From Lactobacillus sp. UCMA15818 (lineage in GTDB: Bacteria; Bacillota; Bacilli; Lactobacillales; Lactobacillaceae): a stretch of DNA of 64,000 nt. Made by a program: the position numbers and the translations under genes. The DNA lies in the NCBI RefSeq assembly GCF_030400225.1, contig NZ_VJYB01000002.1, positions 62,001 through 126,000 on the forward strand, written 5' to 3'. Below the pieces are notes generated by a model. The model searched no databases. It worked only from the letters and a program-made list of their open reading frames with translations, and was not told the origin of the DNA. Below are positions 1 through 64,000 of the stretch, in pieces (the stretch's first letter is position 1; each line of letters starts with the position of its first letter).

Positions 1-5
1 AAAAC

Positions 6-34
6 TTGCATTTTTAGCATGAATTGATTATAGT
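6..34 (+). promoter_or_regulatory. groESL vegetative promoter
   Basis: The -35 box TTGCAT (6-11) is separated by exactly 17 nt from the -10 box TATAGT (29-34), a good SigA-type match. It lies just upstream of the CIRCE operator and about 65 nt before groES, so repression by HrcA would act at the start of transcription. Confidence 0.7.
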
Positions 35-45
35 AATAGTTGTGA

Positions 46-72
46 TTAGCACTTGAACTAATAAAGTGCTAA
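46..72 (+). promoter_or_regulatory. CIRCE operator (HrcA binding site)
   Basis: Inverted repeat TTAGCACTT-N9-AAGTGCTAA with perfect 9-nt arms. The usual arms are TTAGCACTC/GAGTGCTAA; here the innermost pair has changed on both sides, so symmetry is kept. Its place between promoter and groES start is the normal one for HrcA heat-shock repression. Confidence 0.92.
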
Positions 73-100
73 AAGCAAAACAATATTGGAGGGATATACA

Positions 101-385
101 GTGCTTAAACCTTTAGGAGATCGTGTTATTTTGGAAGTTCAAAAAGATGAGGAACAAACTGTTGGCGGTATAGTGATTGCTAGCAATGCTCAAGAAAAGC
201 CACAAACAGGAAAAGTGGCAGCTGTTGGTGCAGGCCGAGTTTTAGATAACGGCGAAAAGGTTGCTTTATCAGTCAAAGTCGGTGAAACAGTTTTGTTTGA
301 TAAATATGCTGGCACAGAGGTCAAATACGAAGAAAAAGGGTATTTGGTTGTTCATGAAAAAGATATTGTTGCAATTGTAGACTAA
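101..385 (+). CDS. groES: Co-chaperonin GroES (Hsp10)
   Basis: 94-residue co-chaperonin that caps the GroEL cavity during ATP-driven folding in the cytoplasm. The N-terminus [11 protein letters not shown], the mobile-loop region near residues 15-32 ([11 protein letters not shown]) and the C-terminal KDIVAIVD are family hallmarks. The GTG start is chosen because GGAGGG lies 7 nt upstream; an upstream in-frame TTG at 86 lies before that ribosome binding site. It is the first gene of a two-gene operon with groEL 35 nt downstream. The CIRCE operator upstream indicates HrcA control. Confidence 0.97.
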
Positions 386-408
386 AGATTATTATAAATC
401 GACTATGA

Positions 409-2046
<1,638 letters not shown>

Positions 2047-2143
2047 TAATACTGATTGGGCTGGACTGCGATTGTATTCTAATCAAAATAGATTTCAGAG
2101 ATTATTTATGAGATGAAGAAACATAAATGGTTCAAGAAGAGGT

Positions 2144-2182
2144 GTTATCAGAAGAATTATTTTTCTGATAACGCTATTTTTG
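2144..2182 (+). terminator. Intrinsic terminator of groESL
   Basis: Perfect 10-bp stem GTTATCAGAA/TTCTGATAAC (2144-2153 and 2163-2172) with a 9-nt loop, followed by GCTATTTTTG. It lies about 100 nt after the groEL stop. The rest of the 448-nt gap up to 2494 is AT-rich and holds only the likely promoter of the next operon. Confidence 0.8.
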
Positions 2183-2377
2183 TGTAATTTTATCAACCTA
2201 TTTCATACTCTCTTAAAAAATAACTAGCAAATATCAGGATTGAGTGGATTAGAAACTTATATTCCAGATCTGTTTTTTTATAGTTCACAATTGTAAGATA
2301 ATACAAGAAAATTTTTTAAGCATAGTTTGATTAAAATAAAAACCATATCAAACTGAATGTTAAATTCTTTTGTGTAG

Positions 2378-2406
2378 TAGACTAATATAGCCAAAAATAC
2401 TATACT
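2378..2406 (+). promoter_or_regulatory. Likely promoter of the polysaccharide operon
   Basis: TAGACT (2378-2383), a 17-nt spacer and TATACT (2401-2406) make a plausible SigA promoter about 80 nt before the first gene. No c-di-GMP riboswitch is recognisable in the leader, so the second-messenger link is probably at the protein level. Confidence 0.5.
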
Positions 2407-2493
2407 TACTACATTACTTGAGTAAGGGGGATGAGATGATATTTAATAGTCCTAAAATTTAATTTTTTGGGGATTAAGTAGGGAGAGAATTAA

Positions 2494-3597
2494 ATGAAGA
2501 AGACATTGAAAATCTTACTTCTGTGGTTAAGCATGCTAGTTGTCTTTGCAGGTTTAAGCGAGGCAAGAGCGGATAGTAGCAATAACCTATTAAAGGAAAG
2601 AAAGATTGCTTATAAAAACTCAAAGAAGTTCATTGATAACAAAATGATGGGTACTTTTGGAGTATATACAAACTATTTAAACAAAGAAACACTTCAAAAA
2701 AAAAGTGCTTCAGGACACCAATATTTGAGTGAATCCGCTGGTTTATATTTATTGAATTTAGCTTATTCTAGTAACAAAAAAAATTTTATAAAATTTTATA
2801 AACTTACTAAGAAAAATTTTTATCATGACGGAGTATTTATTTATAGGATGGATACTAATAAGCGACAGAAGTATCAGATTAATGCTACAATCGATGATTT
2901 ACGAATTATAAAATCGTTGTTAATCTATGATAAGATTCATAAGACAAGCCATTACAAGGATGAAGCAAAAAATCTTTTTAAAAATTTGAAAAGTAAGGTT
3001 AGAAGTGGTTCGTACTTAGTGGATTATTATAGCATTACTAATGATAAGATTTCGAAAAACGTGACGTTATCCTATCAAGATGTGCAACTTTTGCGAAAAT
3101 TTGATATAAGACTTTATAAAAGATCTTTGAAACTGGTAAAAAGAGGGTTTATCAGCAAAAAAGTGCCACTATATCAACAGTCTTATAGTTTGGCAACTAA
3201 AAAATTCAACACGAAAGAAATTGTTACAGCTCAATGTTTATTGACTATGGAGCATTTGGCTGAGGTTAAGAAGTTACCTGTGTCTAGTCAAAAATGGTTA
3301 CTGCAAAAGGTTGAGTCAAACCAACTGTATAATGCTTACAATTGCGAAGGTGCTGCAATAGATAAAAATAAAGCAGCAAGTAATTATGCGTTAGCTGCGA
3401 TTATTGGGAAAATCCTTGTAAACGAAAAACTTTATAAAGCGTCTATCAAAGTATTATTGACTTTTCAAGTTAACGAGCCAACTTCAAAAATTTTTGGGAG
3501 TTTTGGTGATGTGCAGACAAATCAAGTTTATTCATTTAATGAATTATTGGCGCTAATAGCATTATCAAATATTAGAAATCGTGATTTTAATTATTAA
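2494..3597 (+). CDS. Secreted GH8-like glycoside hydrolase of the polysaccharide operon
   Basis: 367 residues with a signal peptide (KK..., hydrophobic residues 7-21, then EARADS). Residues 77-90 (YLSESAGLYLLNLA) resemble the GH8 motif SESxGYGML that carries the catalytic acid (here E80), and residues 131-139 (ATIDDLRII) resemble the GH8 segment ATDADLDIA that carries the second key aspartate. It is the first gene of a six-gene cluster, 16 nt before the next start. GH8 enzymes accompany cellulose-type synthases and trim or release polymer; in Listeria the hydrolase PssZ degrades the Pss polymer. Acting on the glycan made by this operon is inference, and the family call rests on motifs only. 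Confidence 0.62.
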   Translation: MKKTLKILLLWLSMLVVFAGLSEARADSSNNLLKERKIAYKNSKKFIDNKMMGTFGVYTNYLNKETLQKKSASGHQYLSESAGLYLLNLAYSSNKKNFIKFYKLTKKNFYHDGVFIYRMDTNKRQKYQINATIDDLRIIKSLLIYDKIHKTSHYKDEAKNLFKNLKSKVRSGSYLVDYYSITNDKISKNVTLSYQDVQLLRKFDIRLYKRSLKLVKRGFISKKVPLYQQSYSLATKKFNTKEIVTAQCLLTMEHLAEVKKLPVSSQKWLLQKVESNQLYNAYNCEGAAIDKNKAASNYALAAIIGKILVNEKLYKASIKVLLTFQVNEPTSKIFGSFGDVQTNQVYSFNELLALIALSNIRNRDFNY

Positions 3598-3613
3598 GAG
3601 GGGTACTACAATA

Positions 3614-5119
3614 ATGAATTTTAGAATAAATTCAAAAAAATCAATTGTAATAAAGAATTTTTTAATTACCCCCCAATTTTTAGCCACATTGGCAGCAAGC
3701 CTAATTGTTGGCTATTTACTGTTTGTTCCCCCCATTAATGGGTATGCGGATAACGGTGATTTTGCGCGGGTAATTTATGTTAACGGAATTTATCCGCTAA
3801 CTAATCATTATACATATCTTAAATATCTTCATCTGCATTATGGTATTATGCAATATTATAATGAACATCAGGCAATGTTATTTTCTTCGCAAGGAATGTT
3901 TATTAAGCTAGCGATTTTTTTGAATCAAGTTTTTTATAGCAAGAAAATTTTTGATATTCGTTTCATAGGAGTGGTATATTATTTTCTTTATTTAGGTGGA
4001 ATTTATTTTTTAACTACCGCTTTAACATTTAAAACCAAGAAAAAAACGAATTATGTAATTGCAATTTTAGTTGTTCTTATTTTTGCTGATTCATCTTGGA
4101 CCTTGTATTTTAACAGCTTTTTTGCTGAACCAATAATGATTATTGCAATGCTATATTTAACAGCATCAATAATGTTATTAGGTAAGAATTGTAAACATCA
4201 AATTACTATTTTTACAATTTATCTTGTGGCATGTTTAATTCTAATTACTGTAAAACAACAAAATGCACCATTGGCATTAAGTTTAGCTCTTTTGACAATG
4301 GGACTGTATTTTGTTTTTAAACAAAAAAAGTATAAATATTTGCTGACGTTTTCTATAATTCTTCTATTAGCAGCAGGGGCTGCCACCTACGAACTGATTA
4401 CCAGTGATTTTAGCCAAATTAACAAATATCAAACTGTCACGCGCGGCGTCTTACTTGAAGAAAAGGATCCAGGAAATGATTTAGAACGAGGAGGAGTCAG
4501 TCGACAGTTTGGTTTATTGAAAGGAGAAATATATGGGCAAACATATTCGGAAGTCCCTCAAATGTCAGCTGTTATTAAAAAAGATCTTCTAAAAAAGGTC
4601 GATTTTGCTTGGGTTTTAAAATTTTATCTTACTCATCCAAAACAATTCCGGCAAATGCTAGATATTGCTGCGGGGGATGGTTATTTAATTCAAGTACGTG
4701 CAGTCGGTGATTATCAAAGGGCATCTGGAATACGACCGCAGCAGCAAACTCATTATTTTACATTATTTAGTCTTATTATGGAGGCATTTTTCCCGAAGAA
4801 AATTGCTTTTTATATTTTGCTTTGTCTGGTTTTAGCCATTTTGTATTTAGTAATTGGTTTCATGGGATTCAAGAATAATGAAGATGAGTCAATCTTAAAG
4901 TGTTTTAAAATGCTTGCTTTTGTCACAATAATAATGGGCACTTTTGTAATTAGCATTGTTGGTGATGGCGATGCTGATTTAGCAAAACACCTAATCATGG
5001 TACCATTAACTTTAGATTTAATATTTTTAGAAATTATAGCGGATGTTTTGCAACACTCTTTTTTTCATCCAATACAAAGTGAGAGGAGTAAATCTAATGG
5101 ACTGGGTAAAATTGACTAG
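3614..5119 (+). CDS. Polytopic membrane protein, putative GT-C-type hexosyltransferase (WsfD-like)
   Basis: 501 residues with about ten hydrophobic segments. The first external loop carries ADNGDFARV (residues 45-53), an acidic motif just after the first membrane helix, as is common in lipid-sugar-dependent GT-C glycosyltransferases; the sequence recalls proteins annotated as glycan hexose transferase WsfD. The ATG at 3614 is chosen for its ribosome binding site AGAGGGG; an upstream in-frame GTG at 3581 lacks one. The gene overlaps the next by 23 nt, indicating translational coupling. A role in side-chain decoration of the exported polysaccharide is inferred from context only. Confidence 0.5.
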   Translation: MNFRINSKKSIVIKNFLITPQFLATLAASLIVGYLLFVPPINGYADNGDFARVIYVNGIYPLTNHYTYLKYLHLHYGIMQYYNEHQAMLFSSQGMFIKLAIFLNQVFYSKKIFDIRFIGVVYYFLYLGGIYFLTTALTFKTKKKTNYVIAILVVLIFADSSWTLYFNSFFAEPIMIIAMLYLTASIMLLGKNCKHQITIFTIYLVACLILITVKQQNAPLALSLALLTMGLYFVFKQKKYKYLLTFSIILLLAAGAATYELITSDFSQINKYQTVTRGVLLEEKDPGNDLERGGVSRQFGLLKGEIYGQTYSEVPQMSAVIKKDLLKKVDFAWVLKFYLTHPKQFRQMLDIAAGDGYLIQVRAVGDYQRASGIRPQQQTHYFTLFSLIMEAFFPKKIAFYILLCLVLAILYLVIGFMGFKNNEDESILKCFKMLAFVTIIMGTFVISIVGDGDADLAKHLIMVPLTLDLIFLEIIADVLQHSFFHPIQSERSKSNGLGKID

Positions 5120-6737
5120 GAGATGGTGGGTGATTTTGCTATTTTTGACAGTGGCTTCCTCGTTAATAGCACAGTCTCCGTCAATAAAGGCTGCCAATTT
5201 TCAGAAATCAGACAGTTCTTCTAACAAGGTCCTTTTGGTCTACGACAGCAAAAACGCCTATTACAATGGAGAAAAAACGATTGATTCAGTTCAGCGGCTA
5301 CTAACAGCCTTGGGTATGGAAACGACAACGACTACTATCAGCAAATATCAAAAAGGAACCTTAGAAAAAGGCGGTTACAGGGCAGTTATTACTTTAGTTA
5401 ACTGGAAATCCATTAATTTTACTAATAAGTCTTTCATTACTGATCGTCAGAATTTCCAGGGAAGCAAGATTCATATTGGACAGAACTTGCAGACAGATGA
5501 GGTACAGGGGTTACAGGCAGATATCGATAAAATAGTACGGCAGCAGTTAATGTTTGAAAGTAATGGAATATTGGAACAATTGCCATATACTGATTCTATG
5601 GAAACTCTTAATAATATTAAAGGAAATTATTTAACTTTTGGGAAACTTCAGTTAGAAGGCTATGAACCAGCAAAAACAATGCCTTTTGGAGTGATTAGTA
5701 ATAATAATGCTTATTTACCGTTTTGGAAAACAACTGGACTAGGTCTGATTTACGAGCAGGAACTTTTAACAAAGCTCTTAGGCAATCAGCATGGAAGAAA
5801 AAATTATCGGCCAATGTTAGTAATCACAAAGGTTACTCCGTTTGCCCACTTGAATTATTTAAAACAATTGATTCGAATGTTATATAAAAATGGAATTCAT
5901 TTTGCATTAAGTGCCACGATTATTAACCAAAATATGAATCAGAAGGCTTTTGCAAAGTACGTTAATGTCCTGAAATATGCTGAAAATCATAATGGCCTGA
6001 TTTATTTGAGGGCCCCTTACTTGCAGGATGGTTATCTAACAGATTCAGTTACAAATAAATCCTTAAGGACAGTAATTTCAAAAAACATGCGACTGTTATA
6101 TCGCAATCAGGTGTATTCAATGGGAATAGCAGCACCAAATTATTGGAACCATGACAAAGTTTTGACTTATGCAGGGTTGAAACAGGCTAATGAAATTTTG
6201 TTATTGTCAAATCCTAAAATTTACCCTGAAATTGCCGCAAGCAATAAAGGAGCAACTTATCGCAAAGTGTATTATGTAGCATCGGTAGCGAGTTTTGAAA
6301 AAATTAAAGCTACACATTCATTATTAACGGATGAAAATATGAAATTCAAGGTGCCTACAGCTTTAAATATTAATTTGCCAAGAACACGTGCTAAATTGTT
6401 AAGGATTGAAAAAGATCTAAATAAAATGGACTTAACTTGGTATGATTTTTCGGCCGATTCGGTCCTTAGAAAAATAAGAATAAGCAATCGAACATTGACA
6501 TATCAATTTGGAAATTATTACGTCAACGGTGTGCAACGTAATATAACGACTAACGATAATAATCAGAAGCAGTACAAAAAGCAGCACAAAAAAGTATTAT
6601 TTGTTCAAAAAATCAATCATATTTTTAAATGGAGCAGTAAATTGTTGTTAGTCATTGTCATAATATCGTTAATTGGATTAGTTGGTTTCTTGATTAAGGG
6701 ACGTCGAGTATATTTAGATAAGTTTAGGAGGAAGTAG
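5097..6737 (+). CDS. DUF2334-like extracellular protein, probable inactive polysaccharide deacetylase
   Basis: 546 residues: signal peptide or anchor (about 12-30), extracellular region, and a C-terminal membrane helix (about 520-540) ending in a basic tail. Residues 238-275 (RPMLVITKVTPF... to GIHFALSATI) match the DUF2334/NodB-like fold. The usual metal-binding aspartate in the segment (L/I)DDVSP is replaced (ITKVTP), and the HxxxH-type stretch expected near residues 300-312 reads LIYLRAPYLQDG. It may therefore be a structural or glycan-binding subunit. The start at 5097 has the ribosome binding site GAGAGGAG and lies inside the upstream gene; the next gene begins 5 nt downstream. Confidence 0.6.
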   Translation: MDWVKLTRRWWVILLFLTVASSLIAQSPSIKAANFQKSDSSSNKVLLVYDSKNAYYNGEKTIDSVQRLLTALGMETTTTTISKYQKGTLEKGGYRAVITLVNWKSINFTNKSFITDRQNFQGSKIHIGQNLQTDEVQGLQADIDKIVRQQLMFESNGILEQLPYTDSMETLNNIKGNYLTFGKLQLEGYEPAKTMPFGVISNNNAYLPFWKTTGLGLIYEQELLTKLLGNQHGRKNYRPMLVITKVTPFAHLNYLKQLIRMLYKNGIHFALSATIINQNMNQKAFAKYVNVLKYAENHNGLIYLRAPYLQDGYLTDSVTNKSLRTVISKNMRLLYRNQVYSMGIAAPNYWNHDKVLTYAGLKQANEILLLSNPKIYPEIAASNKGATYRKVYYVASVASFEKIKATHSLLTDENMKFKVPTALNINLPRTRAKLLRIEKDLNKMDLTWYDFSADSVLRKIRISNRTLTYQFGNYYVNGVQRNITTNDNNQKQYKKQHKKVLFVQKINHIFKWSSKLLLVIVIISLIGLVGFLIKGRRVYLDKFRRK

Positions 6738-6742
6738 ATAAT

Positions 6743-7987
6743 ATGTCCTTAATAGATACACTCTTAATTATTAGTGTTTTTTCAATCTGGCTGGTCTTGT
6801 TGGTTAATGTCATATTAGTTTTTGCTGGTTATATTGGTTATTTGCGAACACATCAAGCTCCTTTACCTAGCAAACTACCTTTTGTATCTGTTTTAGTTCC
6901 TGCACATAACGAAGGAATTGTCATCATCAAGACTATTGAGTCACTGCTAGCATTTGACTATCCAGTTAATAAGTATGAAATTATTGTTATTAATGATAAT
7001 AGCTCAGATAATTCTGCAGAATTGTTACAAAAAATTCAGGAAAAAAATCAAGGTCGCTTTTTAAAAGTTATTAATACTGATGAAATTGTTGGTGGAAAAG
7101 GAAAATCAAATGCACTAAATATTGGGCTTAAAGAAGCCAAAGGTAGTGTGATTGCCGTTTATGATGCAGATAATACACCTGAGAAGCCAGCATTGAAAAT
7201 TTTGGTTTCGGAGTTGGCTGTTGATAAGAAGGCGGGTGCTGTAATCGGCAAGTTTAGAACTAGAAATAAAGATGCTTCATTACTGACAAGGTTTATAAAC
7301 ATTGAAACGCTGTCTTTTCAATGGCTTTCACAATCTGGAAGAAAAGCATTGTTTAACTTGTGTACTATTCCTGGGACTAATTATGTTATCAGAAAAGAAT
7401 TGATTGAGAGAATGGGCGGCTGGGATGTGAATGCTTTGGCAGAAGATACTGAAGTTAGCTTTCGAGTGTATCGAATGAATTATCACATTAATTTTCAACC
7501 TTTGGCGGTTACATGGGAGCAGGAACCACAGACTTTTGATGTATGGTTCCACCAGAGAACAAGGTGGGTAAAAGGAAATATTTATGTCATATTGAAGAAT
7601 CTAAAACTGTTATTTGTCAAAGAAGGACGCGCAATACGGTTTGATCTGATATATCTTTTGGCAATCTATTTTCTTTTAATGTTCTCTCTAATAATATCAG
7701 ATATAACTTTTATTTTATCCGTTTCGGGGTTTGTACACATTGATATTACAGGATTCAGTAATCTACTGTGGCTTTTTGCCATAATTTTGTTTGTTGTCAG
7801 CACATTCATTACGATTACCACCGAAAAAGGAGAAATGACGTTTGATAATTTAATGATTATTATTCTAATGTATGTCGTGTATAGTCAAATGTGGTTGATA
7901 GTTGCTTTCTATGGATTAATGGTATACATGTGGGAGAAAATATCCCATAAAAAAACAGGCTGGTATAAAACAAAGAGGTATAAATGA
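6743..7987 (+). CDS. Processive family 2 glycosyltransferase (BcsA/PgaC/PssC type)
   Basis: 414-residue membrane glycosyltransferase expected to polymerise a beta-linked glycan from UDP-sugar and move it across the membrane. There is an N-terminal helix (8-32), then the catalytic domain: VLVPAHNE (50-57), D85 in INDNSSDN, the DAD metal motif (141-143), the general base in AED (233-235) and the QxxRW motif QRTRW (271-275). Two or more C-terminal helices follow (about 300-400). No PilZ domain follows, unlike proteobacterial BcsA, which fits control by a separate c-di-GMP receptor. The polymer is not predictable: cellulose, poly-GlcNAc and ManNAc-based Pss synthases share these motifs. Confidence 0.85.
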   Translation: MSLIDTLLIISVFSIWLVLLVNVILVFAGYIGYLRTHQAPLPSKLPFVSVLVPAHNEGIVIIKTIESLLAFDYPVNKYEIIVINDNSSDNSAELLQKIQEKNQGRFLKVINTDEIVGGKGKSNALNIGLKEAKGSVIAVYDADNTPEKPALKILVSELAVDKKAGAVIGKFRTRNKDASLLTRFINIETLSFQWLSQSGRKALFNLCTIPGTNYVIRKELIERMGGWDVNALAEDTEVSFRVYRMNYHINFQPLAVTWEQEPQTFDVWFHQRTRWVKGNIYVILKNLKLLFVKEGRAIRFDLIYLLAIYFLLMFSLIISDITFILSVSGFVHIDITGFSNLLWLFAIILFVVSTFITITTEKGEMTFDNLMIIILMYVVYSQMWLIVAFYGLMVYMWEKISHKKTGWYKTKRYK

Positions 7988-7988
7988 G

Positions 7989-10073
7989 ATGAAAAAAACA
8001 ATTAGATTTTTATGGATAATAATGGGGAGCCTAGCAATCTCATTAGTAATGACACTAATGAGTGCGAGAGCTGACGATATAAAAAGCTACACTCAGCCGT
8101 TTCAAAATAATACAACTACCTTATCAGGTAAGTCAGTAACGGCAAATATGTATTTTACCAAAATTGATTATTGGGATTTGAAGACGGCAACTTTGAATTT
8201 AAATTATAAAGTATCACAGTTAGCAGCTAATCAAAGTTCAGATATTACTATTTCAATAAATGGGGTTAAATTTTATTCTTTTCGTCCTGCTATTAAGAGT
8301 GGGATGCAAACTAAACAAATAAAGATACCTGTTAGGTTGATTAATGGATCTGATAATTTAAAAATCTATGGTCAAATTATTAATCAGACTAAAGATAATA
8401 CCGCTTTAGCGCAAACTCCAGCTAATTGGTTAACACTGTACAAAGGCTCAAACGTTAATTTTCAATATAATCTAAAACAACCAGACTTTAAAATAAATTC
8501 GTTTTACAATCATTTTTCTGGTGCCGATACCATCTCATGGGGACAATCGGTGATTGCTATTCCCAAAAATGCAAGCAATGGTGAATTAACAGCTGCAACA
8601 TATGCTCTTGCAGGGCAAACAAGAACATTGAATACTGATACAGATCAGTTACCATTGACTTCGTTTGGAAATGCTAAGGCAAAAAATGCAAATTATAAAA
8701 TTATTGTTGCATTGTATAAAAATTTGCCCAAAAAATATCAAAGCCAAATTAAAGTAGATGATGTGCGAAATAATGGGTTTCTAAAATTAATTTATAATAA
8801 TGATAAACACATTTTGATTGTTACTTCTCAAAAGCTTAAATTACTGCAAAAAGCTGCAAAGTTCGTTGCAAATTCAGAATTGATGGAAGAAACACAATCA
8901 TCAACCGAAAAGATTAGTGATGGGACACAAACATATTCATCAACCCTTAATTATAATGGGTCGGCAAGCTTAACCAGCAAGGGGCAAAAAGTGACTGGTG
9001 CAGGTCATCAAGAAGCTGAATTCTTTATAAGTTTACCAAGCAGCCGAACTAATTCTGCAGGTAGTAAAATTAGATTACACCTTAGATATGCCAAGAACTT
9101 GAATTTTAAAAATTCGTTAGCAACAGTGTATATTAATAAAAAAATTGTTGGGAGTCATAGATTAAGTCTTTCAAAAGCGGATAATGATACTTTTACACTA
9201 ACTTTGCCTGCTAATCTGAAGTTAGGAAATAGTTTGGTTGTTCGTGTCGCGCTAGATTTGGCACCAAGAAGTACAGCCAATACAGATAATGCCGACACAC
9301 CGTGGGCTTATATCGAGTCTGATTCGAAAGCATATATCAAATCACAGGATAAAAACGATCTGCTATTTTCAAATTATCCTAGTTTATTTATTAGGAATCG
9401 AACTTATAATCAAATTGCGGTCGTTCGGCCAAAAAAACTCAGTAATTATGATTTACAGACAATTACCAATATTTTTAACTTGATTGGAGTCTATGCTGAA
9501 AGTAATACAGGATCTATCAAGTTCTATACAAAGAAGCCTTCAACAAAAGTACTGCAAAACAAGAACTTAATTGTTTTTGGAACGCCGAAGAGCAATAGTT
9601 TTATTAAAGAATTGAATCATTCTTTGTATTTTAAGTTTAGTAAAAGCTTTAAGGGTTTTGTATCGAATGAAAAATTAAGTATTGAAAAGAAATATGGTGA
9701 AAACATTGGAACCGATCAATTACTGCGGTCACCTTATAATAAAAATCTAGGGTTACTGGTCGTAACTGCAGCTCATTCTCAGGATGTTTACATGGCAACA
9801 ACCCAGATAAATTTCCAAAAAAATATTGTACAGCATAGCGGGGATGCAATTATTGTTGATCAAAATAATAATCTTTATAATTATCGCTTCAAAAAGAATG
9901 CTGTTCTCAACAAAAAGATAGCAATCAAGCAAAATATTCAAACAAACGGTAAGTTATATATTTATATTTTGATGGCACTGTTTATTGCGATTATTTTAGG
10001 CGTAACAATAATTTTGTTATTGTTGAAAAATAAAAAATCAAGTGGAAAGGTCCGGCAGAAATATGAAGAATAA
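7989..10073 (+). CDS. BcsB-like polysaccharide synthase accessory protein (PssD type)
   Basis: 694 residues: signal peptide (to about residue 28, ending SARAD), a large beta-rich extracellular region, and a C-terminal transmembrane helix (about 660-682) followed by a basic tail. The layout and order directly after the GT2 gene match BcsB/PssD, which forms the extracytoplasmic guide for the growing chain and stabilises the synthase. Sequence similarity is low in this family, so the call depends on layout and position. The start lies 1 nt after the upstream stop, and the 3' end overlaps the GGDEF-like gene by 11 nt. Confidence 0.65.
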   Translation: MKKTIRFLWIIMGSLAISLVMTLMSARADDIKSYTQPFQNNTTTLSGKSVTANMYFTKIDYWDLKTATLNLNYKVSQLAANQSSDITISINGVKFYSFRPAIKSGMQTKQIKIPVRLINGSDNLKIYGQIINQTKDNTALAQTPANWLTLYKGSNVNFQYNLKQPDFKINSFYNHFSGADTISWGQSVIAIPKNASNGELTAATYALAGQTRTLNTDTDQLPLTSFGNAKAKNANYKIIVALYKNLPKKYQSQIKVDDVRNNGFLKLIYNNDKHILIVTSQKLKLLQKAAKFVANSELMEETQSSTEKISDGTQTYSSTLNYNGSASLTSKGQKVTGAGHQEAEFFISLPSSRTNSAGSKIRLHLRYAKNLNFKNSLATVYINKKIVGSHRLSLSKADNDTFTLTLPANLKLGNSLVVRVALDLAPRSTANTDNADTPWAYIESDSKAYIKSQDKNDLLFSNYPSLFIRNRTYNQIAVVRPKKLSNYDLQTITNIFNLIGVYAESNTGSIKFYTKKPSTKVLQNKNLIVFGTPKSNSFIKELNHSLYFKFSKSFKGFVSNEKLSIEKKYGENIGTDQLLRSPYNKNLGLLVVTAAHSQDVYMATTQINFQKNIVQHSGDAIIVDQNNNLYNYRFKKNAVLNKKIAIKQNIQTNGKLYIYILMALFIAIILGVTIILLLLKNKKSSGKVRQKYEE

Positions 10074-10917
10074 TAATAATACTTTAATTTCCGATGTGTA
10101 TTTTTTGTTGACATTGATGGCTTTTTCAATTGTAGCAGTATATATGGGAATTTCACATAATTTTTTAATGATAAATATCTTCTATCTGGGAATTAGTTTA
10201 TTGTTGCTTGTAATCAGCTATTTTGTTGGATTACTTCCAGGTTTACTTGGCAACTTGATCTTCATCTTTATACAAGGCAGTTATATGTTGTATGAGAATT
10301 TATTGCAGGGAGAGTATGTTAGTTTTTTGATGATGTTTTGGCTGGTTATGCCGTTGATATTATCGCTGGTAATTTATGGTATGACAGATCATCAAAGAAA
10401 AGTACAGATGGAAAACCAGCAAATGAAACTGAGATTGAGCGAAGATACTGTGTTTGATGATTTAACAAATTTACGCACAATGAATGCTTATCAACAGGAT
10501 GCAGAAATTTTTATCGGAACGCACAAGAGATTTTCAATTCCGCTTTCGACAGGAGTTATTACATTTCGGTACGATGATCAGCTTTTAAACATGATGTCAC
10601 CAGAAAATCGGATAAAGTTAATCAAGGAAATTTCAAAGATTATAGTTTCTAGTTTACGAGAAAATGATATTATCTATAATATTTCAGGTCAAGGCGGCAA
10701 ACCACGGTGGGCAATATTATTATTCTCGAAAAAGGATGGAATTAATATCGCTGTTGCACGAATTAAAAAAAATGTCGAGGAGCAACTTGTAAAATATCCT
10801 GAACTCAATAAATATGATATCCAATTAAGGGTTGGAGTGGCAGAATATGATGATAGTATTACCTCGGTTAAGGGGTTCATAGCTACGGCTGTACAAGAGC
10901 AGGAATATGATGTTTAG
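10063..10917 (+). CDS. Degenerate GGDEF membrane protein, probable c-di-GMP receptor (PssE-like)
   Basis: 284 residues: an N-terminal block of about four membrane helices (to about residue 105), a short linker, then a GGDEF-type domain starting at DDLTNLRTMNAY. The catalytic GGDEF signature is replaced by SGQGG (10684-10698), so cyclase activity is not expected. The allosteric I-site RxxD is intact as REND (10657-10668), exactly five residues before the signature as in active enzymes. Listeria PssE has this design and binds c-di-GMP to switch on the Pss synthase. The ATG at 10063 follows GGAAAGG; the GTG at 10042 has no ribosome binding site. Last gene of the operon. Confidence 0.75.
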   Translation: MKNNNNTLISDVYFLLTLMAFSIVAVYMGISHNFLMINIFYLGISLLLLVISYFVGLLPGLLGNLIFIFIQGSYMLYENLLQGEYVSFLMMFWLVMPLILSLVIYGMTDHQRKVQMENQQMKLRLSEDTVFDDLTNLRTMNAYQQDAEIFIGTHKRFSIPLSTGVITFRYDDQLLNMMSPENRIKLIKEISKIIVSSLRENDIIYNISGQGGKPRWAILLFSKKDGINIAVARIKKNVEEQLVKYPELNKYDIQLRVGVAEYDDSITSVKGFIATAVQEQEYDV

Positions 10918-11112
10918 CGATTACCTTTTTTACCATATAATTTTTGATGATTTTTGGAGAGGCATTATTGTTTTACGCAAATTGATACTTAATTTTGAGG
11001 GTGCAACTGAATGTAAAGTGTGATAAATTGTTTTAATAGGGAATTAGCAGATAGTAAAATAATACTATTTCATAGAATTTGATTATCTTATTTATCAAAG
11101 AGGGGAAATTAA

Positions 11113-12942
11113 ATGTGGCGCTATTTAAAACGATTATTGATTGGAAAACCTTTAAAAACTGCAGATGAGGGTAACCAACAACTAACAAAGTTCAAAGCCT
11201 TGGCTCTGCTGTCTTCTGACGCATTATCATCAGTAGCATATGGGACTGAGCAAATTACAGCAGTTTTGGTGGCCTTATCTGCTGCGGCTACGTGGTACGC
11301 GTTACCAGCAGCTGGGATTGTTTTGATTCTATTGTTTGCAATAACATTGTCCTATCGGCAAATTATTCATGCATATCCATCTGGCGGAGGTGCATATATT
11401 GTTGCAACAAAGAACTGGGGAACACCAGTCGGCTTAGTTGCAGGTGGTTCATTGCTAGTTGATTACATGTTGACTGTAGCCGTTTCTGTAACTTCCGGGA
11501 CGGAGGCAATCACTTCAGCAATTCCATTTTTGAGGACATATAGTATTGCTATTGCAATTATCATTGTCTTATTTATTATGACTTTGAATTTGCGCGGCAT
11601 GCGTGAATCAGCTTCTTTTTTAACATTTCCAGTTTATCTATTCATTACTATTTTGGTTTCGATGCTTGGATGGGGATTATTCAATATTATTACGAATAAG
11701 GTTCAATATAATGCGCCTGCACCAATAGGGGGAGCAGTTCCTGGAATGTCTTTAATCTTGTTTCTTAAGGCATTTTCAGCGGGATCATCTTCCTTGACGG
11801 GTGTGGAAGCTATTAGTAATGCAGTCCCTAATTTTAAAAAACCTAAAAGAAGAAATGCCGCTAATACCTTAGCTCTGATGGCCGTAATTCTAGGTGCGTT
11901 TTTTACAGGAGTTACTTTCTTGAGTTATTATCTGGGTGTTCTTCCTAATAACAAAGAAACGGTCTTATCTCAAATAGGAATGGCGGTTTTCGGTAAGGGA
12001 ATCTTTTATTATCTCCTACAATTCTCGACAGCTATGATACTGGCAGTTGCCGCTAATACCGGTTTCTCAGCATTTCCAATACTAGCTTATAATTTAGCAA
12101 AAGATAAATTTATGCCACATATGTATATGGACAAAGGAGACCGTTTGGCATATTCAAATGGAATTATTTCACTTGCGGTTGGAGCGATTGTTTTAATCTT
12201 AATTTTTCATGGGCAAACCAACTTATTAATTCCTTTGTATGCAGTCGGTGTTTTTGTACCGTTTACACTTTCTCAGTCGGGGATGATCATTCATTGGTTC
12301 AGAGAAAGAGGAACCAATTGGATTTTAAATTCCCTTGTTAATCTGTTAGGAACAATTATTTCATTTCTTTTAGTTGTGTTTTTGTTCTTGCTACATTTTC
12401 AAAATGTGTGGCCATATTTGATAATTATGCCGGTTTTATTATTTGCATTTCAAAAAATTCATAATCATTATATCATGGTTGCTTCCCAGTTACGCTTGAG
12501 TGAAGAAGCCTCACTTCATGATTACAATGGTTCAACTGTAATTGTCCTTGTAAGTTCAGTAACTCATGTGACGACTGGAGCTATCAATTATGCAAGATCA
12601 ATCGGTGATTATGTAATCGCAATGCATGTTTCATTTGATGAGAACCCCAAAAAGGAACATGAGACTGCAAAGGAATTTAAGGAATCATTCCCAGATGTAC
12701 GCTTTGTTGATTTACATTCTTCATACCGTTCAGTAGCAACCCCTGTTTTACGTTTTTGCGATGTTATTGCTAAGAACTCGGCGGAAAAGAATTACTCAAT
12801 GACAGTCTTAGTGCCACAATTTGTACCGCGTAAACCATGGCAAAACATTTTACACAACCAGACTAGTTTAAGATTACGTGCCGTTTTAAATTCACGTGAG
12901 AACATTATTGTATCAACGTACAGCTATCATTTAAAAAAATAG
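11113..12942 (+). CDS. kimA: KimA-type high-affinity potassium importer (APC superfamily)
   Basis: 609 residues with about 12 membrane helices and a cytoplasmic C-terminal universal-stress-like domain (about residues 470-609). The N-terminus (FKALALLSSDALSSVAYGTE, then SYRQIIHAYPSGGGAYIV and GGSLLVDYMLTVAVS) closely matches Bacillus KimA (YdaO), a proton-coupled K+ importer inhibited by c-di-AMP. Many databases would call it simply an amino acid permease. I see no ydaO/c-di-AMP riboswitch in the 195-nt upstream gap. Ribosome binding site AGAGGGGA. Single gene followed by a small hairpin. Confidence 0.82.
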   Translation: MWRYLKRLLIGKPLKTADEGNQQLTKFKALALLSSDALSSVAYGTEQITAVLVALSAAATWYALPAAGIVLILLFAITLSYRQIIHAYPSGGGAYIVATKNWGTPVGLVAGGSLLVDYMLTVAVSVTSGTEAITSAIPFLRTYSIAIAIIIVLFIMTLNLRGMRESASFLTFPVYLFITILVSMLGWGLFNIITNKVQYNAPAPIGGAVPGMSLILFLKAFSAGSSSLTGVEAISNAVPNFKKPKRRNAANTLALMAVILGAFFTGVTFLSYYLGVLPNNKETVLSQIGMAVFGKGIFYYLLQFSTAMILAVAANTGFSAFPILAYNLAKDKFMPHMYMDKGDRLAYSNGIISLAVGAIVLILIFHGQTNLLIPLYAVGVFVPFTLSQSGMIIHWFRERGTNWILNSLVNLLGTIISFLLVVFLFLLHFQNVWPYLIIMPVLLFAFQKIHNHYIMVASQLRLSEEASLHDYNGSTVIVLVSSVTHVTTGAINYARSIGDYVIAMHVSFDENPKKEHETAKEFKESFPDVRFVDLHSSYRSVATPVLRFCDVIAKNSAEKNYSMTVLVPQFVPRKPWQNILHNQTSLRLRAVLNSRENIIVSTYSYHLKK

Positions 12943-12943
12943 G

Positions 12944-12963
12944 TTTTATAGGGCTCTATAAAA
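12944..12963 (+). terminator. Short hairpin after kimA
   Basis: Perfect 8-bp inverted repeat TTTTATAG/CTATAAAA with a 4-nt loop directly after the kimA stop. It has no strong U-tract, so it is at best a weak terminator. Confidence 0.35.
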
Positions 12964-13066
12964 GCTATCAGGGTTTATGTTATAATAACCAAGATTGGTT
13001 ATATAATCTAGTAGATAATTAAGCTCTTCTTTAATTTGATTAAAGAAAAAAGAAAGAGGACGGCGT

Positions 13067-14170
13067 ATGTATACAGTTGTTACGTCTTTTTTGGCAACAC
13101 TGGCATTTTCGTTTTTTTTGACGCCGCTTGTTAGACGGTTGGCGTTCAAAATAGGCGCGGTTGATAATCCGAATGCTAGGCGTGTCAACAAATCACCGAT
13201 GCCGACAATGGGAGGCCTTGCAATTTTTTTGGCCTTTAATATAACAAATATTTTTATCTTAAGAAAAGAATATCCAAGTAGCCAGTTTTGGCCGCTCTTT
13301 GCAGCTGAATGTGTAATAATTCTGACTGGTGTAATTGATGATATTTTTGAACTTAAACCTAAACAAAAAATATTAGGGATAACAATTGCGGGGTTAATAA
13401 TTTATTTTTTTGCAAATATAAGAATGACGACTTTGACACTTCCTTTTTTGGGTACACTCAATTTGGGGATTTTAAGTCTTCCAATTACTTTAATATGGAT
13501 TTTAGCCATTACTAATGCAGTTAACCTGATTGATGGACTTGATGGGCTTGCCACTGGGGTATCGGTGATTGCTTTATTTACGACTGGAATTACAGGCTTC
13601 TTCTTCTTGACGGTTACAAGTACATATGTTTCAGTTTGGATTTTTATGCTGGTAGCAGCTCTGTTAGGTTTCTTACCATATAATTTTCATCCGGCTAAAA
13701 TTTATCTTGGGGATACAGGGGCTCTTTTTATTGGTTTCATGATATCAACTTTCTCTCTTTATGGACTCAAAAATGCAACTTTTATTTCAATAATTATTCC
13801 AGTGATCATACTTGGGGTTCCAATTACAGATACTGTTTTTGCAATATTACGGCGCTTTTTAAATAAAAAACCAATTGCACAGGCTGATAAACATCATTTG
13901 CATCACAGATTAATGGAAATGGGATTGTCTCATACACAAACGGTTCTTGTGATATATGGGATAGCTCTCATATTTTCAATGATTTCATTGCTGTATCCGA
14001 TTTCCAATTTAGGAGGTTCAATCTTATTGACTGTTGCAACCTTGATAGGGCTTGAATTATTTGTGGAATCAATTGGGCTAGTTGGGCCTGAGAGAAGACC
14101 TGTATTGAAGTGGATAGGGAAGGTTTTGAAGATAAAGGATCATAAATTTTCATCTAAGAATAAGAAATAA
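13067..14170 (+). CDS. tagO: Undecaprenyl-phosphate GlcNAc-1-phosphate transferase (TagO/WecA family)
   Basis: 367-residue polytopic membrane enzyme that moves GlcNAc-1-P from UDP-GlcNAc to undecaprenyl phosphate, the first step of wall teichoic acid and some other glycans. Family motifs: PTMGG near residue 45, the DD pair in GVIDDIFELKPK (about 90), NLIDGLDGLATG (about 155), YLGDTGALFIGF (about 217) and the histidine-rich HHLHHRL loop (about 275). Length is normal. Preceded by GAAAGAGG. It is a single gene, ending in front of a repeat-derived terminator shared with the convergent yigZ. Confidence 0.9.
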   Translation: MYTVVTSFLATLAFSFFLTPLVRRLAFKIGAVDNPNARRVNKSPMPTMGGLAIFLAFNITNIFILRKEYPSSQFWPLFAAECVIILTGVIDDIFELKPKQKILGITIAGLIIYFFANIRMTTLTLPFLGTLNLGILSLPITLIWILAITNAVNLIDGLDGLATGVSVIALFTTGITGFFFLTVTSTYVSVWIFMLVAALLGFLPYNFHPAKIYLGDTGALFIGFMISTFSLYGLKNATFISIIIPVIILGVPITDTVFAILRRFLNKKPIAQADKHHLHHRLMEMGLSHTQTVLVIYGIALIFSMISLLYPISNLGGSILLTVATLIGLELFVESIGLVGPERRPVLKWIGKVLKIKDHKFSSKNKK

Positions 14171-14173
14171 CGG

Positions 14174-14344
14174 ATAGTACAAAGTCGTGGAAATTTGAGT
14201 ATCAACTAGAAACTACGAACATAGCAAGAACTTTACTATGAGTAATTTGAAGTTAGACGGAGAATTTTGACTTATGAAACACTTTTATTTGTAATAAATA
14301 GAAAGGGCTGTGTCAAAATTTAACTTTGATACAGCCTCTTTTGG
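14174..14344 (+). repeat. Dispersed intergenic repeat, copy 1 (full length), bidirectional terminator
   Basis: The 5' part (14174-14300) contains ACGAACAT, CTATGAGTAATT and GACTTATGAAACAC and is nearly identical to copy 3 at 32.5 kb. It is followed by a 12-bp hairpin (GGCTGTGTCAAA/TTTGATACAGCC, 14306-14336) with CTCTTTT. It lies between the convergent genes tagO and yigZ and fills the 247-nt gap. Confidence 0.85.
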
Positions 14345-14417
14345 CAAGAAAAATGTGCAATGAGGGGTTGGGTTAAAAGACAGCTTTTGGCTCAATGTGT
14401 TGTCGTAGATTCCGATT

Positions 14418-15059
14418 TTATTTATTTTGCGGTATTTCAATATACTTTGTTCCATTTGGTTTGAATTTGACTTGCCCATTCAGCAAGTCTTTTATTTTTG
14501 CTAATATTACAGATGTTTCGGCAAGGTTTGTTGCAAGTAAGAGTCGAATGTTTTCTTGATAAGAAATTGAGTCGACAACTAGCTGATTTTCTGCGGCAAA
14601 ATTTTGAAGTCGACCGAGTTGAGAATAACTAATTGTTATCACCGTAATATTTTGTTGCTTTATCAAAACAATTACATTCTTCAAAGCCAACGTCGTTGCT
14701 CGTCCGTATGCTCTGATTAATCCACCAGTTCCAAGCTTTATTCCACCAAAATATCTTGTTACGACAGCAGTTGCATTGCGAACATTTGTTTTTAGAAGTA
14801 CATCCAAAATTGGGATACCAGCTGTTCCTGAAGGTTCGCCATTATCACTTTGACGTTGAATATCATTTTTATCGCCAATCAAATAAGCGAAACAGTTATG
14901 CTTTGCCTTTGGGTTAAGCTTTTTAATTTTTTCAATAAACTGTTGCGCATCTTGTTCAGTATTTGTGTGTGCGACATTACAGATAAAAGTTGACTTTTTA
15001 ATTATTAGTTCAGCAGAATTTTCTTTTCCAATAGTTAAATAACTTTCGATGCCATTCAA
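14418..15059 (-). CDS. yigZ: YigZ/IMPACT family protein
   Basis: About 213 residues. The N-terminal IMPACT domain carries AKHNCFAYLIG, the signature SDNGEPSGTAGIPIL and TRYFGGIKLGTGGLIRAYG; a small C-terminal domain follows. The family links to translation control; its bacterial role is unclear. The start is uncertain: AAAGGAG is followed by an in-frame TTG with almost no spacing (15059) or by an ATC at 15050 at normal spacing. The nearest ATG is out of frame. It is divergent from comFA with about 40 nt between starts, so the promoters must overlap. Confidence 0.85.
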   Translation of the reverse strand: MNGIESYLTIGKENSAELIIKKSTFICNVAHTNTEQDAQQFIEKIKKLNPKAKHNCFAYLIGDKNDIQRQSDNGEPSGTAGIPILDVLLKTNVRNATAVVTRYFGGIKLGTGGLIRAYGRATTLALKNVIVLIKQQNITVITISYSQLGRLQNFAAENQLVVDSISYQENIRLLLATNLAETSVILAKIKDLLNGQVKFKPNGTKYIEIPQNK

Positions 15060-15098
15060 CTCCTTTGCGTATTTATTCTTTGACAGGGTGGTGTGGTA

Positions 15099-16427
15099 AT
15101 GCAAAAAGAAGATTTCTTTGGAAGATGGGTGACGTTAAAAAAGACAGACCAAATCATGATTGAAGATGAAACTTGCTTTGTCAAAAAAGATGCTCTTAAA
15201 GTACAGAAAAATACGATAATTTGTAATAGATGTAAGCAAAGAACCATAAAGCAACGTGCATTTTTACCCAATCAACAATATTATTGTCCCGCATGTATAA
15301 TGCTTGGACGACTTACAACACAACATATATTATACACGATAGAAGAACCTAATCATTTTTTTGATATTTCTAATCCATTGACGTGGGAGGGAGAATTATC
15401 TCAAAACCAACTAAGATGTTCAAAGAAAGTAGTTCAGATTCAGCAAAATAACAAGGATCTTTTATTATGGGCAGTCACAGGTGCGGGGAAAACTGAGATA
15501 TTATTTGCGGGTCTGGCCGCTGCCTTTAAGCAACACAAAAGAGTTTGTATTGCTTCACCACGAGTTGATGTTTGTAATGAACTATACCCGAGATTAAAAG
15601 CGGCATTCGCATGCACTACAATGGCTCTTTTACATGGCTATCAGACAGAAAAATACGAATATACACAATTAGTAATCTGTACGACACACCAATTGTTACG
15701 TTTTAAAAATGCATTTGATATGCTTATCATTGATGAAGTTGACGCTTTTCCATTTAAGGGTGATACAATGCTGCTGAATGCAGTTAGTTCAGCTAGAAAA
15801 CCTGTTAGTTCACTAATTATGTTAACAGCGACACCCACTCATTTTTTAAGGAGTCAAGTACGGAAGAAAAAATTAGCAGTTGAATATCTTCCTTCCAGAT
15901 ATCATGGATACGAGTTGCCTGTTCCAAAGCTAATTATCAGGTCGAAGTGGTTAAAGGAATTACAGAAAGGAAAAATTTGCAATAATATCAGGAAAACCAT
16001 AAATACTTGGATTGATAGTGGAGCCCCTTTTCTAATTTTTGTATCACGAATTGATTTTTTAAAAGATGTAAACATTGTAATTGAAAAGTTTATTAAAGGA
16101 AGATGTGTGGGAGAAACCGTTTTTTCTGCTGATAAGGAACGAATTGAAAAAGTTCAGAAGATGAGAGATGGAGATTTTCAATATTTGGTAACCACAACTA
16201 TTCTTGAGCGCGGCGTAACTTTTGCCGGTCTGAATGTTTTAGTTTTAGGTGCGGATGACGAGCTTTTCAATAGTGCATCTCTTGTCCAAATTGCTGGTAG
16301 GGTTGGTAGAAGTACTCAGTGTCCTGGCGGAGATGTAGTTTTTTTGTGTAGTCGAAAAAAAAGGAATGTAGTTAATGCAAGGAAGCAAATTGTTGCACTT
16401 AACTTGAAAGGAAAAAATAAAAAATGA
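15099..16427 (+). CDS. comFA: Competence protein ComFA, DEAD-box-like DNA helicase/translocase
   Basis: 442-residue ATPase that helps pull transforming single-stranded DNA into the cytoplasm. It has an N-terminal four-cysteine zinc finger (CNRC about residue 48, CPAC about residue 68), Walker A AVTGAGKTE (about 128), the DEVD box IIDEVDAFP (about 213), motif III TATPT and a C-terminal helicase domain with ERGVTFAGLNVLVLG and QIAGRVGR. The ATG at 15099 follows AGGGTGG; a GTG 6 nt upstream is less well placed. It overlaps comFC by 4 nt. Intact comF genes suggest the lineage keeps DNA-uptake machinery. Confidence 0.92.
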   Translation: MQKEDFFGRWVTLKKTDQIMIEDETCFVKKDALKVQKNTIICNRCKQRTIKQRAFLPNQQYYCPACIMLGRLTTQHILYTIEEPNHFFDISNPLTWEGELSQNQLRCSKKVVQIQQNNKDLLLWAVTGAGKTEILFAGLAAAFKQHKRVCIASPRVDVCNELYPRLKAAFACTTMALLHGYQTEKYEYTQLVICTTHQLLRFKNAFDMLIIDEVDAFPFKGDTMLLNAVSSARKPVSSLIMLTATPTHFLRSQVRKKKLAVEYLPSRYHGYELPVPKLIIRSKWLKELQKGKICNNIRKTINTWIDSGAPFLIFVSRIDFLKDVNIVIEKFIKGRCVGETVFSADKERIEKVQKMRDGDFQYLVTTTILERGVTFAGLNVLVLGADDELFNSASLVQIAGRVGRSTQCPGGDVVFLCSRKKRNVVNARKQIVALNLKGKNKK

Positions 16428-17116
16428 ATTATTGCTTAATGTGTCAAGGCAGAATCAATGAATATTTTGATTTTGCATGGGTACTTTCTTTACAGCAGCC
16501 ACGGAAAAGCTTTCTTTGCAAGAATTGCCACAATAATTTCATGATATTAATTAATCATCCTAACTGCCCTGGTTGTGGAAGAAGAATGAATAAGAAAGAG
16601 CTTTGTGTTGACTGCAAGAAATGGGAAAAAATATATGATGACTTATTAGGGAATACCGCATTGTATGAGTATAACGAAGCAATGAAGACATACTTTGAAA
16701 GATTTAAGTTTATGGGAGACTATTATTATTTTAATATCTTCAATGAAGAATTAAAAGCAGTTATTCAAAAAAAATATAGTAAAGGATGGTTGTACGTACC
16801 GATTCCACTTTCTTTTCAGAGTTTCCAGATAAGGATGTTTAATCAAGTTGAAGCTTTGTTTTCAGGATTGAAGTTGACAGATTTGCTCGTAGTAAAAAGT
16901 GGTGAGAAAATACAGCAATCAAAATTGAATAGGCGAGAGCGTTTAACAATGAGTCAGCCATTTATATTGAATACTCATAGTGGTGTAAAAGTTGAAGCGA
17001 CAAATATAGTATTACTTGATGATATTTATACAACGGGTCGTACATTGTATCATGCCGCAATAATAATGAAGAATGCAGGTGCAAGAGAAATAAAATCAAT
17101 CACACTTGCAAGATAG
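16424..17116 (+). CDS. comFC: Competence protein ComFC, phosphoribosyltransferase-like
   Basis: 230 residues. An N-terminal double zinc ribbon (CLMC, CKNC, CPGC, CVDC within the first 60 residues) is followed by a phosphoribosyltransferase-like domain with the PRPP loop IVLLDDIYTTGRTL near residue 200. ComFC works with ComFA in uptake and integration of single-stranded DNA. Its ATG overlaps the comFA stop (ATGA). No clear terminator follows; hpf begins 116 nt later with its own promoter. Confidence 0.9.
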   Translation: MNYCLMCQGRINEYFDFAWVLSLQQPRKSFLCKNCHNNFMILINHPNCPGCGRRMNKKELCVDCKKWEKIYDDLLGNTALYEYNEAMKTYFERFKFMGDYYYFNIFNEELKAVIQKKYSKGWLYVPIPLSFQSFQIRMFNQVEALFSGLKLTDLLVVKSGEKIQQSKLNRRERLTMSQPFILNTHSGVKVEATNIVLLDDIYTTGRTLYHAAIIMKNAGAREIKSITLAR

Positions 17117-17129
17117 CTAAGGATAATAT

Positions 17130-17158
17130 TTGTTAATTGTAACGTTTTCTTTTATAAT
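17130..17158 (+). promoter_or_regulatory. hpf promoter
   Basis: TTGTTA (17130-17135), 17-nt spacer, TATAAT (17153-17158), located 75 nt before hpf. A good SigA match. Confidence 0.65.
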
Positions 17159-17232
17159 AAAGATAGCATATATTTGCTTGCTGATTTATTTTAGTGAGTG
17201 ATGGTGTTGAGTTGTGAAAGGAGAGGTTTGTT

Positions 17233-17775
17233 ATGCTTAAGTACAATATTCGTGGAGAAAATATCGAAGTCACAGAGGCAATCAGGAGTTATGTTCAAAA
17301 GAAGTTAACTAAATTAGAAAAATATTTTGAAGATACTTCTAACTCGACGGCTCATGTCAATTTAAAGGTCTATTCCGATAAGACCGCCAAGGTTGAGGTT
17401 ACTATTCCATTACCGTACCTTGTACTGAGGGCCGAGGAGACGTCGGCAGACATGTACGCTAGTGTTGACTTAGTGACAGATAAGCTAGAACGTCAAATTC
17501 GCAAGCATAAAACTAAAATTAATCGCAAGTCACGTGAAAAAGGATTCACAAGTGTTCAAGTAAAAGATGATAAGGAAGAAAATGAGAATGGTTTTGACAT
17601 TGTTCGTTCCAAACATTTCTCATTGAAACCAATGGATAGTGAAGAGGCTGTTCTTCAGATGAATATGTTGGGGCATGACTTCTTTATCTATGAAGATTCA
17701 GAGACAGATGGTGTTAATATTGTTTACCGCAGAAAAGACGGTAGATATGGTTTGATTGAATCTACAGAAAATTAA
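17233..17775 (+). CDS. hpf: Long-form ribosome hibernation promoting factor
   Basis: 180 residues. The N-terminal S30AE/YfiA domain (about 1-100: IEVTEAIRSYVQKKLTKLEKYF) binds the decoding centre. The C-terminal domain (about 120-178: IVRSKHFSLKPMDSEEAVLQMNMLGHDFFIY) mediates 100S disome formation, the long-form arrangement of Firmicutes. Ribosome binding site AAAGGAGAGG. Transcribed alone from its own promoter and closed by a strong terminator. Confidence 0.95.
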   Translation: MLKYNIRGENIEVTEAIRSYVQKKLTKLEKYFEDTSNSTAHVNLKVYSDKTAKVEVTIPLPYLVLRAEETSADMYASVDLVTDKLERQIRKHKTKINRKSREKGFTSVQVKDDKEENENGFDIVRSKHFSLKPMDSEEAVLQMNMLGHDFFIYEDSETDGVNIVYRRKDGRYGLIESTEN

Positions 17776-17780
17776 TCACA

Positions 17781-17820
17781 AAAGACGGGCGGTTCTCTTC
17801 GGAGATAGGCTCGTCTTTTT
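17781..17820 (+). terminator. Intrinsic terminator of hpf
   Basis: AAAGACGGGC pairs with GCTCGTCTTT (one mismatch) and the inner TCTC-TTCG-GAGA forms a UUCG-type tetraloop, followed by a T-run. Strong hairpin 6 nt after the hpf stop. Confidence 0.88.
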
Positions 17821-17862
17821 TTGAAATTTAAAATCTGTTATAATTGTTTCAAATTAAGGCAA

Positions 17863-17890
17863 TTGATGATAAGATACATTGTGGTATACT
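17863..17890 (+). promoter_or_regulatory. secA promoter
   Basis: TTGATG (17863-17868), 16-nt spacer, TATACT (17885-17890), 58 nt before the secA start. Confidence 0.55.
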
Positions 17891-17948
17891 GTTTTTTTAA
17901 ATAACAGGATAAATTTTTATATTGATTTTTTTGGAAAGGAAATATGAC

Positions 17949-20312
17949 ATGGCAAATGTCCTAAGAAAATGGGTCGAAAGTGACAATAGAGAATTAAAAC
18001 GCTTGGGAAAAATTGCTGATAAAGTTGAAGCATACGCTGATGACATGGCAGCCTTAAGTGATGAAGAGTTACAAGCAAAGACACCAGAATTAAAGGCAAA
18101 ATTTGCAGCAGGGACATCTTTAGATGATTTACTACCAGAGTCCTTTGCTGTTGTCCGAGAGGGCGCAAAAAGAGTCCTTGGACTATATCCATTTAGGGTT
18201 CAAATTTTTGGTGGGGTAGTCTTGCATGAGGGTGATATTGCCGAAATGAAGACTGGTGAAGGTAAGACTTTGACGGCTACTATGCCGGTTTATTTAAATG
18301 CACTTGCTGGGCAAGGGGTGCATGTCGTGACTGTTAATGAGTATCTTTCGGCACGCGATGCAAGAGAGATGGGTGAGTTGTACTCTTGGCTGGGTCTCTC
18401 AGTTGGACTGAATGTCTCGAATCTATCGCCAGATGAGAAGAGAAATGCATATAAATGTGACATCACATACTCAACAAATAGTGAGCTAGGATTTGATTAT
18501 CTTCGTGATAACATGGTTGTTTATCGCGAGGATATGGTCCAAAGGCCACTTAATTTTGTAATAGTCGATGAAGTTGATTCAATTTTGATTGATGAAGCCA
18601 GGACCCCTTTGATTATTTCGGGACAGGCTGAAAAGTCTACAACTTTATATACTAGAACAGATCGTTTTGCTAAGACTTTAACCGAAGAAGCTGATTTTAA
18701 GATTGATCTTGAATCAAAAACTGCTTCTTTGAATGAAGAAGGTATCAAGAAAGCTGAGAAGTATTTCGGGCTTGAGAACTTGTATGATCCCGATAATACT
18801 GCATTAACACACCATTTGGATAATGCTTTGCGTGCAAACTTTATAATGTTACGCGACAAAGATTATGTTGTTTCTGATGGTGAGGTTTTAATTGTTGATC
18901 AGTTTACAGGGCGTATTATGGAGGGACGTCGTTATTCAGATGGACTCCATCAAGCAATTGAAGCCAAGGAACATGTTGAGATTCAACAAGAAACGAAGAC
19001 AATGGCTAATATTACTTATCAGAACTTCTTCAGAATGTATAGGAAAATTGCTGGTATGACAGGTACTGCTAAGACCGAACAAGAGGAATTTCGTGAAATC
19101 TACAATATGGAAGTTATTTCCATTCCTACTAATAAACCGGTTCTGCGTGAGGATCGCCCAGATTTGCTGTATCCGACTCTAGAGAGTAAATTTACGGCGG
19201 TAATTGATGATATCAAGGAACGCAATGAAAAAGGACAGCCAATTCTTGTTGGGACTGTTGCAGTTGAGACTTCTGAGTTGTTGTCAGAACTTTTGGATAA
19301 AGCAGGAATTGTGCATGCAGTCTTGAATGCTAAAAACCATGCTAAGGAAGCCGAAATCATTATGAATGCGGGTCAGCGTGGTGCAGTGACAATTGCTACT
19401 AATATGGCTGGTCGTGGGACTGATATTAAATTAGGGCCTGGTGTTCGTGAAGTTGGTGGATTAGCTGTTATTGGGACTGAGCGTCATGAATCTCGCCGAA
19501 TTGATAATCAGTTGCGTGGTCGTTCAGGCCGTCAGGGTGATCCGGGGTTAACACAATTTTATCTCTCATTAGAGGATGACTTGATGTTGCGTTTTGGTTC
19601 TGAAAGAGTAAAGGCAATTCTTGAACGATTTAAAGTTACGGATGAGAATGCTGTTATTCAGAGTAAGATGATTTCACGTCAAGTTGAATCAGCGCAAAAG
19701 CGTGTAGAAGGGAATAACTACGATACGCGTAAACAAGTGTTGCAATATGATGATGTAATGCGGGAACAGCGTGAAGTTATTTATGCGCAAAGACAACAGG
19801 TCATTATGGAAGAAAAATCACTTAAACCAATTATTCTAGCAATGATTAAGCGTACTGTTGAACATTTTGTGCAGATGCATACACAAGGGGAACAGAAAGA
19901 TTGGAATTTACAGGCAATTCTTGATTTTGCAATTGGTGCGATGGTTAATGAAGATAGTATTACAATTAAGGATGTGCAAGGCAAAAAGCCTGAAGAAATT
20001 GTTAATTACTTGATGGATTGTACAGATGCTAACTATGCAACGAAAGAAAAACAATTATATGATGCTTCGCAAATGTTGGAATTTGAGAAAGTTGTTGTTT
20101 TACGAGTAGTTGATTCAAGATGGACGGATCATATTGATGAAATGGATCAATTGCGCCAATCTATTGGACTACGTGGCTATGGACAATTGAATCCATTAGT
20201 TGAATATCAGACGGATGGATTTAGAATGTTTGAACAGATGATTGGGGATATTGAGTATGATGTTACCCGCTTATTCTTGAAAGCTGAAATTAGACAGGAT
20301 ATCAAACGGTAA
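17949..20312 (+). CDS. secA: Preprotein translocase ATPase SecA
   Basis: 787-residue motor that drives secretory proteins through SecYEG. NBD1 Walker A is MKTGEGKT (about residue 101) and Walker B is [14 protein letters not shown] (about 205); NBD2 has [16 protein letters not shown] and [11 protein letters not shown] (about 490-530). The preprotein-crosslinking and helical scaffold domains are intact. The C-terminal zinc-binding SEC-C tail is absent (ends [10 protein letters not shown]), as in many lactobacilli. The ATG at 17949 begins [10 protein letters not shown] and follows GGAAAGGA; another ATG at 17943 is out of frame. Confidence 0.97.
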
Positions 20313-20331
20313 TAATTTAGATAGTACTTGT

Positions 20332-20373
20332 GAGTCTTGACATGTTCAGTTTTACTGGCATATGTTGAGACTC
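20332..20373 (+). terminator. Possible weak hairpin between secA and prfB
   Basis: GAGTCTTGACAT can pair with ATGTTGAGACTC through Watson-Crick and G-U pairs (about 12 bp), followed only by CTTTAG. Without a U-tract this may allow partial read-through from secA to prfB. Confidence 0.35.
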
Positions 20374-20406
20374 TTTAGTTATTAATAGAGAAAAAGAGGT
20401 ATACAA

Positions 20407-21520
20407 ATGGAAATAAGTGATTACAAGCGAATTATCGAAAAAATGAATGAACAAGTCGCAGACTTTAGGGGGTCTCTTTGACTTAGATGCATTGGATATC
20501 AGAATTTCTGAGAATGAAGCGCAAATGGCTAATCCAGATTTTTGGAATAATCAGAATGAAGCTCAAAAATTAATCGAAGAGACTAATGAATTGAAGATCA
20601 AACATGATAATTTTAAAGAATTGGCTGATGAACTTGCTGAACTTAAAATTCTTCTGGAATTAGTTCAGCTTGAACCGGATAAAGAGATCATTGCTGAATT
20701 GGATGAAAAAATTGAAAGTGCACAGAAGAAGATGAATAGTTATCAGCTAACACTCTTGTTAAGCGGTAAGTACGATAAGAGCAATGCTATCTTAGAGATA
20801 CATCCAGGTGCTGGTGGGACTGAATCACAAGATTGGGGTTCAATGTTGCTGCGAATGTATGATCGTTGGGCACAACAGCACAATTTCTCAGTGGAAGTTT
20901 TAGATTATCAGGCTGGAGATGAGGCAGGGATCAAAAGTGTTTCATTAATGATTAAGGGAACCAATGCTTATGGATATTTGCGCAGTGAAAAAGGGGTTCA
21001 TAGATTAGTGCGAATCTCACCCTTTGATGCTGCTGGAAGGCGTCATACTTCATTTGCATCAATCAATGTGATGCCTGAATTGGGAGATGATATCGAAGTT
21101 GAGTTGAGGTCAGACGATGTTAAGATGGAAGTTTTTCGTGCCAGTGGTGCAGGTGGACAGCATATCAATAAGACATCTTCAGCAGTTCGCCTAATCCATA
21201 TTCCGACGGGAATCGTAGTATCTAGTCAAGCACAACGTTCACAATTTCAAAACCGTGCAACTGCCGAAAGCATGTTAAAGTCTAAATTATATCAGCTAAA
21301 ACTGGAAGAACAGGAAAAGAAAAAGGCTGCTATTCAAGGACAACAGCTTGAAATCGGTTGGGGGTCACAAATTAGATCTTATGTATTCCATCCCTATTCA
21401 TTGGTAAAAGATCACAGGACAAATTTCGAGACGGGAAATGCACAAAGTGTTATGGACGGAGATTTAGATGGGTTTATAAATGCATTCTTGCAGTACGAGT
21501 TACAATTAAGAAACCCGTAA
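20407..21520 (+). CDS. prfB: Peptide chain release factor 2 with programmed +1 frameshift
   Basis: RF2 (about 370 residues after the shift) releases peptides at UGA and UAA. The first 24 codons (20407-20478) run into an in-frame TGA at 20479-20481. The site has the classical design: an internal Shine-Dalgarno AGGGGG (20467-20472), three nucleotides, then CTT-TGA-C, giving +1 slippage on CTT and reading on from GAC at 20480. Downstream lie the specificity motif SPF (VRISPFDAAGRRH) and the catalytic GGQ (SGAGGQHINKTSS). RF2 thus controls its own level. An ORF call starting at 20447 misses the true N-terminus. Confidence 0.96.
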
Positions 21521-21578
21521 TAATAAACTAATTGAAATTAAATTGTAACGTTGCTGCAATATTGCTTTTTGTATTAAT

Positions 21579-21586
21579 GATATAAT
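21579..21586 (+). promoter_or_regulatory. Extended -10 promoter of ftsEX
   Basis: TGATATAAT forms an extended -10 element (TGN-TATAAT) 38 nt before ftsE. No good -35 box is seen at the usual distance, as is common for extended -10 promoters. Confidence 0.45.
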
Positions 21587-21623
21587 ATTTGGGGTATATC
21601 AAAATACAAGGAGGAAAATCCTT

Positions 21624-22313
21624 TTGATTGAATTTAAACATGTGTTTAAAAAGTACTCCAATGAAGTCTTAGCAGCAAACGATTTTAGTGTTAAGATTCG
21701 ACAGGGTGAATTTGTGTACGTGATTGGTCCCAGTGGAGCTGGAAAGTCGACATTTATTAAGATGATGTATCGGGAAGAGCATCCTACTTCTGGTGAAATC
21801 ATAGTGAATGATTATGAATTACAAAAGATTAAAAGTAGTGAAATTCCATTTTTAAGACGCGAATTAGGGATTGTTTTTCAAGATTTTAAGCTCTTACCAA
21901 AGCTTACTATTTTTGAAAATATTGCTTATGCACTGCAAGTGATTGAAAAGGATCCAGAAACAATTGCAACAAGGGTAAATTATGTTTTAGACTTGGTGGG
22001 ATTAAAGGATAGAGTAAATGCGTTTCCCGATGAACTTTCAGGTGGGGAACAGCAAAGAATATCAATTGCGCGTGCCATTGCTAACAAACCTGAAGTCGTA
22101 ATTGCTGATGAACCAACTGGTAATTTAGATCCAGATACCGCTGCTGGGATAATGGAAATTCTTGAACGAATTAATGGTGAAGGAACGACGGTTGTAATGG
22201 CTACACATAATAGTCAAATTGTCGATCAATATAAGCACCGTGTTTTAGAAATAGAAGACGGAAAAATTGTTCGTGATCAGACTGAAGGAGGATTTTTCCA
22301 AGATGAAGATTAG
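21624..22313 (+). CDS. ftsE: Cell-division ATP-binding protein FtsE
   Basis: 229-residue ABC ATPase that pairs with FtsX to activate peptidoglycan hydrolases during division or elongation. Walker A GPSGAGKST (about residue 35), Q-loop VFQDFKLLP, signature LSGGEQQR (about 138) and Walker B VIADEPTGNLDP (about 158). The TTG start follows AAGGAGGA at good spacing. Its end overlaps ftsX by 11 nt, so the two are translationally coupled. Confidence 0.95.
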   Translation: MIEFKHVFKKYSNEVLAANDFSVKIRQGEFVYVIGPSGAGKSTFIKMMYREEHPTSGEIIVNDYELQKIKSSEIPFLRRELGIVFQDFKLLPKLTIFENIAYALQVIEKDPETIATRVNYVLDLVGLKDRVNAFPDELSGGEQQRISIARAIANKPEVVIADEPTGNLDPDTAAGIMEILERINGEGTTVVMATHNSQIVDQYKHRVLEIEDGKIVRDQTEGGFFQDED

Positions 22314-23190
22314 TACGTTTAAAAGACATGTGATTGAAAGCTTGAAGAGCTTAAAACGTAATGGTTGGATGTCTGTTGCTGCGCTTAGTGCAGTTACGGT
22401 GACCCTTCTTTTGGTTGGCATTTTATTTTCAATTCTAATGAATGTTAACAAAGTTGCTTCTGATGTTGAAAATGATGTGCAGGTCAGAGTTCTTATTAAT
22501 CGTGGGACGACTAATAAACAAGAAGCAAAACTAAAACAGGACCTAGTGAAGCTTCATTCAGTCAGCAAAATTAAATTTTCTAGTAAAGAGCAAGAACTCA
22601 AAAATGTAATTGGTAGTTATGGGAAAGAATTCAAGCTTTTCGGCGGTGATGATAATCCGTTAAATGATGTTTTTGTTGTGAGTGCAAAGAAACCGGAGCA
22701 AACGGTTAAAATTGCTAAAGAAGCAAAGAAGATGAAGCATGTTTACGATGCAAAATATGGTGGAGCTTCTGCAAAAAAACTGTTCAATATTGTTGACAAC
22801 ATTCAAAGATGGGGAATTGCCATAAGCTTGTTATTGCTTTTTGTTGCCGTCTTCTTAATTTCTAATACAATTAGAATTACAATTCTATCACGGAAAAACG
22901 AAATTGCAATTATGCGTCTGGTTGGTGCAACCAATGGCTTTATTAGGTGGCCTTTTATTCTTGAAGGAGCTTGGACGGGATTATTTGGTGCGATTATTCC
23001 GATTCTTGTTGTCGATTTCGGGTATGTATGGCTCTATGGAATTATTTCAAATTCGCTTGCCAGTACAGGATATAGACTATTGACCCCAAGTGTCTTTTTG
23101 TTTCAGATTGACACGCTGCTCATTTTGATTGGGATTGTAATTGGCGCAATTGGTTCTGGAATTTCAATGAGACGTTTTCTTAGAATTTAG
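22303..23190 (+). CDS. ftsX: Cell-division permease-like protein FtsX
   Basis: 295-residue membrane partner of FtsE. One N-terminal helix (about 25-45), an extracellular domain (about 46-160) that contacts hydrolases, then three C-terminal helices, including the segment ISNTIRITILSRKNEIAIMRLVGAT typical of FtsX/MacB families. The ATG at 22303 gives MKISTFKRHV and follows GAAGGAGG; the in-frame start at 22267 lies inside ftsE without a ribosome binding site. Confidence 0.94.
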   Translation: MKISTFKRHVIESLKSLKRNGWMSVAALSAVTVTLLLVGILFSILMNVNKVASDVENDVQVRVLINRGTTNKQEAKLKQDLVKLHSVSKIKFSSKEQELKNVIGSYGKEFKLFGGDDNPLNDVFVVSAKKPEQTVKIAKEAKKMKHVYDAKYGGASAKKLFNIVDNIQRWGIAISLLLLFVAVFLISNTIRITILSRKNEIAIMRLVGATNGFIRWPFILEGAWTGLFGAIIPILVVDFGYVWLYGIISNSLASTGYRLLTPSVFLFQIDTLLILIGIVIGAIGSGISMRRFLRI

Positions 23191-23321
23191 CAGTAGCAGT
23201 GAATTTAATAGGTGATAAAAGCTTTAGAACTGTCGGATATATTTTTTATTGAAGTTGTACAATTGTGACAGCATGATATAAGAGTAAGATGGATTGTAGA
23301 ACTAATTTATACGTAATCATT

Positions 23322-23457
23322 GAAAGGGCTAGGTCAAAAGCTAAATTTTGACCTAACTTTTTTTATTTTGAGTAAACATGTTATACAAATTAAAATTCTG
23401 AGCTAATTAAAGTATATGCCATGTTCGTAATCGTGTTAGTGTTCAAATTTTGTAATG
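23322..23457 (-). repeat. Dispersed intergenic repeat, copy 2 (reverse), terminator of ftsEX
   Basis: The hairpin AGGTCAAAA/TTTTGACCT (within 23327-23356) with a T-run is followed by GAGTAAACATGTT, and by ATGTTCGTAATCGTGTTAGT, the reverse complement of the long arm seen in copy 3. It occupies the centre of the 420-nt ftsX-minJ gap. The rest of the gap holds the next promoter. Confidence 0.75.
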
Positions 23458-23543
23458 CACTTCACCATAGTACATCCTCTTTTCTTGGGCTTAATCAAGT
23501 CCTTGATTTTAGAGATTTGCTAGCTGCGTAATTTGTTACTTTT

Positions 23544-23571
23544 TGTACTAATCATAATATATTGTTATACT
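23544..23571 (+). promoter_or_regulatory. Promoter of the minJ-phoPR operon
   Basis: TTGTAC (23544-23549), 16-nt spacer, TATACT (23566-23571). An alternative overlapping pair is TTGTTA (23533-23538) with TAATAT (23555-23560). Confidence 0.45.
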
Positions 23572-23611
23572 ATAAACTATGGATATTAAGTAGCTTGGGA
23601 GGATGATTAAG

Positions 23612-24760
23612 ATGGAGCTTATATTTTTTTGGATGCTGCTTATTCTAAATCCAGTTGTTTTGTTTGGCCTAATGGTAATTTTTTTTGGTTATTTGAGAAG
23701 AATAAAAAATGAACGGAAATATTTTAGAACAGCAATAAATAATGATTTTTTTGAGGGACGCTATTATATAAAAAATGCGTTCAAATTAGGATTATTAAGT
23801 TCGAGCATTACTATCTTATTAGGACTGGAACTTACAAAACAGTGGATTTTTATTTATATGGGAGTTGCAGTTATTGGTATTGTTTTGTCATTATACATAG
23901 ATTTGAATACTGTTTTGTTATTACTTTTTACTGGAAGTACAATAGGAATATCTAGTTTACAACTGCTTAGTGACAAATTAACTATCCCGGCAAGTTTGAA
24001 ATTTTTGGATGGGATTAAACCAGGTGTTGTTTTTGCAATTTTATCAATTTTTTATTTGACGAAATTAATAATGTTAAGAAGCTACAAGCAGGGCTTTTTT
24101 CAGCCAAAAGTATATAACGGAAAGCGTGGCAGAAGATTAATTAGGTATTCTTTGAAAGACCAAACAGTTCTGCCATTGATTGTTCTTGTGCCTGGGGACC
24201 TTATACACAGTGTTATTTCATTTTGGCCTGTCTTTAACGTTGGTGGGCAATCATTTACATTGTTTGTTTTACCGTTATGGATTTCTTGGACACTAAGACT
24301 TTGGCGTAACAAGGTTGAGTCAGAGTTACAAGGGGCGAAAGTTAACACGCGAGAGGAACTTGTTATCGCTGTAGTTGGAACGGTATTAGGGTTCCTGGTC
24401 CCGGTTACTGGAATCTTTGTATTTGTCATATTACTTTTGGTAGTTACCTTGCGCTTTGCGCAAAGGTATGCAAGGATGAAGAGAAGGGGCAAATGGTATG
24501 CTGAAACTCACGATGGAATTCGAGTCGTTGCAATTCAACCTGAAACCCCTGCTGCAAAGATGAATCTGGAAATCGGGGATGTAATCATTACGTGTAATGG
24601 AATTTCTGTCACAACAGAGTCAGAGTTTTATGAGGCGTTGCAAAAGAATTCAGCGTATTGCAAATTAAAAGTTAGAACATATGAAGGTCAATTGAAATTA
24701 ACCGAGAGTGCAATTTTTGCGAATTCACCACACGAAATCGGGGTAATATTGTTTCATTAA
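23612..24760 (+). CDS. Polytopic membrane protein with C-terminal PDZ domain, MinJ-like
   Basis: 382 residues: about eight membrane helices (residues 5-290), then a cytoplasmic PDZ domain (about 298-370: VVAIQPETPAAKMNLEIGDVIITCNG). Architecture, size and position after ftsEX match Bacillus MinJ (YvjD), which bridges DivIVA and MinD to place the division septum and also affects swarming. There is no protease domain. The ATG at 23612 is chosen because GGGAGG lies at proper spacing; the ATG at 23603 abuts it. It precedes phoP by 18 nt, probably in one transcript. The MinJ assignment is by architecture and synteny. Confidence 0.65.
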   Translation: MELIFFWMLLILNPVVLFGLMVIFFGYLRRIKNERKYFRTAINNDFFEGRYYIKNAFKLGLLSSSITILLGLELTKQWIFIYMGVAVIGIVLSLYIDLNTVLLLLFTGSTIGISSLQLLSDKLTIPASLKFLDGIKPGVVFAILSIFYLTKLIMLRSYKQGFFQPKVYNGKRGRRLIRYSLKDQTVLPLIVLVPGDLIHSVISFWPVFNVGGQSFTLFVLPLWISWTLRLWRNKVESELQGAKVNTREELVIAVVGTVLGFLVPVTGIFVFVILLLVVTLRFAQRYARMKRRGKWYAETHDGIRVVAIQPETPAAKMNLEIGDVIITCNGISVTTESEFYEALQKNSAYCKLKVRTYEGQLKLTESAIFANSPHEIGVILFH

Positions 24761-24778
24761 TTCTTTGGAGGGAATGTA

Positions 24779-25519
24779 GTGAAAAAAATACTTGTAGTTG
24801 ATGATGAAATGTCTATAGTAACATTATTGAAGTATAATCTGGAACAGGCTGGTTATGAGGTTGACACTGCACTTGATGGACAGACTGGGTTTGATAAGGG
24901 GCGTAATTTCAAATTCGATTTTATTTTATTGGATTTAATGCTGCCAAAGATGGATGGGTTGGAAATTACTAAGAGATTAAGACAGGAAAAAGTAAAAACA
25001 CCTATTATGATTTTGACGGCAAAAGGTGAAGAGTATGATAAGGTTATTGGACTTGAACTTGGTGCCGATGACTACTTGACCAAGCCATTTTCACCACGAG
25101 AGGTGATAGCACGAATAAAGGCCATTGCTCGAAGAACTGAGGAAGTTCCTGATAACAATCTTGCTACCAAAGATAGGATAGAAAGCGAAGTGGAACCAGA
25201 AGAAGTTTATCATTTTCCAGACTTCTCGGTCGATTTAGTAAATTATTCTGTTACGAAGAATGGAGAGAAAGTTAAACTAACACCTAAAGAATTTGAATTA
25301 CTTGCATATTTTATAAAAAGAAAACACCGGGTATTAAGTCGTGATAAGCTTTTAAATGGTGTTTGGGGATTTGATTATGTTGGGCAAACTAGAATGGTAG
25401 ACATGCATGTCAGCCATTTGCGGGAGAAGATTGAGCAGAACCCCAAAAAACCAAGTTATATAGAAACTGTCAGAGGATTTGGATATCGATTTGAAGGTGA
25501 AAGCAATCAAGATAATTAG
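24779..25519 (+). CDS. phoP: OmpR/PhoB-type response regulator PhoP
   Basis: 246 residues. Receiver domain (about 1-120) with VDDE acidic pocket, phosphorylated aspartate in LLDLMLPKMDG and conserved KPFSPRE; winged-helix DNA-binding domain (about 145-240) with ELLAYFIKRKHRVLSRDKLLNGVWGFDY. It overlaps the kinase gene, fixing them as a pair. Phosphate sensing is suggested by phoU downstream and by similarity to PhoP. A GTG start follows TTGGAGGGA. Confidence 0.88.
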   Translation: MKKILVVDDEMSIVTLLKYNLEQAGYEVDTALDGQTGFDKGRNFKFDFILLDLMLPKMDGLEITKRLRQEKVKTPIMILTAKGEEYDKVIGLELGADDYLTKPFSPREVIARIKAIARRTEEVPDNNLATKDRIESEVEPEEVYHFPDFSVDLVNYSVTKNGEKVKLTPKEFELLAYFIKRKHRVLSRDKLLNGVWGFDYVGQTRMVDMHVSHLREKIEQNPKKPSYIETVRGFGYRFEGESNQDN

Positions 25520-26900
25520 GGCATTTATTATTGATTTTATTATAATAATTGCGGTTATATATATGCTACTTTCGATTCTTACGACCGAGAAGGGTACAAG
25601 CTTAAAGGAAATTTTAGGTGCCAGTGAAGGCCTATTGATTATTATTTTTGCAGCCTTATTGGCTGGAGTTGAGGTAAGTTTTAGGTATATTAGATATAAA
25701 CAAGGCAAGCAAGAGTTGGAGTTACTTTCGCAGAAGTTAAACGATATTACTGAAGGAAAAAAACCAGGTCATATTTTGCTTGAGCCCAGTGATCCACTAT
25801 ATGAAATTTCGCGGACAATCAACAGGCTTGAGAATAGACAACATGATTTCACCAAGAACTTTACGGTTCAGCAACGAGGTTACTTTTCGCTGATTGAATA
25901 TCTTACGATTGGTGTAATGATTCTTGATCAGGACAGGAAGATCTATATGAGTAACCACGCCATGAGTGATTTGATGGGACGTGAAATGAATTTACAAGGG
26001 CAAATCTACATTAATGAAATTAGAACATACGATTTGAGTCGTCTGATTGAGGCTGCGTTTTCTTCACAGGAAGATCAGCATAGTGAAATTCGACTTGATT
26101 TAACAGATAAGGTTGTTGATGCGCATGTTGTTTATGTTCCGGTCAGCAAGCACCGTCTTTTAGTGATGGTGCTGTTGTATGATATTACAGAGTTAAAAGA
26201 AATTGAGAGAATGCAGTTGGATTTTGTAGGAAATGTCAGCCATGAGTTGAAGACTCCGATTACAGCGATAACCGGATTCAGTGAAACTTTACTACAAGGT
26301 GCAATGGAAGACAAGCAGGCTCTAAAGGAGTTTTTGGCAATTATTCATAAGGAAAGTCTGAAACTAACAGAATTAGTTGAAGATATTTTATCCTTAGCAA
26401 GAATTGATGCAAACACAGAATTGAATTTGAAGGAAATTAATTTAAGGGTCTATGTGGCTGAACTTTTAAAGACATTTAAGCCCCAGCTGGAAAAAAAGAA
26501 AATTATGGTCTTTTTGGAAATATCCGAGAAATATGTGGTTAGTATGGATCAGAATAAATTGAGACATGTCATTGATAATCTAATTCAAAATGCAATCAAG
26601 TATAATAGTTTTCAAGGAAAAATTTGGATTGATGGTTCAATTGATGAGAAAAGTTGGAGCATCGGTATTCGAGATAATGGTTATGGAATTTCGCAAGACA
26701 AGCAAGAGCGGATTTTTGAACGTTTCTATAGAATTGATGCCTCGCGTTCACGAGATAGCGGAGGAACAGGACTGGGACTATCTGTCGTTAAGGAGTATGT
26801 TGCGGCAATGAATGGCGAGATTATGTTAGAAAGTCAGGTTGGTGTTGGGTCTAAGTTCATAATAAAATTTCCGATAGAATTAGATGTACAAAAAGCGTAA
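25497..26900 (+). CDS. phoR: Sensor histidine kinase PhoR
   Basis: 467 residues (GTG start; an in-frame TTG at 25479 is possible). Two membrane helices (about 6-30 and 45-70) enclose only a very short extracytoplasmic loop, so it likely senses through membrane partners. A PAS domain follows (about 130-235), then the HisKA box FVGNVSHELKTPITAITGF and an HATPase domain with NLIQNAIKYN, IRDNGYGIS and GGTGLGLSVVKEYV. It overlaps phoP by 23 nt. In this family Pst transporter and PhoU normally inhibit the kinase when phosphate is plentiful. Confidence 0.88.
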   Translation: MKAIKIIRAFIIDFIIIIAVIYMLLSILTTEKGTSLKEILGASEGLLIIIFAALLAGVEVSFRYIRYKQGKQELELLSQKLNDITEGKKPGHILLEPSDPLYEISRTINRLENRQHDFTKNFTVQQRGYFSLIEYLTIGVMILDQDRKIYMSNHAMSDLMGREMNLQGQIYINEIRTYDLSRLIEAAFSSQEDQHSEIRLDLTDKVVDAHVVYVPVSKHRLLVMVLLYDITELKEIERMQLDFVGNVSHELKTPITAITGFSETLLQGAMEDKQALKEFLAIIHKESLKLTELVEDILSLARIDANTELNLKEINLRVYVAELLKTFKPQLEKKKIMVFLEISEKYVVSMDQNKLRHVIDNLIQNAIKYNSFQGKIWIDGSIDEKSWSIGIRDNGYGISQDKQERIFERFYRIDASRSRDSGGTGLGLSVVKEYVAAMNGEIMLESQVGVGSKFIIKFPIELDVQKA

Positions 26901-27000
26901 AGAAATCCTTGCAAGCTAGATGAGTTATTAATCCAGAGACTGTTACAAAGAATTGTTTTTTGTTGCGGCCTTTTTTTGTAGAGTGAATTATTACTAAGGA

Positions 27001-27029
27001 TTGCGTATGTTTTAATAAAAGTATAGAAT
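27001..27029 (+). promoter_or_regulatory. phoU promoter
   Basis: TTGCGT (27001-27006), 17-nt spacer, TAGAAT (27024-27029), 64 nt before phoU. I see no strong terminator between phoR and this promoter. Confidence 0.45.
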
Positions 27030-27092
27030 CTAACCTAATAAATAATTGGAATATTTTCTCTGATAAAAATTATAAGAAAAGGAGGCGTTAGT

Positions 27093-27764
27093 GTGCGTAA
27101 AACATTTAACGATGAGTTGAAAAGGTTACACGTTAGATTTGCGGAATTAGGTATGATGGTCAATGAGGCGGTACTTCGCGCAACTAAGGCTTTCGTGAAT
27201 CATGATAAGGAACTTGCAGAGTCTGTGATTGAAAAGGACCTTGTGATAAATAATTGTGAAAATGATTTAGAGAAGATGACCCTTGAGTTAATTGCATTGT
27301 ATCAACCAGTAACTGAGGACTTAAGAGATGTTATTACTATTTTAAAGGCGAGCTCTGATATTGAGAGAATTGGGGATCATGCTGTGAGTATCAGTCATGC
27401 TACCGTGAATATAAAAGGAAGGCAAAGAATTGCTGAAATAGAGGTTGAGACTGCTAAGATGGGTGAATATGTCTGCCAAATGTTTCAGAGTGTACTCGAT
27501 GCTTATATGAAAAAGAGTGAAGAAAGAGCTCTTAGAATTGCAAAGGATGATTTATTTTTAGATGAGGAGCTTAGGAAAATCAGGAAGAGATGTGTTACGA
27601 TAATGCAAGAGGACTCTGACTTGGTTATTAGTGGGTCATATTATACTTTGGTTGCTACTTATTTAGAGCGCATTGGCGATTATGTAACCAATGTTTGTGA
27701 GTGGATAATTTTTCTCAAGAGAGGAGAAATTGTTGAGTTGAACCCAAATACTAGACAATATTAA
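27093..27764 (+). CDS. phoU: Phosphate signalling protein PhoU
   Basis: 223 residues forming two PhoU three-helix repeats (about 15-105 and 118-210). Family metal-site motifs are visible: ASSDIERIGDHAVSISH (about 88-104) and YLERIGDYVTNVCEW (about 190-204). PhoU damps Pst import and PhoR kinase activity. In lactobacilli it normally ends a phoPR-pst-phoU cluster; here pstSCAB are missing and phoU follows phoR directly. GTG start behind AAAGGAGG. Confidence 0.9.
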   Translation: MRKTFNDELKRLHVRFAELGMMVNEAVLRATKAFVNHDKELAESVIEKDLVINNCENDLEKMTLELIALYQPVTEDLRDVITILKASSDIERIGDHAVSISHATVNIKGRQRIAEIEVETAKMGEYVCQMFQSVLDAYMKKSEERALRIAKDDLFLDEELRKIRKRCVTIMQEDSDLVISGSYYTLVATYLERIGDYVTNVCEWIIFLKRGEIVELNPNTRQY

Positions 27765-27806
27765 AATTTATTTTTTATTAAATTTGAAGGCTCCTTTTTA
27801 CATAAT

Positions 27807-27835
27807 TTGCTAAACATCTTATGACACTGTAAAAT
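27807..27835 (+). promoter_or_regulatory. Promoter of the pspC-yvlD-hprK-lgt-gpsA cluster
   Basis: TTGCTA (27807-27812), 17-nt spacer, TAAAAT (27830-27835). No terminator is obvious downstream until after trxB, so it may serve a long operon. Confidence 0.6.
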
Positions 27836-27877
27836 TCTGATAGAAGACCTATTTATTTGTTAGGAGGAGAAGCAGCT

Positions 27878-28183
27878 GTGAAGGCTAGTAAAAAAATGAG
27901 ACGATCAGATAATCGAGTTATTTTTGGTGTATGTGGCGGGATAGCTAAGTATTTTGGTATTAATCCCTGGATTTTGAGAGTGATTTTTATCGTTTTAGCA
28001 GTTATACCGCATATTACGTTTTTGATTGTGGGTATTTATTTAATGTGTACTGTCTTAATTCCATCTGAGGAAAGCAGTTTATTTTCTGTGCTGTTTAGAA
28101 AAGGGAGTCAAGACAATCCACAGGAAAAAAGAAAAAGTTCACGGAAGGTTCTTAAGGATGTTCATGAAAAGGATATCCATTAA
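27878..28183 (+). CDS. PspC domain envelope-stress protein
   Basis: 101 residues. The PspC domain covers residues 5-65: RRSDNRVIFGVCGGIAKYFGINPWILRVIFIVL, including one amphipathic and one membrane helix; a basic C-terminal tail follows. PspC-type proteins in Firmicutes belong to LiaI/LiaH-like cell-envelope stress responses. The GTG at 27878 is chosen because TAGGAGGA precedes it by about 10 nt. It lies 24 nt before yvlD. Confidence 0.82.
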   Translation: MKASKKMRRSDNRVIFGVCGGIAKYFGINPWILRVIFIVLAVIPHITFLIVGIYLMCTVLIPSEESSLFSVLFRKGSQDNPQEKRKSSRKVLKDVHEKDIH

Positions 28184-28207
28184 ATTAAAATTATGGAGGA
28201 ATTATAG

Positions 28208-28552
28208 ATGTCTTTTTGGCGTGGGGCCTTGGTTAATGCGGTAATATTTGTTTCAGCGGCTGGTTTTTTCCCGCAGGCATTTCATGTGTCCAGTATTTGG
28301 ATATCGCTTCTTGCAGCAATTATCCTAGGACTGCTTAATATGTTTGTGAAGCCAATATTACTGCTTTTTTCATTACCGATTACTTTTATGACTCTGGGGC
28401 TATTTTACTTTGTTATCAATGGTTTCATGCTTGAATTGACTTCTTATTTAGTTGGTAGTTCGTTTGCATTTGCGAACTTCGGTGCTGCTTTTTTGTTAGC
28501 TTTAATTCTTAGTTTGGTAAATATTGTAGTAACGAATTATTTCAAGCGTTAG
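28208..28552 (+). CDS. Phage holin family 4-like membrane protein (YvlD type)
   Basis: 114 residues with four membrane helices and almost no loops (NAVIFVSAAGFFP, LLAAIILGLLNMFVKPILLLFSLPIT, LGLFYFVINGFMLELTSYL, FLLALILSLVNIVVTNYF). The repeated NxxVKP...LPIT pattern is that of YvlD. In Bacillus yvlD sits with yvlC, a PspC protein, so the neighbourhood is conserved and suggests a shared envelope-stress role. It is not a phage gene despite the family name. Confidence 0.8.
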   Translation: MSFWRGALVNAVIFVSAAGFFPQAFHVSSIWISLLAAIILGLLNMFVKPILLLFSLPITFMTLGLFYFVINGFMLELTSYLVGSSFAFANFGAAFLLALILSLVNIVVTNYFKR

Positions 28553-28600
28553 AGAAAGCTTTTTGATTAGAAGAATTAAATTTTTGGGAGGGCTTTTTAA

Positions 28601-29539
28601 GTGAGTGATATGGTGAGTGTTGAGAACTTAGTTAGAGCAACAGGGATGAAGGTATTTTCAGGTGGCAAGTATCTAAGCACAAAAATGGTAACTACAAGTG
28701 ATATATCAAGGCCAGGTCTTGAATTGACAGGGTATTTTGATTATTATCCAGCAGAACGTATTCAACTTTTTGGAATGACAGAAGTTTCATTTGCTAGAAA
28801 GATGGATAAACAAAAACGCAGAGAAATTATGGAGCAATTGTGTGTAGAAGATGTTACACCTTGCTTTATAATTTCTCGTTATTTGCCTGTACCGGAAGAA
28901 TTAGATGAAGCAGCCAAGGCGCATAATATACCGGTCTTACGTTCAAAGCTACCCACAACTCGCTTGTCTTCCAAGGTTACAGATTTTTTAGAGACACAAT
29001 TGGCAGAAAGAAAGTCACTACACGGTGTTCTAGTCGATATTTATGGCTTGGGTGTCCTAATAACAGGTGATTCTGGTGTTGGTAAGTCGGAAACTGCGTT
29101 GGATTTGATTAAGAGAGGACATCGATTGATCGCAGATGATCGGGTAGATGTTTATCAAAAGGATGAACAGACAATTATTGGTGAAGCGCCGAAAATTCTT
29201 AGGCATTTGCTTGAAATTCGTGGAATTGGGATTATTGATGTCATGAATCTTTTCGGAGCTGGGGCTGTTCGCTCTGAGACCGATATTTCATTGATTGTCC
29301 ACTTAGAAAATTGGGATCCTGATAAGCAATTTGATCGCTTAGGAACTGGCGAACAGAAGCTAAGAGTCTTTGATGTAGATATTGCTAAGATCTCAATACC
29401 AGTAAAAATCGGGCGTAACTTGGCAATTATCATTGAAGCCGCAGCGATGAATTATCGTGCCAGAACGATGGGATATGATGCAACAAAACGGTTTGAGCAA
29501 AATTTGAATAGTCTTATTCAAGAGAATTCAGATAAGTAA
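28601..29539 (+). CDS. hprK: HPr kinase/phosphorylase
   Basis: 312 residues. This bifunctional enzyme phosphorylates HPr on Ser-46 when glycolytic intermediates are high and removes the phosphate when Pi is high, controlling CcpA-dependent catabolite repression. N-terminal domain to about 130, then Walker [15 protein letters not shown] (about 153-166), the catalytic region [11 protein letters not shown] and the family signature [20 protein letters not shown] (205-224). GTG start after GGGAGGG. It leads the hprK-lgt-gpsA string. Confidence 0.96.
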
Positions 29540-29556
29540 GGATGTGTTTTTTATTT

Positions 29557-30390
29557 ATGCCAATTTTGGGTGTGTTAAATCCAGTTGCTTTTTCCTTAGG
29601 TCCAATTGAGGTCAGATGGTACGGAATTATTATTTCTAGTGCAGTGGTGATTGCTACATATCTTTCTGTGAGCGAAGGAAAAAAAAGAGGAATCGCTGAA
29701 GATAATATTTATGATTTAATTCTCTGGGGACTGCCAGTAGCAATAATTTGTGCACGGGTTTATTATGTTATTTTCGAGTGGGGATATTACTCGCAGAATT
29801 TAAGCCAGATTTATCGTATCTGGGATGGTGGAATAGCAATATATGGCGGCTTGATTGGAGCTGTAATAGTTTTGGTGACACTGTGTAAAAAAAGGGGATT
29901 TTCATCATGGTTGATGCTTGATGTAGCTGCACCTACTGTGATTATGGCGCAAGGAATAGGGCGCTGGGGCAACTTCATGAACCAAGAAGCACATGGAAGA
30001 GTAACTACTTTATCTTTTTTGCAGGGATTACATTTACCGGATTTTATAATTAAACAAATGAATATCGCTGGAACATATTATCAGCCAACGTTTTTATATG
30101 AATCGGTCTGGGATTTAACAGGTTTTGTTCTTCTGATGTTATTGCGACACCGAGAACATTTGTTTAAGCGCGGAGAGGTCTTTTTTGCCTATGTGATCTG
30201 GTATTCATTTGGAAGATTCTTTATTGAAGGAATGCGTACAGATAGTCTTATGCTTGGACCGTTGAGAGTTTCACAGTGGCTATCAGTCATATTATTTTTT
30301 GGTGCTGTGGTTTGGTTAGTAATGCGCCGTTATTGGAGACCGTTAGATTCATGGTATCTGGATGGTACTGATGAAACTTATCATAAATAG
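29557..30390 (+). CDS. lgt: Prolipoprotein diacylglyceryl transferase Lgt
   Basis: 277-residue membrane enzyme that moves diacylglycerol from phosphatidylglycerol to the lipobox cysteine of prolipoproteins. About seven helices; the signature [13 protein letters not shown] (near residue 135) and the essential IRWYG-like motif (here VRWYGIII) near the N-terminus are present, as is [13 protein letters not shown]. The ATG at 29557 (MPILGVLNP) fits the AAGGA site; an upstream ATG at 29542 abuts it. Confidence 0.95.
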
Positions 30391-30401
30391 GAGTGGTTTT
30401 T

Positions 30402-31424
30402 TTGTGTAAAAAAGTTGCGGTTGTTGGAGCAGGCTCTTGGGGCAGTGTTCTTGCAAATATTTTGGTTATGAATGGAAAAAAAGTAAAAATCTGGTCAAGA
30501 AGACAAGAACAAGTTAATGAACTTAATCTGAAGCATACTAATAAAGCTTATCTTTCGGATGTTAAGCTATCTGAGAAGTTGGTGGCGTCTGCCAATCTGG
30601 AAGAGGTTTTAAAAGAAGCAGAGTTGATATTGCTCGCGGTTCCAACTAAAGCTATGAGAGAAGTCTCCCATAAAGTTGGTTTATTAATCGAAAAAATGGA
30701 TCTTCATCCAATTATTGTCCATGCTAGCAAGGGATTAGAATTAGATACACATAAGCGTATTTCTGAAATTATTGCGGAAGAAATAGTGCAGGAACATGTT
30801 GTGGGAATTGTTGCACTTTCTGGTCCTAGTCATGCTGAAGAGGTCGCACGGCATGACTTAACTTTGATTACTGCAGCGTCATCTAATCTGCAAGCTGCCA
30901 AAAGCGTTCAGCACATATTTATGAATAACTACTTCCGCGTGTATACAAATAGTGACATTATTGGAGTTGAACTCGGTGCAGCATTTAAGAATATTATTGC
31001 ACTTGGTGCAGGAGCTCTAAACGGTCTAGGTTATGGTGATGATGCAAAGGCAGCTTTGATGACTAGGGGGTTAGCCGAGATTGCGCGCCTAGGAATTGCA
31101 CTTGGTGCAGATCCATTAACATTTATTGGATTATCCGGTGTGGGAGACCTAATTGTTACTTGTACAAGTGTTCATTCAAGAAACTGGCGTGCTGGCAATC
31201 AATTGGGTAAAGGTGCCAAGGTTGAAGATGTTGTCAATAATATGGGAATGGTTATTGAGGGATTGACGACCGTTAAGGCAGCGTATGAGCTAGCAAAAGA
31301 TCGTAAAATTGAAATGCCAATTACTGAAGCCATCTACCACGTGGTTTACCAAGGAGAGGCGATAAAGACTGCGATAGCAGATTTGATGATGCGCGAAGGG
31401 AAATCTGAAGAAGAAACATTTTAA
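30402..31424 (+). CDS. gpsA: NAD(P)H-dependent glycerol-3-phosphate dehydrogenase
   Basis: 340-residue cytosolic enzyme that reduces dihydroxyacetone phosphate to sn-glycerol-3-phosphate for phospholipids and teichoic acids. Rossmann motif VAVVGAGSWGSVLA at the N-terminus, the catalytic lysine region GVELGAAFKNIIALGAG (about 185-201) and GLSGVGDLIVTCTS (about 244). A TTG start at 30402 is chosen from AGGAG 8 nt upstream. The upstream lgt stop is 11 nt away, consistent with co-transcription. Confidence 0.95.
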   Translation: MCKKVAVVGAGSWGSVLANILVMNGKKVKIWSRRQEQVNELNLKHTNKAYLSDVKLSEKLVASANLEEVLKEAELILLAVPTKAMREVSHKVGLLIEKMDLHPIIVHASKGLELDTHKRISEIIAEEIVQEHVVGIVALSGPSHAEEVARHDLTLITAASSNLQAAKSVQHIFMNNYFRVYTNSDIIGVELGAAFKNIIALGAGALNGLGYGDDAKAALMTRGLAEIARLGIALGADPLTFIGLSGVGDLIVTCTSVHSRNWRAGNQLGKGAKVEDVVNNMGMVIEGLTTVKAAYELAKDRKIEMPITEAIYHVVYQGEAIKTAIADLMMREGKSEEETF

Positions 31425-31482
31425 TGGAATACTTATTAAAAGTAAGTTATACTGTAGGTATGATTTTAAATGAGAGAAGGTA

Positions 31483-32418
31483 ATGACTTTGACGAAAAAA
31501 TATGATGTGGTTGTAATCGGTGCAGGACCTGGAGGGATGACGGCAGCGCTATATGCTTCCCGGGCTAACTTGTCAGTATTAATGCTTGATCGCGGAATAT
31601 ACGGCGGGCAAATGAATAATACAGCAGAGGTTGAGAACTATCCAGGATTCAAGTCGATTTTAGGGCCTGATTTGGCAAAAGAAATGTATGAAAGTTCAAC
31701 GCAGTTTAATGCCGAATATGCTTATGGTAATGTTGAAAAAGTATCTGTTGCTGAAGATGGACTAAAAACAATTAAAACAGATAGTGATATATTTGAAACT
31801 TATGCATTAATAATAGCAACAGGTTCACAATATAAAAAACTGGGTGTTCCAGGAGAACAAGAATATGGTGGACGTGGTGTTTCTTATTGTGCAGTCTGTG
31901 ATGGTGCTTTCTTCCGCAATCGTGATGTTGTGGTAGTAGGTGGGGGTGATTCTGCAATTGAGGAGAGCTCATATCTTTCACAAATGGTTAAAGAAGTTAA
32001 TGTGGTTCATCGGCGCGATAAGCTACGTGCACAGAAAATCTTGCAGGAGCGGGCATTTGGAAATTCTAAGATAAAGTTTACTTGGGATACCGTGCTAACA
32101 AGTATTGAAGGTGATGGCAAGAAAGTTACAGGAGTTAAGACGCTTGACAAAAAGACTGGTACTGAATCAGTCGTGTCTGTTGAGGGTGTTTTTATCTACG
32201 TTGGTTTAGTTCCAATGACAGAGTCCTTTACAGACCTTGGTATAACAGATGAGCAAGGTTGGATTGTAACTAATGAGAAGATGGAAACAAAAATTCCAGG
32301 AGTATTTGCGATTGGTGATGTGAGAAAGAAAGAATTACGGCAGATAACGACAGCTGTCGGCGATGGCGGAGTTGCCGGTCAAGGTGCATATAGCTATCTA
32401 GAGACATTAAAGGATTAG
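31483..32418 (+). CDS. trxB: Thioredoxin reductase
   Basis: 311-residue FAD enzyme that passes electrons from NADPH to thioredoxin. FAD-binding VVIGAGPGGMTAALYASRA (N-terminal), NADPH-binding VVVGGGDSAIEESSYLS (about 147), redox-active CAVC (about 134-137) and the C-terminal FAD motif GVFAIGDVRKKELRQITTAVGDG. A low-molecular-weight bacterial TrxR of normal length. It ends in front of repeat copy 3. Confidence 0.95.
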   Translation: MTLTKKYDVVVIGAGPGGMTAALYASRANLSVLMLDRGIYGGQMNNTAEVENYPGFKSILGPDLAKEMYESSTQFNAEYAYGNVEKVSVAEDGLKTIKTDSDIFETYALIIATGSQYKKLGVPGEQEYGGRGVSYCAVCDGAFFRNRDVVVVGGGDSAIEESSYLSQMVKEVNVVHRRDKLRAQKILQERAFGNSKIKFTWDTVLTSIEGDGKKVTGVKTLDKKTGTESVVSVEGVFIYVGLVPMTESFTDLGITDEQGWIVTNEKMETKIPGVFAIGDVRKKELRQITTAVGDGGVAGQGAYSYLETLKD

Positions 32419-32474
32419 AATTCGAGTAACTATTGCTAGAGTAATGATTATAAAAACAATCTAAGATTAGAGAG

Positions 32475-32647
32475 TGTGTCATAAGTCGGGAAAATTTGGG
32501 TACTAACTCGAAATTACGAACATCGCGAGTACTTTGCTATGAGTAATTCGAAGTTGGACGGAGAGTTTTGACTTATGAAACACGTTTATTCGGAATAAAT
32601 AGAGGAACTGAATCAAAAGTTAACTTTTGATTCAGCCTCTTTTTTAT
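32475..32647 (+). repeat. Dispersed intergenic repeat, copy 3 (best full-length copy), terminator of trxB
   Basis: The outer arms GTGTCATAAGTC (32476-32487) and GACTTATGAAACAC (32570-32583) are imperfect inverted repeats. Inside, AACTCGAAATTACGAACAT and ATGAGTAATTCGAAGTT also pair, so about 108 nt can fold into one long hairpin. A second hairpin (32602-32639, stem around TCAAAAGTTAACTTTTGA) with a T-run follows and looks like an intrinsic terminator. It fills most of the 368-nt trxB-pgm gap; the rest shows only a TATACT -10 box at 32752. Confidence 0.88.
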
Positions 32648-32786
32648 TGTTTAAGCTGAACTTAGAATGATAATAATTGATGTTTGTTAAGAAACATGAA
32701 AAATAATTGAATATTTTGTCCGTTTTTTGGAAAAAGGTGCTGGTAATATAGTATACTGATTCTAGAAAAACAATGGGAGTGATTTT

Positions 32787-34514
32787 GTGAGTTGGAAAGA
32801 AACTTATCAAACATGGATTAACTATCCTGAGTTAGACAAGGAATTAGCAAAAGAGTTAAAGCAAAATAAGGATAATGCAGAAGTGCTTGAGGATGCATTT
32901 TATGCACCTCTTGAGTTTGGAACTGCGGGCATGCGTGGGATAATTGGAGCAGGGATAAATAGGATGAATATCTATACTGTTCGTCAGGCCACCGAAGGGC
33001 TCGCTTTATTGATGGATACACTTGATGAAGCAACAAAGAAACGTGGAGTTGCAATAAGTTTTGATTCTCGTCATCATTCGGAGGATTTTGCACATGAAGC
33101 TGCGCGTGTTTTAGGAGCACATGGAATTGCCAGCTTTGTTTTTGAAAGTCTACGTCCAACTCCAGAGTTGTCTTTTACAGTGCGGCATTTAAAGACCTAT
33201 GCAGGAATAATGATCACTGCTAGTCACAATCCTAAGGAATACAATGGATATAAGATTTATGGTGAAGATGGTGGACAAATGCCACCAAAAGAATCTGACA
33301 TGATTACTGAATTCGTGAGACAGGCACAAGATCTGTTTGCCATTAAGGTTGCTGATAAAGCTGAAATTCTTGAAAACGGTTTAATGAAGATTATTGGTAT
33401 CGCGGTCGATAACGCATACTTAGCAGAAGTAAAGAAAGTTACGATTAATCCTGAATTAGTTAAAAAAGAAGGAAGAACACTCAAATTAATTTTCTCACCA
33501 TTACATGGAACTGGGGCAATATTGGGTGAAAAAGCACTACAAGGTGCAGGTTTCTCAAACTTTACAATGGTTTCTGAACAGGCAACACCAGATCCAGATT
33601 TTTCAACAGTCAAGAAACCTAACCCTGAAGACGCAGCTGCTTTTGACTTAGCCATTAAGCATGGCAAGGAAGAAGATGCAGACCTTTTGATTGCTGTTGA
33701 TCCTGATGCAGATAGATTAGGAGCAGCAGTCCGTCAACCATCAGGAGAATATCAATTGCTGACAGGTAATCAAATAGCAGCAATCATGCTTGATTATATT
33801 TTAACGGCACGGAAAAATGCAGGGACATTGCCTGCAAATGCAGCTGTGGTTAAATCGATTGTTTCAAGTGAGTTTGCGACTGCAATTACCGAGAGCTATA
33901 ACGTTGAAATGATTGATGTTTTAACGGGATTCAAGTTTATTGCTGAGCAGATTAAGCTTTTTGAAGAGACTAATAATCATAGCTTTATGTTCGGATTTGA
34001 AGAAAGTTACGGTTATTTGATTCGTCCATTTGTGAGGGATAAGGATGCTATCCAGTCACTCGTGATGTTGGCCGAGGTTGCTGCTTATTATAAGAGTGAG
34101 GGGAAGAACCTCTATGATGGTTTGCAGGAATTGTTTGCTAAATTTGGTTATTTTGCAGAGAAAACTGTTTCATTAACATTTGACGGTGTTGAAGGTGCAC
34201 AGCAGATTAAAGATTTGATGACTAAATTTAGGGAGACTGCACCTGCTGATTTTGCTGGGGTTGGAGTTGCTACCATGGAAGACTTTGCCAACTCGAGAAA
34301 GACGACAGCTGCAGGTGATGTGTCAAGTATTGAACTGCCCAAGTCAAATGTCTTAAAATACTTGTTAGAGGATGGATCATGGATTGCTGTGAGACCATCA
34401 GGAACAGAGCCAAAGATTAAATTCTATATTGGAACACAAGGTAGTACACAAGAAGAATCGCTACGGAAGCGTCAGGCTTTTGAGGATGATATTAAAAGCT
34501 TTATTGCAAAGTAG
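32787..34514 (+). CDS. pgm: Phosphoglucomutase/phosphomannomutase family protein
   Basis: 575-residue alpha-D-phosphohexomutase (PgcA type), interconverting glucose-1-P and glucose-6-P to feed UDP-sugar, teichoic acid and exopolysaccharide synthesis. Catalytic serine loop TASHNPKEYNGYKIY (about 145), metal loop DPDADR (about 306), sugar-binding GFEESYG (about 403) and phosphate-binding RPSGTEPKIKFY (near 535) are all intact. GTG start after GGGAG. Its product would also supply the polysaccharide operon at 2.4-10.9 kb. Confidence 0.94.
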   Translation: MSWKETYQTWINYPELDKELAKELKQNKDNAEVLEDAFYAPLEFGTAGMRGIIGAGINRMNIYTVRQATEGLALLMDTLDEATKKRGVAISFDSRHHSEDFAHEAARVLGAHGIASFVFESLRPTPELSFTVRHLKTYAGIMITASHNPKEYNGYKIYGEDGGQMPPKESDMITEFVRQAQDLFAIKVADKAEILENGLMKIIGIAVDNAYLAEVKKVTINPELVKKEGRTLKLIFSPLHGTGAILGEKALQGAGFSNFTMVSEQATPDPDFSTVKKPNPEDAAAFDLAIKHGKEEDADLLIAVDPDADRLGAAVRQPSGEYQLLTGNQIAAIMLDYILTARKNAGTLPANAAVVKSIVSSEFATAITESYNVEMIDVLTGFKFIAEQIKLFEETNNHSFMFGFEESYGYLIRPFVRDKDAIQSLVMLAEVAAYYKSEGKNLYDGLQELFAKFGYFAEKTVSLTFDGVEGAQQIKDLMTKFRETAPADFAGVGVATMEDFANSRKTTAAGDVSSIELPKSNVLKYLLEDGSWIAVRPSGTEPKIKFYIGTQGSTQEESLRKRQAFEDDIKSFIAK

Positions 34515-34538
34515 TTATCAAGCTTTAAGCAACAAAGA

Positions 34539-34746
34539 GTGTAACATAAGTTGGTAGTGTAGTGATTCCCAAAAGTCGGCTTTTTTTGGTTGCCACATAA
34601 AATTTGAGCGCTAAAGAAAAATTATGAGCATTGTGCATCTTTTGCTAGTAATTTGGAGTTGGCCGAAGAATTTTCAATTATGGAGCACTTTTATCCCGAA
34701 TCAAAAACGAGGCTAGATCAAAATTTAACTTTTGACTCAGTCTCGT
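34539..34746 (+). repeat. Dispersed intergenic repeat, copy 4 (diverged), terminator of pgm
   Basis: A diverged copy starting GTGTAACATAAG, with GCTAGTAATTTGGAGTTGG and TTATGGAGCACTTTTAT in the middle and the hairpin CGAGGCTAGATCAAAA... to ...CAGTCTCG at 34708-34745. An ORF reading through it can be joined in frame to niaR, but that N-terminal part is repeat-derived. It ends about 33 nt before the true niaR start. Confidence 0.75.
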
Positions 34747-34778
34747 TTGTTTTTCCAGACAAAAAGCAGGTGATAAGA

Positions 34779-35294
34779 TTGAAAAAGAGTAACGTACAAA
34801 GACGTGCTAGTGTAAGAGATGACGTGTTAAATTCTGATTTAATTAGTGCGACAACTTTGGCCAAGAAGTATGGTGTGTCGCGGCAAACAATTGTGGGGGA
34901 TATTGCTTTGCTGAGAGCAAAAGGTGAGCCCATTATTGCAACTGTCAGTGGATATAAATACCAGAAAAAAGAAGCTCGTTATCATGGCTTACTGGCTTGT
35001 CAGCATTCGATTGAAGAGACTCGTTTGGAACTCGAAACGGTGGTTAGTATGGGTGGAGAGATCGAAGATGTTATTGTGGACCACAGTCTATATGGTCAAA
35101 TAGTAGGAACACTCGGGATTTCAACATTACACGATATCAATGATTTTATGAGCCGAGCTGAGAATGGCAATCATCAGCTACTTTCCAGCCTGACGCAAGG
35201 TATTCATTTACACAATATAGCATGTAATAGTGAAGCGGATTTTTTTGAAATTAAAAAGAGATTGTCCAATTTAGGTTTGCTTTATCTAGACTAA
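34779..35294 (+). CDS. niaR: Niacin-responsive transcriptional repressor NiaR (YrxA)
   Basis: 171 residues: N-terminal HTH (DLISATTLAKKYGVSRQTIVGDIALLRAKG, about 18-47) and a C-terminal 3H ligand-binding domain, whose conserved histidines appear in ACQHSIEE, VDHSLYGQ and QGIHLHNI. NiaR represses NAD precursor genes when niacin is plentiful. The TTG start at 34779 follows AGGTGAT; the longer reading frame from 34653 runs through a repeat and adds 42 residues foreign to the family. It is next to pncB, a typical target. Confidence 0.88.
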   Translation: MKKSNVQRRASVRDDVLNSDLISATTLAKKYGVSRQTIVGDIALLRAKGEPIIATVSGYKYQKKEARYHGLLACQHSIEETRLELETVVSMGGEIEDVIVDHSLYGQIVGTLGISTLHDINDFMSRAENGNHQLLSSLTQGIHLHNIACNSEADFFEIKKRLSNLGLLYLD

Positions 35295-35296
35295 CC

Positions 35297-35312
35297 AGCT
35301 GTCTTGACATCT
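35297..35312 (+). promoter_or_regulatory. Candidate NiaR operator over the pncB -35 box
   Basis: AGCTGTCTTGACATCT is a near-perfect palindrome (arms AGCTGTC and GACATCT). It contains TTGACA (35304-35309), which with TATTTT (35327-35332) at 17-nt spacing forms a SigA promoter for pncB. A repressor bound here would block polymerase. Assigning it to NiaR is inference from the adjacent regulator gene. Confidence 0.5.
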
Positions 35313-35436
35313 AACGTAAAAAGAGTTATTTTCTAGATATTGATTTTTTAGGAGTAAATAGATGTAGCTGACAAGGGAGTTTAGATTCAATGCAATTTTT
35401 GATCTGACTTTGCCTTGTCAAGTTGGGAGAAAAGTG

Positions 35437-36879
35437 ATGGAACAGCGAAATTTGACCTTGTTGATGGATTTATATGAATTAACAATGGCCAATGGTTTCT
35501 TTAAAGAGGAGCCAAGCAAAGTAGGTTATTTTGATTTATATTTCAGAAAAGTACCAGATGAGGGCGGACTTGTTATTTATGCAGGGCTTGCACAGGTTAT
35601 CAAATATTTAAGAGAGTTAGAGTTTACAGATTCAGATATAGAGTATCTAGAAACACTTGAAACTTTTTCGCCAGAATTTTTGGAATATTTACGAACATTT
35701 GAATTTGAGTGTGATGTATGGTCGGTTAGAGAAGGGACACCTGTTTTTCCTAATGAACCATTAATAACAGTTAGAGGACCGCTTATTCAAACACAATTAT
35801 TGGAAACGATGTTATTGAATATTATTAATCATGAATCATTAATTGCCACCAAGGCTAGGCGGATATGTATGGTTGCTAAGGGAAGGCCCGTAATGGAATT
35901 CGGGTCACGCCGCGCACAAGGAGCTGATGCGGCAATGTTTGGTGCCCGTGCAGCCGTGATTGGTGGCTGTATTGGTACGGCAAATGTATTGAGCGCAAAG
36001 CTTTTTGGGTTAACGCCACTCGGTACTATGGCACATAGCTGGATTCAGTCTTTTAAATCTGAACGAGCGGCTTTTGAAGCTTGGTACCGGATTTATCCGA
36101 ATAACTGTCTGTTGTTGGTTGACACCTACGATGTGTTGAATTCCGGGGTACCGCATGCGATTGAGATTTTTAAAAAATTAAAGGCTAAGGGAATTACTGA
36201 TCATATTGGAATTCGAATTGATTCCGGTGACATTACTTTTTTGACAAAAACAGCCAGAAAGATGTTGGATGCAGCAGGTTTTGAGAATGCAACAATCACT
36301 GTTTCAAATGCTCTGGATGAAGATGTTATTCAGAATGTCTTAGAGGAAGGGGCTACGATTGATAGCTTCGGAGTTGGTGAAAAGCTAATAACAGCGTCGT
36401 CTGATCCAGTATTAAGTGGTGTGTATAAACTTGTTGCGACACAGGTTGATGGTGAGATAACACCGAAAATTAAATTGAGTAACACGATTGAGAAGACAAC
36501 AATCCCCGGATTTAAGAAACTTTATCGATTATACAATAATAATGGCAAAGCTGTAGGAGATTTATTAGGGTTGTTTGGTGAGCTGAATTTAAACGAAGGT
36601 AGTGTGTACAGCTCTGACCCAAACAAGACGCAGCAGAAGAAAAAAATTAATAATTTTAAGTTAGAACCATTGATGATTCAGATTTTCGATAAGGGTAGTT
36701 TGGTTTATTGCGAACCAGCTACAAATGAAGTTAAAAATCTTTCAAAAAAAATGACTAAATCTTTACCGAAGGCATGCTTGCGTTTAAAGAATCCAGACTT
36801 ATATGATGTTTTTTGGACGAAGGCACTGAAAACAATGAGAACTGAGATGATAGAAAAATATTCAGAATTGAATTCTTAA
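35437..36879 (+). CDS. pncB: Nicotinate phosphoribosyltransferase
   Basis: 480-residue enzyme that joins nicotinate and PRPP to nicotinate mononucleotide, the entry of niacin salvage to NAD; lactobacilli usually depend on it. Features include LTLLMDLYELTMANGFFKE at the N-terminus, the region RRAQGADAAMFGARAAVIGG (about 160-180), GTMAHSWIQ and GIRIDSGDITFL (about 265). The ATG at 35437 follows GGGAG; an in-frame ATG at 35410 adds residues outside the family pattern. Located between its likely regulator niaR and uvrB. Confidence 0.93.
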   Translation: MEQRNLTLLMDLYELTMANGFFKEEPSKVGYFDLYFRKVPDEGGLVIYAGLAQVIKYLRELEFTDSDIEYLETLETFSPEFLEYLRTFEFECDVWSVREGTPVFPNEPLITVRGPLIQTQLLETMLLNIINHESLIATKARRICMVAKGRPVMEFGSRRAQGADAAMFGARAAVIGGCIGTANVLSAKLFGLTPLGTMAHSWIQSFKSERAAFEAWYRIYPNNCLLLVDTYDVLNSGVPHAIEIFKKLKAKGITDHIGIRIDSGDITFLTKTARKMLDAAGFENATITVSNALDEDVIQNVLEEGATIDSFGVGEKLITASSDPVLSGVYKLVATQVDGEITPKIKLSNTIEKTTIPGFKKLYRLYNNNGKAVGDLLGLFGELNLNEGSVYSSDPNKTQQKKKINNFKLEPLMIQIFDKGSLVYCEPATNEVKNLSKKMTKSLPKACLRLKNPDLYDVFWTKALKTMRTEMIEKYSELNS

Positions 36880-36886
36880 AGGTGTA

Positions 36887-36912
36887 CGAAAGTATGTTCG
36901 ATATGGTAAAAT
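36887..36912 (+). promoter_or_regulatory. LexA (SOS) box and extended -10 promoter of uvrBA
   Basis: CGAAAGTATGTTCG (36887-36900) matches the Gram-positive LexA/DinR box CGAAC-N4-GTTCG with one mismatch. It is followed by TGGTAAAAT, an extended -10 element with TAAAAT at 36907-36912. Position and target gene fit SOS control. Confidence 0.7.
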
Positions 36913-36917
36913 GAGTA

Positions 36918-36960
36918 GGCGTGATAATGGGTAATAAAAACCATTATCCACGCCTTTTTC
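36918..36960 (+). terminator. Strong hairpin with T-run between the SOS promoter and uvrB
   Basis: GGCGTG-ATAATGG pairs with CCATTAT-C-CACGCC (13 bp, one bulge) and is followed by TTTTT. It would end pncB transcripts, but it also lies at the very start of any transcript from the LexA-box promoter, 26 nt before uvrB. Confidence 0.85.
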
Positions 36961-36985
36961 ATTTATTAATTAGGGGGTAGGATGA

Positions 36986-38989
36986 ATGATTGAACGACAA
37001 GACAATCGTCAATTTGAACTAGTTTCTGCATATAAACCCACAGGTGATCAGCCAAAAGCGATTGAGGAGCTCTCTTCAGGAATTCTAGAAGGAGAGAAGG
37101 CCCAGATCCTTTTGGGGGCAACGGGAACAGGCAAAACATTTACAATATCAAACGTAATAAAAAACGTTAATAAACCTACCCTTGTTTTGGCTCACAATAA
37201 GACACTAGCTGGACAATTATACAGTGAATTTAAAGAATTTTTTCCGAATAATGCAGTTGAGTACTTTGTCAGCTATTATGATTATTATCAACCTGAAGCA
37301 TATGTACCTTCGAGTGACACTTATATTGAAAAAGACTCAAGTATTAACGATGAAATTGATAAGTTGCGACATTCTGCAACTAGTTCATTGTTGGAACGAA
37401 ATGATGTGATTGTTGTTGCCTCTGTCTCTTCTATTTTTGGATTAGGTGATCCAAACGAATATCAAAAACATACGCTATCCTTACGCGTGGGACAAGAATT
37501 GGAACGAGACGCATTACTACGGCAATTAATCGATATACAATTTGAACGAAATGACATTGATTTTCAACGTGGAAGATTTCGTGTACATGGTGATATTGTT
37601 GAAATTTTCCCGGCTTCACGCGACGAGCGAGCATTGCGTATTGAATTTTTTGGAGATGAGATTGATCGTATTCGTGAAGTTGATGTACTTACAGGTGAAA
37701 TTGTGGCAGAAAGAGAACATGTTTCAATTTTTCCTGCCACTCACTTTATGACAAACGAAGATATTATGGAGAAGGCCATCGATGGAATCCAAGAAGAGCT
37801 GCAAGTCCGTCTGGCTGAATTAAAAGATCAGCACAAGTTATTAGAGGCACAGCGTCTGGAGCAAAGAACAACGTATGATATTGAGATGTTGCGTGAGATG
37901 GGGTATTGTTCCGGAATTGAGAATTATTCACGACATATGGATGGAAGAAAATCTGGGGAACCACCCTATACATTGCTAGATTTCTTCCCAAAAGATTTTT
38001 TATTAGTGGTAGATGAGTCTCATGTGACAATGCCACAGGTGCGGGGAATGTATAATGGCGATCGTGCACGCAAGCAAATGTTAGTTGATTATGGATTTAG
38101 ATTACCAAGTGCAATTGACAATCGACCATTAACATTGCATGAATTTGAGCAGCATGTAAATCAGATTGTCTATATGTCGGCTACACCAGGGCCTTATGAG
38201 CAAGAGCAGACAAATAAAATAGTACAACAAATTATCAGACCAACTGGGCTATTAGATCCGATAATTGAAGTCAGACCAATTATGGGGCAGATGGATGACT
38301 TGGTCGGTGAAATTAACAAACGAATTGAACGCAAAGAGCGAGTTTTTGTAACCACACTGACTAAAAAAATGGCGGAAGACCTATCGGATTACCTTAAGGA
38401 ATTACAGATTAAGGGAAAATATCTACATTCGGACATAAAAACTTTAGAACGGACAAAAATCATCAGAGATCTAAGGTTGGGGCGCTTTGATGTTTTAGTT
38501 GGGATCAACTTGTTAAGAGAAGGGATTGATGTTCCCGAAGTTTCACTAGTTGTAATACTTGATGCTGATAAAGAAGGATTCTTAAGAAGTGAGCGCTCAT
38601 TGGTTCAGACAATTGGTCGTGCTGCACGAAATGAGAATGGTCGTGTGATCATGTATGCTGACAAAATTACGGATTCAATGCAAGGCGCAATCGATGAAAC
38701 AAAAAGAAGACGTGCAATTCAAGAAAATTATAATGAAGAGCACCACATTACTCCAAAAACTATCAAGAAGAAGGTTCGCGATTTGATTTCGATTACAAAA
38801 CCTGCAGAAGGCGGTAAAAAGAAGCAGTCATTTACGGAACTTGAATTTTATGATATGGAGAAAGATGACCAAAAAGAGATGTTGGCTAAATTAGAAGAAC
38901 AAATGAGATCAGCAGCTAAACAACTTGATTTCGAACAGGCTGCGACATTGAGAGATACCATTATTGAATTAAAGGCCCGCATAAAATAG
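36986..38989 (+). CDS. uvrB: Excinuclease ABC subunit B
   Basis: 667-residue damage-verifying helicase-like subunit of nucleotide excision repair. Walker [11 protein letters not shown] (about 45), the beta-hairpin [12 protein letters not shown] (about 93-104) that probes the strand, DEXX-type DESHVT (about 340), motif [17 protein letters not shown], and a C-terminal UVR domain ([23 protein letters not shown]) that recruits UvrC. Followed 16 nt later by uvrA, forming the SOS operon uvrBA. Confidence 0.97.
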
Positions 38990-39005
38990 AAAAGAGGAAG
39001 ATACT

Positions 39006-41840
39006 TTGGCACAAAATAAGATTGTTATTCATGGTGCAAGAGCTCACAATCTGAAGAATATTGATGTGACAATTCCTAAGGACAAGCTGGTTGTTATCAC
39101 AGGATTATCTGGTTCAGGAAAAAGTTCGCTTGCGTTTGATACATTATATGCTGAGGGACAAAGGCGCTATGTTGAGAGCTTGTCAGCATATGCCCGCCAA
39201 TTTTTAGGACAAATGGATAAACCTGATGTCGACTCGATTGATGGTTTATCGCCAGCCATTTCAATTGATCAGAAAACAACTTCAAAAAATCCGCGTTCAA
39301 CAGTAGGAACTGTCACAGAAATTAACGATTATCTTCGTCTTTTATGGGCACGTGTAGGGACACCATATTGTCCAAATGATGGTCATGAGATTACAAGCCA
39401 ATCTCCTGAACAGATGGTAGATAAAATACTATCACTACCGGAAAGAACGAAAGTACAGATTTTGTCGCCAATTATTCGTGAAAAAAAGGGACAGCACAAA
39501 AAAATTTTTGAGAAGGTCAAGCGAGATGGATTCGTAAGGGTTCGTGTTGATGGTGAAATTCTAGATATTGGGGATAAGCTGGACCTAGATAAAAACAAGA
39601 AGCATACAATTGAAGTAGTTGTAGATCGTGTGGTTGTTAAGGAAGGAATCAGGTCACGTCTATTTGATTCTTTTGAAGCGGCGTTGCGTCTATCAGATGG
39701 GTATGCCAGCGCTGATACTGGCGATGATAAACTATTACAGTTTTCTGAAAACTTTGCATGCCCGTATTGTGGCTTCACGATTGGTGAATTAGAGCCTAGA
39801 CTATTCTCCTTTAATGCTCCCTTTGGCGCCTGCCCAGAATGTGATGGCTTGGGAATGAAGCTTGAGGTAGATCTTGATTTAATAATTCCAGATAGTTCAA
39901 AGACGCTCAAGGAAGGTGCAGTTGAGCCCTGGAATCCGATAAGTTCACAATATTATCCAATGATGCTAGAACAAATGTGTCAGGAATTTAATATTGAGAT
40001 GAACGTACCATTTGATAAATTGCCTAAAAAAGATCAGGAAATTGTATTATATGGTGCAGGCGAGAAAACATTCCATTTCCACTATGAAAATGATTTCGGA
40101 GGAGTTAGGGATGTTGATGCTAAGTTCGAAGGCGTCATTCCAAATATTGAAAGGCGTTATCACGAAACAAACAGTGATTTTACTAGGGATGTAATGCGTA
40201 AATACATGACAAGTCTGACATGTCAGACTTGTCAAGGATATCGTTTAAATCGTAAAGCACTTGCGGTGCAGATTGACGGGAAACATATTGGGCAGGTATC
40301 CGAAGATAATATCGAAGCTGCGTTAGATTTTTTCAAAAATTTGAAATTTAATGCTCAAGATACTGCAATTGCACAGCCGATTTTAAAAGAAATTAGAGAT
40401 CGCTTGACATTCTTGATTAATGTTGGCCTCGCATACCTGACACTTAGTCGTTCAGCGCGAACTCTCTCTGGAGGTGAGGCGCAGCGAATCAGATTGGCAA
40501 CACAGATTGGTTCGAATTTATCAGGTGTTTTATATATTCTTGATGAACCTTCAATCGGATTGCATCAAAGAGATAATGATCGCTTGATAGATTCGTTGAA
40601 GAAAATGAGAGACTTGGGTAATACCTTGATAGTTGTAGAACATGATGAAGATACAATGAGAGCTGCTGATTACTTGATTGATATCGGACCGGGTGCGGGC
40701 AGTAATGGTGGAGAAGTAATGGCAGCAGGGACACCAAAACAAGTTGCGCGGACTGCTAAATCATTGACTGGTCAATATTTGTCAGGTAAGAAGCATATTC
40801 CAGTGCCCAAAGAAAGGCGTACGGGTAATGGACAAAGAATTACTATTGAAGGTGCTAGTGAAAATAATTTGAAAAATATTGACGTTGATTTTCCATTGGG
40901 TACTTTTATTGCAGTTACAGGTGTCTCTGGTTCTGGTAAGTCGACATTAGTTAATATGATTTTAAAACGAGCTTTAGCGCAGAAATTAAATAATAATTCT
41001 GAAAAGCCAGGTAAGTACAAGGCAATTGTTGGAACTGAAGCACTTGAGAAAGTTATTAATATTGATCAAAGCCCAATAGGGAGAACTCCTCGCAGTAATC
41101 CTGCTACTTATACGAGTGTTTTTGATAATGTACGTGATCTCTTTGCGCAGACAAATGCTGCAAAAGTTCACGGCTATAGTAAAGGACGTTTTAGTTTTAA
41201 TGTCAAAGGCGGTCGGTGTGAAGCTTGCAAGGGTGATGGCATCATCAAAATTGAGATGAATTTCTTACCTGACGTGTACGTACCATGCGAAGTGTGTCAC
41301 GGAGCACGCTATAATTCTGAAACGCTTGCGATTGAATATAAGGGGAAAAACATTGCACAAATATTGAACATGACGGTTGAGGAGGCACTTGAATTTTTTA
41401 GTGCGATTCCCAAAATTAAAAGAAAATTGCAGACAATTGTCGATGTGGGTCTAGGATATGTCCAATTAGGACAGCCAGCGACAACCTTATCTGGAGGTGA
41501 AGCACAAAGAATGAAGCTTGCTTCGGAGCTGCACCGCAAGTCAGATGGCAAGACTTTCTATATTTTGGATGAACCAACTACAGGGCTACATACCGATGAT
41601 ATTAAGAACTTGTTACGTGTTTTAGTGCGTCTAGTTGATTCAGGAAATACTGTTTTGGTAATTGAGCATAATTTAGATGTCATAAAAACAGCAGATTATT
41701 TAATAGATCTCGGACCAGAAGGTGGTGCGGGCGGTGGTACAGTCATTGGTACCGGAACACCAGAACACCTTGCAGAGAATCCGGCAAGTTACACAGGTAA
41801 ATATCTTAAAATGGTATTGAATAGATATAAGGATCAATAG
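39006..41840 (+). CDS. uvrA: Excinuclease ABC subunit A
   Basis: 944-residue damage-recognition ATPase. It has two ABC modules: Walker [10 protein letters not shown] (about 32) and GVSGSGKST (about 640), ABC signatures [12 protein letters not shown] and [12 protein letters not shown], and Walker [12 protein letters not shown] and [11 protein letters not shown]. Zinc-binding cysteine pairs occur in CPYCGF...CPECDG (about 252-280) and CEACKGDG...CEVCHG (about 738-766). TTG start after AAGAGGAAG. Confidence 0.97.
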
Positions 41841-41843
41841 GTA

Positions 41844-41871
41844 TTGATTTTTATTAGTAAAATGCTAGAGT
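41844..41871 (+). promoter_or_regulatory. Candidate luxS promoter
   Basis: TTGATT (41844-41849), 16-nt spacer, TAGAGT (41866-41871), 34 nt before luxS. Confidence 0.4.
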
Positions 41872-41904
41872 TAAGGTTAATTACAATTAGATTGGAGTTG
41901 TTTA

Positions 41905-42378
41905 ATGATGGCAGAAGTTGAAAGCTTTACACTGGATCACACAGCTGTCAAAGCACCTTATGTGCGATTAATTACAGTTGAAGAAGGTAAAAAGGGTGAC
42001 AAGGTTTCAAATTATGATTTGCGATTGGTACAACCAAATGAAAATGCAATTCCAACTGCAGGACTGCACACGATTGAACATATGTTAGCGGGATATCTAC
42101 GCGATCGGATGGATGGTGTGATTGATTGTTCACCATTTGGATGCCGTACAGGTTTTCATCTTATTGTCTGGGGCGAACAAGACACAGCAGATGTTGCAAG
42201 AGCATTAAAGGGTTCACTAGCACAGATTGTTGATTCTACTTGGGACGATGTTCAAGGAACTGACATTACTAGTTGTGGTAATTATCGCGATCATTCACTT
42301 TTCTCCGCCAAAGAATGGTGCAAGAAGATTCTTGCTGAAGGAATTTCATCTGATGCCTTTGAGCGTAAAGTGGTTTAG
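41905..42378 (+). CDS. luxS: S-ribosylhomocysteine lyase LuxS
   Basis: 157 residues. It cleaves S-ribosylhomocysteine to homocysteine and DPD, the precursor of autoinducer-2, as part of the activated methyl cycle. The metal motif HTIEH (about 53-57), the active cysteine in FGCRTGFH and the third metal ligand in SCGNYRDHS are all present. Two adjacent ATG codons are possible starts. Single gene with a short hairpin behind it. Confidence 0.97.
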
Positions 42379-42401
42379 ATTAGGAATATAATATTTCGGG
42401 C

Positions 42402-42442
42402 AGACGGTAGCAGATTATTGAATTTGTTATTGTCTGTTTTTT
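42402..42442 (+). terminator. Terminator of luxS
   Basis: CAGACGGTA and TATTGTCTG form an imperfect stem followed by a run of seven T residues. Confidence 0.55.
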
Positions 42443-42481
42443 TAGGGTAACATTTGGCGAAACTGATAAAAAGTCGCTATG

Positions 42482-42502
42482 ACATGCCCGGTATGTTATA
42501 AT
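42482..42502 (+). promoter_or_regulatory. Extended -10 promoter of rapZ-yvcK-whiA with overlapping palindrome
   Basis: TGTTATAAT gives an extended -10 (TATAAT at 42497-42502). Directly upstream and partly overlapping is ACATGCCCGGTATGT, an imperfect palindrome that could be an operator. Confidence 0.5.
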
Positions 42503-42534
42503 GGCGAAAGGTTAATTAATGGGGGTTTGGATAA

Positions 42535-43419
42535 ATGAAAGAGCCATTAAAACTTGTTGTAGTAACTGGAATGAGCGGCGCTGGAAAGACTGTAGCGGTG
42601 CAAAGCTTTGAGGATTTAGGCTATTTTTGCGTTGATAATATGCCACCATCTTTATTGCCTAAATTCTGGGAGTTAGTTCGTGAATCAGGCAAAATTAACA
42701 AGGTTGCACTTGTAATTGATTTAAGATCACGAGCGTTTTATGACGAGATAATTGAATTGTTAAGAAATCTAGATAATGATAGTTTTATAGATACAAAAAT
42801 TCTTTTTTTGGATGCATCTGATGAAGAGTTGGTTGCTCGATATAAGGAAACAAGACGATCTCATCCACTTGCGATGGAAGGCAGATTAATGGATGGAATC
42901 AATCTTGAACGGGATCTTTTACGAGATATGCGGATGAAAGCTCAAATTGTAGTGGATACTAGCAAGCTTACACCTAGACAATTGCGTGAAGAGATTTTCC
43001 ATAATTTTGAAACTAGTTCAGAGACGGCATTTCATATTGAGGTCATGTCATTTGGTTTCAAATATGGTGTGCCTATAGATGCTGATGTTGTTATGGACGT
43101 AAGATTCTTGCCAAATCCATATTACATTGATGCTTTAAAGAAGAAGACAGGTTTAGACAAAGATGTCTACGATTATGTAATGAATTCTGATAAAACTGAA
43201 GCATTTTATACGCAATTTATTACATTACTACAGACAATCATTCCTGGGTACAAGGATGAAGGAAAGACAAGTTTAACAATTGCAATTGGATGTACTGGAG
43301 GACAACATCGTTCAGTAGCCTTATCAAAAAGAATCGGAGAGGCACTGAAAGAAAATTATCCCGTAAGAATTTCACATCGCGATATTGCACGGCGGAAGGA
43401 GACAGTCAATCGCTCATGA
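42535..43419 (+). CDS. rapZ: RNase adapter/nucleotide-binding protein RapZ (YvcJ)
   Basis: 294 residues: N-terminal P-loop domain with GMSGAGKT (about 11-18) and a C-terminal domain with the conserved [20 protein letters not shown] and [13 protein letters not shown]. In Gram-negatives RapZ tunes GlcN6P synthase through small RNAs; Bacillus YvcJ binds and hydrolyses nucleotides and affects competence. First gene of the conserved rapZ-yvcK-whiA cluster; its stop overlaps the yvcK start (ATGA). Confidence 0.94.
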
Positions 43420-44435
43420 CGAAACACTTATTAAGAAAACGGCGTCCGAATATTGTTGTTATTGGTGGTGGAACTGGCCTCCCAGTAATTTTGAAAGCTT
43501 TAAGAAGAAAAAATGCAGATATTACGGCAGTCGTAACCGTAGCTGATGATGGCGGCTCGTCTGGTATTATTAGGGATTATATCAATGTAGTTCCTCCAGG
43601 TGACATACGCAATGTGCTAGTAGCGTTATCTGATTTACCTGAAATCTATAAGAATATTTTTCAGTATAGATTCGATTCTAAGGATCAATTTTTCTCAGGA
43701 CATGCAATTGGTAATTTGATAATTGCTGCACTATCAGAAATGAACAACAGTGGGATCTTTAGTGCAGTTCAGGAACTTACAAAGTTGATGAAAGTAGAAG
43801 GTCATGTCTATCCTGCATCCAACTATCCATTAGTTCTCAATGCAAGATTTACAGACGGTTCAGTAATCGTTGGAGAATCGGAGATCTCGGCTGCAGGAAA
43901 AACAATTGATAAGGTTTGGGTTTCGAGATCAAATAATGCAATCCCTGAAGCAGTTCCAGAAGTAATCAATGCCATAATGGAAGCAGATCAAATTGTCTTA
44001 GGACCGGGTAGCCTATTTACCAGTATTTTGCCTAATTTGATGATTTCAAATGTTGGTGAGGCTGTGTGCAAAACGAATGCAGAAGTAATTTATATTTGCA
44101 ATATTATGACACAAAAGGGTGAGACAGAGCACTTTACAGATGCGGATCATGTGCGTGTCTTACACCAGCATTTAGGAATGAATTTTATTGACACGGTTTT
44201 TGTCAATACTGAACCTGTGCCGGATGATTACATGGATCAGCAAAAATATGATGAGTACTTGTACCAAGTCAAGCATGATTTTAATGGTCTGCGCAATTTA
44301 GGATGTAGGGTAGTTTCCAATAATTTTTTAGAACTCAGAAATCATGGGGTATTTCATAATGGTAGACAGGTTGTTGATGAATTACTTGGTTTAACGAGTC
44401 GCCCGTTGTCTTGGATGGATAGTAAATTGAACTAG
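43416..44435 (+). CDS. yvcK: Gluconeogenesis factor YvcK/CuvA family
   Basis: 339 residues with the CofD-like Rossmann core: [40 protein letters not shown] and [14 protein letters not shown]. YvcK binds UDP-GlcNAc and is needed for proper carbon flux and cell shape on gluconeogenic substrates. The ATG at 43416 overlaps the rapZ stop; the frame can be extended upstream into rapZ (43290) but without reason. Ribosome binding site AAGGAGA. Confidence 0.93.
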
Positions 44436-44457
44436 AAAATTTAGAGGGGGTGGCTGC

Positions 44458-45408
44458 ATGTCTTACGCCAGTGATGTGAAAAAAGAATTGACAACACTTG
44501 AGGTTCATTTTGGAAATGCAAAGGCTGAATTGATGGCATTAATTCGAATGAACGGATCTTTGAGCCTTGTAAACCATCATTTTGTATTAAATGTTCAAAC
44601 AGAAAATCCTGCAATTGCTCGGCGAATATACCAGCTGCTGAAAAAGTTTTATGAGGTTGAAAGCGAATTATTAGTGAGAAGAAAGATGAAGCTCAAGAAA
44701 AATAATTTGTACATTGTTCGTCTAAAAACAGGTAGTGAACAAGTATTAAGAGATCTTGATATACTTGATGGTTTTCAGTTGAAGACGGGAGTCCCTCTTA
44801 ATTTTTTAGAAGATGATGCAAAAGTCAGATCATACTTAAGAGGAGCTTTTTTGGCAGCGGGTTCGGTAAACAATCCAGAAACAAGTCGTTATCATTTAGA
44901 AATTTATTCACTATATGAGGAACAAAATGATGTAATTTGTGACTTAATGAACCGCTATAGGTTGAACGCACGCAAGACTGAAAGACGTAGTGGATATATT
45001 ACTTACTTAAAAGAGGCAGAAAAAATTGCAGATTTCTTGTCCTTAGTTGGGGCTACAAGCGCAATGCTCAAGTTTGAGGACATTAGAATTGTGCGCGACA
45101 TGCGCAATTCAGTCAACCGAATTGTTAATTGCGAGAATGCTAATATGAATAAAGTGGCTGATGCGGCAAAGCATCAAATTGAGAATATTGGATTTATTGA
45201 TGCAAATTATGGAATTAACAAGTTACCGCCCAAGATTCAAGATATTGCGCGTGCAAGATTGGCACATCCAGAAGTTAGTTTAAAAGAGCTGGGGGATTTG
45301 GTAGAAAATGGACCAATTTCTAAATCAGGAGTCAATCATCGATTACGGAAAATAAATGAATTGGCTGAACAATTAAGAAATGGTAATGAAATATTAAAGG
45401 GCGTATGA
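44458..45408 (+). CDS. whiA: DNA-binding protein WhiA
   Basis: 316 residues. An N-terminal LAGLIDADG-like homing-endonuclease fold without catalytic function ([25 protein letters not shown] about 120-145) and a C-terminal helix-turn-helix ([35 protein letters not shown], about 262-297). WhiA influences division and chromosome segregation in Firmicutes. ATG after GAGGGGGTGG. The stop codon lies within a copy of the dispersed repeat. Confidence 0.94.
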
Positions 45409-45570
45409 CATAAGTCGGTAAAATTTGACCACTGAAATAAGTGAATTGGTATGATATTAAGGTAAAAAATAGAAAGACAGAGTCAAAAATTAACTTTTTG
45501 AGCCTGTCTTTCTATTTTTTTACGAATAAACGTGTTTTATAAGTCACATTTCTCGACGTATTCCACATTC
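45405..45570 (-). repeat. Dispersed intergenic repeat, copy 5, bidirectional terminator whiA/clpP
   Basis: Begins at the whiA stop (GTATGACATAAGTCGG). The central hairpin at about 45468-45517 pairs AAATAGAAAGACAG with CTGTCTTTCTATTT and contains GTCAAAAA/TTTTTGA; A-run on one side and T-run on the other allow termination both ways. The right flank TACGAATAAACGTGTTTTATAAGTCA is the reverse complement of copy 3 sequence. It lies between convergent whiA and clpP. Confidence 0.85.
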
Positions 45571-45583
45571 TCAGTTTATTATC

Positions 45584-46177
45584 TTATTTTAGATTCTTTT
45601 TGTTTTCCATGATGCCATCAATCAAACCATAATCAACGGCTTGTTGAGCAGTCATAAAGTTATCACGTTCAGTATCGCGATTAATTTTTTTAATATCTTG
45701 ACCAGAACCATCTGCCAAAATCTTATTGACAAGTTTACGAGTTTTTAAGATGTGTTCTGCGGCAATATTAATTTCAGTTGCTTGACCTTGTGCGCCACCT
45801 GATGGTTGATGAATCATAATTTCTGAATTAGGCAATGCAAAACGTTTGCCCTTTGTACCAGCAGTTGAAAGGACACTTGCCATAGAAGCAGCCATCCCCA
45901 TTACGATTGTTTGAACATCTGCTTTAACAAAGTTCATCGTATCATAGATTGCCAATCCAGCAGACACGCTGCCACCTGGTGAGTTGATATAAATGTAAAT
46001 GTCCTTTTCTGAATCCTGTGCATCTAAGAACAGCAATTGTGCAATGATAGCATTAGCCATGTCATCATTGACTTCTCCAGAAAGCATGATAATGCGATCT
46101 TTTAGAAGTCTTGAGTAAATATCATACGCACGTTCGCCTTGTGCTGATTGTTCAATAACAGTAGGTACTAAATTCAT
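45584..46177 (-). CDS. clpP: ATP-dependent Clp protease proteolytic subunit ClpP
   Basis: 197-residue serine peptidase that forms the tetradecameric chamber fed by ClpX, ClpC or ClpE. The catalytic triad is S98 (GMAASMAS), H123 (MIHQPSGG) and D172 (RDTERDNF). The N-terminus ([10 protein letters not shown]) is typical of processed-form Firmicute ClpP. Transcribed leftward; preceded by a CtsR box and a degenerate CIRCE, so it is a heat-shock gene. Confidence 0.97.
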
Positions 46178-46215
46178 TGAACGACGACCCCCTCAAACTA
46201 TAATTTAACGTTTTA

Positions 46216-46245
46216 AGTGTAGCACTCAAACGTTTGTATTGCTAG
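46216..46245 (-). promoter_or_regulatory. CIRCE-like element over the clpP promoter
   Basis: On the + strand GTAGCACTC-AAACGTTTG-TATTGCTAG has the CIRCE layout (9-9-9); 14 of 18 arm positions agree with TTAGCACTC/GAGTGCTAA. It covers the region next to the minus-strand -10 box TACACT (46216-46221). The spacer is itself part of a palindrome, CAAACGTTTG. Confidence 0.45.
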
Positions 46246-46256
46246 TTTAACTTAAT

Positions 46257-46273
46257 GGTCAAAAAAGGTCAAA
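46257..46273 (+). promoter_or_regulatory. CtsR operator of clpP
   Basis: GGTCAAAAAAGGTCAAA is an exact match to the CtsR heptad direct repeat (GGTCAAA-N3-GGTCAAA). It sits about 80 nt upstream of the clpP start, just behind the promoter. Confidence 0.9.
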
Positions 46274-46316
46274 TAAAAAGGCAGGACTTGAAATAATTGT
46301 GATCTAGGCAGCAGTT

Positions 46317-46353
46317 ATAAAAGAGGCTTTGAATAATTTTAAAGCTTCTTTTA
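46317..46353 (-). terminator. Hairpin downstream of tRNA-Arg
   Basis: AAAAGAGGCTTT pairs with AAAGCTTCTTTT (one G-U pair) around a 10-nt loop. Read on the minus strand it has a short U-run, so it could end the tRNA transcript; it may also act on the other strand. Confidence 0.5.
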
Positions 46354-46382
46354 TAAGGCAGGCATCTGATTATTAAAAAAAT

Positions 46383-46450
46383 GAGGGACTGGAGCAAAAG
46401 TTAAACTTTGACCAGCTCAGCTATTTATTGTGAATAAACATGTTTCAGCT
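46383..46450 (-). repeat. Dispersed intergenic repeat, copy 6 (reverse, short)
   Basis: Hairpin GAGGGACTGGAGCAAAAG... to ...CTTTGACCAGCTC (46383-46418) followed by GTGAATAAACATGTTT, the reverse flank motif. The remaining stretch to the tRNA (46450-46708) shows no convincing gene or signal. Confidence 0.65.
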
Positions 46451-46708
46451 TTAAGATGTAAGCATAATTACGAATCAAAAAAGCACCTCCAAAACTTGAT
46501 TTGCATGTTCAAGTTTTGCAAGCACTCCCTTGCTTCATTGAGGTTGTACAGATTTTCTCAATTTATCTTTGTGGATTACTATAAAAGCAATAATATATTG
46601 CCACCTTCAAAATAATAGTAAAACTTGCTGGACGTATTTTAAGCACGTTGCTGTTCGCTAATAGTTGTTTTGTAAGCGGTAAACCTTTATAATCACCAAT
46701 AGATACTA

Positions 46709-46780
46709 TGCGCCACGTGGGAGTCGAACCCACATTACAAGAACCGGAATCTTGCGTGCGATCCATTACACTAGCGGCGC
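46709..46780 (-). tRNA. tRNA-Arg (anticodon CCG)
   Basis: On the minus strand the 72-nt sequence folds as a cloverleaf: acceptor GCGCCGC paired with GTGGCGC, D-loop AGTGTAATGGAT, anticodon stem CAAGA/TCTTG with loop TTCCGGT (anticodon CCG, reads CGG), and TPsiC arm GTGGGTTCGACTCCCAC. The discriminator is A, and CCA is not encoded. Confidence 0.95.
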
Positions 46781-46793
46781 AATTACTCATACT

Positions 46794-46822
46794 ATTCTAC
46801 AAGAAAGAATTCAAATTTACAA
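46794..46822 (-). promoter_or_regulatory. Promoter of tRNA-Arg
   Basis: On the minus strand TTGTAA (46817-46822), 17-nt spacer, TAGAAT (46794-46799), about 14 nt before the mature 5' end of the tRNA. Confidence 0.6.
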
Positions 46823-46845
46823 GTTGAAAAGATAGGTGAAATTTT

Positions 46846-48162
46846 ATGCCCCACAATCAAAGTTATGGATATGGGCAGATTCAAAAGCAGATTCAAAAAT
46901 TTGCCATGACCCAACAGATGCAGCAGTCAATTCAGATATTGCGCTATAGTACTGAAGATCTTGCGAAATATCTAAAACAAAAACAATTGGATAATCCATT
47001 TGTTTCTATCAAAGAAACGATGAGCTATACTGGTAATTCGACTGGTATGTCAGAGCTCAAGGCAAGCCAATTTGACATGATTACGGATAATAAAGGTCAG
47101 TCGCTTTATGACTATCTATTGTCACAGGTTCATTTAACGATGAGAAAAACAAATCTCAGAAGTTGGGTTATTTATTTAATTGGACAACTTGATGAGAATG
47201 GATATTTGAAAGTTGATTTAGAAAAGTTAATTGCAAAAACTGGTGTTGATTATATTACGATGATGGATGCGCTGACTTTGCTGCAGCAACTTGATCCACC
47301 TGGCGTTGGCGCACGTTCTTTGAAAGAGTGTTTGCTTTTACAAATTCAAAATATCGAAAATGCTCCTGCTGCAGCACAATTAATTATTGAAAATGAGTTT
47401 GAAAATTTGGTTGATCAGGACTGGGACAAAATTGCAGTTGATTTGTCCATAGATACAAAACAGGTTTCAAAGGTTGTTGAATTTATTAAGCGACTGACCC
47501 CAGCGCCAGGGGCAGCTTTTGAACAAGAAAATATTGGGTATGTTTATCCTGATTTAATAATAAAAAAAAATCCAGAGACACTTGACTTTAGTATCAAAAC
47601 AACCAAGAGGACAAAACCTTTAGTTGTCTTCAAGCAAGATTACTATAATAAGTTTACAACAGAAAATGAAATTGAAGTTCAAAAATTTTTGAAAGAAAAA
47701 CAAAAAGATTTCCAAGAACTTATTAAAGATATTGAGTTGCGTGCGGAAACCATTGTCAGAGTGGCAGAGGTCATAATTGAACGCCAGCATGATTTCTTTT
47801 TGAATGATGGACAGCAGTTGAAACCGCTACTTTTAAGAGATGTTGCGCAAAAGTTAAACCTGCATGAGTCTACTATTAGTCGAGCTGTCAATGGGAAGTA
47901 CTTGCGGTGTGATTATGGAGTCTATGAACTGAAATACTTCTTTAGAAGGCCTGTAAATAGTATGGAACAAGATATCTCTGTAGACACAATAAAGGAACAC
48001 ATAAATGTGATTGTGACGGCTGAGAATCAGCAAAAACCATTGTCAGATAGTAAGATAGTCCTGAAATTAGAAAAGGTTGGAATACAAATATCACGTAGAA
48101 CGGTTGCAAAATATCGCGAAGAACTGAAGATTGGCAGTTCAACACAAAGAAAAAGAAATTAA
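46846..48162 (+). CDS. rpoN: RNA polymerase sigma-54 factor RpoN
   Basis: 438 residues. An N-terminal glutamine-rich activator-interacting region (QKQIQKFAMTQQMQQSIQIL, about 9-28), a core-binding domain (about 95-280), an HTH, and the RpoN box near the C-terminus (SRRTVAKYREEL, about 414-425) that reads the -24 promoter element. Sigma-54 needs an AAA+ activator; in related Firmicutes LevR/ManR-type activators drive mannose-class PTS operons. No such activator or target lies in this window. Ribosome binding site AGGTGA. Confidence 0.95.
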   Translation: MPHNQSYGYGQIQKQIQKFAMTQQMQQSIQILRYSTEDLAKYLKQKQLDNPFVSIKETMSYTGNSTGMSELKASQFDMITDNKGQSLYDYLLSQVHLTMRKTNLRSWVIYLIGQLDENGYLKVDLEKLIAKTGVDYITMMDALTLLQQLDPPGVGARSLKECLLLQIQNIENAPAAAQLIIENEFENLVDQDWDKIAVDLSIDTKQVSKVVEFIKRLTPAPGAAFEQENIGYVYPDLIIKKNPETLDFSIKTTKRTKPLVVFKQDYYNKFTTENEIEVQKFLKEKQKDFQELIKDIELRAETIVRVAEVIIERQHDFFLNDGQQLKPLLLRDVAQKLNLHESTISRAVNGKYLRCDYGVYELKYFFRRPVNSMEQDISVDTIKEHINVIVTAENQQKPLSDSKIVLKLEKVGIQISRRTVAKYREELKIGSSTQRKRN

Positions 48163-48328
48163 ATTTATGGTTGAATTTTTTAAATGTAAATGAAATTATA
48201 CTATTGTTCGCTACTTGGAGTGGTTTTCTATAATTTTTACGTTAAAATTCGGAATAACAGAATAATTAGGCTCGCTATTGATATAAATTTAGTCTATTAA
48301 CGACCATTGTTAATAAGAACTTACTGGC

Positions 48329-48357
48329 TTGCATTAGGCATGAAATATTGCTATAAT
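48329..48357 (+). promoter_or_regulatory. Promoter of the cggR-gapA glycolytic operon
   Basis: TTGCAT (48329-48334), 17-nt spacer, TATAAT (48352-48357). It precedes an approximately 120-nt leader to cggR that holds the CggR operator. The 48165-48328 stretch upstream shows nothing else. Confidence 0.7.
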
Positions 48358-48427
48358 GCAGTTGTTGATGGAGGTATGAGAACAATTAAAGAGAAATTGT
48401 TGTTGTGCTTTTGTTTTTTGACTTGCT

Positions 48428-48464
48428 GGGTCGTTTAACGACACCACTGGACAATATTGGTCCC
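48428..48464 (+). promoter_or_regulatory. Likely CggR operator (tandem palindromes)
   Basis: Two adjacent inverted repeats, GTCG-TTTAA-CGAC and GGAC-AATATTG-GTCC, lie between promoter and cggR start. Bacillus CggR binds a tandem site of similar GGGAC/GTCC-type half-sites downstream of its promoter and is released by fructose-1,6-bisphosphate. Confidence 0.6.
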
Positions 48465-48479
48465 ATTAGGAAGGTAACT

Positions 48480-49511
48480 ATGATGCATCAGGAGTTTGAA
48501 TGGATTGAAAAGATTGCTCCCGACATGGTTGAAACCATGGTGCAACGGTTCATGATATTACGGTATATCTCTTGGATGGGACCGGTTGGCAGGCGAGTTC
48601 TTTCGCAGGAGTTCGGATTGACGGAGCGTGTGCTTAGAACTGAGACCGATTTTCTACGCGAGCAAAGTTTAATTGCTTCAACTAGGTCTGGCATGATTAT
48701 TACTGAAAAAGGTCAGGATGTTATTCAGGGCCTTAGAGGGTTAATGGATCAATTTGCAGACATGAGACACCAAGAAGTTGAGCTTTCAAAGAGATTGGGC
48801 ATTGAAAAGTGTTTGATTGTAGCAGGTGATTCTGACAAGCAGCCAAGAGTTATAGAGGAAATGGGCAAGCTTGTTGATGAATCGTTGGCAGCAGCTTTGC
48901 CGAATGGTAAGAATGTGATTGCTGTCATGGGAGGCATTACGATGGCGGCAATTGCAAAGGCTCTCACAAAGCGGATTGGTGAGGATCGTGAATTACTTTT
49001 TGTGCCTGCCAGAGGCGGTGTAGGAGAAGCAGTTGATATTCAAGCCAATACGGTTAGTTCGCAGATGGCAATGCATACTGGTGGGCAGCACCGTGCGTTG
49101 TATGTACCTGAACAACTGAGCGAGGAGGCATTTGAACCTTTACTCAAGGAACCAGCAATTCAGCGTGTAATTGAGTTAATTCGAAATAGTGATGCTGCTA
49201 TTCATAGTGTAGGTGATGCTATTCGGATGGCTGAAAGACGAGACATGCCTATTTCTGTAATTGAAATGCTTAAAAAAAGACATGCGGTCGGGGAAGCTTT
49301 TGGTTACTTTTTTGATGAATTGGGTAAGGTAGTGTATAAGATCCCAAGGATTGGATTACAATTAGAGGATCTCACTGAGATGAAATGTGTGCTTGCAGTT
49401 GCTGGCGGTGCCTCAAAGGCTAAGGCAATTGTGGCTTACATGAAACATGCTCCTAAGCAAACTTGTCTGATTACAGATGAGGGGGCAGCAAACTTGATTT
49501 TAAAAAAGTAG
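48480..49511 (+). CDS. cggR: Central glycolytic genes regulator CggR
   Basis: 343 residues of the SorC family. N-terminal winged HTH (ILRYISWMGPVGRRVLSQEFGLTERVLRTETDFLREQ) and a C-terminal sugar-phosphate-binding domain (LIVAGDSDKQPRVIEEMG, VIAVMGGITMAAIA, VPARGGVGEAVDIQANT). It represses the operon when fructose-1,6-bisphosphate is low. The ATG at 48480 is preceded by AGGAAGG; a longer frame from 48405 runs through the operator region and is rejected. Followed 60 nt later by gapA. Confidence 0.92.
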   Translation: MMHQEFEWIEKIAPDMVETMVQRFMILRYISWMGPVGRRVLSQEFGLTERVLRTETDFLREQSLIASTRSGMIITEKGQDVIQGLRGLMDQFADMRHQEVELSKRLGIEKCLIVAGDSDKQPRVIEEMGKLVDESLAAALPNGKNVIAVMGGITMAAIAKALTKRIGEDRELLFVPARGGVGEAVDIQANTVSSQMAMHTGGQHRALYVPEQLSEEAFEPLLKEPAIQRVIELIRNSDAAIHSVGDAIRMAERRDMPISVIEMLKKRHAVGEAFGYFFDELGKVVYKIPRIGLQLEDLTEMKCVLAVAGGASKAKAIVAYMKHAPKQTCLITDEGAANLILKK

Positions 49512-49571
49512 TGTTTAACCAACACACTTTTTAAAATAAATTTTTTATTTCCTAAAGGAGGAAATTTTAGT

Positions 49572-50585
49572 ATGACTACTAAAGTAGGTATTAATGGTTT
49601 TGGCCGTATTGGCCGTTTGGCATTCCGCCGTATTGCTGAGACTTCAGAAAGCTTGGAAGTTGTTGCTATCAACGATTTGACATCTCCAGCTATGTTGGCA
49701 CATTTATTGAAGTATGATACAGCTCATGGTCAATTCGATGCTGAAATCTCTGCTACAGACAATGCACTTGTTGTTAATGGCAAAGAAATTCCTGTATACG
49801 CAGAAGCAGATGCACGCAACATTCCTTGGGTTAAGAATGATGGTGTTGATTTGGTTCTTGAATCAACAGGTTTCTACACATCAGAAGAAAAGGCAGCTGC
49901 ACATATTGAAGCCGGCGCAAAACGTGTTCTTATTTCAGCACCAGCTGGTAAGATGAAGACAATCGTTTATAGTGTTAATGATGATACATTGACAAACGAT
50001 GATAAGATTGTTTCTGCTGCTTCATGTACTACAAACTGTTTAGCTCCTTTAGCAAAAGCTATGAATGATGCTTTTGGTATTAAAGCTGGTACTATGACAA
50101 CAATCCATGCTTACACAGCTACACAAAAATTACAAGATGGTCCAGATCGTGGTGGCAATGTTCGTAATGCTCGTGCTGCTGCAGCTAACACAATTCCTCA
50201 TTCAACTGGTGCTGCTAAGGCTCTTGGCTTAGTTGTTCCTGAATTGAACGGTAAGTTAGACGGACATGCACAACGTGTTCCAGTTATCACAGGTTCATTA
50301 ACAGAATTAGTTACAACTCTTGACAAAGAAGTAACTGCTGATGAAGTTAATGCAGCTGTTAAGAAAGTTACAGATGGCAACGCATCATTTGGTTACAATA
50401 ATGATGGAATCGTTTCATCAGATGTCATTGGAACAACATTTGGTTCAGTATTTGATCCAACTCAAACACAGGTTGTTGGTTCAGGTGAAGGACAAGTTGT
50501 TAAGACTGTTGCATGGTATGATAACGAATCTGGTTTTACAGCACAAATGATCCGTACTTTGGAAAAATTTGCTAGCATGCTTTAA
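49572..50585 (+). CDS. gapA: Glyceraldehyde-3-phosphate dehydrogenase
   Basis: 337-residue glycolytic enzyme. N-terminal NAD-binding [16 protein letters not shown], catalytic cysteine in [12 protein letters not shown] (about 154) and C-terminal [14 protein letters not shown]. Codon choice is strongly biased toward GTT/GCT/ACA-type codons, as expected for a highly expressed gene. Excellent ribosome binding site AAAGGAGGAAA. Confidence 0.98.
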
Positions 50586-50630
50586 GATTTAGCTGACGCT
50601 AAATTTTTAATCGATTTAGTTCATTAAGGC

Positions 50631-50661
50631 GGGGGGAGGCAACTCTCTTCGCTTTTTATTT
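50631..50661 (+). terminator. Hairpin between gapA and pgk
   Basis: GCGGGGGGAG pairs with CTCTCTTCGC (10 bp with three G-U pairs) followed by TTTTTATTTT. It could set a gapA:pgk ratio by partial termination. Confidence 0.55.
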
Positions 50662-50685
50662 TAAAAAAATGGAGGATTACAATTC

Positions 50686-51876
50686 ATGGCTAAACTAACT
50701 GTTTCTGATTTAGATGTTACGGGTAAAAAAGTTTTAATTCGTGTTGACTTTAATGTTCCTATTAAAAATGGTGTTATTGGAAATGATAACCGTATTGTTG
50801 CGGCATTACCAACAATTAAATATATTGTTGAAAATGGTGGGAAAGCGATTTTATTTTCACATCTTGGTCGTGTCAAGACTGAAGAAGATAAGAAGGAATT
50901 ATCACTTCGTCCAGTTGCCGAAAAATTAGCTGATTTGGTTAAAAAACCAGTTACATTTGTTCCAACAACTCGTGGTGCACAACTTGAAGAAGCAATTAAC
51001 AAGATGAATAATGGCGATATTTTGTTAGTTGAGAATACACGTTTTGAAGACCTAGATGGTAAAAAAGAATCTAAGAATGATCCTGAATTAGGAAAATATT
51101 GGGCATCACTTGGCGATTTGTTTGTAAACGATGCATTTGGTACAGCTCATCGTTCACATGCTTCTAATGTAGGAATTGCAAGTAACATGGACCAAGCTGC
51201 TGCTGGATTCTTACTTGAAAAAGAAATCAAATTCTTGGGCAATGCCGTTGATACTCCTGTTCATCCATTTGTTGCCATTTTAGGTGGTGCAAAGGTTTCA
51301 GATAAGATTGGTGTTATTGATCATCTTCTTGCAAAGGCTGATAAGGTTATTATCGGTGGCGGTATGACTTACACATTTTATGCTGCTAAAGGCATGAGCA
51401 TTGGTAATTCATTGGTTGAATCTGATAAGATTGAACTTGCTAAGGAAATTATTGCAAAAGCTGGAGACAAATTAGTATTACCAATTGATTCAGTTGTTGC
51501 TGAAAAATTTGATAATGATGTACCTAATAAAATTGTTGATGGTGACATTCCTGATGGGTATATGGCACTTGATATTGGACCTAAGTCAATCGCCTTATTC
51601 AAAGATGTTCTTAAAGATGCTAAAACAGTTGTTTGGAATGGACCTATGGGTGTATTTGAAATGAGTAATTATGCTGAAGGAACTCTTGAAGTTGGTAAGT
51701 TCTTAGGTACCCTTAGCGATGCTACAACAATTGTTGGTGGGGGCGATTCAACAGCTGCTGTTCAACAATTAGGTGTTGCTGATCAATTGACACATATTTC
51801 AACTGGTGGTGGTGCTTCCCTCGAATATCTCGAAGGTAAGACACTTCCTGGAATTGCTGCTGTTTCAGATAAATAA
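50686..51876 (+). CDS. pgk: Phosphoglycerate kinase
   Basis: 396-residue enzyme forming ATP from 1,3-bisphosphoglycerate. N-terminal [41 protein letters not shown] and [16 protein letters not shown] form the substrate domain; the nucleotide domain has [15 protein letters not shown] and [10 protein letters not shown] and ends GGGDSTAAV...[13 protein letters not shown]. Co-directional with gapA and tpiA; 34 nt to tpiA. Confidence 0.98.
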
Positions 51877-51910
51877 ATCTATAATAGGCAAAATTGAAAG
51901 GATGATATAA

Positions 51911-52666
<756 letters not shown>

Positions 52667-52715
52667 TTGATATTTTTTACGACTAACAATTGAAAGTTGT
52701 TAAGAAAACCTTTAA

Positions 52716-54095
<1,380 letters not shown>

Positions 54096-54180
54096 TTAAA
54101 TAAAAGAGTGTTTTTTGCTTGTTAGTTTTGAATTAGTAAGACAACTTAACAAGAAGAAAATACAAAAACAATATCTAATA

Positions 54181-54226
54181 GCGAGGCTGGATCAAAAGCT
54201 AAATTTTGATTCGGTCTCTTTTTTAT
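54181..54226 (+). repeat. Dispersed intergenic repeat, copy 7 (hairpin core), terminator of eno
   Basis: GAGGCTGGATCAAAA pairs with TTTTGATTCGGTCTC around GCTAAA (54183-54217), followed by a T-run. Only the hairpin core is present. It closes the glycolytic operon. Confidence 0.8.
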
Positions 54227-54297
54227 GCTTGATTAATTATTTTGGAGACTTTGAACGGATACTTTTATAATTAAATACAGAAATAAGCCTGAATAAC

Positions 54298-54326
54298 TTG
54301 ACATCCGGAATGTTAGAAAGTATATT
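54298..54326 (+). promoter_or_regulatory. Promoter of secG-rnr-smpB
   Basis: TTGACA (54298-54303), 17-nt spacer, TATATT (54321-54326), a near-consensus promoter. It implies a leader of about 150 nt before secG; nothing else is recognised in that AT-rich stretch. Confidence 0.7.
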
Positions 54327-54479
54327 GCAAGATAATGTTATACTGTGAAGTGAATCTAGATATATTCAGAAGAATTATTATTAAAAGATCGTGGTGTATA
54401 AGTGTTATAACTGACTGGAAATAAAAGATTATTTATGCTACATTATAATAGATGTAGATTACCTATGGAGTAAGGGGGT

Positions 54480-54722
54480 ATGAACTTGTATAATTTAATT
54501 TTAACTATTTTGATGATTGTTTCAGTATTAATTATAATTGCAGTAATGATGCAACCTGCAAAAAACGATAATGCTGCTTCCGCTTTGTCAGGTGGTGCGG
54601 CTGATTTATTTAGCAAGCAAAAGCCTCGCGGATTTGAGGCATTTATGCAGAAGGTAACAGCTGTGTTGGGGGTCATCTTCTTTCTACTTTCATTGGCTTT
54701 GGTTTATATTTCATCGCATTGA
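54480..54722 (+). CDS. secG: Preprotein translocase subunit SecG
   Basis: 80 residues with two membrane helices (about 3-22 and 56-76) separated by the conserved loop GGAADLFSKQKPRGFEAFMQK. Third subunit of the SecYEG channel. Ribosome binding site AAGGGGGT. Order secG-rnr-smpB is conserved in Firmicutes. Confidence 0.93.
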   Translation: MNLYNLILTILMIVSVLIIIAVMMQPAKNDNAASALSGGAADLFSKQKPRGFEAFMQKVTAVLGVIFFLLSLALVYISSH

Positions 54723-54728
54723 TAAAAA

Positions 54729-54777
54729 GTAAGGTCTTCTGCTTGACTCTGTGCAGGGGAGTTTTACTTTTTTTTTG
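54729..54777 (+). terminator. Terminator after secG
   Basis: AGTAAGG...TCTGC pairs with GCAGGGGAGTTTTACT (with G-U pairs) and is followed by a run of T residues. Read-through would be needed to reach rnr unless rnr has its own promoter. Confidence 0.6.
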
Positions 54778-54827
54778 GATTAAGAATGGCTCTTAATAGA
54801 TAATCAAGTAAGTAAACGAGGAAATTA

Positions 54828-57176
54828 ATGGAAAATAATATTATTAAAGAAAAAATACTAAGAGAATTAAGAGAATCACCAGACCGTGATTTTCAAGTTC
54901 AAGAACTAGCTGAAGCGATTGCCATGACAACAGCTGTTCAGTTTAAATTTGTAGTGCAGGCATTGGCACAATTAGAACATGATAAAGAAGTTACACTTAA
55001 TCAAAATGGTGCATTTACAATTGCTAAGGATGACTCTCTCCCAAAATTTGTTGGTGTTTTTCATGCAAATGATCGTGGCTTTGGGTTTGTAACTGTAGAT
55101 GTCGATACCCCAGATTTTTTCATTAATCCGACGCAAACAATGGCAGCGTTGAATGGTGATGAAGTTGAAGTTGTTACACTTAGGAAAGCTGATGAAAAAA
55201 CTGGCAGGGGCCCTGAGGGTAAAGTCGTTGGAATTGTTAAGCATGCGATTGAACAAGTCGTTGGTGAGTTTGTTGTAGATGAGGCGGAAGAATATCCTGC
55301 AGGAATTATTGGAACGGTAAAGCTGAAAGATCGTAAGTTGGCGCACTATACTTTTTTAGTTGAAGACAAAGGTCTCAATCCTGTTGCAGGAGAAGTGATT
55401 TTAGCGGATATCACTGCGTATCCTGATGCACATCTCCCAGGAATTCTTAAGGGTGTTGCTATAAAAGTAATTGGAAATGTCAGTGATCCAGGAATTGATA
55501 TTTTGCAAGTCGTCTATCAACATGATATTCCAACTCAATTTCCCACTGAGGTTATGACAGAGGTTGAACAAATTCCTGATCATGTGACTGATGATGAGCG
55601 TAAAGGACGAGTTGATTTAACTGAGCAAGACTTGGTTACAATTGATAGTATTGAATCTAAAGACCTTGATGATGCGGTTACCGCATGGAAGATGGATAAT
55701 GGAAACTATCACTTAGGAGTACATATTGCAGATGTATCTCATTATGTAAGAGTAGGTACAGCATTGAATGATGAGGCCTTTAACAGAGGAACTTCGGTCT
55801 ATTTGACAGACCGTGTAATTCCGATGTTACCTCATAAGTTATCAAATGGAATTTGTTCGCTAAATCCCAAAGTTGAACGTCTGGCAATGAGTTGCGAAAT
55901 GGAGATAGATACTGAAGGTAACGTGATCAATCACAAAATCTTTCCGAGTGTTATTAAAACAACGGAAAGAATGACCTATGTTGCAATCAATAAGATTCTT
56001 GAATCACGTGATGAAAAAACAAAGGCACGCTATGAGAACCTGGTTCCAATGTTTGAAACGATGAATGAACTTCACAAAATCTTGCTCAAAATGAGAAAAA
56101 GACGTGGGGCAATTGAATTCGAAGATACTGAGGCACAGATTATTGTTGATGAAAAAGGGCATCCAACTGATATTCAATTGCGTGAACGCGGTACTAGTGA
56201 AAGAATAGTCGAATCATTTATGCTTGCAGCAAATGAAACAATTGCTGAACACTTCAATCATTTACGTGTTCCCTTTATTTACCGTATCCATGAAACTCCA
56301 AAAGCGGAAAAGATGCTCTCATTTTTTGAAGCATTGTCTAGTTTGGGAATTGAAGCAACAGGCAGCAGTAATGATGTAAAGCCTAAGATGTTGCAGACAA
56401 TTTTGAAAAAAGTTGCAGGTAAACCCGAAGAAGCAATGGTTTCAACAATGTTGCTCCGTTCCATGCAACAAGCAAAGTATTCAGATCAGCCTTTAGGCCA
56501 TTTTGGACTTGGAGCAGAGGATTATACGCATTTTACATCTCCAATCAGAAGATATCCTGATCTTTTGGTTCATCGACTAATTCGTTTTTATGAACAAAAT
56601 GGAATTAATGATGAGACAAAGGAAGAGTATAAGCAAGAAATTCCTGAAATAGCTCTTCATAGCTCACAAATGGAGCGTCGTGCAATTGATGCGGAACGTG
56701 ACACTGATGCAATGAAGAAAGCTGAATATATGGCTGATCATGTAGGTGAAGAATTCGATGCAGTTGTTAGTTCTGTAATGAAATTTGGAATGTTTGTCGG
56801 GTTGCCTAACACAGTTGAAGGACTTATCCATATTAGTGAAATGAAGGACGATTACTATGAATACTTGGATAAGCACATGGTCTTAGTTGGACGCCATACC
56901 AAGCGGACTTATCGAATTGGTCAACCAATAAGGGTTAAGCTAGTTAATGTCAATGTTGATCAAAAGGAAGTTGATTTCACTCTTTTAAATCCTGAGGACG
57001 CGCCTAAGACAGATTTGCTTGTCAAAGCTGGTAACGGCAGTGACTCAAGAAGAAGTAACGGTGATAGAAAATATCAGGGGAATCGTAAATATGATAACAA
57101 AAAAGGACAGTCAAAAAGTAGAGAAAAACAACATGGATACCGTCCCTTTAAGGATAAATTAAAGAAAAGACACTGA
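54828..57176 (+). CDS. rnr: Ribonuclease R
   Basis: 782-residue 3'-5' exoribonuclease that degrades structured RNA and, with tmRNA/SmpB, non-stop mRNA. N-terminal winged helix (about 1-65), cold-shock-like domains (GVFHANDRGFGFVTVD), RNB catalytic domain with the acidic cluster in TIDSIESKDLDDAVTA (about 265-280), YTHFTSPIRRYPDLLVHR, S1 domain (about 640-720) and a basic C-terminal tail rich in K, R and N. Located directly upstream of smpB, its functional partner. Confidence 0.96.
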   Translation: MENNIIKEKILRELRESPDRDFQVQELAEAIAMTTAVQFKFVVQALAQLEHDKEVTLNQNGAFTIAKDDSLPKFVGVFHANDRGFGFVTVDVDTPDFFINPTQTMAALNGDEVEVVTLRKADEKTGRGPEGKVVGIVKHAIEQVVGEFVVDEAEEYPAGIIGTVKLKDRKLAHYTFLVEDKGLNPVAGEVILADITAYPDAHLPGILKGVAIKVIGNVSDPGIDILQVVYQHDIPTQFPTEVMTEVEQIPDHVTDDERKGRVDLTEQDLVTIDSIESKDLDDAVTAWKMDNGNYHLGVHIADVSHYVRVGTALNDEAFNRGTSVYLTDRVIPMLPHKLSNGICSLNPKVERLAMSCEMEIDTEGNVINHKIFPSVIKTTERMTYVAINKILESRDEKTKARYENLVPMFETMNELHKILLKMRKRRGAIEFEDTEAQIIVDEKGHPTDIQLRERGTSERIVESFMLAANETIAEHFNHLRVPFIYRIHETPKAEKMLSFFEALSSLGIEATGSSNDVKPKMLQTILKKVAGKPEEAMVSTMLLRSMQQAKYSDQPLGHFGLGAEDYTHFTSPIRRYPDLLVHRLIRFYEQNGINDETKEEYKQEIPEIALHSSQMERRAIDAERDTDAMKKAEYMADHVGEEFDAVVSSVMKFGMFVGLPNTVEGLIHISEMKDDYYEYLDKHMVLVGRHTKRTYRIGQPIRVKLVNVNVDQKEVDFTLLNPEDAPKTDLLVKAGNGSDSRRSNGDRKYQGNRKYDNKKGQSKSREKQHGYRPFKDKLKKRH

Positions 57177-57200
57177 TAACTAAGTTAGGAGGTGTTCGTA

Positions 57201-57668
57201 ATGGTAAAGAAGAGACATGAGAATCCTCCACTGGCTCAAAATAAAAAGGCAAGTCATGATTACGCAATAATTGATACGATTGAGGCAGGGATTGTTTTAA
57301 CTGGGACAGAAATTAAATCAGTCCGTGCACGACGAATAAATCTTAAAGATGGGTTTGCACAAGTTCGTAACGGAGAAGTTTGGTTGATGAATATTCATAT
57401 TTCCCCATATGAACAAGGCAATCAATTTAACCATGATCCACTTAGAAACCGCAAGTTATTACTTCACAAAAAGCAGATAACTGATTTAGGTAAAATGACT
57501 TCAGACAAGGGAGTAACTTTGGTACCCTTGAAAGTGTATATTAAAAGTGGATTTGCAAAAGTTTTATTGGGCGTTGGTAAAGGTAAAAATGACTATGATA
57601 AGAGAGAAACCATTAAGCGTAAGGATCAAGAGCGTCAAATACAACGGACTTTGAAGAATTATGGCTGA
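57201..57668 (+). CDS. smpB: SsrA (tmRNA)-binding protein SmpB
   Basis: 155 residues. Binds tmRNA and brings it to stalled ribosomes for trans-translation. N-terminal [43 protein letters not shown] and the C-terminal basic tail ([15 protein letters not shown]) are typical. The ATG at 57201 follows TAGGAGGTG; an alternative 9 nt upstream overlaps that site. No tmRNA gene is found in this window. Confidence 0.96.
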
Positions 57669-57738
57669 GACTAGGCAATCATGTATGTTTGCATTCAATT
57701 AAAACATTATTAATAGTCTAGTTGAATAGCATGTATTT

Positions 57739-57820
57739 TTGATTTATGAAACACGTTTATACGGAATAAATAGAGGAACTGGGTTAAAAATTAACTTTTA
57801 ACCCAGTTCCTCTATTTATT
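57739..57820 (+). repeat. Dispersed intergenic repeat, copy 8, terminator of smpB
   Basis: Flank TTGATTTATGAAACACG and TTTATACGGAATAAATAG, then a near-perfect 22-bp hairpin (57768-57817) with the centre TTAAAA-ATTAAC-TTTTAA followed by ATTT. Its flank matches copy 3 nearly base for base, while the hairpin stem has changed on both arms with compensation. Confidence 0.88.
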
Positions 57821-57924
57821 TAAAATTAATTTTTTACACTTATATCATATGTAGTCAGGTTATCGTGTCCTTTTTATTACAATTCTTAAGAAAAAAGTAA
57901 TAATGAAACAAATAAGTAATATTT

Positions 57925-57968
57925 TGTAAGATGTCTGCAACCAATGAAATTAGCGAATTGCGTATAAT
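57925..57968 (+). promoter_or_regulatory. Promoter region with a candidate WalR box
   Basis: TGTAAG-N5-TGCAAC (57925-57941) resembles the WalR (YycF) direct repeat TGTWAH-N5-TGTWAH with one mismatch in each half. TATAAT (57963-57968) follows 21 nt later, 26 nt before the 3D-protein start. No good -35 box is seen, as expected of an activated promoter. Confidence 0.4.
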
Positions 57969-57994
57969 ATTCAATGGTAAAGGGGTTAATTCTT

Positions 57995-59110
57995 ATGAAA
58001 ATAATTGGGGTCGGCACAAAGTACATCATATTAATAGCACTTGCAATGACGACCATGACAAGTGGGGTTTCTGCTGATACTGTCGATAATTTACAGGGAC
58101 AGCAGAGTAGTGCTCAAAAAACATTAAATACTAACAATGATCAATTATCTAAGAAGATTACTGCTGTTAATCAGGTGTATCAAGAAATTCAGCAGTTAAA
58201 TGAAAAGAAAAAGGATACTTCTTCTAATATTGCAGCGGTTAAGCAAAAACTCACAGCGGCAAAAGAAGAAAAGCAAAAGCGGATTGCTGATGCTAAATCC
58301 AGATTAAGGGAACTCCAATTAAGGGAAGGTACAAATGCTACGCTTCAAGTCTTGGAGAATTCTAGTGATCTATCTCAATGGTTAGGAAATGTGATAGCAT
58401 TGACACGCTTACAGTCTGTTTATAATGATAGTTTGGATGCTGTTAAACAAAGTGTGAATACAATTTCAAATGATCGTAAACAATTGTTAACATATCAAGC
58501 AAGTCTTGATACACAAGCAAAAGACTTAGCTTTGAAAAAAGATCAGATGAATGCTTCATTGAATTCTTTGAAGCAACTGGTTAAAAATAACCAAGCAACA
58601 ATAGCAACTCTTGCTAACAAGGTTTCATGGGCAAAGGAAGCAGCAGCTGAGGCCAGTGCAAGTTCACAATCAGCACAACAGGCAAGCAGTAGTTCAGAGG
58701 AGTCTGCATCAAGTTCTTCAGCAGCAGTTGCCTCTTCTAGTCAGAGTTCAACAGCATCTAGTGCTAGTTCGACTAGTTCAACAACAACTACTAATGTAGC
58801 AACAACGACAACGACAAGTAGCAGCTCAAAGACACTTGTTATGCAATCAACTGGTTATTCAGTTGCACAAAGCGGTTTGAGTTCTTATAGTGCAACAGGA
58901 ATTAATTTAAGTCAGTATCCAAGTTGTATAGCTGTAGATCCTAGTGTTATTCCACTAGGAAGTATTGTTTGGGTTTCTGGATATGGTGTCACAGTGGCAG
59001 GAGACACAGGTGGTGCGATTAAGGGAAATATTATTGACGTACACTTTTCAACTGTTGGACAAGCTCAAAGCTGGGGAAGAAAAACGGTTACAGTTAAGAT
59101 ATTAAGTTAA
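57995..59110 (+). CDS. Secreted 3D-domain cell-wall protein with coiled coil
   Basis: 371 residues: signal peptide (about 1-30, ending SGVSADT), a long coiled coil (about 32-205, rich in Q, K and N), a low-complexity Ser/Ala/Thr linker (about 210-285) and a C-terminal 3D domain (about 290-371). The 3D aspartates are in AVDPSVIPLG, GDTGGAIKG and IIDVHF; this double-psi barrel is shared with MltA/YocH-type muralytic enzymes. The layout resembles PcsB-like coiled-coil proteins that work with FtsEX. A muralytic role is likely but not shown. The ATG at 57995 follows AAAGGGG. Confidence 0.85.
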   Translation: MKIIGVGTKYIILIALAMTTMTSGVSADTVDNLQGQQSSAQKTLNTNNDQLSKKITAVNQVYQEIQQLNEKKKDTSSNIAAVKQKLTAAKEEKQKRIADAKSRLRELQLREGTNATLQVLENSSDLSQWLGNVIALTRLQSVYNDSLDAVKQSVNTISNDRKQLLTYQASLDTQAKDLALKKDQMNASLNSLKQLVKNNQATIATLANKVSWAKEAAAEASASSQSAQQASSSSEESASSSSAAVASSSQSSTASSASSTSSTTTTNVATTTTTSSSSKTLVMQSTGYSVAQSGLSSYSATGINLSQYPSCIAVDPSVIPLGSIVWVSGYGVTVAGDTGGAIKGNIIDVHFSTVGQAQSWGRKTVTVKILS

Positions 59111-59183
59111 GGCTAACATAATAATTTAATAATCTTGTCATTTCTAGATAAATTTGATAGAAATACAATCTTGATTAAATACA

Positions 59184-59226
59184 GGGAGAAGACGATTCAA
59201 AATTTATTTTTTGATTAATCTCCTTT
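59184..59226 (+). repeat. Dispersed repeat-like hairpin, copy 9 (degenerate)
   Basis: GGAGAAGACGATTCAAAA and TTTTTTGATTAATCTCC can pair around TTTAT, followed by TTTG. A weak relative of the repeat hairpin, probably ending the 3D-protein transcript. Confidence 0.5.
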
Positions 59227-59342
59227 GTTGATTTATGGTGTATTTTACAAGCTATCTCTTAATTAGGATAAAGATTGGGTAGGAAAAAAGATTTGCTAAA
59301 CAACATAAATTAATTCTTTGAAAATTAAAATATAAATAATTG

Positions 59343-59371
59343 TTGACCTGTTGATTAAAATAGTCTAAGAT
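59343..59371 (+). promoter_or_regulatory. leuA leader promoter
   Basis: TTGACC (59343-59348), 17-nt spacer, TAAGAT (59366-59371), 32 nt before the leader-peptide ATG. Confidence 0.65.
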
Positions 59372-59391
59372 GTAACTAATAAATGAAAGGA

Positions 59392-59549
59392 GAGTCCTTT
59401 GTATGTATATTCAATCAAATAGTTATGTAATTGAATTTGCCCTACTACTATGATGGAGGACTCCGACAATATGTCGAGTCCTATTTGTAGTTAGAATGGG
59501 GCTTGAGCAGTAAATGAACACCCTATTCTTAATGAATAGGGCGTTTTTT
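59392..59549 (+). promoter_or_regulatory. Leucine attenuator: competing hairpins and terminator before leuA
   Basis: GAGTCCT occurs twice (59392-59398 and 59476-59482), and both copies can pair with AGGACTC (59457-59463), which starts just after the leader stop. The second pairing is extended by GACA/TGTC. The terminator is CCCTATTC-TTAAT-GAATAGGG (59521-59541) with CGTTTTTT. Its 5' arm can instead pair with AGAATGGGG (59493-59501), a possible antiterminator. Alternative pairings are visible; the order of events is inferred. No T-box motif is present. Confidence 0.75.
59403..59453 (+). CDS. Leucine leader peptide (attenuator control peptide)
   Basis: 16-codon ORF, MYIQSNSYVIEFALLL, preceded by AAAGGAG at 10-nt spacing. 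The last three codons before the stop are CTA-CTA-CTA, three consecutive leucine codons of a less-used type. This is the design of amino-acid leader peptides: ribosome stalling at scarce Leu-tRNA changes RNA folding downstream. Too short for normal gene finding. Lactococcus lactis uses a comparable leader for its leu-ilv operon. Confidence 0.8.
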   Translation: MYIQSNSYVIEFALLL

Positions 59550-59588
59550 ATTTACAAATTTTCTTAATAAATTAGGAGGTTATAAGAT

Positions 59589-60755
59589 ATGAAAAAAATA
59601 CAATTTTTTGATACAACTTTACGTGATGGTGAACAGACAATCGGTGTCAATTTTTCCATTGAGGACAAAATAAGCATAGCTAAACAATTAGTTAGCTGGG
59701 GTGTAGATGTAATTGAAGCAGGATTTCCTGTTGCTTCAAAGAATGATTTCAAATCGGTTAGAAAAATTGGGCAAGAAATAACTAATTGTAAGGTAACTGG
59801 TCTTGCACGTTGTGTAAAAAAGGATATTGATGCTGTGATTGATGCCTTAGGTGACACTCCGAATGGTCAGATTCATGTATTTATTGCCACAAGTCCAATT
59901 CATCGTGAAGCAAAGTTACATATGACTAAAGAGGAAGTAATTGAAACCATCAATGATTGCGTTAGTTATGCTCATCAAAAATTTACACATGTTGAATTTT
60001 CTCCGGAAGATGCAACTAGAACTGAATGGGATTTTTTGGTCAGAACAATTCGTACCGCAATTTTTGCGGGAGCTGATGTGATTAATATTCCTGATACTAC
60101 TGGGTACACTAATCCTGAAGAAATTGGTGAATTATTCGATTATTTAAAGGATAATATTCCTGAATTTGATGAAGTAACATTCTCAGTGCATTGCCATAAT
60201 GATTTGGGAATGGCCACAGCAAATGCATTGTCTGCGATTCGTCATGGTGCAACTAGGATAGAAGGAACAGTCAATGGTATAGGAGAACGTGCTGGAAATA
60301 CTGCACTTGAAGAGGTTGCTACTATGCTGATGGTGCGTGGTGATTTCTATCAGGCAGCGACAAATATTTGTTTAAATAAAACTTTTGAAACTGCTAAAAT
60401 GGTTAGTCAAAAATCTAATATGCAAATACCTAATAATAAACCTATTACAGGAGCAAACGCATTTTCCCATGAATCTGGAATTCATCAAGATGGTTTTTTG
60501 AAGAATCATGCAACATATGAGATTTTAACTCCACAAAGTGTAGGAGTTGCCCATTCATCAATACCTCTGGGAAAATTATCTGGTTCGCATGCTGTGACTG
60601 TTAAGTTAGAGGAAATGGGGTATGAGATAGATAAAAACACTACAAAGGATATTTTTATCAAGTTTAAATCAATTGCTGATAATCAATCAATTGTTTCTGA
60701 TGATGATTTAGTGCAAATGATGAACGAAATGCAGTCAGTTACGAATAAAAAATGA
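59589..60755 (+). CDS. leuA: 2-isopropylmalate synthase-like protein without regulatory domain
   Basis: 388 residues. The HMGL-like TIM barrel starts with FFDTTLRDGEQTIGVNFS, has metal ligands HCHNDLGMA (about 202-210) and signature GTVNGIGERAGNTALEE, and continues into linker subdomains (ITGANAFSHESGIHQDG, PLGKLSGSHAV). It ends at 388, so the roughly 120-residue LeuA dimer domain that binds leucine for feedback inhibition is absent. Homocitrate-type activity is less likely from the N-terminal motif but not excluded. Good ribosome binding site TTAGGAGG. No leuB, leuC or leuD in the window. Confidence 0.82.
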   Translation: MKKIQFFDTTLRDGEQTIGVNFSIEDKISIAKQLVSWGVDVIEAGFPVASKNDFKSVRKIGQEITNCKVTGLARCVKKDIDAVIDALGDTPNGQIHVFIATSPIHREAKLHMTKEEVIETINDCVSYAHQKFTHVEFSPEDATRTEWDFLVRTIRTAIFAGADVINIPDTTGYTNPEEIGELFDYLKDNIPEFDEVTFSVHCHNDLGMATANALSAIRHGATRIEGTVNGIGERAGNTALEEVATMLMVRGDFYQAATNICLNKTFETAKMVSQKSNMQIPNNKPITGANAFSHESGIHQDGFLKNHATYEILTPQSVGVAHSSIPLGKLSGSHAVTVKLEEMGYEIDKNTTKDIFIKFKSIADNQSIVSDDDLVQMMNEMQSVTNKK

Positions 60756-60816
60756 CAGTACTCTTTAATGAGATAAACTAATGAACACTAGTCTATATAT
60801 TTTTTTAGAAGCAAAG

Positions 60817-60926
60817 AGGGTTGGGCCAAGAGTTAAATTTTGACCCAACCTTTATTTCTGTATAAATGTGTTCCATAAGTCAAAAATCTTCGTCCAACTT
60901 TTTTAAGGCAGTGCACTTATGTCACA
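60817..60926 (-). repeat. Dispersed intergenic repeat, copy 10 (reverse), bidirectional terminator leuA/GNAT
   Basis: Hairpin GGTTGGGCCAAGAG... to ...TTTTGACCCAACC (60819-60850), then TATAAATGTGTTCCATAAGTCAAAAATCTTCGTCCAACTT and CTTATGTCACAC, together the reverse complement of copy 3 outer flanks with the middle deleted. It lies between convergent leuA and the GNAT gene. Confidence 0.82.
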
Positions 60927-60977
60927 CTCCTGCTCTGTTTGAAGCTTTAAATTCTAATCAAAATTTAGATTATTAGA

Positions 60978-61556
60978 TTATGAATTCTTACCTACACTTT
61001 TTTGCAGGTGATTGTAATTGTGGTCACCTAATATTATTAAGCCTGCATTTCTAAAACCATAACTATAGTATAAGGCTTCTGCTCGTGGATTCTCCCAATC
61101 TACATTCAAGCCAATCTTGTTCTTATTTTGATTTGCCGCTATATTAGGAGTAACGGCTAGCAATTTACTTCCAATTCCGTGCCCTTGATACTCGGGATCA
61201 ACAGCGATTGAATTTAAGTACCATTCGTTAGGAAATGTTTCAGGGTCAGAAAATATTACAATTGAAGGAGGTAAGCCAGCATCTTGTAAGAAGGAATGCA
61301 TTAGTGTATTGACTTTTTTCTCATTTTCGCAGGGATAACCATATAAAAATCCTACTACTTTATCGTTTTCGACTGCAACTGTAGTTTGAGCCCAGTCGGT
61401 TAAAAATTCTGGTGTTTCAAATGATTTTTGGAAGACGATATCTAGTTTGGAACGGTCCAGCGTTTTGACTATATCCAAGTCCATTTCATCAATGATAATA
61501 TTGAATAAAGAAACAACTGCACTTGAATCATCTTTAGTGGCTTTTCTAATTAACAA
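60978..61556 (-). CDS. GNAT family N-acetyltransferase
   Basis: 192 residues. The GNAT fold is seen in residues 2-180: N-terminal LIRKATKDDSSAVVSLF and the acetyl-CoA loop VDPEYQGHGIGSKLL (about 119-133), followed by IGLNVDWENPRAEALYYSYGFRNAG, a typical beta5-alpha4 region. The substrate is unknown. TTG start behind AAAGGAG; 20 nt after the upstream gene on the same strand, so probably co-transcribed. Confidence 0.85.
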   Translation of the reverse strand: MLIRKATKDDSSAVVSLFNIIIDEMDLDIVKTLDRSKLDIVFQKSFETPEFLTDWAQTTVAVENDKVVGFLYGYPCENEKKVNTLMHSFLQDAGLPPSIVIFSDPETFPNEWYLNSIAVDPEYQGHGIGSKLLAVTPNIAANQNKNKIGLNVDWENPRAEALYYSYGFRNAGLIILGDHNYNHLQKSVGKNS

Positions 61557-61576
61557 ACTTCTTCTCCTTTTAGAAT

Positions 61577-62092
61577 TTAATCATATCTGACTTGTAATCG
61601 ATAACGAGAATGTGGCTTTTTTTGAGATGAACTGGCAAAATAATCTAGAATTGCAACAATAGATAAACAGACCGGTTCATCAATCTCATTGTTAATCGCT
61701 AATTCTAAGAATTTGCCAGAAGGTAGCATAACTTCCTGTAATGACATTATTAAGGTTTGCTTATGATAAATCTTATAAGCAAAGTTGATAAGATTACCCA
61801 TCACTACCCAATTTAATCCTTTTATAAGGATCAGGTCCTTGTTGCCAAAATTGATCCGCCGGAGAGAGCCAACCTTTTTATTATTACGAAAAAGTTCAAA
61901 TTTGGGAAAGATTCCGAATCCATGCTGTTTGATTTGTGCCAACAACTCGCCAGAGATTGCATATACAGATAGAACATCTTGATGTCTGCCCCAATTGCCG
62001 ACAACAAGGTAGATTGCTTTCGATTTTTCATCTACGATTTTAGTTGCACCTTGAGTGCTAAGACGGTGTCGATGGGCATACAAGTTACGCAA
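61577..62092 (-). CDS. LURP-one-related / YxjI-like protein
   Basis: 171 residues. The stretch DVLSVYAISGELLAQIKQHGFGIFPKFELFRNNKKVGSLRR matches the tubby-like LURP-one fold, in which tandem beta-strands carry (Y/F)-D-x-x-G-x-x-L and LP(K)(Y/F)E motifs. Function in bacteria is unknown. TTG start (LRNLYAHRHRL) chosen because AAGGGAGG is ideally placed. Middle gene of a three-gene minus-strand group. Confidence 0.7.
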   Translation of the reverse strand: MRNLYAHRHRLSTQGATKIVDEKSKAIYLVVGNWGRHQDVLSVYAISGELLAQIKQHGFGIFPKFELFRNNKKVGSLRRINFGNKDLILIKGLNWVVMGNLINFAYKIYHKQTLIMSLQEVMLPSGKFLELAINNEIDEPVCLSIVAILDYFASSSQKKPHSRYRLQVRYD

Positions 62093-62124
62093 TTCAAAAC
62101 CTCCCTTGAGTTCAAGTCTAAAAT

Positions 62125-62991
62125 CTATTTTTCCTTTAAGACTTCTTCAATAGCTATACCGACACCATCTTCAGTGTTGCTTTTGGTCAAGCGCTTAGCA
62201 GTTTGTTTAACTTCTGTGATTGCATTATCCATTGCATAACTAATTCCTGCAACTTTTAGCATTGACATGTCATTATTGTTATCACCAATCGCCATCACGT
62301 TATCCATAGGGATATTCATCAAATCTGCAAATGCTTGAAGGGCTGCACCTTTTTGTGCATTGACATGATTGATTTCAATATTAGAACTTGAGGATGAGGT
62401 AACAACCAGTGAATCGAATTGTTTTAATTCTTTTCTGATTGGATCTAGTTTTTTTGGTCCTTCATTACTGAACGTGACGAATTTATAGACTTTTAATGAA
62501 GGGTCGTCAATAATTTTCAAATAATCATCAGTGTAATTGACATTCATTAATTCAAAACGTGCAGCAGCCATAGAAACGGCTAGTTTGTATGGTGTTTCGG
62601 GGCTGACTCGTGTTAATAATTCAGCAAAATTCTCAATCCGATTTGTTTTGCTGTCAGAGTAAATACCAGCTGATGTAACGATTTCAAAATATAAGCCTTT
62701 TTTCTTCAATAGATGTAAAACTTTGCTTGCAAGCGTATCATTAATCGCAGCAGAGCTCAGAAGATTGCCGGTTTCATCGAACACCTGAGCGCCATTTAAT
62801 GTAATCATAGGGCAATTAAATCCCGCTTCTTCAATTAAAGGTTTAATCTCTGTATACCCGCGTCCTGAAGAAACAACGAAATGGACACCAGCTTTTTGTG
62901 CAGCTTTGATTGCAGCAGCATTTCTTTTTGAAATAACCATGTGATCATTTAGTAGAGTTCCATCCATATCAGAAGCAATAATTTGTATCAT
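62125..62991 (-). CDS. Cof-type HAD-IIB family phosphatase
   Basis: 288 residues. HAD motif I DMDGTLL (about 8-14) with nucleophile and acid aspartates, motif II in VVSSGRG, motif III lysine and motif IV GDNNNDMSML (about 233-242), plus a type IIB cap domain (about 85-185). These enzymes dephosphorylate sugar phosphates, FMN or PLP; the substrate is not predictable here. The ATG at 62991 gives MIQIIASDMDG behind GGGGG. Confidence 0.9.
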   Translation of the reverse strand: MIQIIASDMDGTLLNDHMVISKRNAAAIKAAQKAGVHFVVSSGRGYTEIKPLIEEAGFNCPMITLNGAQVFDETGNLLSSAAINDTLASKVLHLLKKKGLYFEIVTSAGIYSDSKTNRIENFAELLTRVSPETPYKLAVSMAAARFELMNVNYTDDYLKIIDDPSLKVYKFVTFSNEGPKKLDPIRKELKQFDSLVVTSSSSSNIEINHVNAQKGAALQAFADLMNIPMDNVMAIGDNNNDMSMLKVAGISYAMDNAITEVKQTAKRLTKSNTEDGVGIAIEEVLKEK

Positions 62992-63095
62992 ACTTTTTTC
63001 CCCCATTATTAATTCGACTTTATGAACATTTTACCATGAATAGTGATTTTTTTTTAGTGACGTCGTTTGTAAAATTAAGTTAGAAATAAAAAAGC

Positions 63096-63149
63096 CATTT
63101 GTGGTAGACTTTTGAATATCCCTAATCAAAAGAGAGGTAACCACAAATG
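63096..63149 (+). promoter_or_regulatory. Hairpin that would hide the transposase ribosome binding site
   Basis: CATTTGTGGT-AGAC-TTTTGA (63096-63115) is largely complementary to TCAAAAGAGAGGTAACCACAAATG (63126-63149). The second arm contains the ribosome binding site AGAGAGGT and the ATG. RNA entering from outside the element would fold this hairpin. Confidence 0.55.
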
Positions 63150-64000
63150 ACCTATAAACATCTTACCACACAAGAATTAACCTTCATATATAATTTTTGG
63201 AAACAAGGTATTAAAGCTTACCAAGCTGCTAAAGCTCTTAAACGTTCTAGTGAAACTGTTTATCGTGTTTACCGTTTCTTAGATACCGGACATTCAATTA
63301 GCCAATTCCAAGAAAACTACCGAATTAACAAGGCTCACTGTGGTCGAAAAGTAATTACATTACCAGAAGATGAAGTCAAATATATTGAGCAGAAAGTCTC
63401 ATTAGGTTGGACCCCTGATACAATTATTGGTCGCGCAAAGATTCATATCAGTTGTAGTATGAGAACTTTATACCGCTTTTTTCAAAGGGGAGTTTTCAAT
63501 AAGAAATTATTGCCAATGAAAGGTAAGCGGCATCCAAATGGTTATGTTGAACGACGTGGTAAAGCTGGCCGACTTGGCAGAAGCATTTACCAACGATATC
63601 AGGATTACCCTCATTTTCAACATGAATTTGGTCACTTAGAAGCAGACACAGTCCAAGGCAAAGCTCACCAAGGTGCAGTTATGACTTTAGTTGAGCGTCT
63701 TTCCAAAGTTGAAATTATTTTGAACATTCAACAAAAATCAGCTGAATGTGTTAACAAACACCTTGATCAATGGTTGTCTCAACAGCCAAAACACCTTTTC
63801 AAATCAATTACTTTTGATAATGGTAAAGAATTCACTGGCTGGAAAGAGATTGCGAATAAACATGATATTAGTGCTTACTTTGCCGAAGTTGGAGCTCCTA
63901 ACCAACGTGGCTTAAATGAAAACAACAACGGATTGATTAGACGAGATGGTCTCAAAAAGGACATGGATTTTCGTAGCTTACCAAATACTGTGGTTCAACA
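63147..64000 (+). CDS. IS30-family transposase (3' end outside the window)
   Basis: 284 codons visible, open to the edge. N-terminal HTH (QAAKALKRSSETVYRVYRFL), then the DDE domain: D167 in HLEADTVQGKAHQGA, D224 in ITFDNGKEFTGW and E258 in GLNENNNGLIRRDG. Spacing D-56-D-33-E is that of the IS30 family. No frameshift or stop is seen, so it is probably functional. About 30 to 60 residues are missing. Ribosome binding site AGAGAGG. Confidence 0.92.
   Translation, partial: MTYKHLTTQELTFIYNFWKQGIKAYQAAKALKRSSETVYRVYRFLDTGHSISQFQENYRINKAHCGRKVITLPEDEVKYIEQKVSLGWTPDTIIGRAKIHISCSMRTLYRFFQRGVFNKKLLPMKGKRHPNGYVERRGKAGRLGRSIYQRYQDYPHFQHEFGHLEADTVQGKAHQGAVMTLVERLSKVEIILNIQQKSAECVNKHLDQWLSQQPKHLFKSITFDNGKEFTGWKEIANKHDISAYFAEVGAPNQRGLNENNNGLIRRDGLKKDMDFRSLPNTVVQ

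Follow-up and report, generated by a model that had tools for sequence, protein, structure and literature searches.

A Probable Leucine-Codon Attenuator Upstream of leuA in Lactobacillus sp. UCMA15818 and a Candidate Family of Leaders with Differing Control Codons

The leader region of leuA

The window, by which we mean the whole 64,000-nucleotide stretch of DNA that was analysed, carries a gene that we identify by its sequence as leuA. It is preceded by a short open reading frame (ORF) that has its own Shine-Dalgarno (SD) sequence and clustered codons for the amino acid whose synthesis would be regulated, followed by a terminator and an antiterminator that are mutually exclusive (Table 1). 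The first-pass annotation had drawn attention to three CTA codons directly before a stop codon, in a frame with its own ribosome binding site, and all of these are in place, the 3′ end of the ORF reading GCC CTA CTA CTA TGA. The GCC at 59439, just before the CTA codons, is a further possible pairing partner of strand C. Within the leader region, AGGACTC lies at 59457-59463, two copies of GAGTCCT at 59392-59398 and 59476-59482, and AGAATGGGG at 59493-59501. The folding energy of the leader has a z score of -5.7 and was equalled by none of 200 shuffled sequences. Transcription would start from the upstream candidate promoter, for which its position alone argues, sites resembling TTGACC-TAAGAT numbering 4 against 3.7 expected.

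Table 1. Features of the leuA leader region, in window coordinates; promoter and pairing roles are predicted.
Feature	Position	Strand	Remarks
Candidate promoter of leader and leuA, TTGACC-17-TAAGAT	59343..59371	+	9/12 consensus matches; putative
Shine-Dalgarno sequence of leader ORF, AAAGGAG	59386..59392	+	
GAGTCCT beside the Shine-Dalgarno sequence	59392..59398	+	Able to pair with arm A; not family-wide
Leader ORF, 16 codons, MYIQSNSYVIEFALLL	59403..59453	+	Ends in FALLL and stop; TGA at 59451
Control codons CTA CTA CTA	59442..59450	+	Codon starts 59442, 59445, 59448
Arm A, GGACTCCGAC	59458..59467	+	7 nt past last Leu codon
Arm B, GTCGAGTCCTATTT	59473..59486	+	Partner of A or of C
Strand C, AGAATGGGGCTTGA	59493..59506	+	With B, termination; with D, antitermination
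Arm D, ACCCTATTC	59520..59528	+	Terminator 5′ side or antiterminator 3′ side
Arm E, GAATAGGGC (59534-59542), and T-run (59544-59549)	59534..59549	+	Terminator 3′ part
leuA, 2-isopropylmalate synthase	59589..60755	+	388 aa; identity by sequence

Conservation in the genus and family

The first-pass annotation had named lack of conservation of the leader peptide in related genomes as one finding that would refute it. We detected leuA in 12 of 14 genomes of the genus, and a leader with three Leu codons is present at 12 of these 12 loci, its C-terminal ALLL conserved and its N-terminus variable. The leuC gene was found in 13 of the 14 genomes. In the genome under study leuBCD stands apart from leuA, as an operon 3′ of trpB that has a leader copy of its own (MNNSMCNSFTIEFALLL, then stop). 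Six more genomes with both genes also have a separate, leader-bearing leuBCD, as does G002, in which no leuA was detected; at L008-L012, leuB lies immediately 3′ of leuA. It is likely that the operon was split and that each part retained the sensor. A pattern search of the genome allowing up to 3 mismatches returned the leuA copy only, missing the leuBCD leader, which was seen on inspecting the region upstream of leuB. Behind leuD lies an MFS transporter (L113:9421-10770, minus strand), which elsewhere (L132, L163 and L165) stands directly behind a Leu leader of its own and is perhaps a carrier of leucine, a keto acid or a related compound.

A first covariance model, built from 20 leaders of the genus, was run on 397 genomes of the family (taken as Lactobacillaceae) and had matches in 110 of them at E ≤ 0.01. 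We inspected 63 of the family matches together with L014 and L015, omitting L122-L128 as repeats of genus leaders; the inspected matches are nearly all stronger than about 5e-5, with a few stronger ones omitted, and the weak tail is doubtful. By BLAST, 45 of the 65 inspected loci precede leuA or leuB. Among the other 20 are three before MFS transporters like that behind leuD (confirmed by Pfam for L132) and two whose codons are Ile/Val and which precede a different solute-binding protein, confirmed as SBP_bac_3 at L167. Thirteen of the 65 leaders are longer, with an ORF that continues into arm A; 12 of the 13 contain [DN]LALLL, and most precede, as judged by eye, a branched-chain binding protein (confirmed for L166). 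This longer type, which reads ..LALLLK.KDP.., comprises L166, L169, L171, L175, L176, L179-L181 and L184-L188. At L170:3440-3559 (minus strand) the leader reads VVVVLLLS, and 623 nt separate it from the nearest called gene behind it, which is methylisocitrate-lyase-like; at L160 no gene was called behind the leader.

Co-variation of alternative helices

Pairing segments were cut from 80 leaders (78 distinct), and native pairings were compared with swapped ones in 2000 permutations. All four helices of the proposed switch pair better natively, with z scores of -4.6 for A:B, -8.0 for B:C, -6.3 for C:D and -17.1 for D:E, each reached by 0 of 2000 permutations, though the 78 leaders include the 20 used for the first model, and the model that collected them contains the A:B, D:E and Leu:C helices. 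Such tests do not remove phylogeny, on which the control pairings alone bear: A:C gave a z score of -0.3 (779/2000) and B:D one of -1.7 (79/2000). Pairing of the Leu codons with C is weaker (8/2000). An extra anti-antiterminator hairpin, CCTATT:AATGGGG, found no support (154/2000). In the leaders of the order and class described below, 60 of 62 being usable, all four helices again gave 0/2000, with controls at +0.3 for A:C and +2.2 for B:D, the latter natively worse (1976/2000).

Alignment A5 was not fitted to B:C or C:D, and in it these helices are paired in 91.0% and 83.8% of cells, values that both fall when the helix is slid. Double-changed cells number 16 for B:C, against 4.4 in shuffled alignments, and 25 for C:D, against 7.4. 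The B:C pairs that carry double changes are three, against 2.1 in shuffles, and 150 of 500 shuffles reach three; the outermost C:D pair is broken in 28 of 46. For A:B and D:E together, to both of which the alignment leans, 95.4% of cells are paired and 105 are double-changed, and for Leu:C, to which it was fitted too, 98.9% are paired with one double change only. The Leu triplet itself is retained through 15 codon combinations in 75 of 78 leaders. A comparison with relatives, proposed in the first-pass annotation, found the Leu codons conserved and compensatory changes in A:B, B:C, C:D and D:E. The suggestion that the 5′ arm of the terminator can be captured by another strand likewise found support: the C:D helix co-varies and would compete with D:E.

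Ribosome position and the distance to arm A

The last control Leu codon is separated from arm A by 5-8 nt in 75 of 78 leaders, although the distance of arm A from the stop codon spans +5 to -31. The footprint of a ribosome reaches 12 nt beyond the first base of the A-site codon, as measured by toeprinting, and with that footprint a ribosome at the second CTA of the window would end exactly ahead of GGACTC.

We folded the RNA as transcribed to arm D with the footprint masked and read out the probability of C:D pairing; equilibrium folding of a truncated RNA is a mere proxy for the co-transcriptional choice. In 61 leu-class leaders, the mean C:D probability was 0.91, 0.84 and 0.36 with the first, second and third Leu codon in the A-site, making the third a weak stall position in the prediction, and with the next codon (usually stop) there it was 0.25, with C:B at 0.73. 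Shuffling the segment that runs from the Leu codons to C changed the mean switch size from 0.66 to -0.03; the size exceeded 0.5 in 42 of the 61 native leaders versus 3 of 183 shuffled ones. Folding with a stalled ribosome, a check proposed in the first-pass annotation, predicts read-through at the first two Leu codons and mostly termination beyond the third.

For the window leader, C:D was 1.00, 1.00 and 0.72 at the three Leu codons, and the next-codon state is predicted to be only mildly terminating (C:D 0.41 vs C:B 0.59). In computation, then, the position of the ribosome sets the fold, more weakly for the window past the Leu codons and poorly for the 13 leaders of the longer, liv type, whose C:D is 0.41 at the first Leu codon. 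The poor switching of the liv type counts against the model, and so does the window RNA from the Leu codons onward when no ribosome is placed on it: at this length it favours C:D (0.79), with no clear super-attenuation, and in this it differs from the start-codon and ribosome-binding-site mutants of rli60 as they appear in excerpts of PMC5864092.

Leaders across the order and class

A second model (R2), made from 46 lactobacillar leaders with A:B and D:E as its only structure, was used at E ≤ 0.001. It matched in 137 of 395 genomes of the order (46 of 81 genera) and in 23 of 398 genomes of the class; 13 of the 23 lie outside the order, 12 of these in one genus. One locus from that genus, L232, is a likely false match with no ORF and no gene.

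Among 61 order and class loci inspected, 35 precede ilvD, as recognised by N-terminal sequence (L194 confirmed). Identified by Pfam or NCBIfam are downstream genes for ilvB (3/61), leuA (3/61) and Peripla_BP_6-type proteins (6/61); Opp components (4/61), PTS_EIIC_2 (4/61) and SBF-type transporters (2/61) were each assigned partly by eye, CstA and a class IV aminotransferase follow one leader each, and two loci have no called gene. In 56 of 58 leaders (58 of 63 being placeable) the run of Leu, Ile or Val codons ends 2-9 nt before arm A. The codons match the gene that follows, with LLL before leuA, mixtures of Leu, Val and Ile before ilvD and ilvB, and LLLLL or IIIII before importers.

Several genomes carry more than one such leader. 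Genome G522 has three (L192, L244 and L245), with VILII before ilvD, TVLLL before leuA and IVIVL before ilvB; the frame of the leuA leader, L245, was assigned by eye, and a script did not locate where it starts. In G400 two importers are preceded by leaders with LLLLL and IIIII (L220 and L238, from a single genome).

We lean towards the view that these are members of one homologous attenuator family, spanning the Lactobacillales and staphylococci, in which specificity has been reprogrammed by swapping the codons just before arm A.

Enzyme and regulatory setting

The domain content of LeuA was examined for the window, L014, L015, L241, L245 and L249. The window protein has the HMGL-like and HCS_D2 domains and lacks the allosteric LeuA_dimer domain, which is absent also from Loigolactobacillus bifermentans (L014) and present in Atopococcus (L015) and at the order loci L241, L245 and L249 (500-518 aa). 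At 33 of 36 lactobacillar leader loci with a called leuA N-terminal motif, the leuA ORF encodes 384-400 aa; at L134, L159 and L172 it has 112-115 aa, as if broken or partial, behind an intact-looking leader.

CodY was detected in none of the 14 genus genomes, with Bacillus subtilis and Lactococcus lactis controls positive. A candidate CodY box at 59312-59326 (2 mismatches) was set aside: the window holds four sites as good where 1.9 would be expected, and no CodY was found in the genus genomes. The genome has leuA, leuB, leuC and leuD, and a search of it for ilvC, which is above cut-off in 8 of the 14 genus genomes, gave nothing above cut-off and a 19-bit match only (G000 C43:131318-131596). 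Without ilvC the pathway might be supplied from valine, and a sensor that reads Leu alone would be in keeping with that. At the far end of the window (63147-64000) an IS30-family-like transposase runs off the edge; similar copies occur on lactobacillar plasmids.

Proposed mechanism and alternatives

The leuA leader is very probably a leucine-responsive, ribosome-mediated transcription attenuator, as judged from modelled folds and comparative data. The conserved Leu triplet, the co-varying alternative helices and the folding with a masked ribosome all support control of leuA through leucine codons. What computation shows is that the elements of the leader are present and conserved, that four helices co-vary and that the distance from codons to arm A keeps within a narrow range; it also predicts a switch. 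A ribosome translating the leader ORF would arrive at the three Leu codons and, if Leu-tRNA were scarce, would wait there with the first or second of them in its A-site. Its leading edge would stop short of arm A, so that A:B could fold and C would stay free to pair with D; no terminator would form, and leuA would be transcribed. With ample leucine the ribosome would proceed to the stop codon, covering A and releasing B, and pairing of B with C would leave D for E, whose terminator helix would end transcription. After release of the ribosome, the Leu-codon stretch (GCCCTA) may also capture C. Both the stalling of ribosomes at these codons and the response to leucine are what we infer from this arrangement.

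The first-pass annotation had seen the switch in a competition of GAGTCCT copies for AGGACTC. The sites are there; a contest between two copies is not how the leaders appear to work, since the anti-antiterminator is mainly the pairing of arm B with AGAATGGGGCTTGA and the downstream GAGTCCT, in arm B, is the generally conserved partner of arm A. Sequestration of the SD sequence by the upstream GAGTCCT as the main switch is very unlikely. The pairing is predicted to be close to 1.0 in the six strongest leaders listed, for RNA ending just past A, and native pairings stand out in permutation (11/2000), but it exceeds 0.5 in 22 of 62 leaders only, is near zero in the six weakest listed, and averages 0.17 once B to D have been transcribed; on the counts of leaders above 0.5 and on that mean we rejected it as a general switch. 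The upstream GAGTCCT over the SD sequence seems to have been added in some members of the leader family.

That the RNA serves as a riboswitch for a metabolite or as a protein-binding element, the short ORF being incidental, is very improbable. Its core (a hairpin, CCTATTT and GAATGGGGC) is strongly conserved apart from the codons, as such an element would be; yet the identity of the codons follows the downstream gene, their distance to arm A is narrow although the position of the stop varies, and no riboswitch family reaches its gathering score in the window. Any stall at the same site would yield read-through, and the ORF might for that reason sense translation in general, like a drug-sensing leader, rather than leucine. 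We give this scant credence, as it is the Leu triplet that is conserved while the N-terminus varies, and the downstream genes serve mostly branched-chain amino acid (BCAA) synthesis and amino-acid transport. Control of leuA by a T-box or another tRNA-binding leader is barely credible. The genome is rich in T-boxes, with 33 matches at E ≤ 0.001 and 12 above cut-off, but none of the 33 lies at leuA or leuBCD, and neither the window nor L113 has an RF00230 match at gathering. On contig C12 the nearest T-box starts at 194910 and the leuA leader is at 121439; on contig C46 the nearest starts at 40561 and the leuBCD leader is at 24017.

Implications

If leucine-codon attenuation is correct, the leader RNA would be the only leucine sensor found here for leucine synthesis, with no CodY detected and a LeuA without feedback domain, perhaps a natural example of transcriptional sensing that outlasts both the allosteric domain of LeuA and CodY. 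A T-box-rich genome would use leader peptides for leucine. The scaffold would unite separate reports (rli60 and the Staphylococcus aureus ilvD leader) with many further leaders under a geometric rule, in which control codons stand a few nucleotides ahead of arm A, and a single genome may hold several copies, each with codons fitted to its own gene. The codons could then reveal the substrates of transporters (PTS_EIIC_2, CstA, SBF-type, Opp and MFS), and BCAA-related roles are predicted for those of unknown substrate.

Comparison with known systems

In the leu and trp leaders of Escherichia coli, a stalled ribosome chooses between antiterminator and terminator. The window leader has that logic in common with them; unlike theirs, its control codons adjoin the stop codon and the hairpin. 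The leu/phe leader of Lactococcus lactis encodes a Leu-rich peptide ahead of BCAA genes, as the window leader does. The first-pass annotation had taken this L. lactis leader as the known comparison, but its family, RF01743 (gathering score 70), matches neither the window nor any of 345 genomes of the order, with a named L. lactis control positive, and rli60 is the closer relative. A leu/phe leader is listed for L. lactis in PMC2864571.

No Rfam family reaches gathering at the window leader. At a permissive threshold Yfr10, PyrR, rli60 and others appear there, each below its own gathering score; rli60 (RF02414) reaches 21.6 bits where gathering requires 60, and we therefore do not assign the window leader to that family. 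RF02414 is above gathering in 4 of 20 scanned loci, namely L234 and L235 from one genus, which we take for Listeria, and L217 and L226 from another, taken for Staphylococcus; the 16 without it include L131, L178 and L191. Outside rli60, 15 of 16 tested leaders lack an Rfam family at the leader. The lactobacillar-only model R2 links the loci that match RF02414 with those that do not.

Translation-coupled attenuation had been called rare in Firmicutes in the first-pass annotation, a view too strong beside the experimental tests of the S. aureus ilvD leader (Kaiser et al. 2018, PMC5794164) and of Listeria rli60, whose mechanism is supported by mutants (PMC5864092), as far as excerpts of both papers go. 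One review already regards ribosome-mediated attenuation as a common means of controlling BCAA synthesis in Gram-positives (PMC6123439), and leader peptides of Firmicutes were already reported for hisS-type genes in part of PMC2965389. In the open-access literature we found no paper uniting a wider, codon-programmable family. The window thus adds one more leader to a type already established by experiment, and it does so within a broader family for which a quantitative distance rule is proposed.

The published S. aureus leader peptide has 26 aa with three Ile and then two Leu, and in its antiterminator GAAUGG is bound by UUGUUU from the poly-U tail, according to PMC5794164. Locus L226 agrees in its 26 aa and in its three Ile then two Leu, and the GAAUGG motif is shared as well; the window leader differs in that its strand C pairs with the 5′ arm of the terminator and its codons are Leu-only. 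L234, an RF02414 match of 181.3 bits, encodes a 13-aa leader, MKTTKSVITILLL, and 13 aa is the length given for the rli60 peptide in the text seen of PMC5864092. The window leader shares with rli60 its control codons, A:B hairpin, C strand and terminator, and differs in having Leu-only codons before leuA, whereas rli60 has Ile, Val and Leu codons before ilvD. By analogy with rli60 and the S. aureus ilvD leader, the window leader should function like both.
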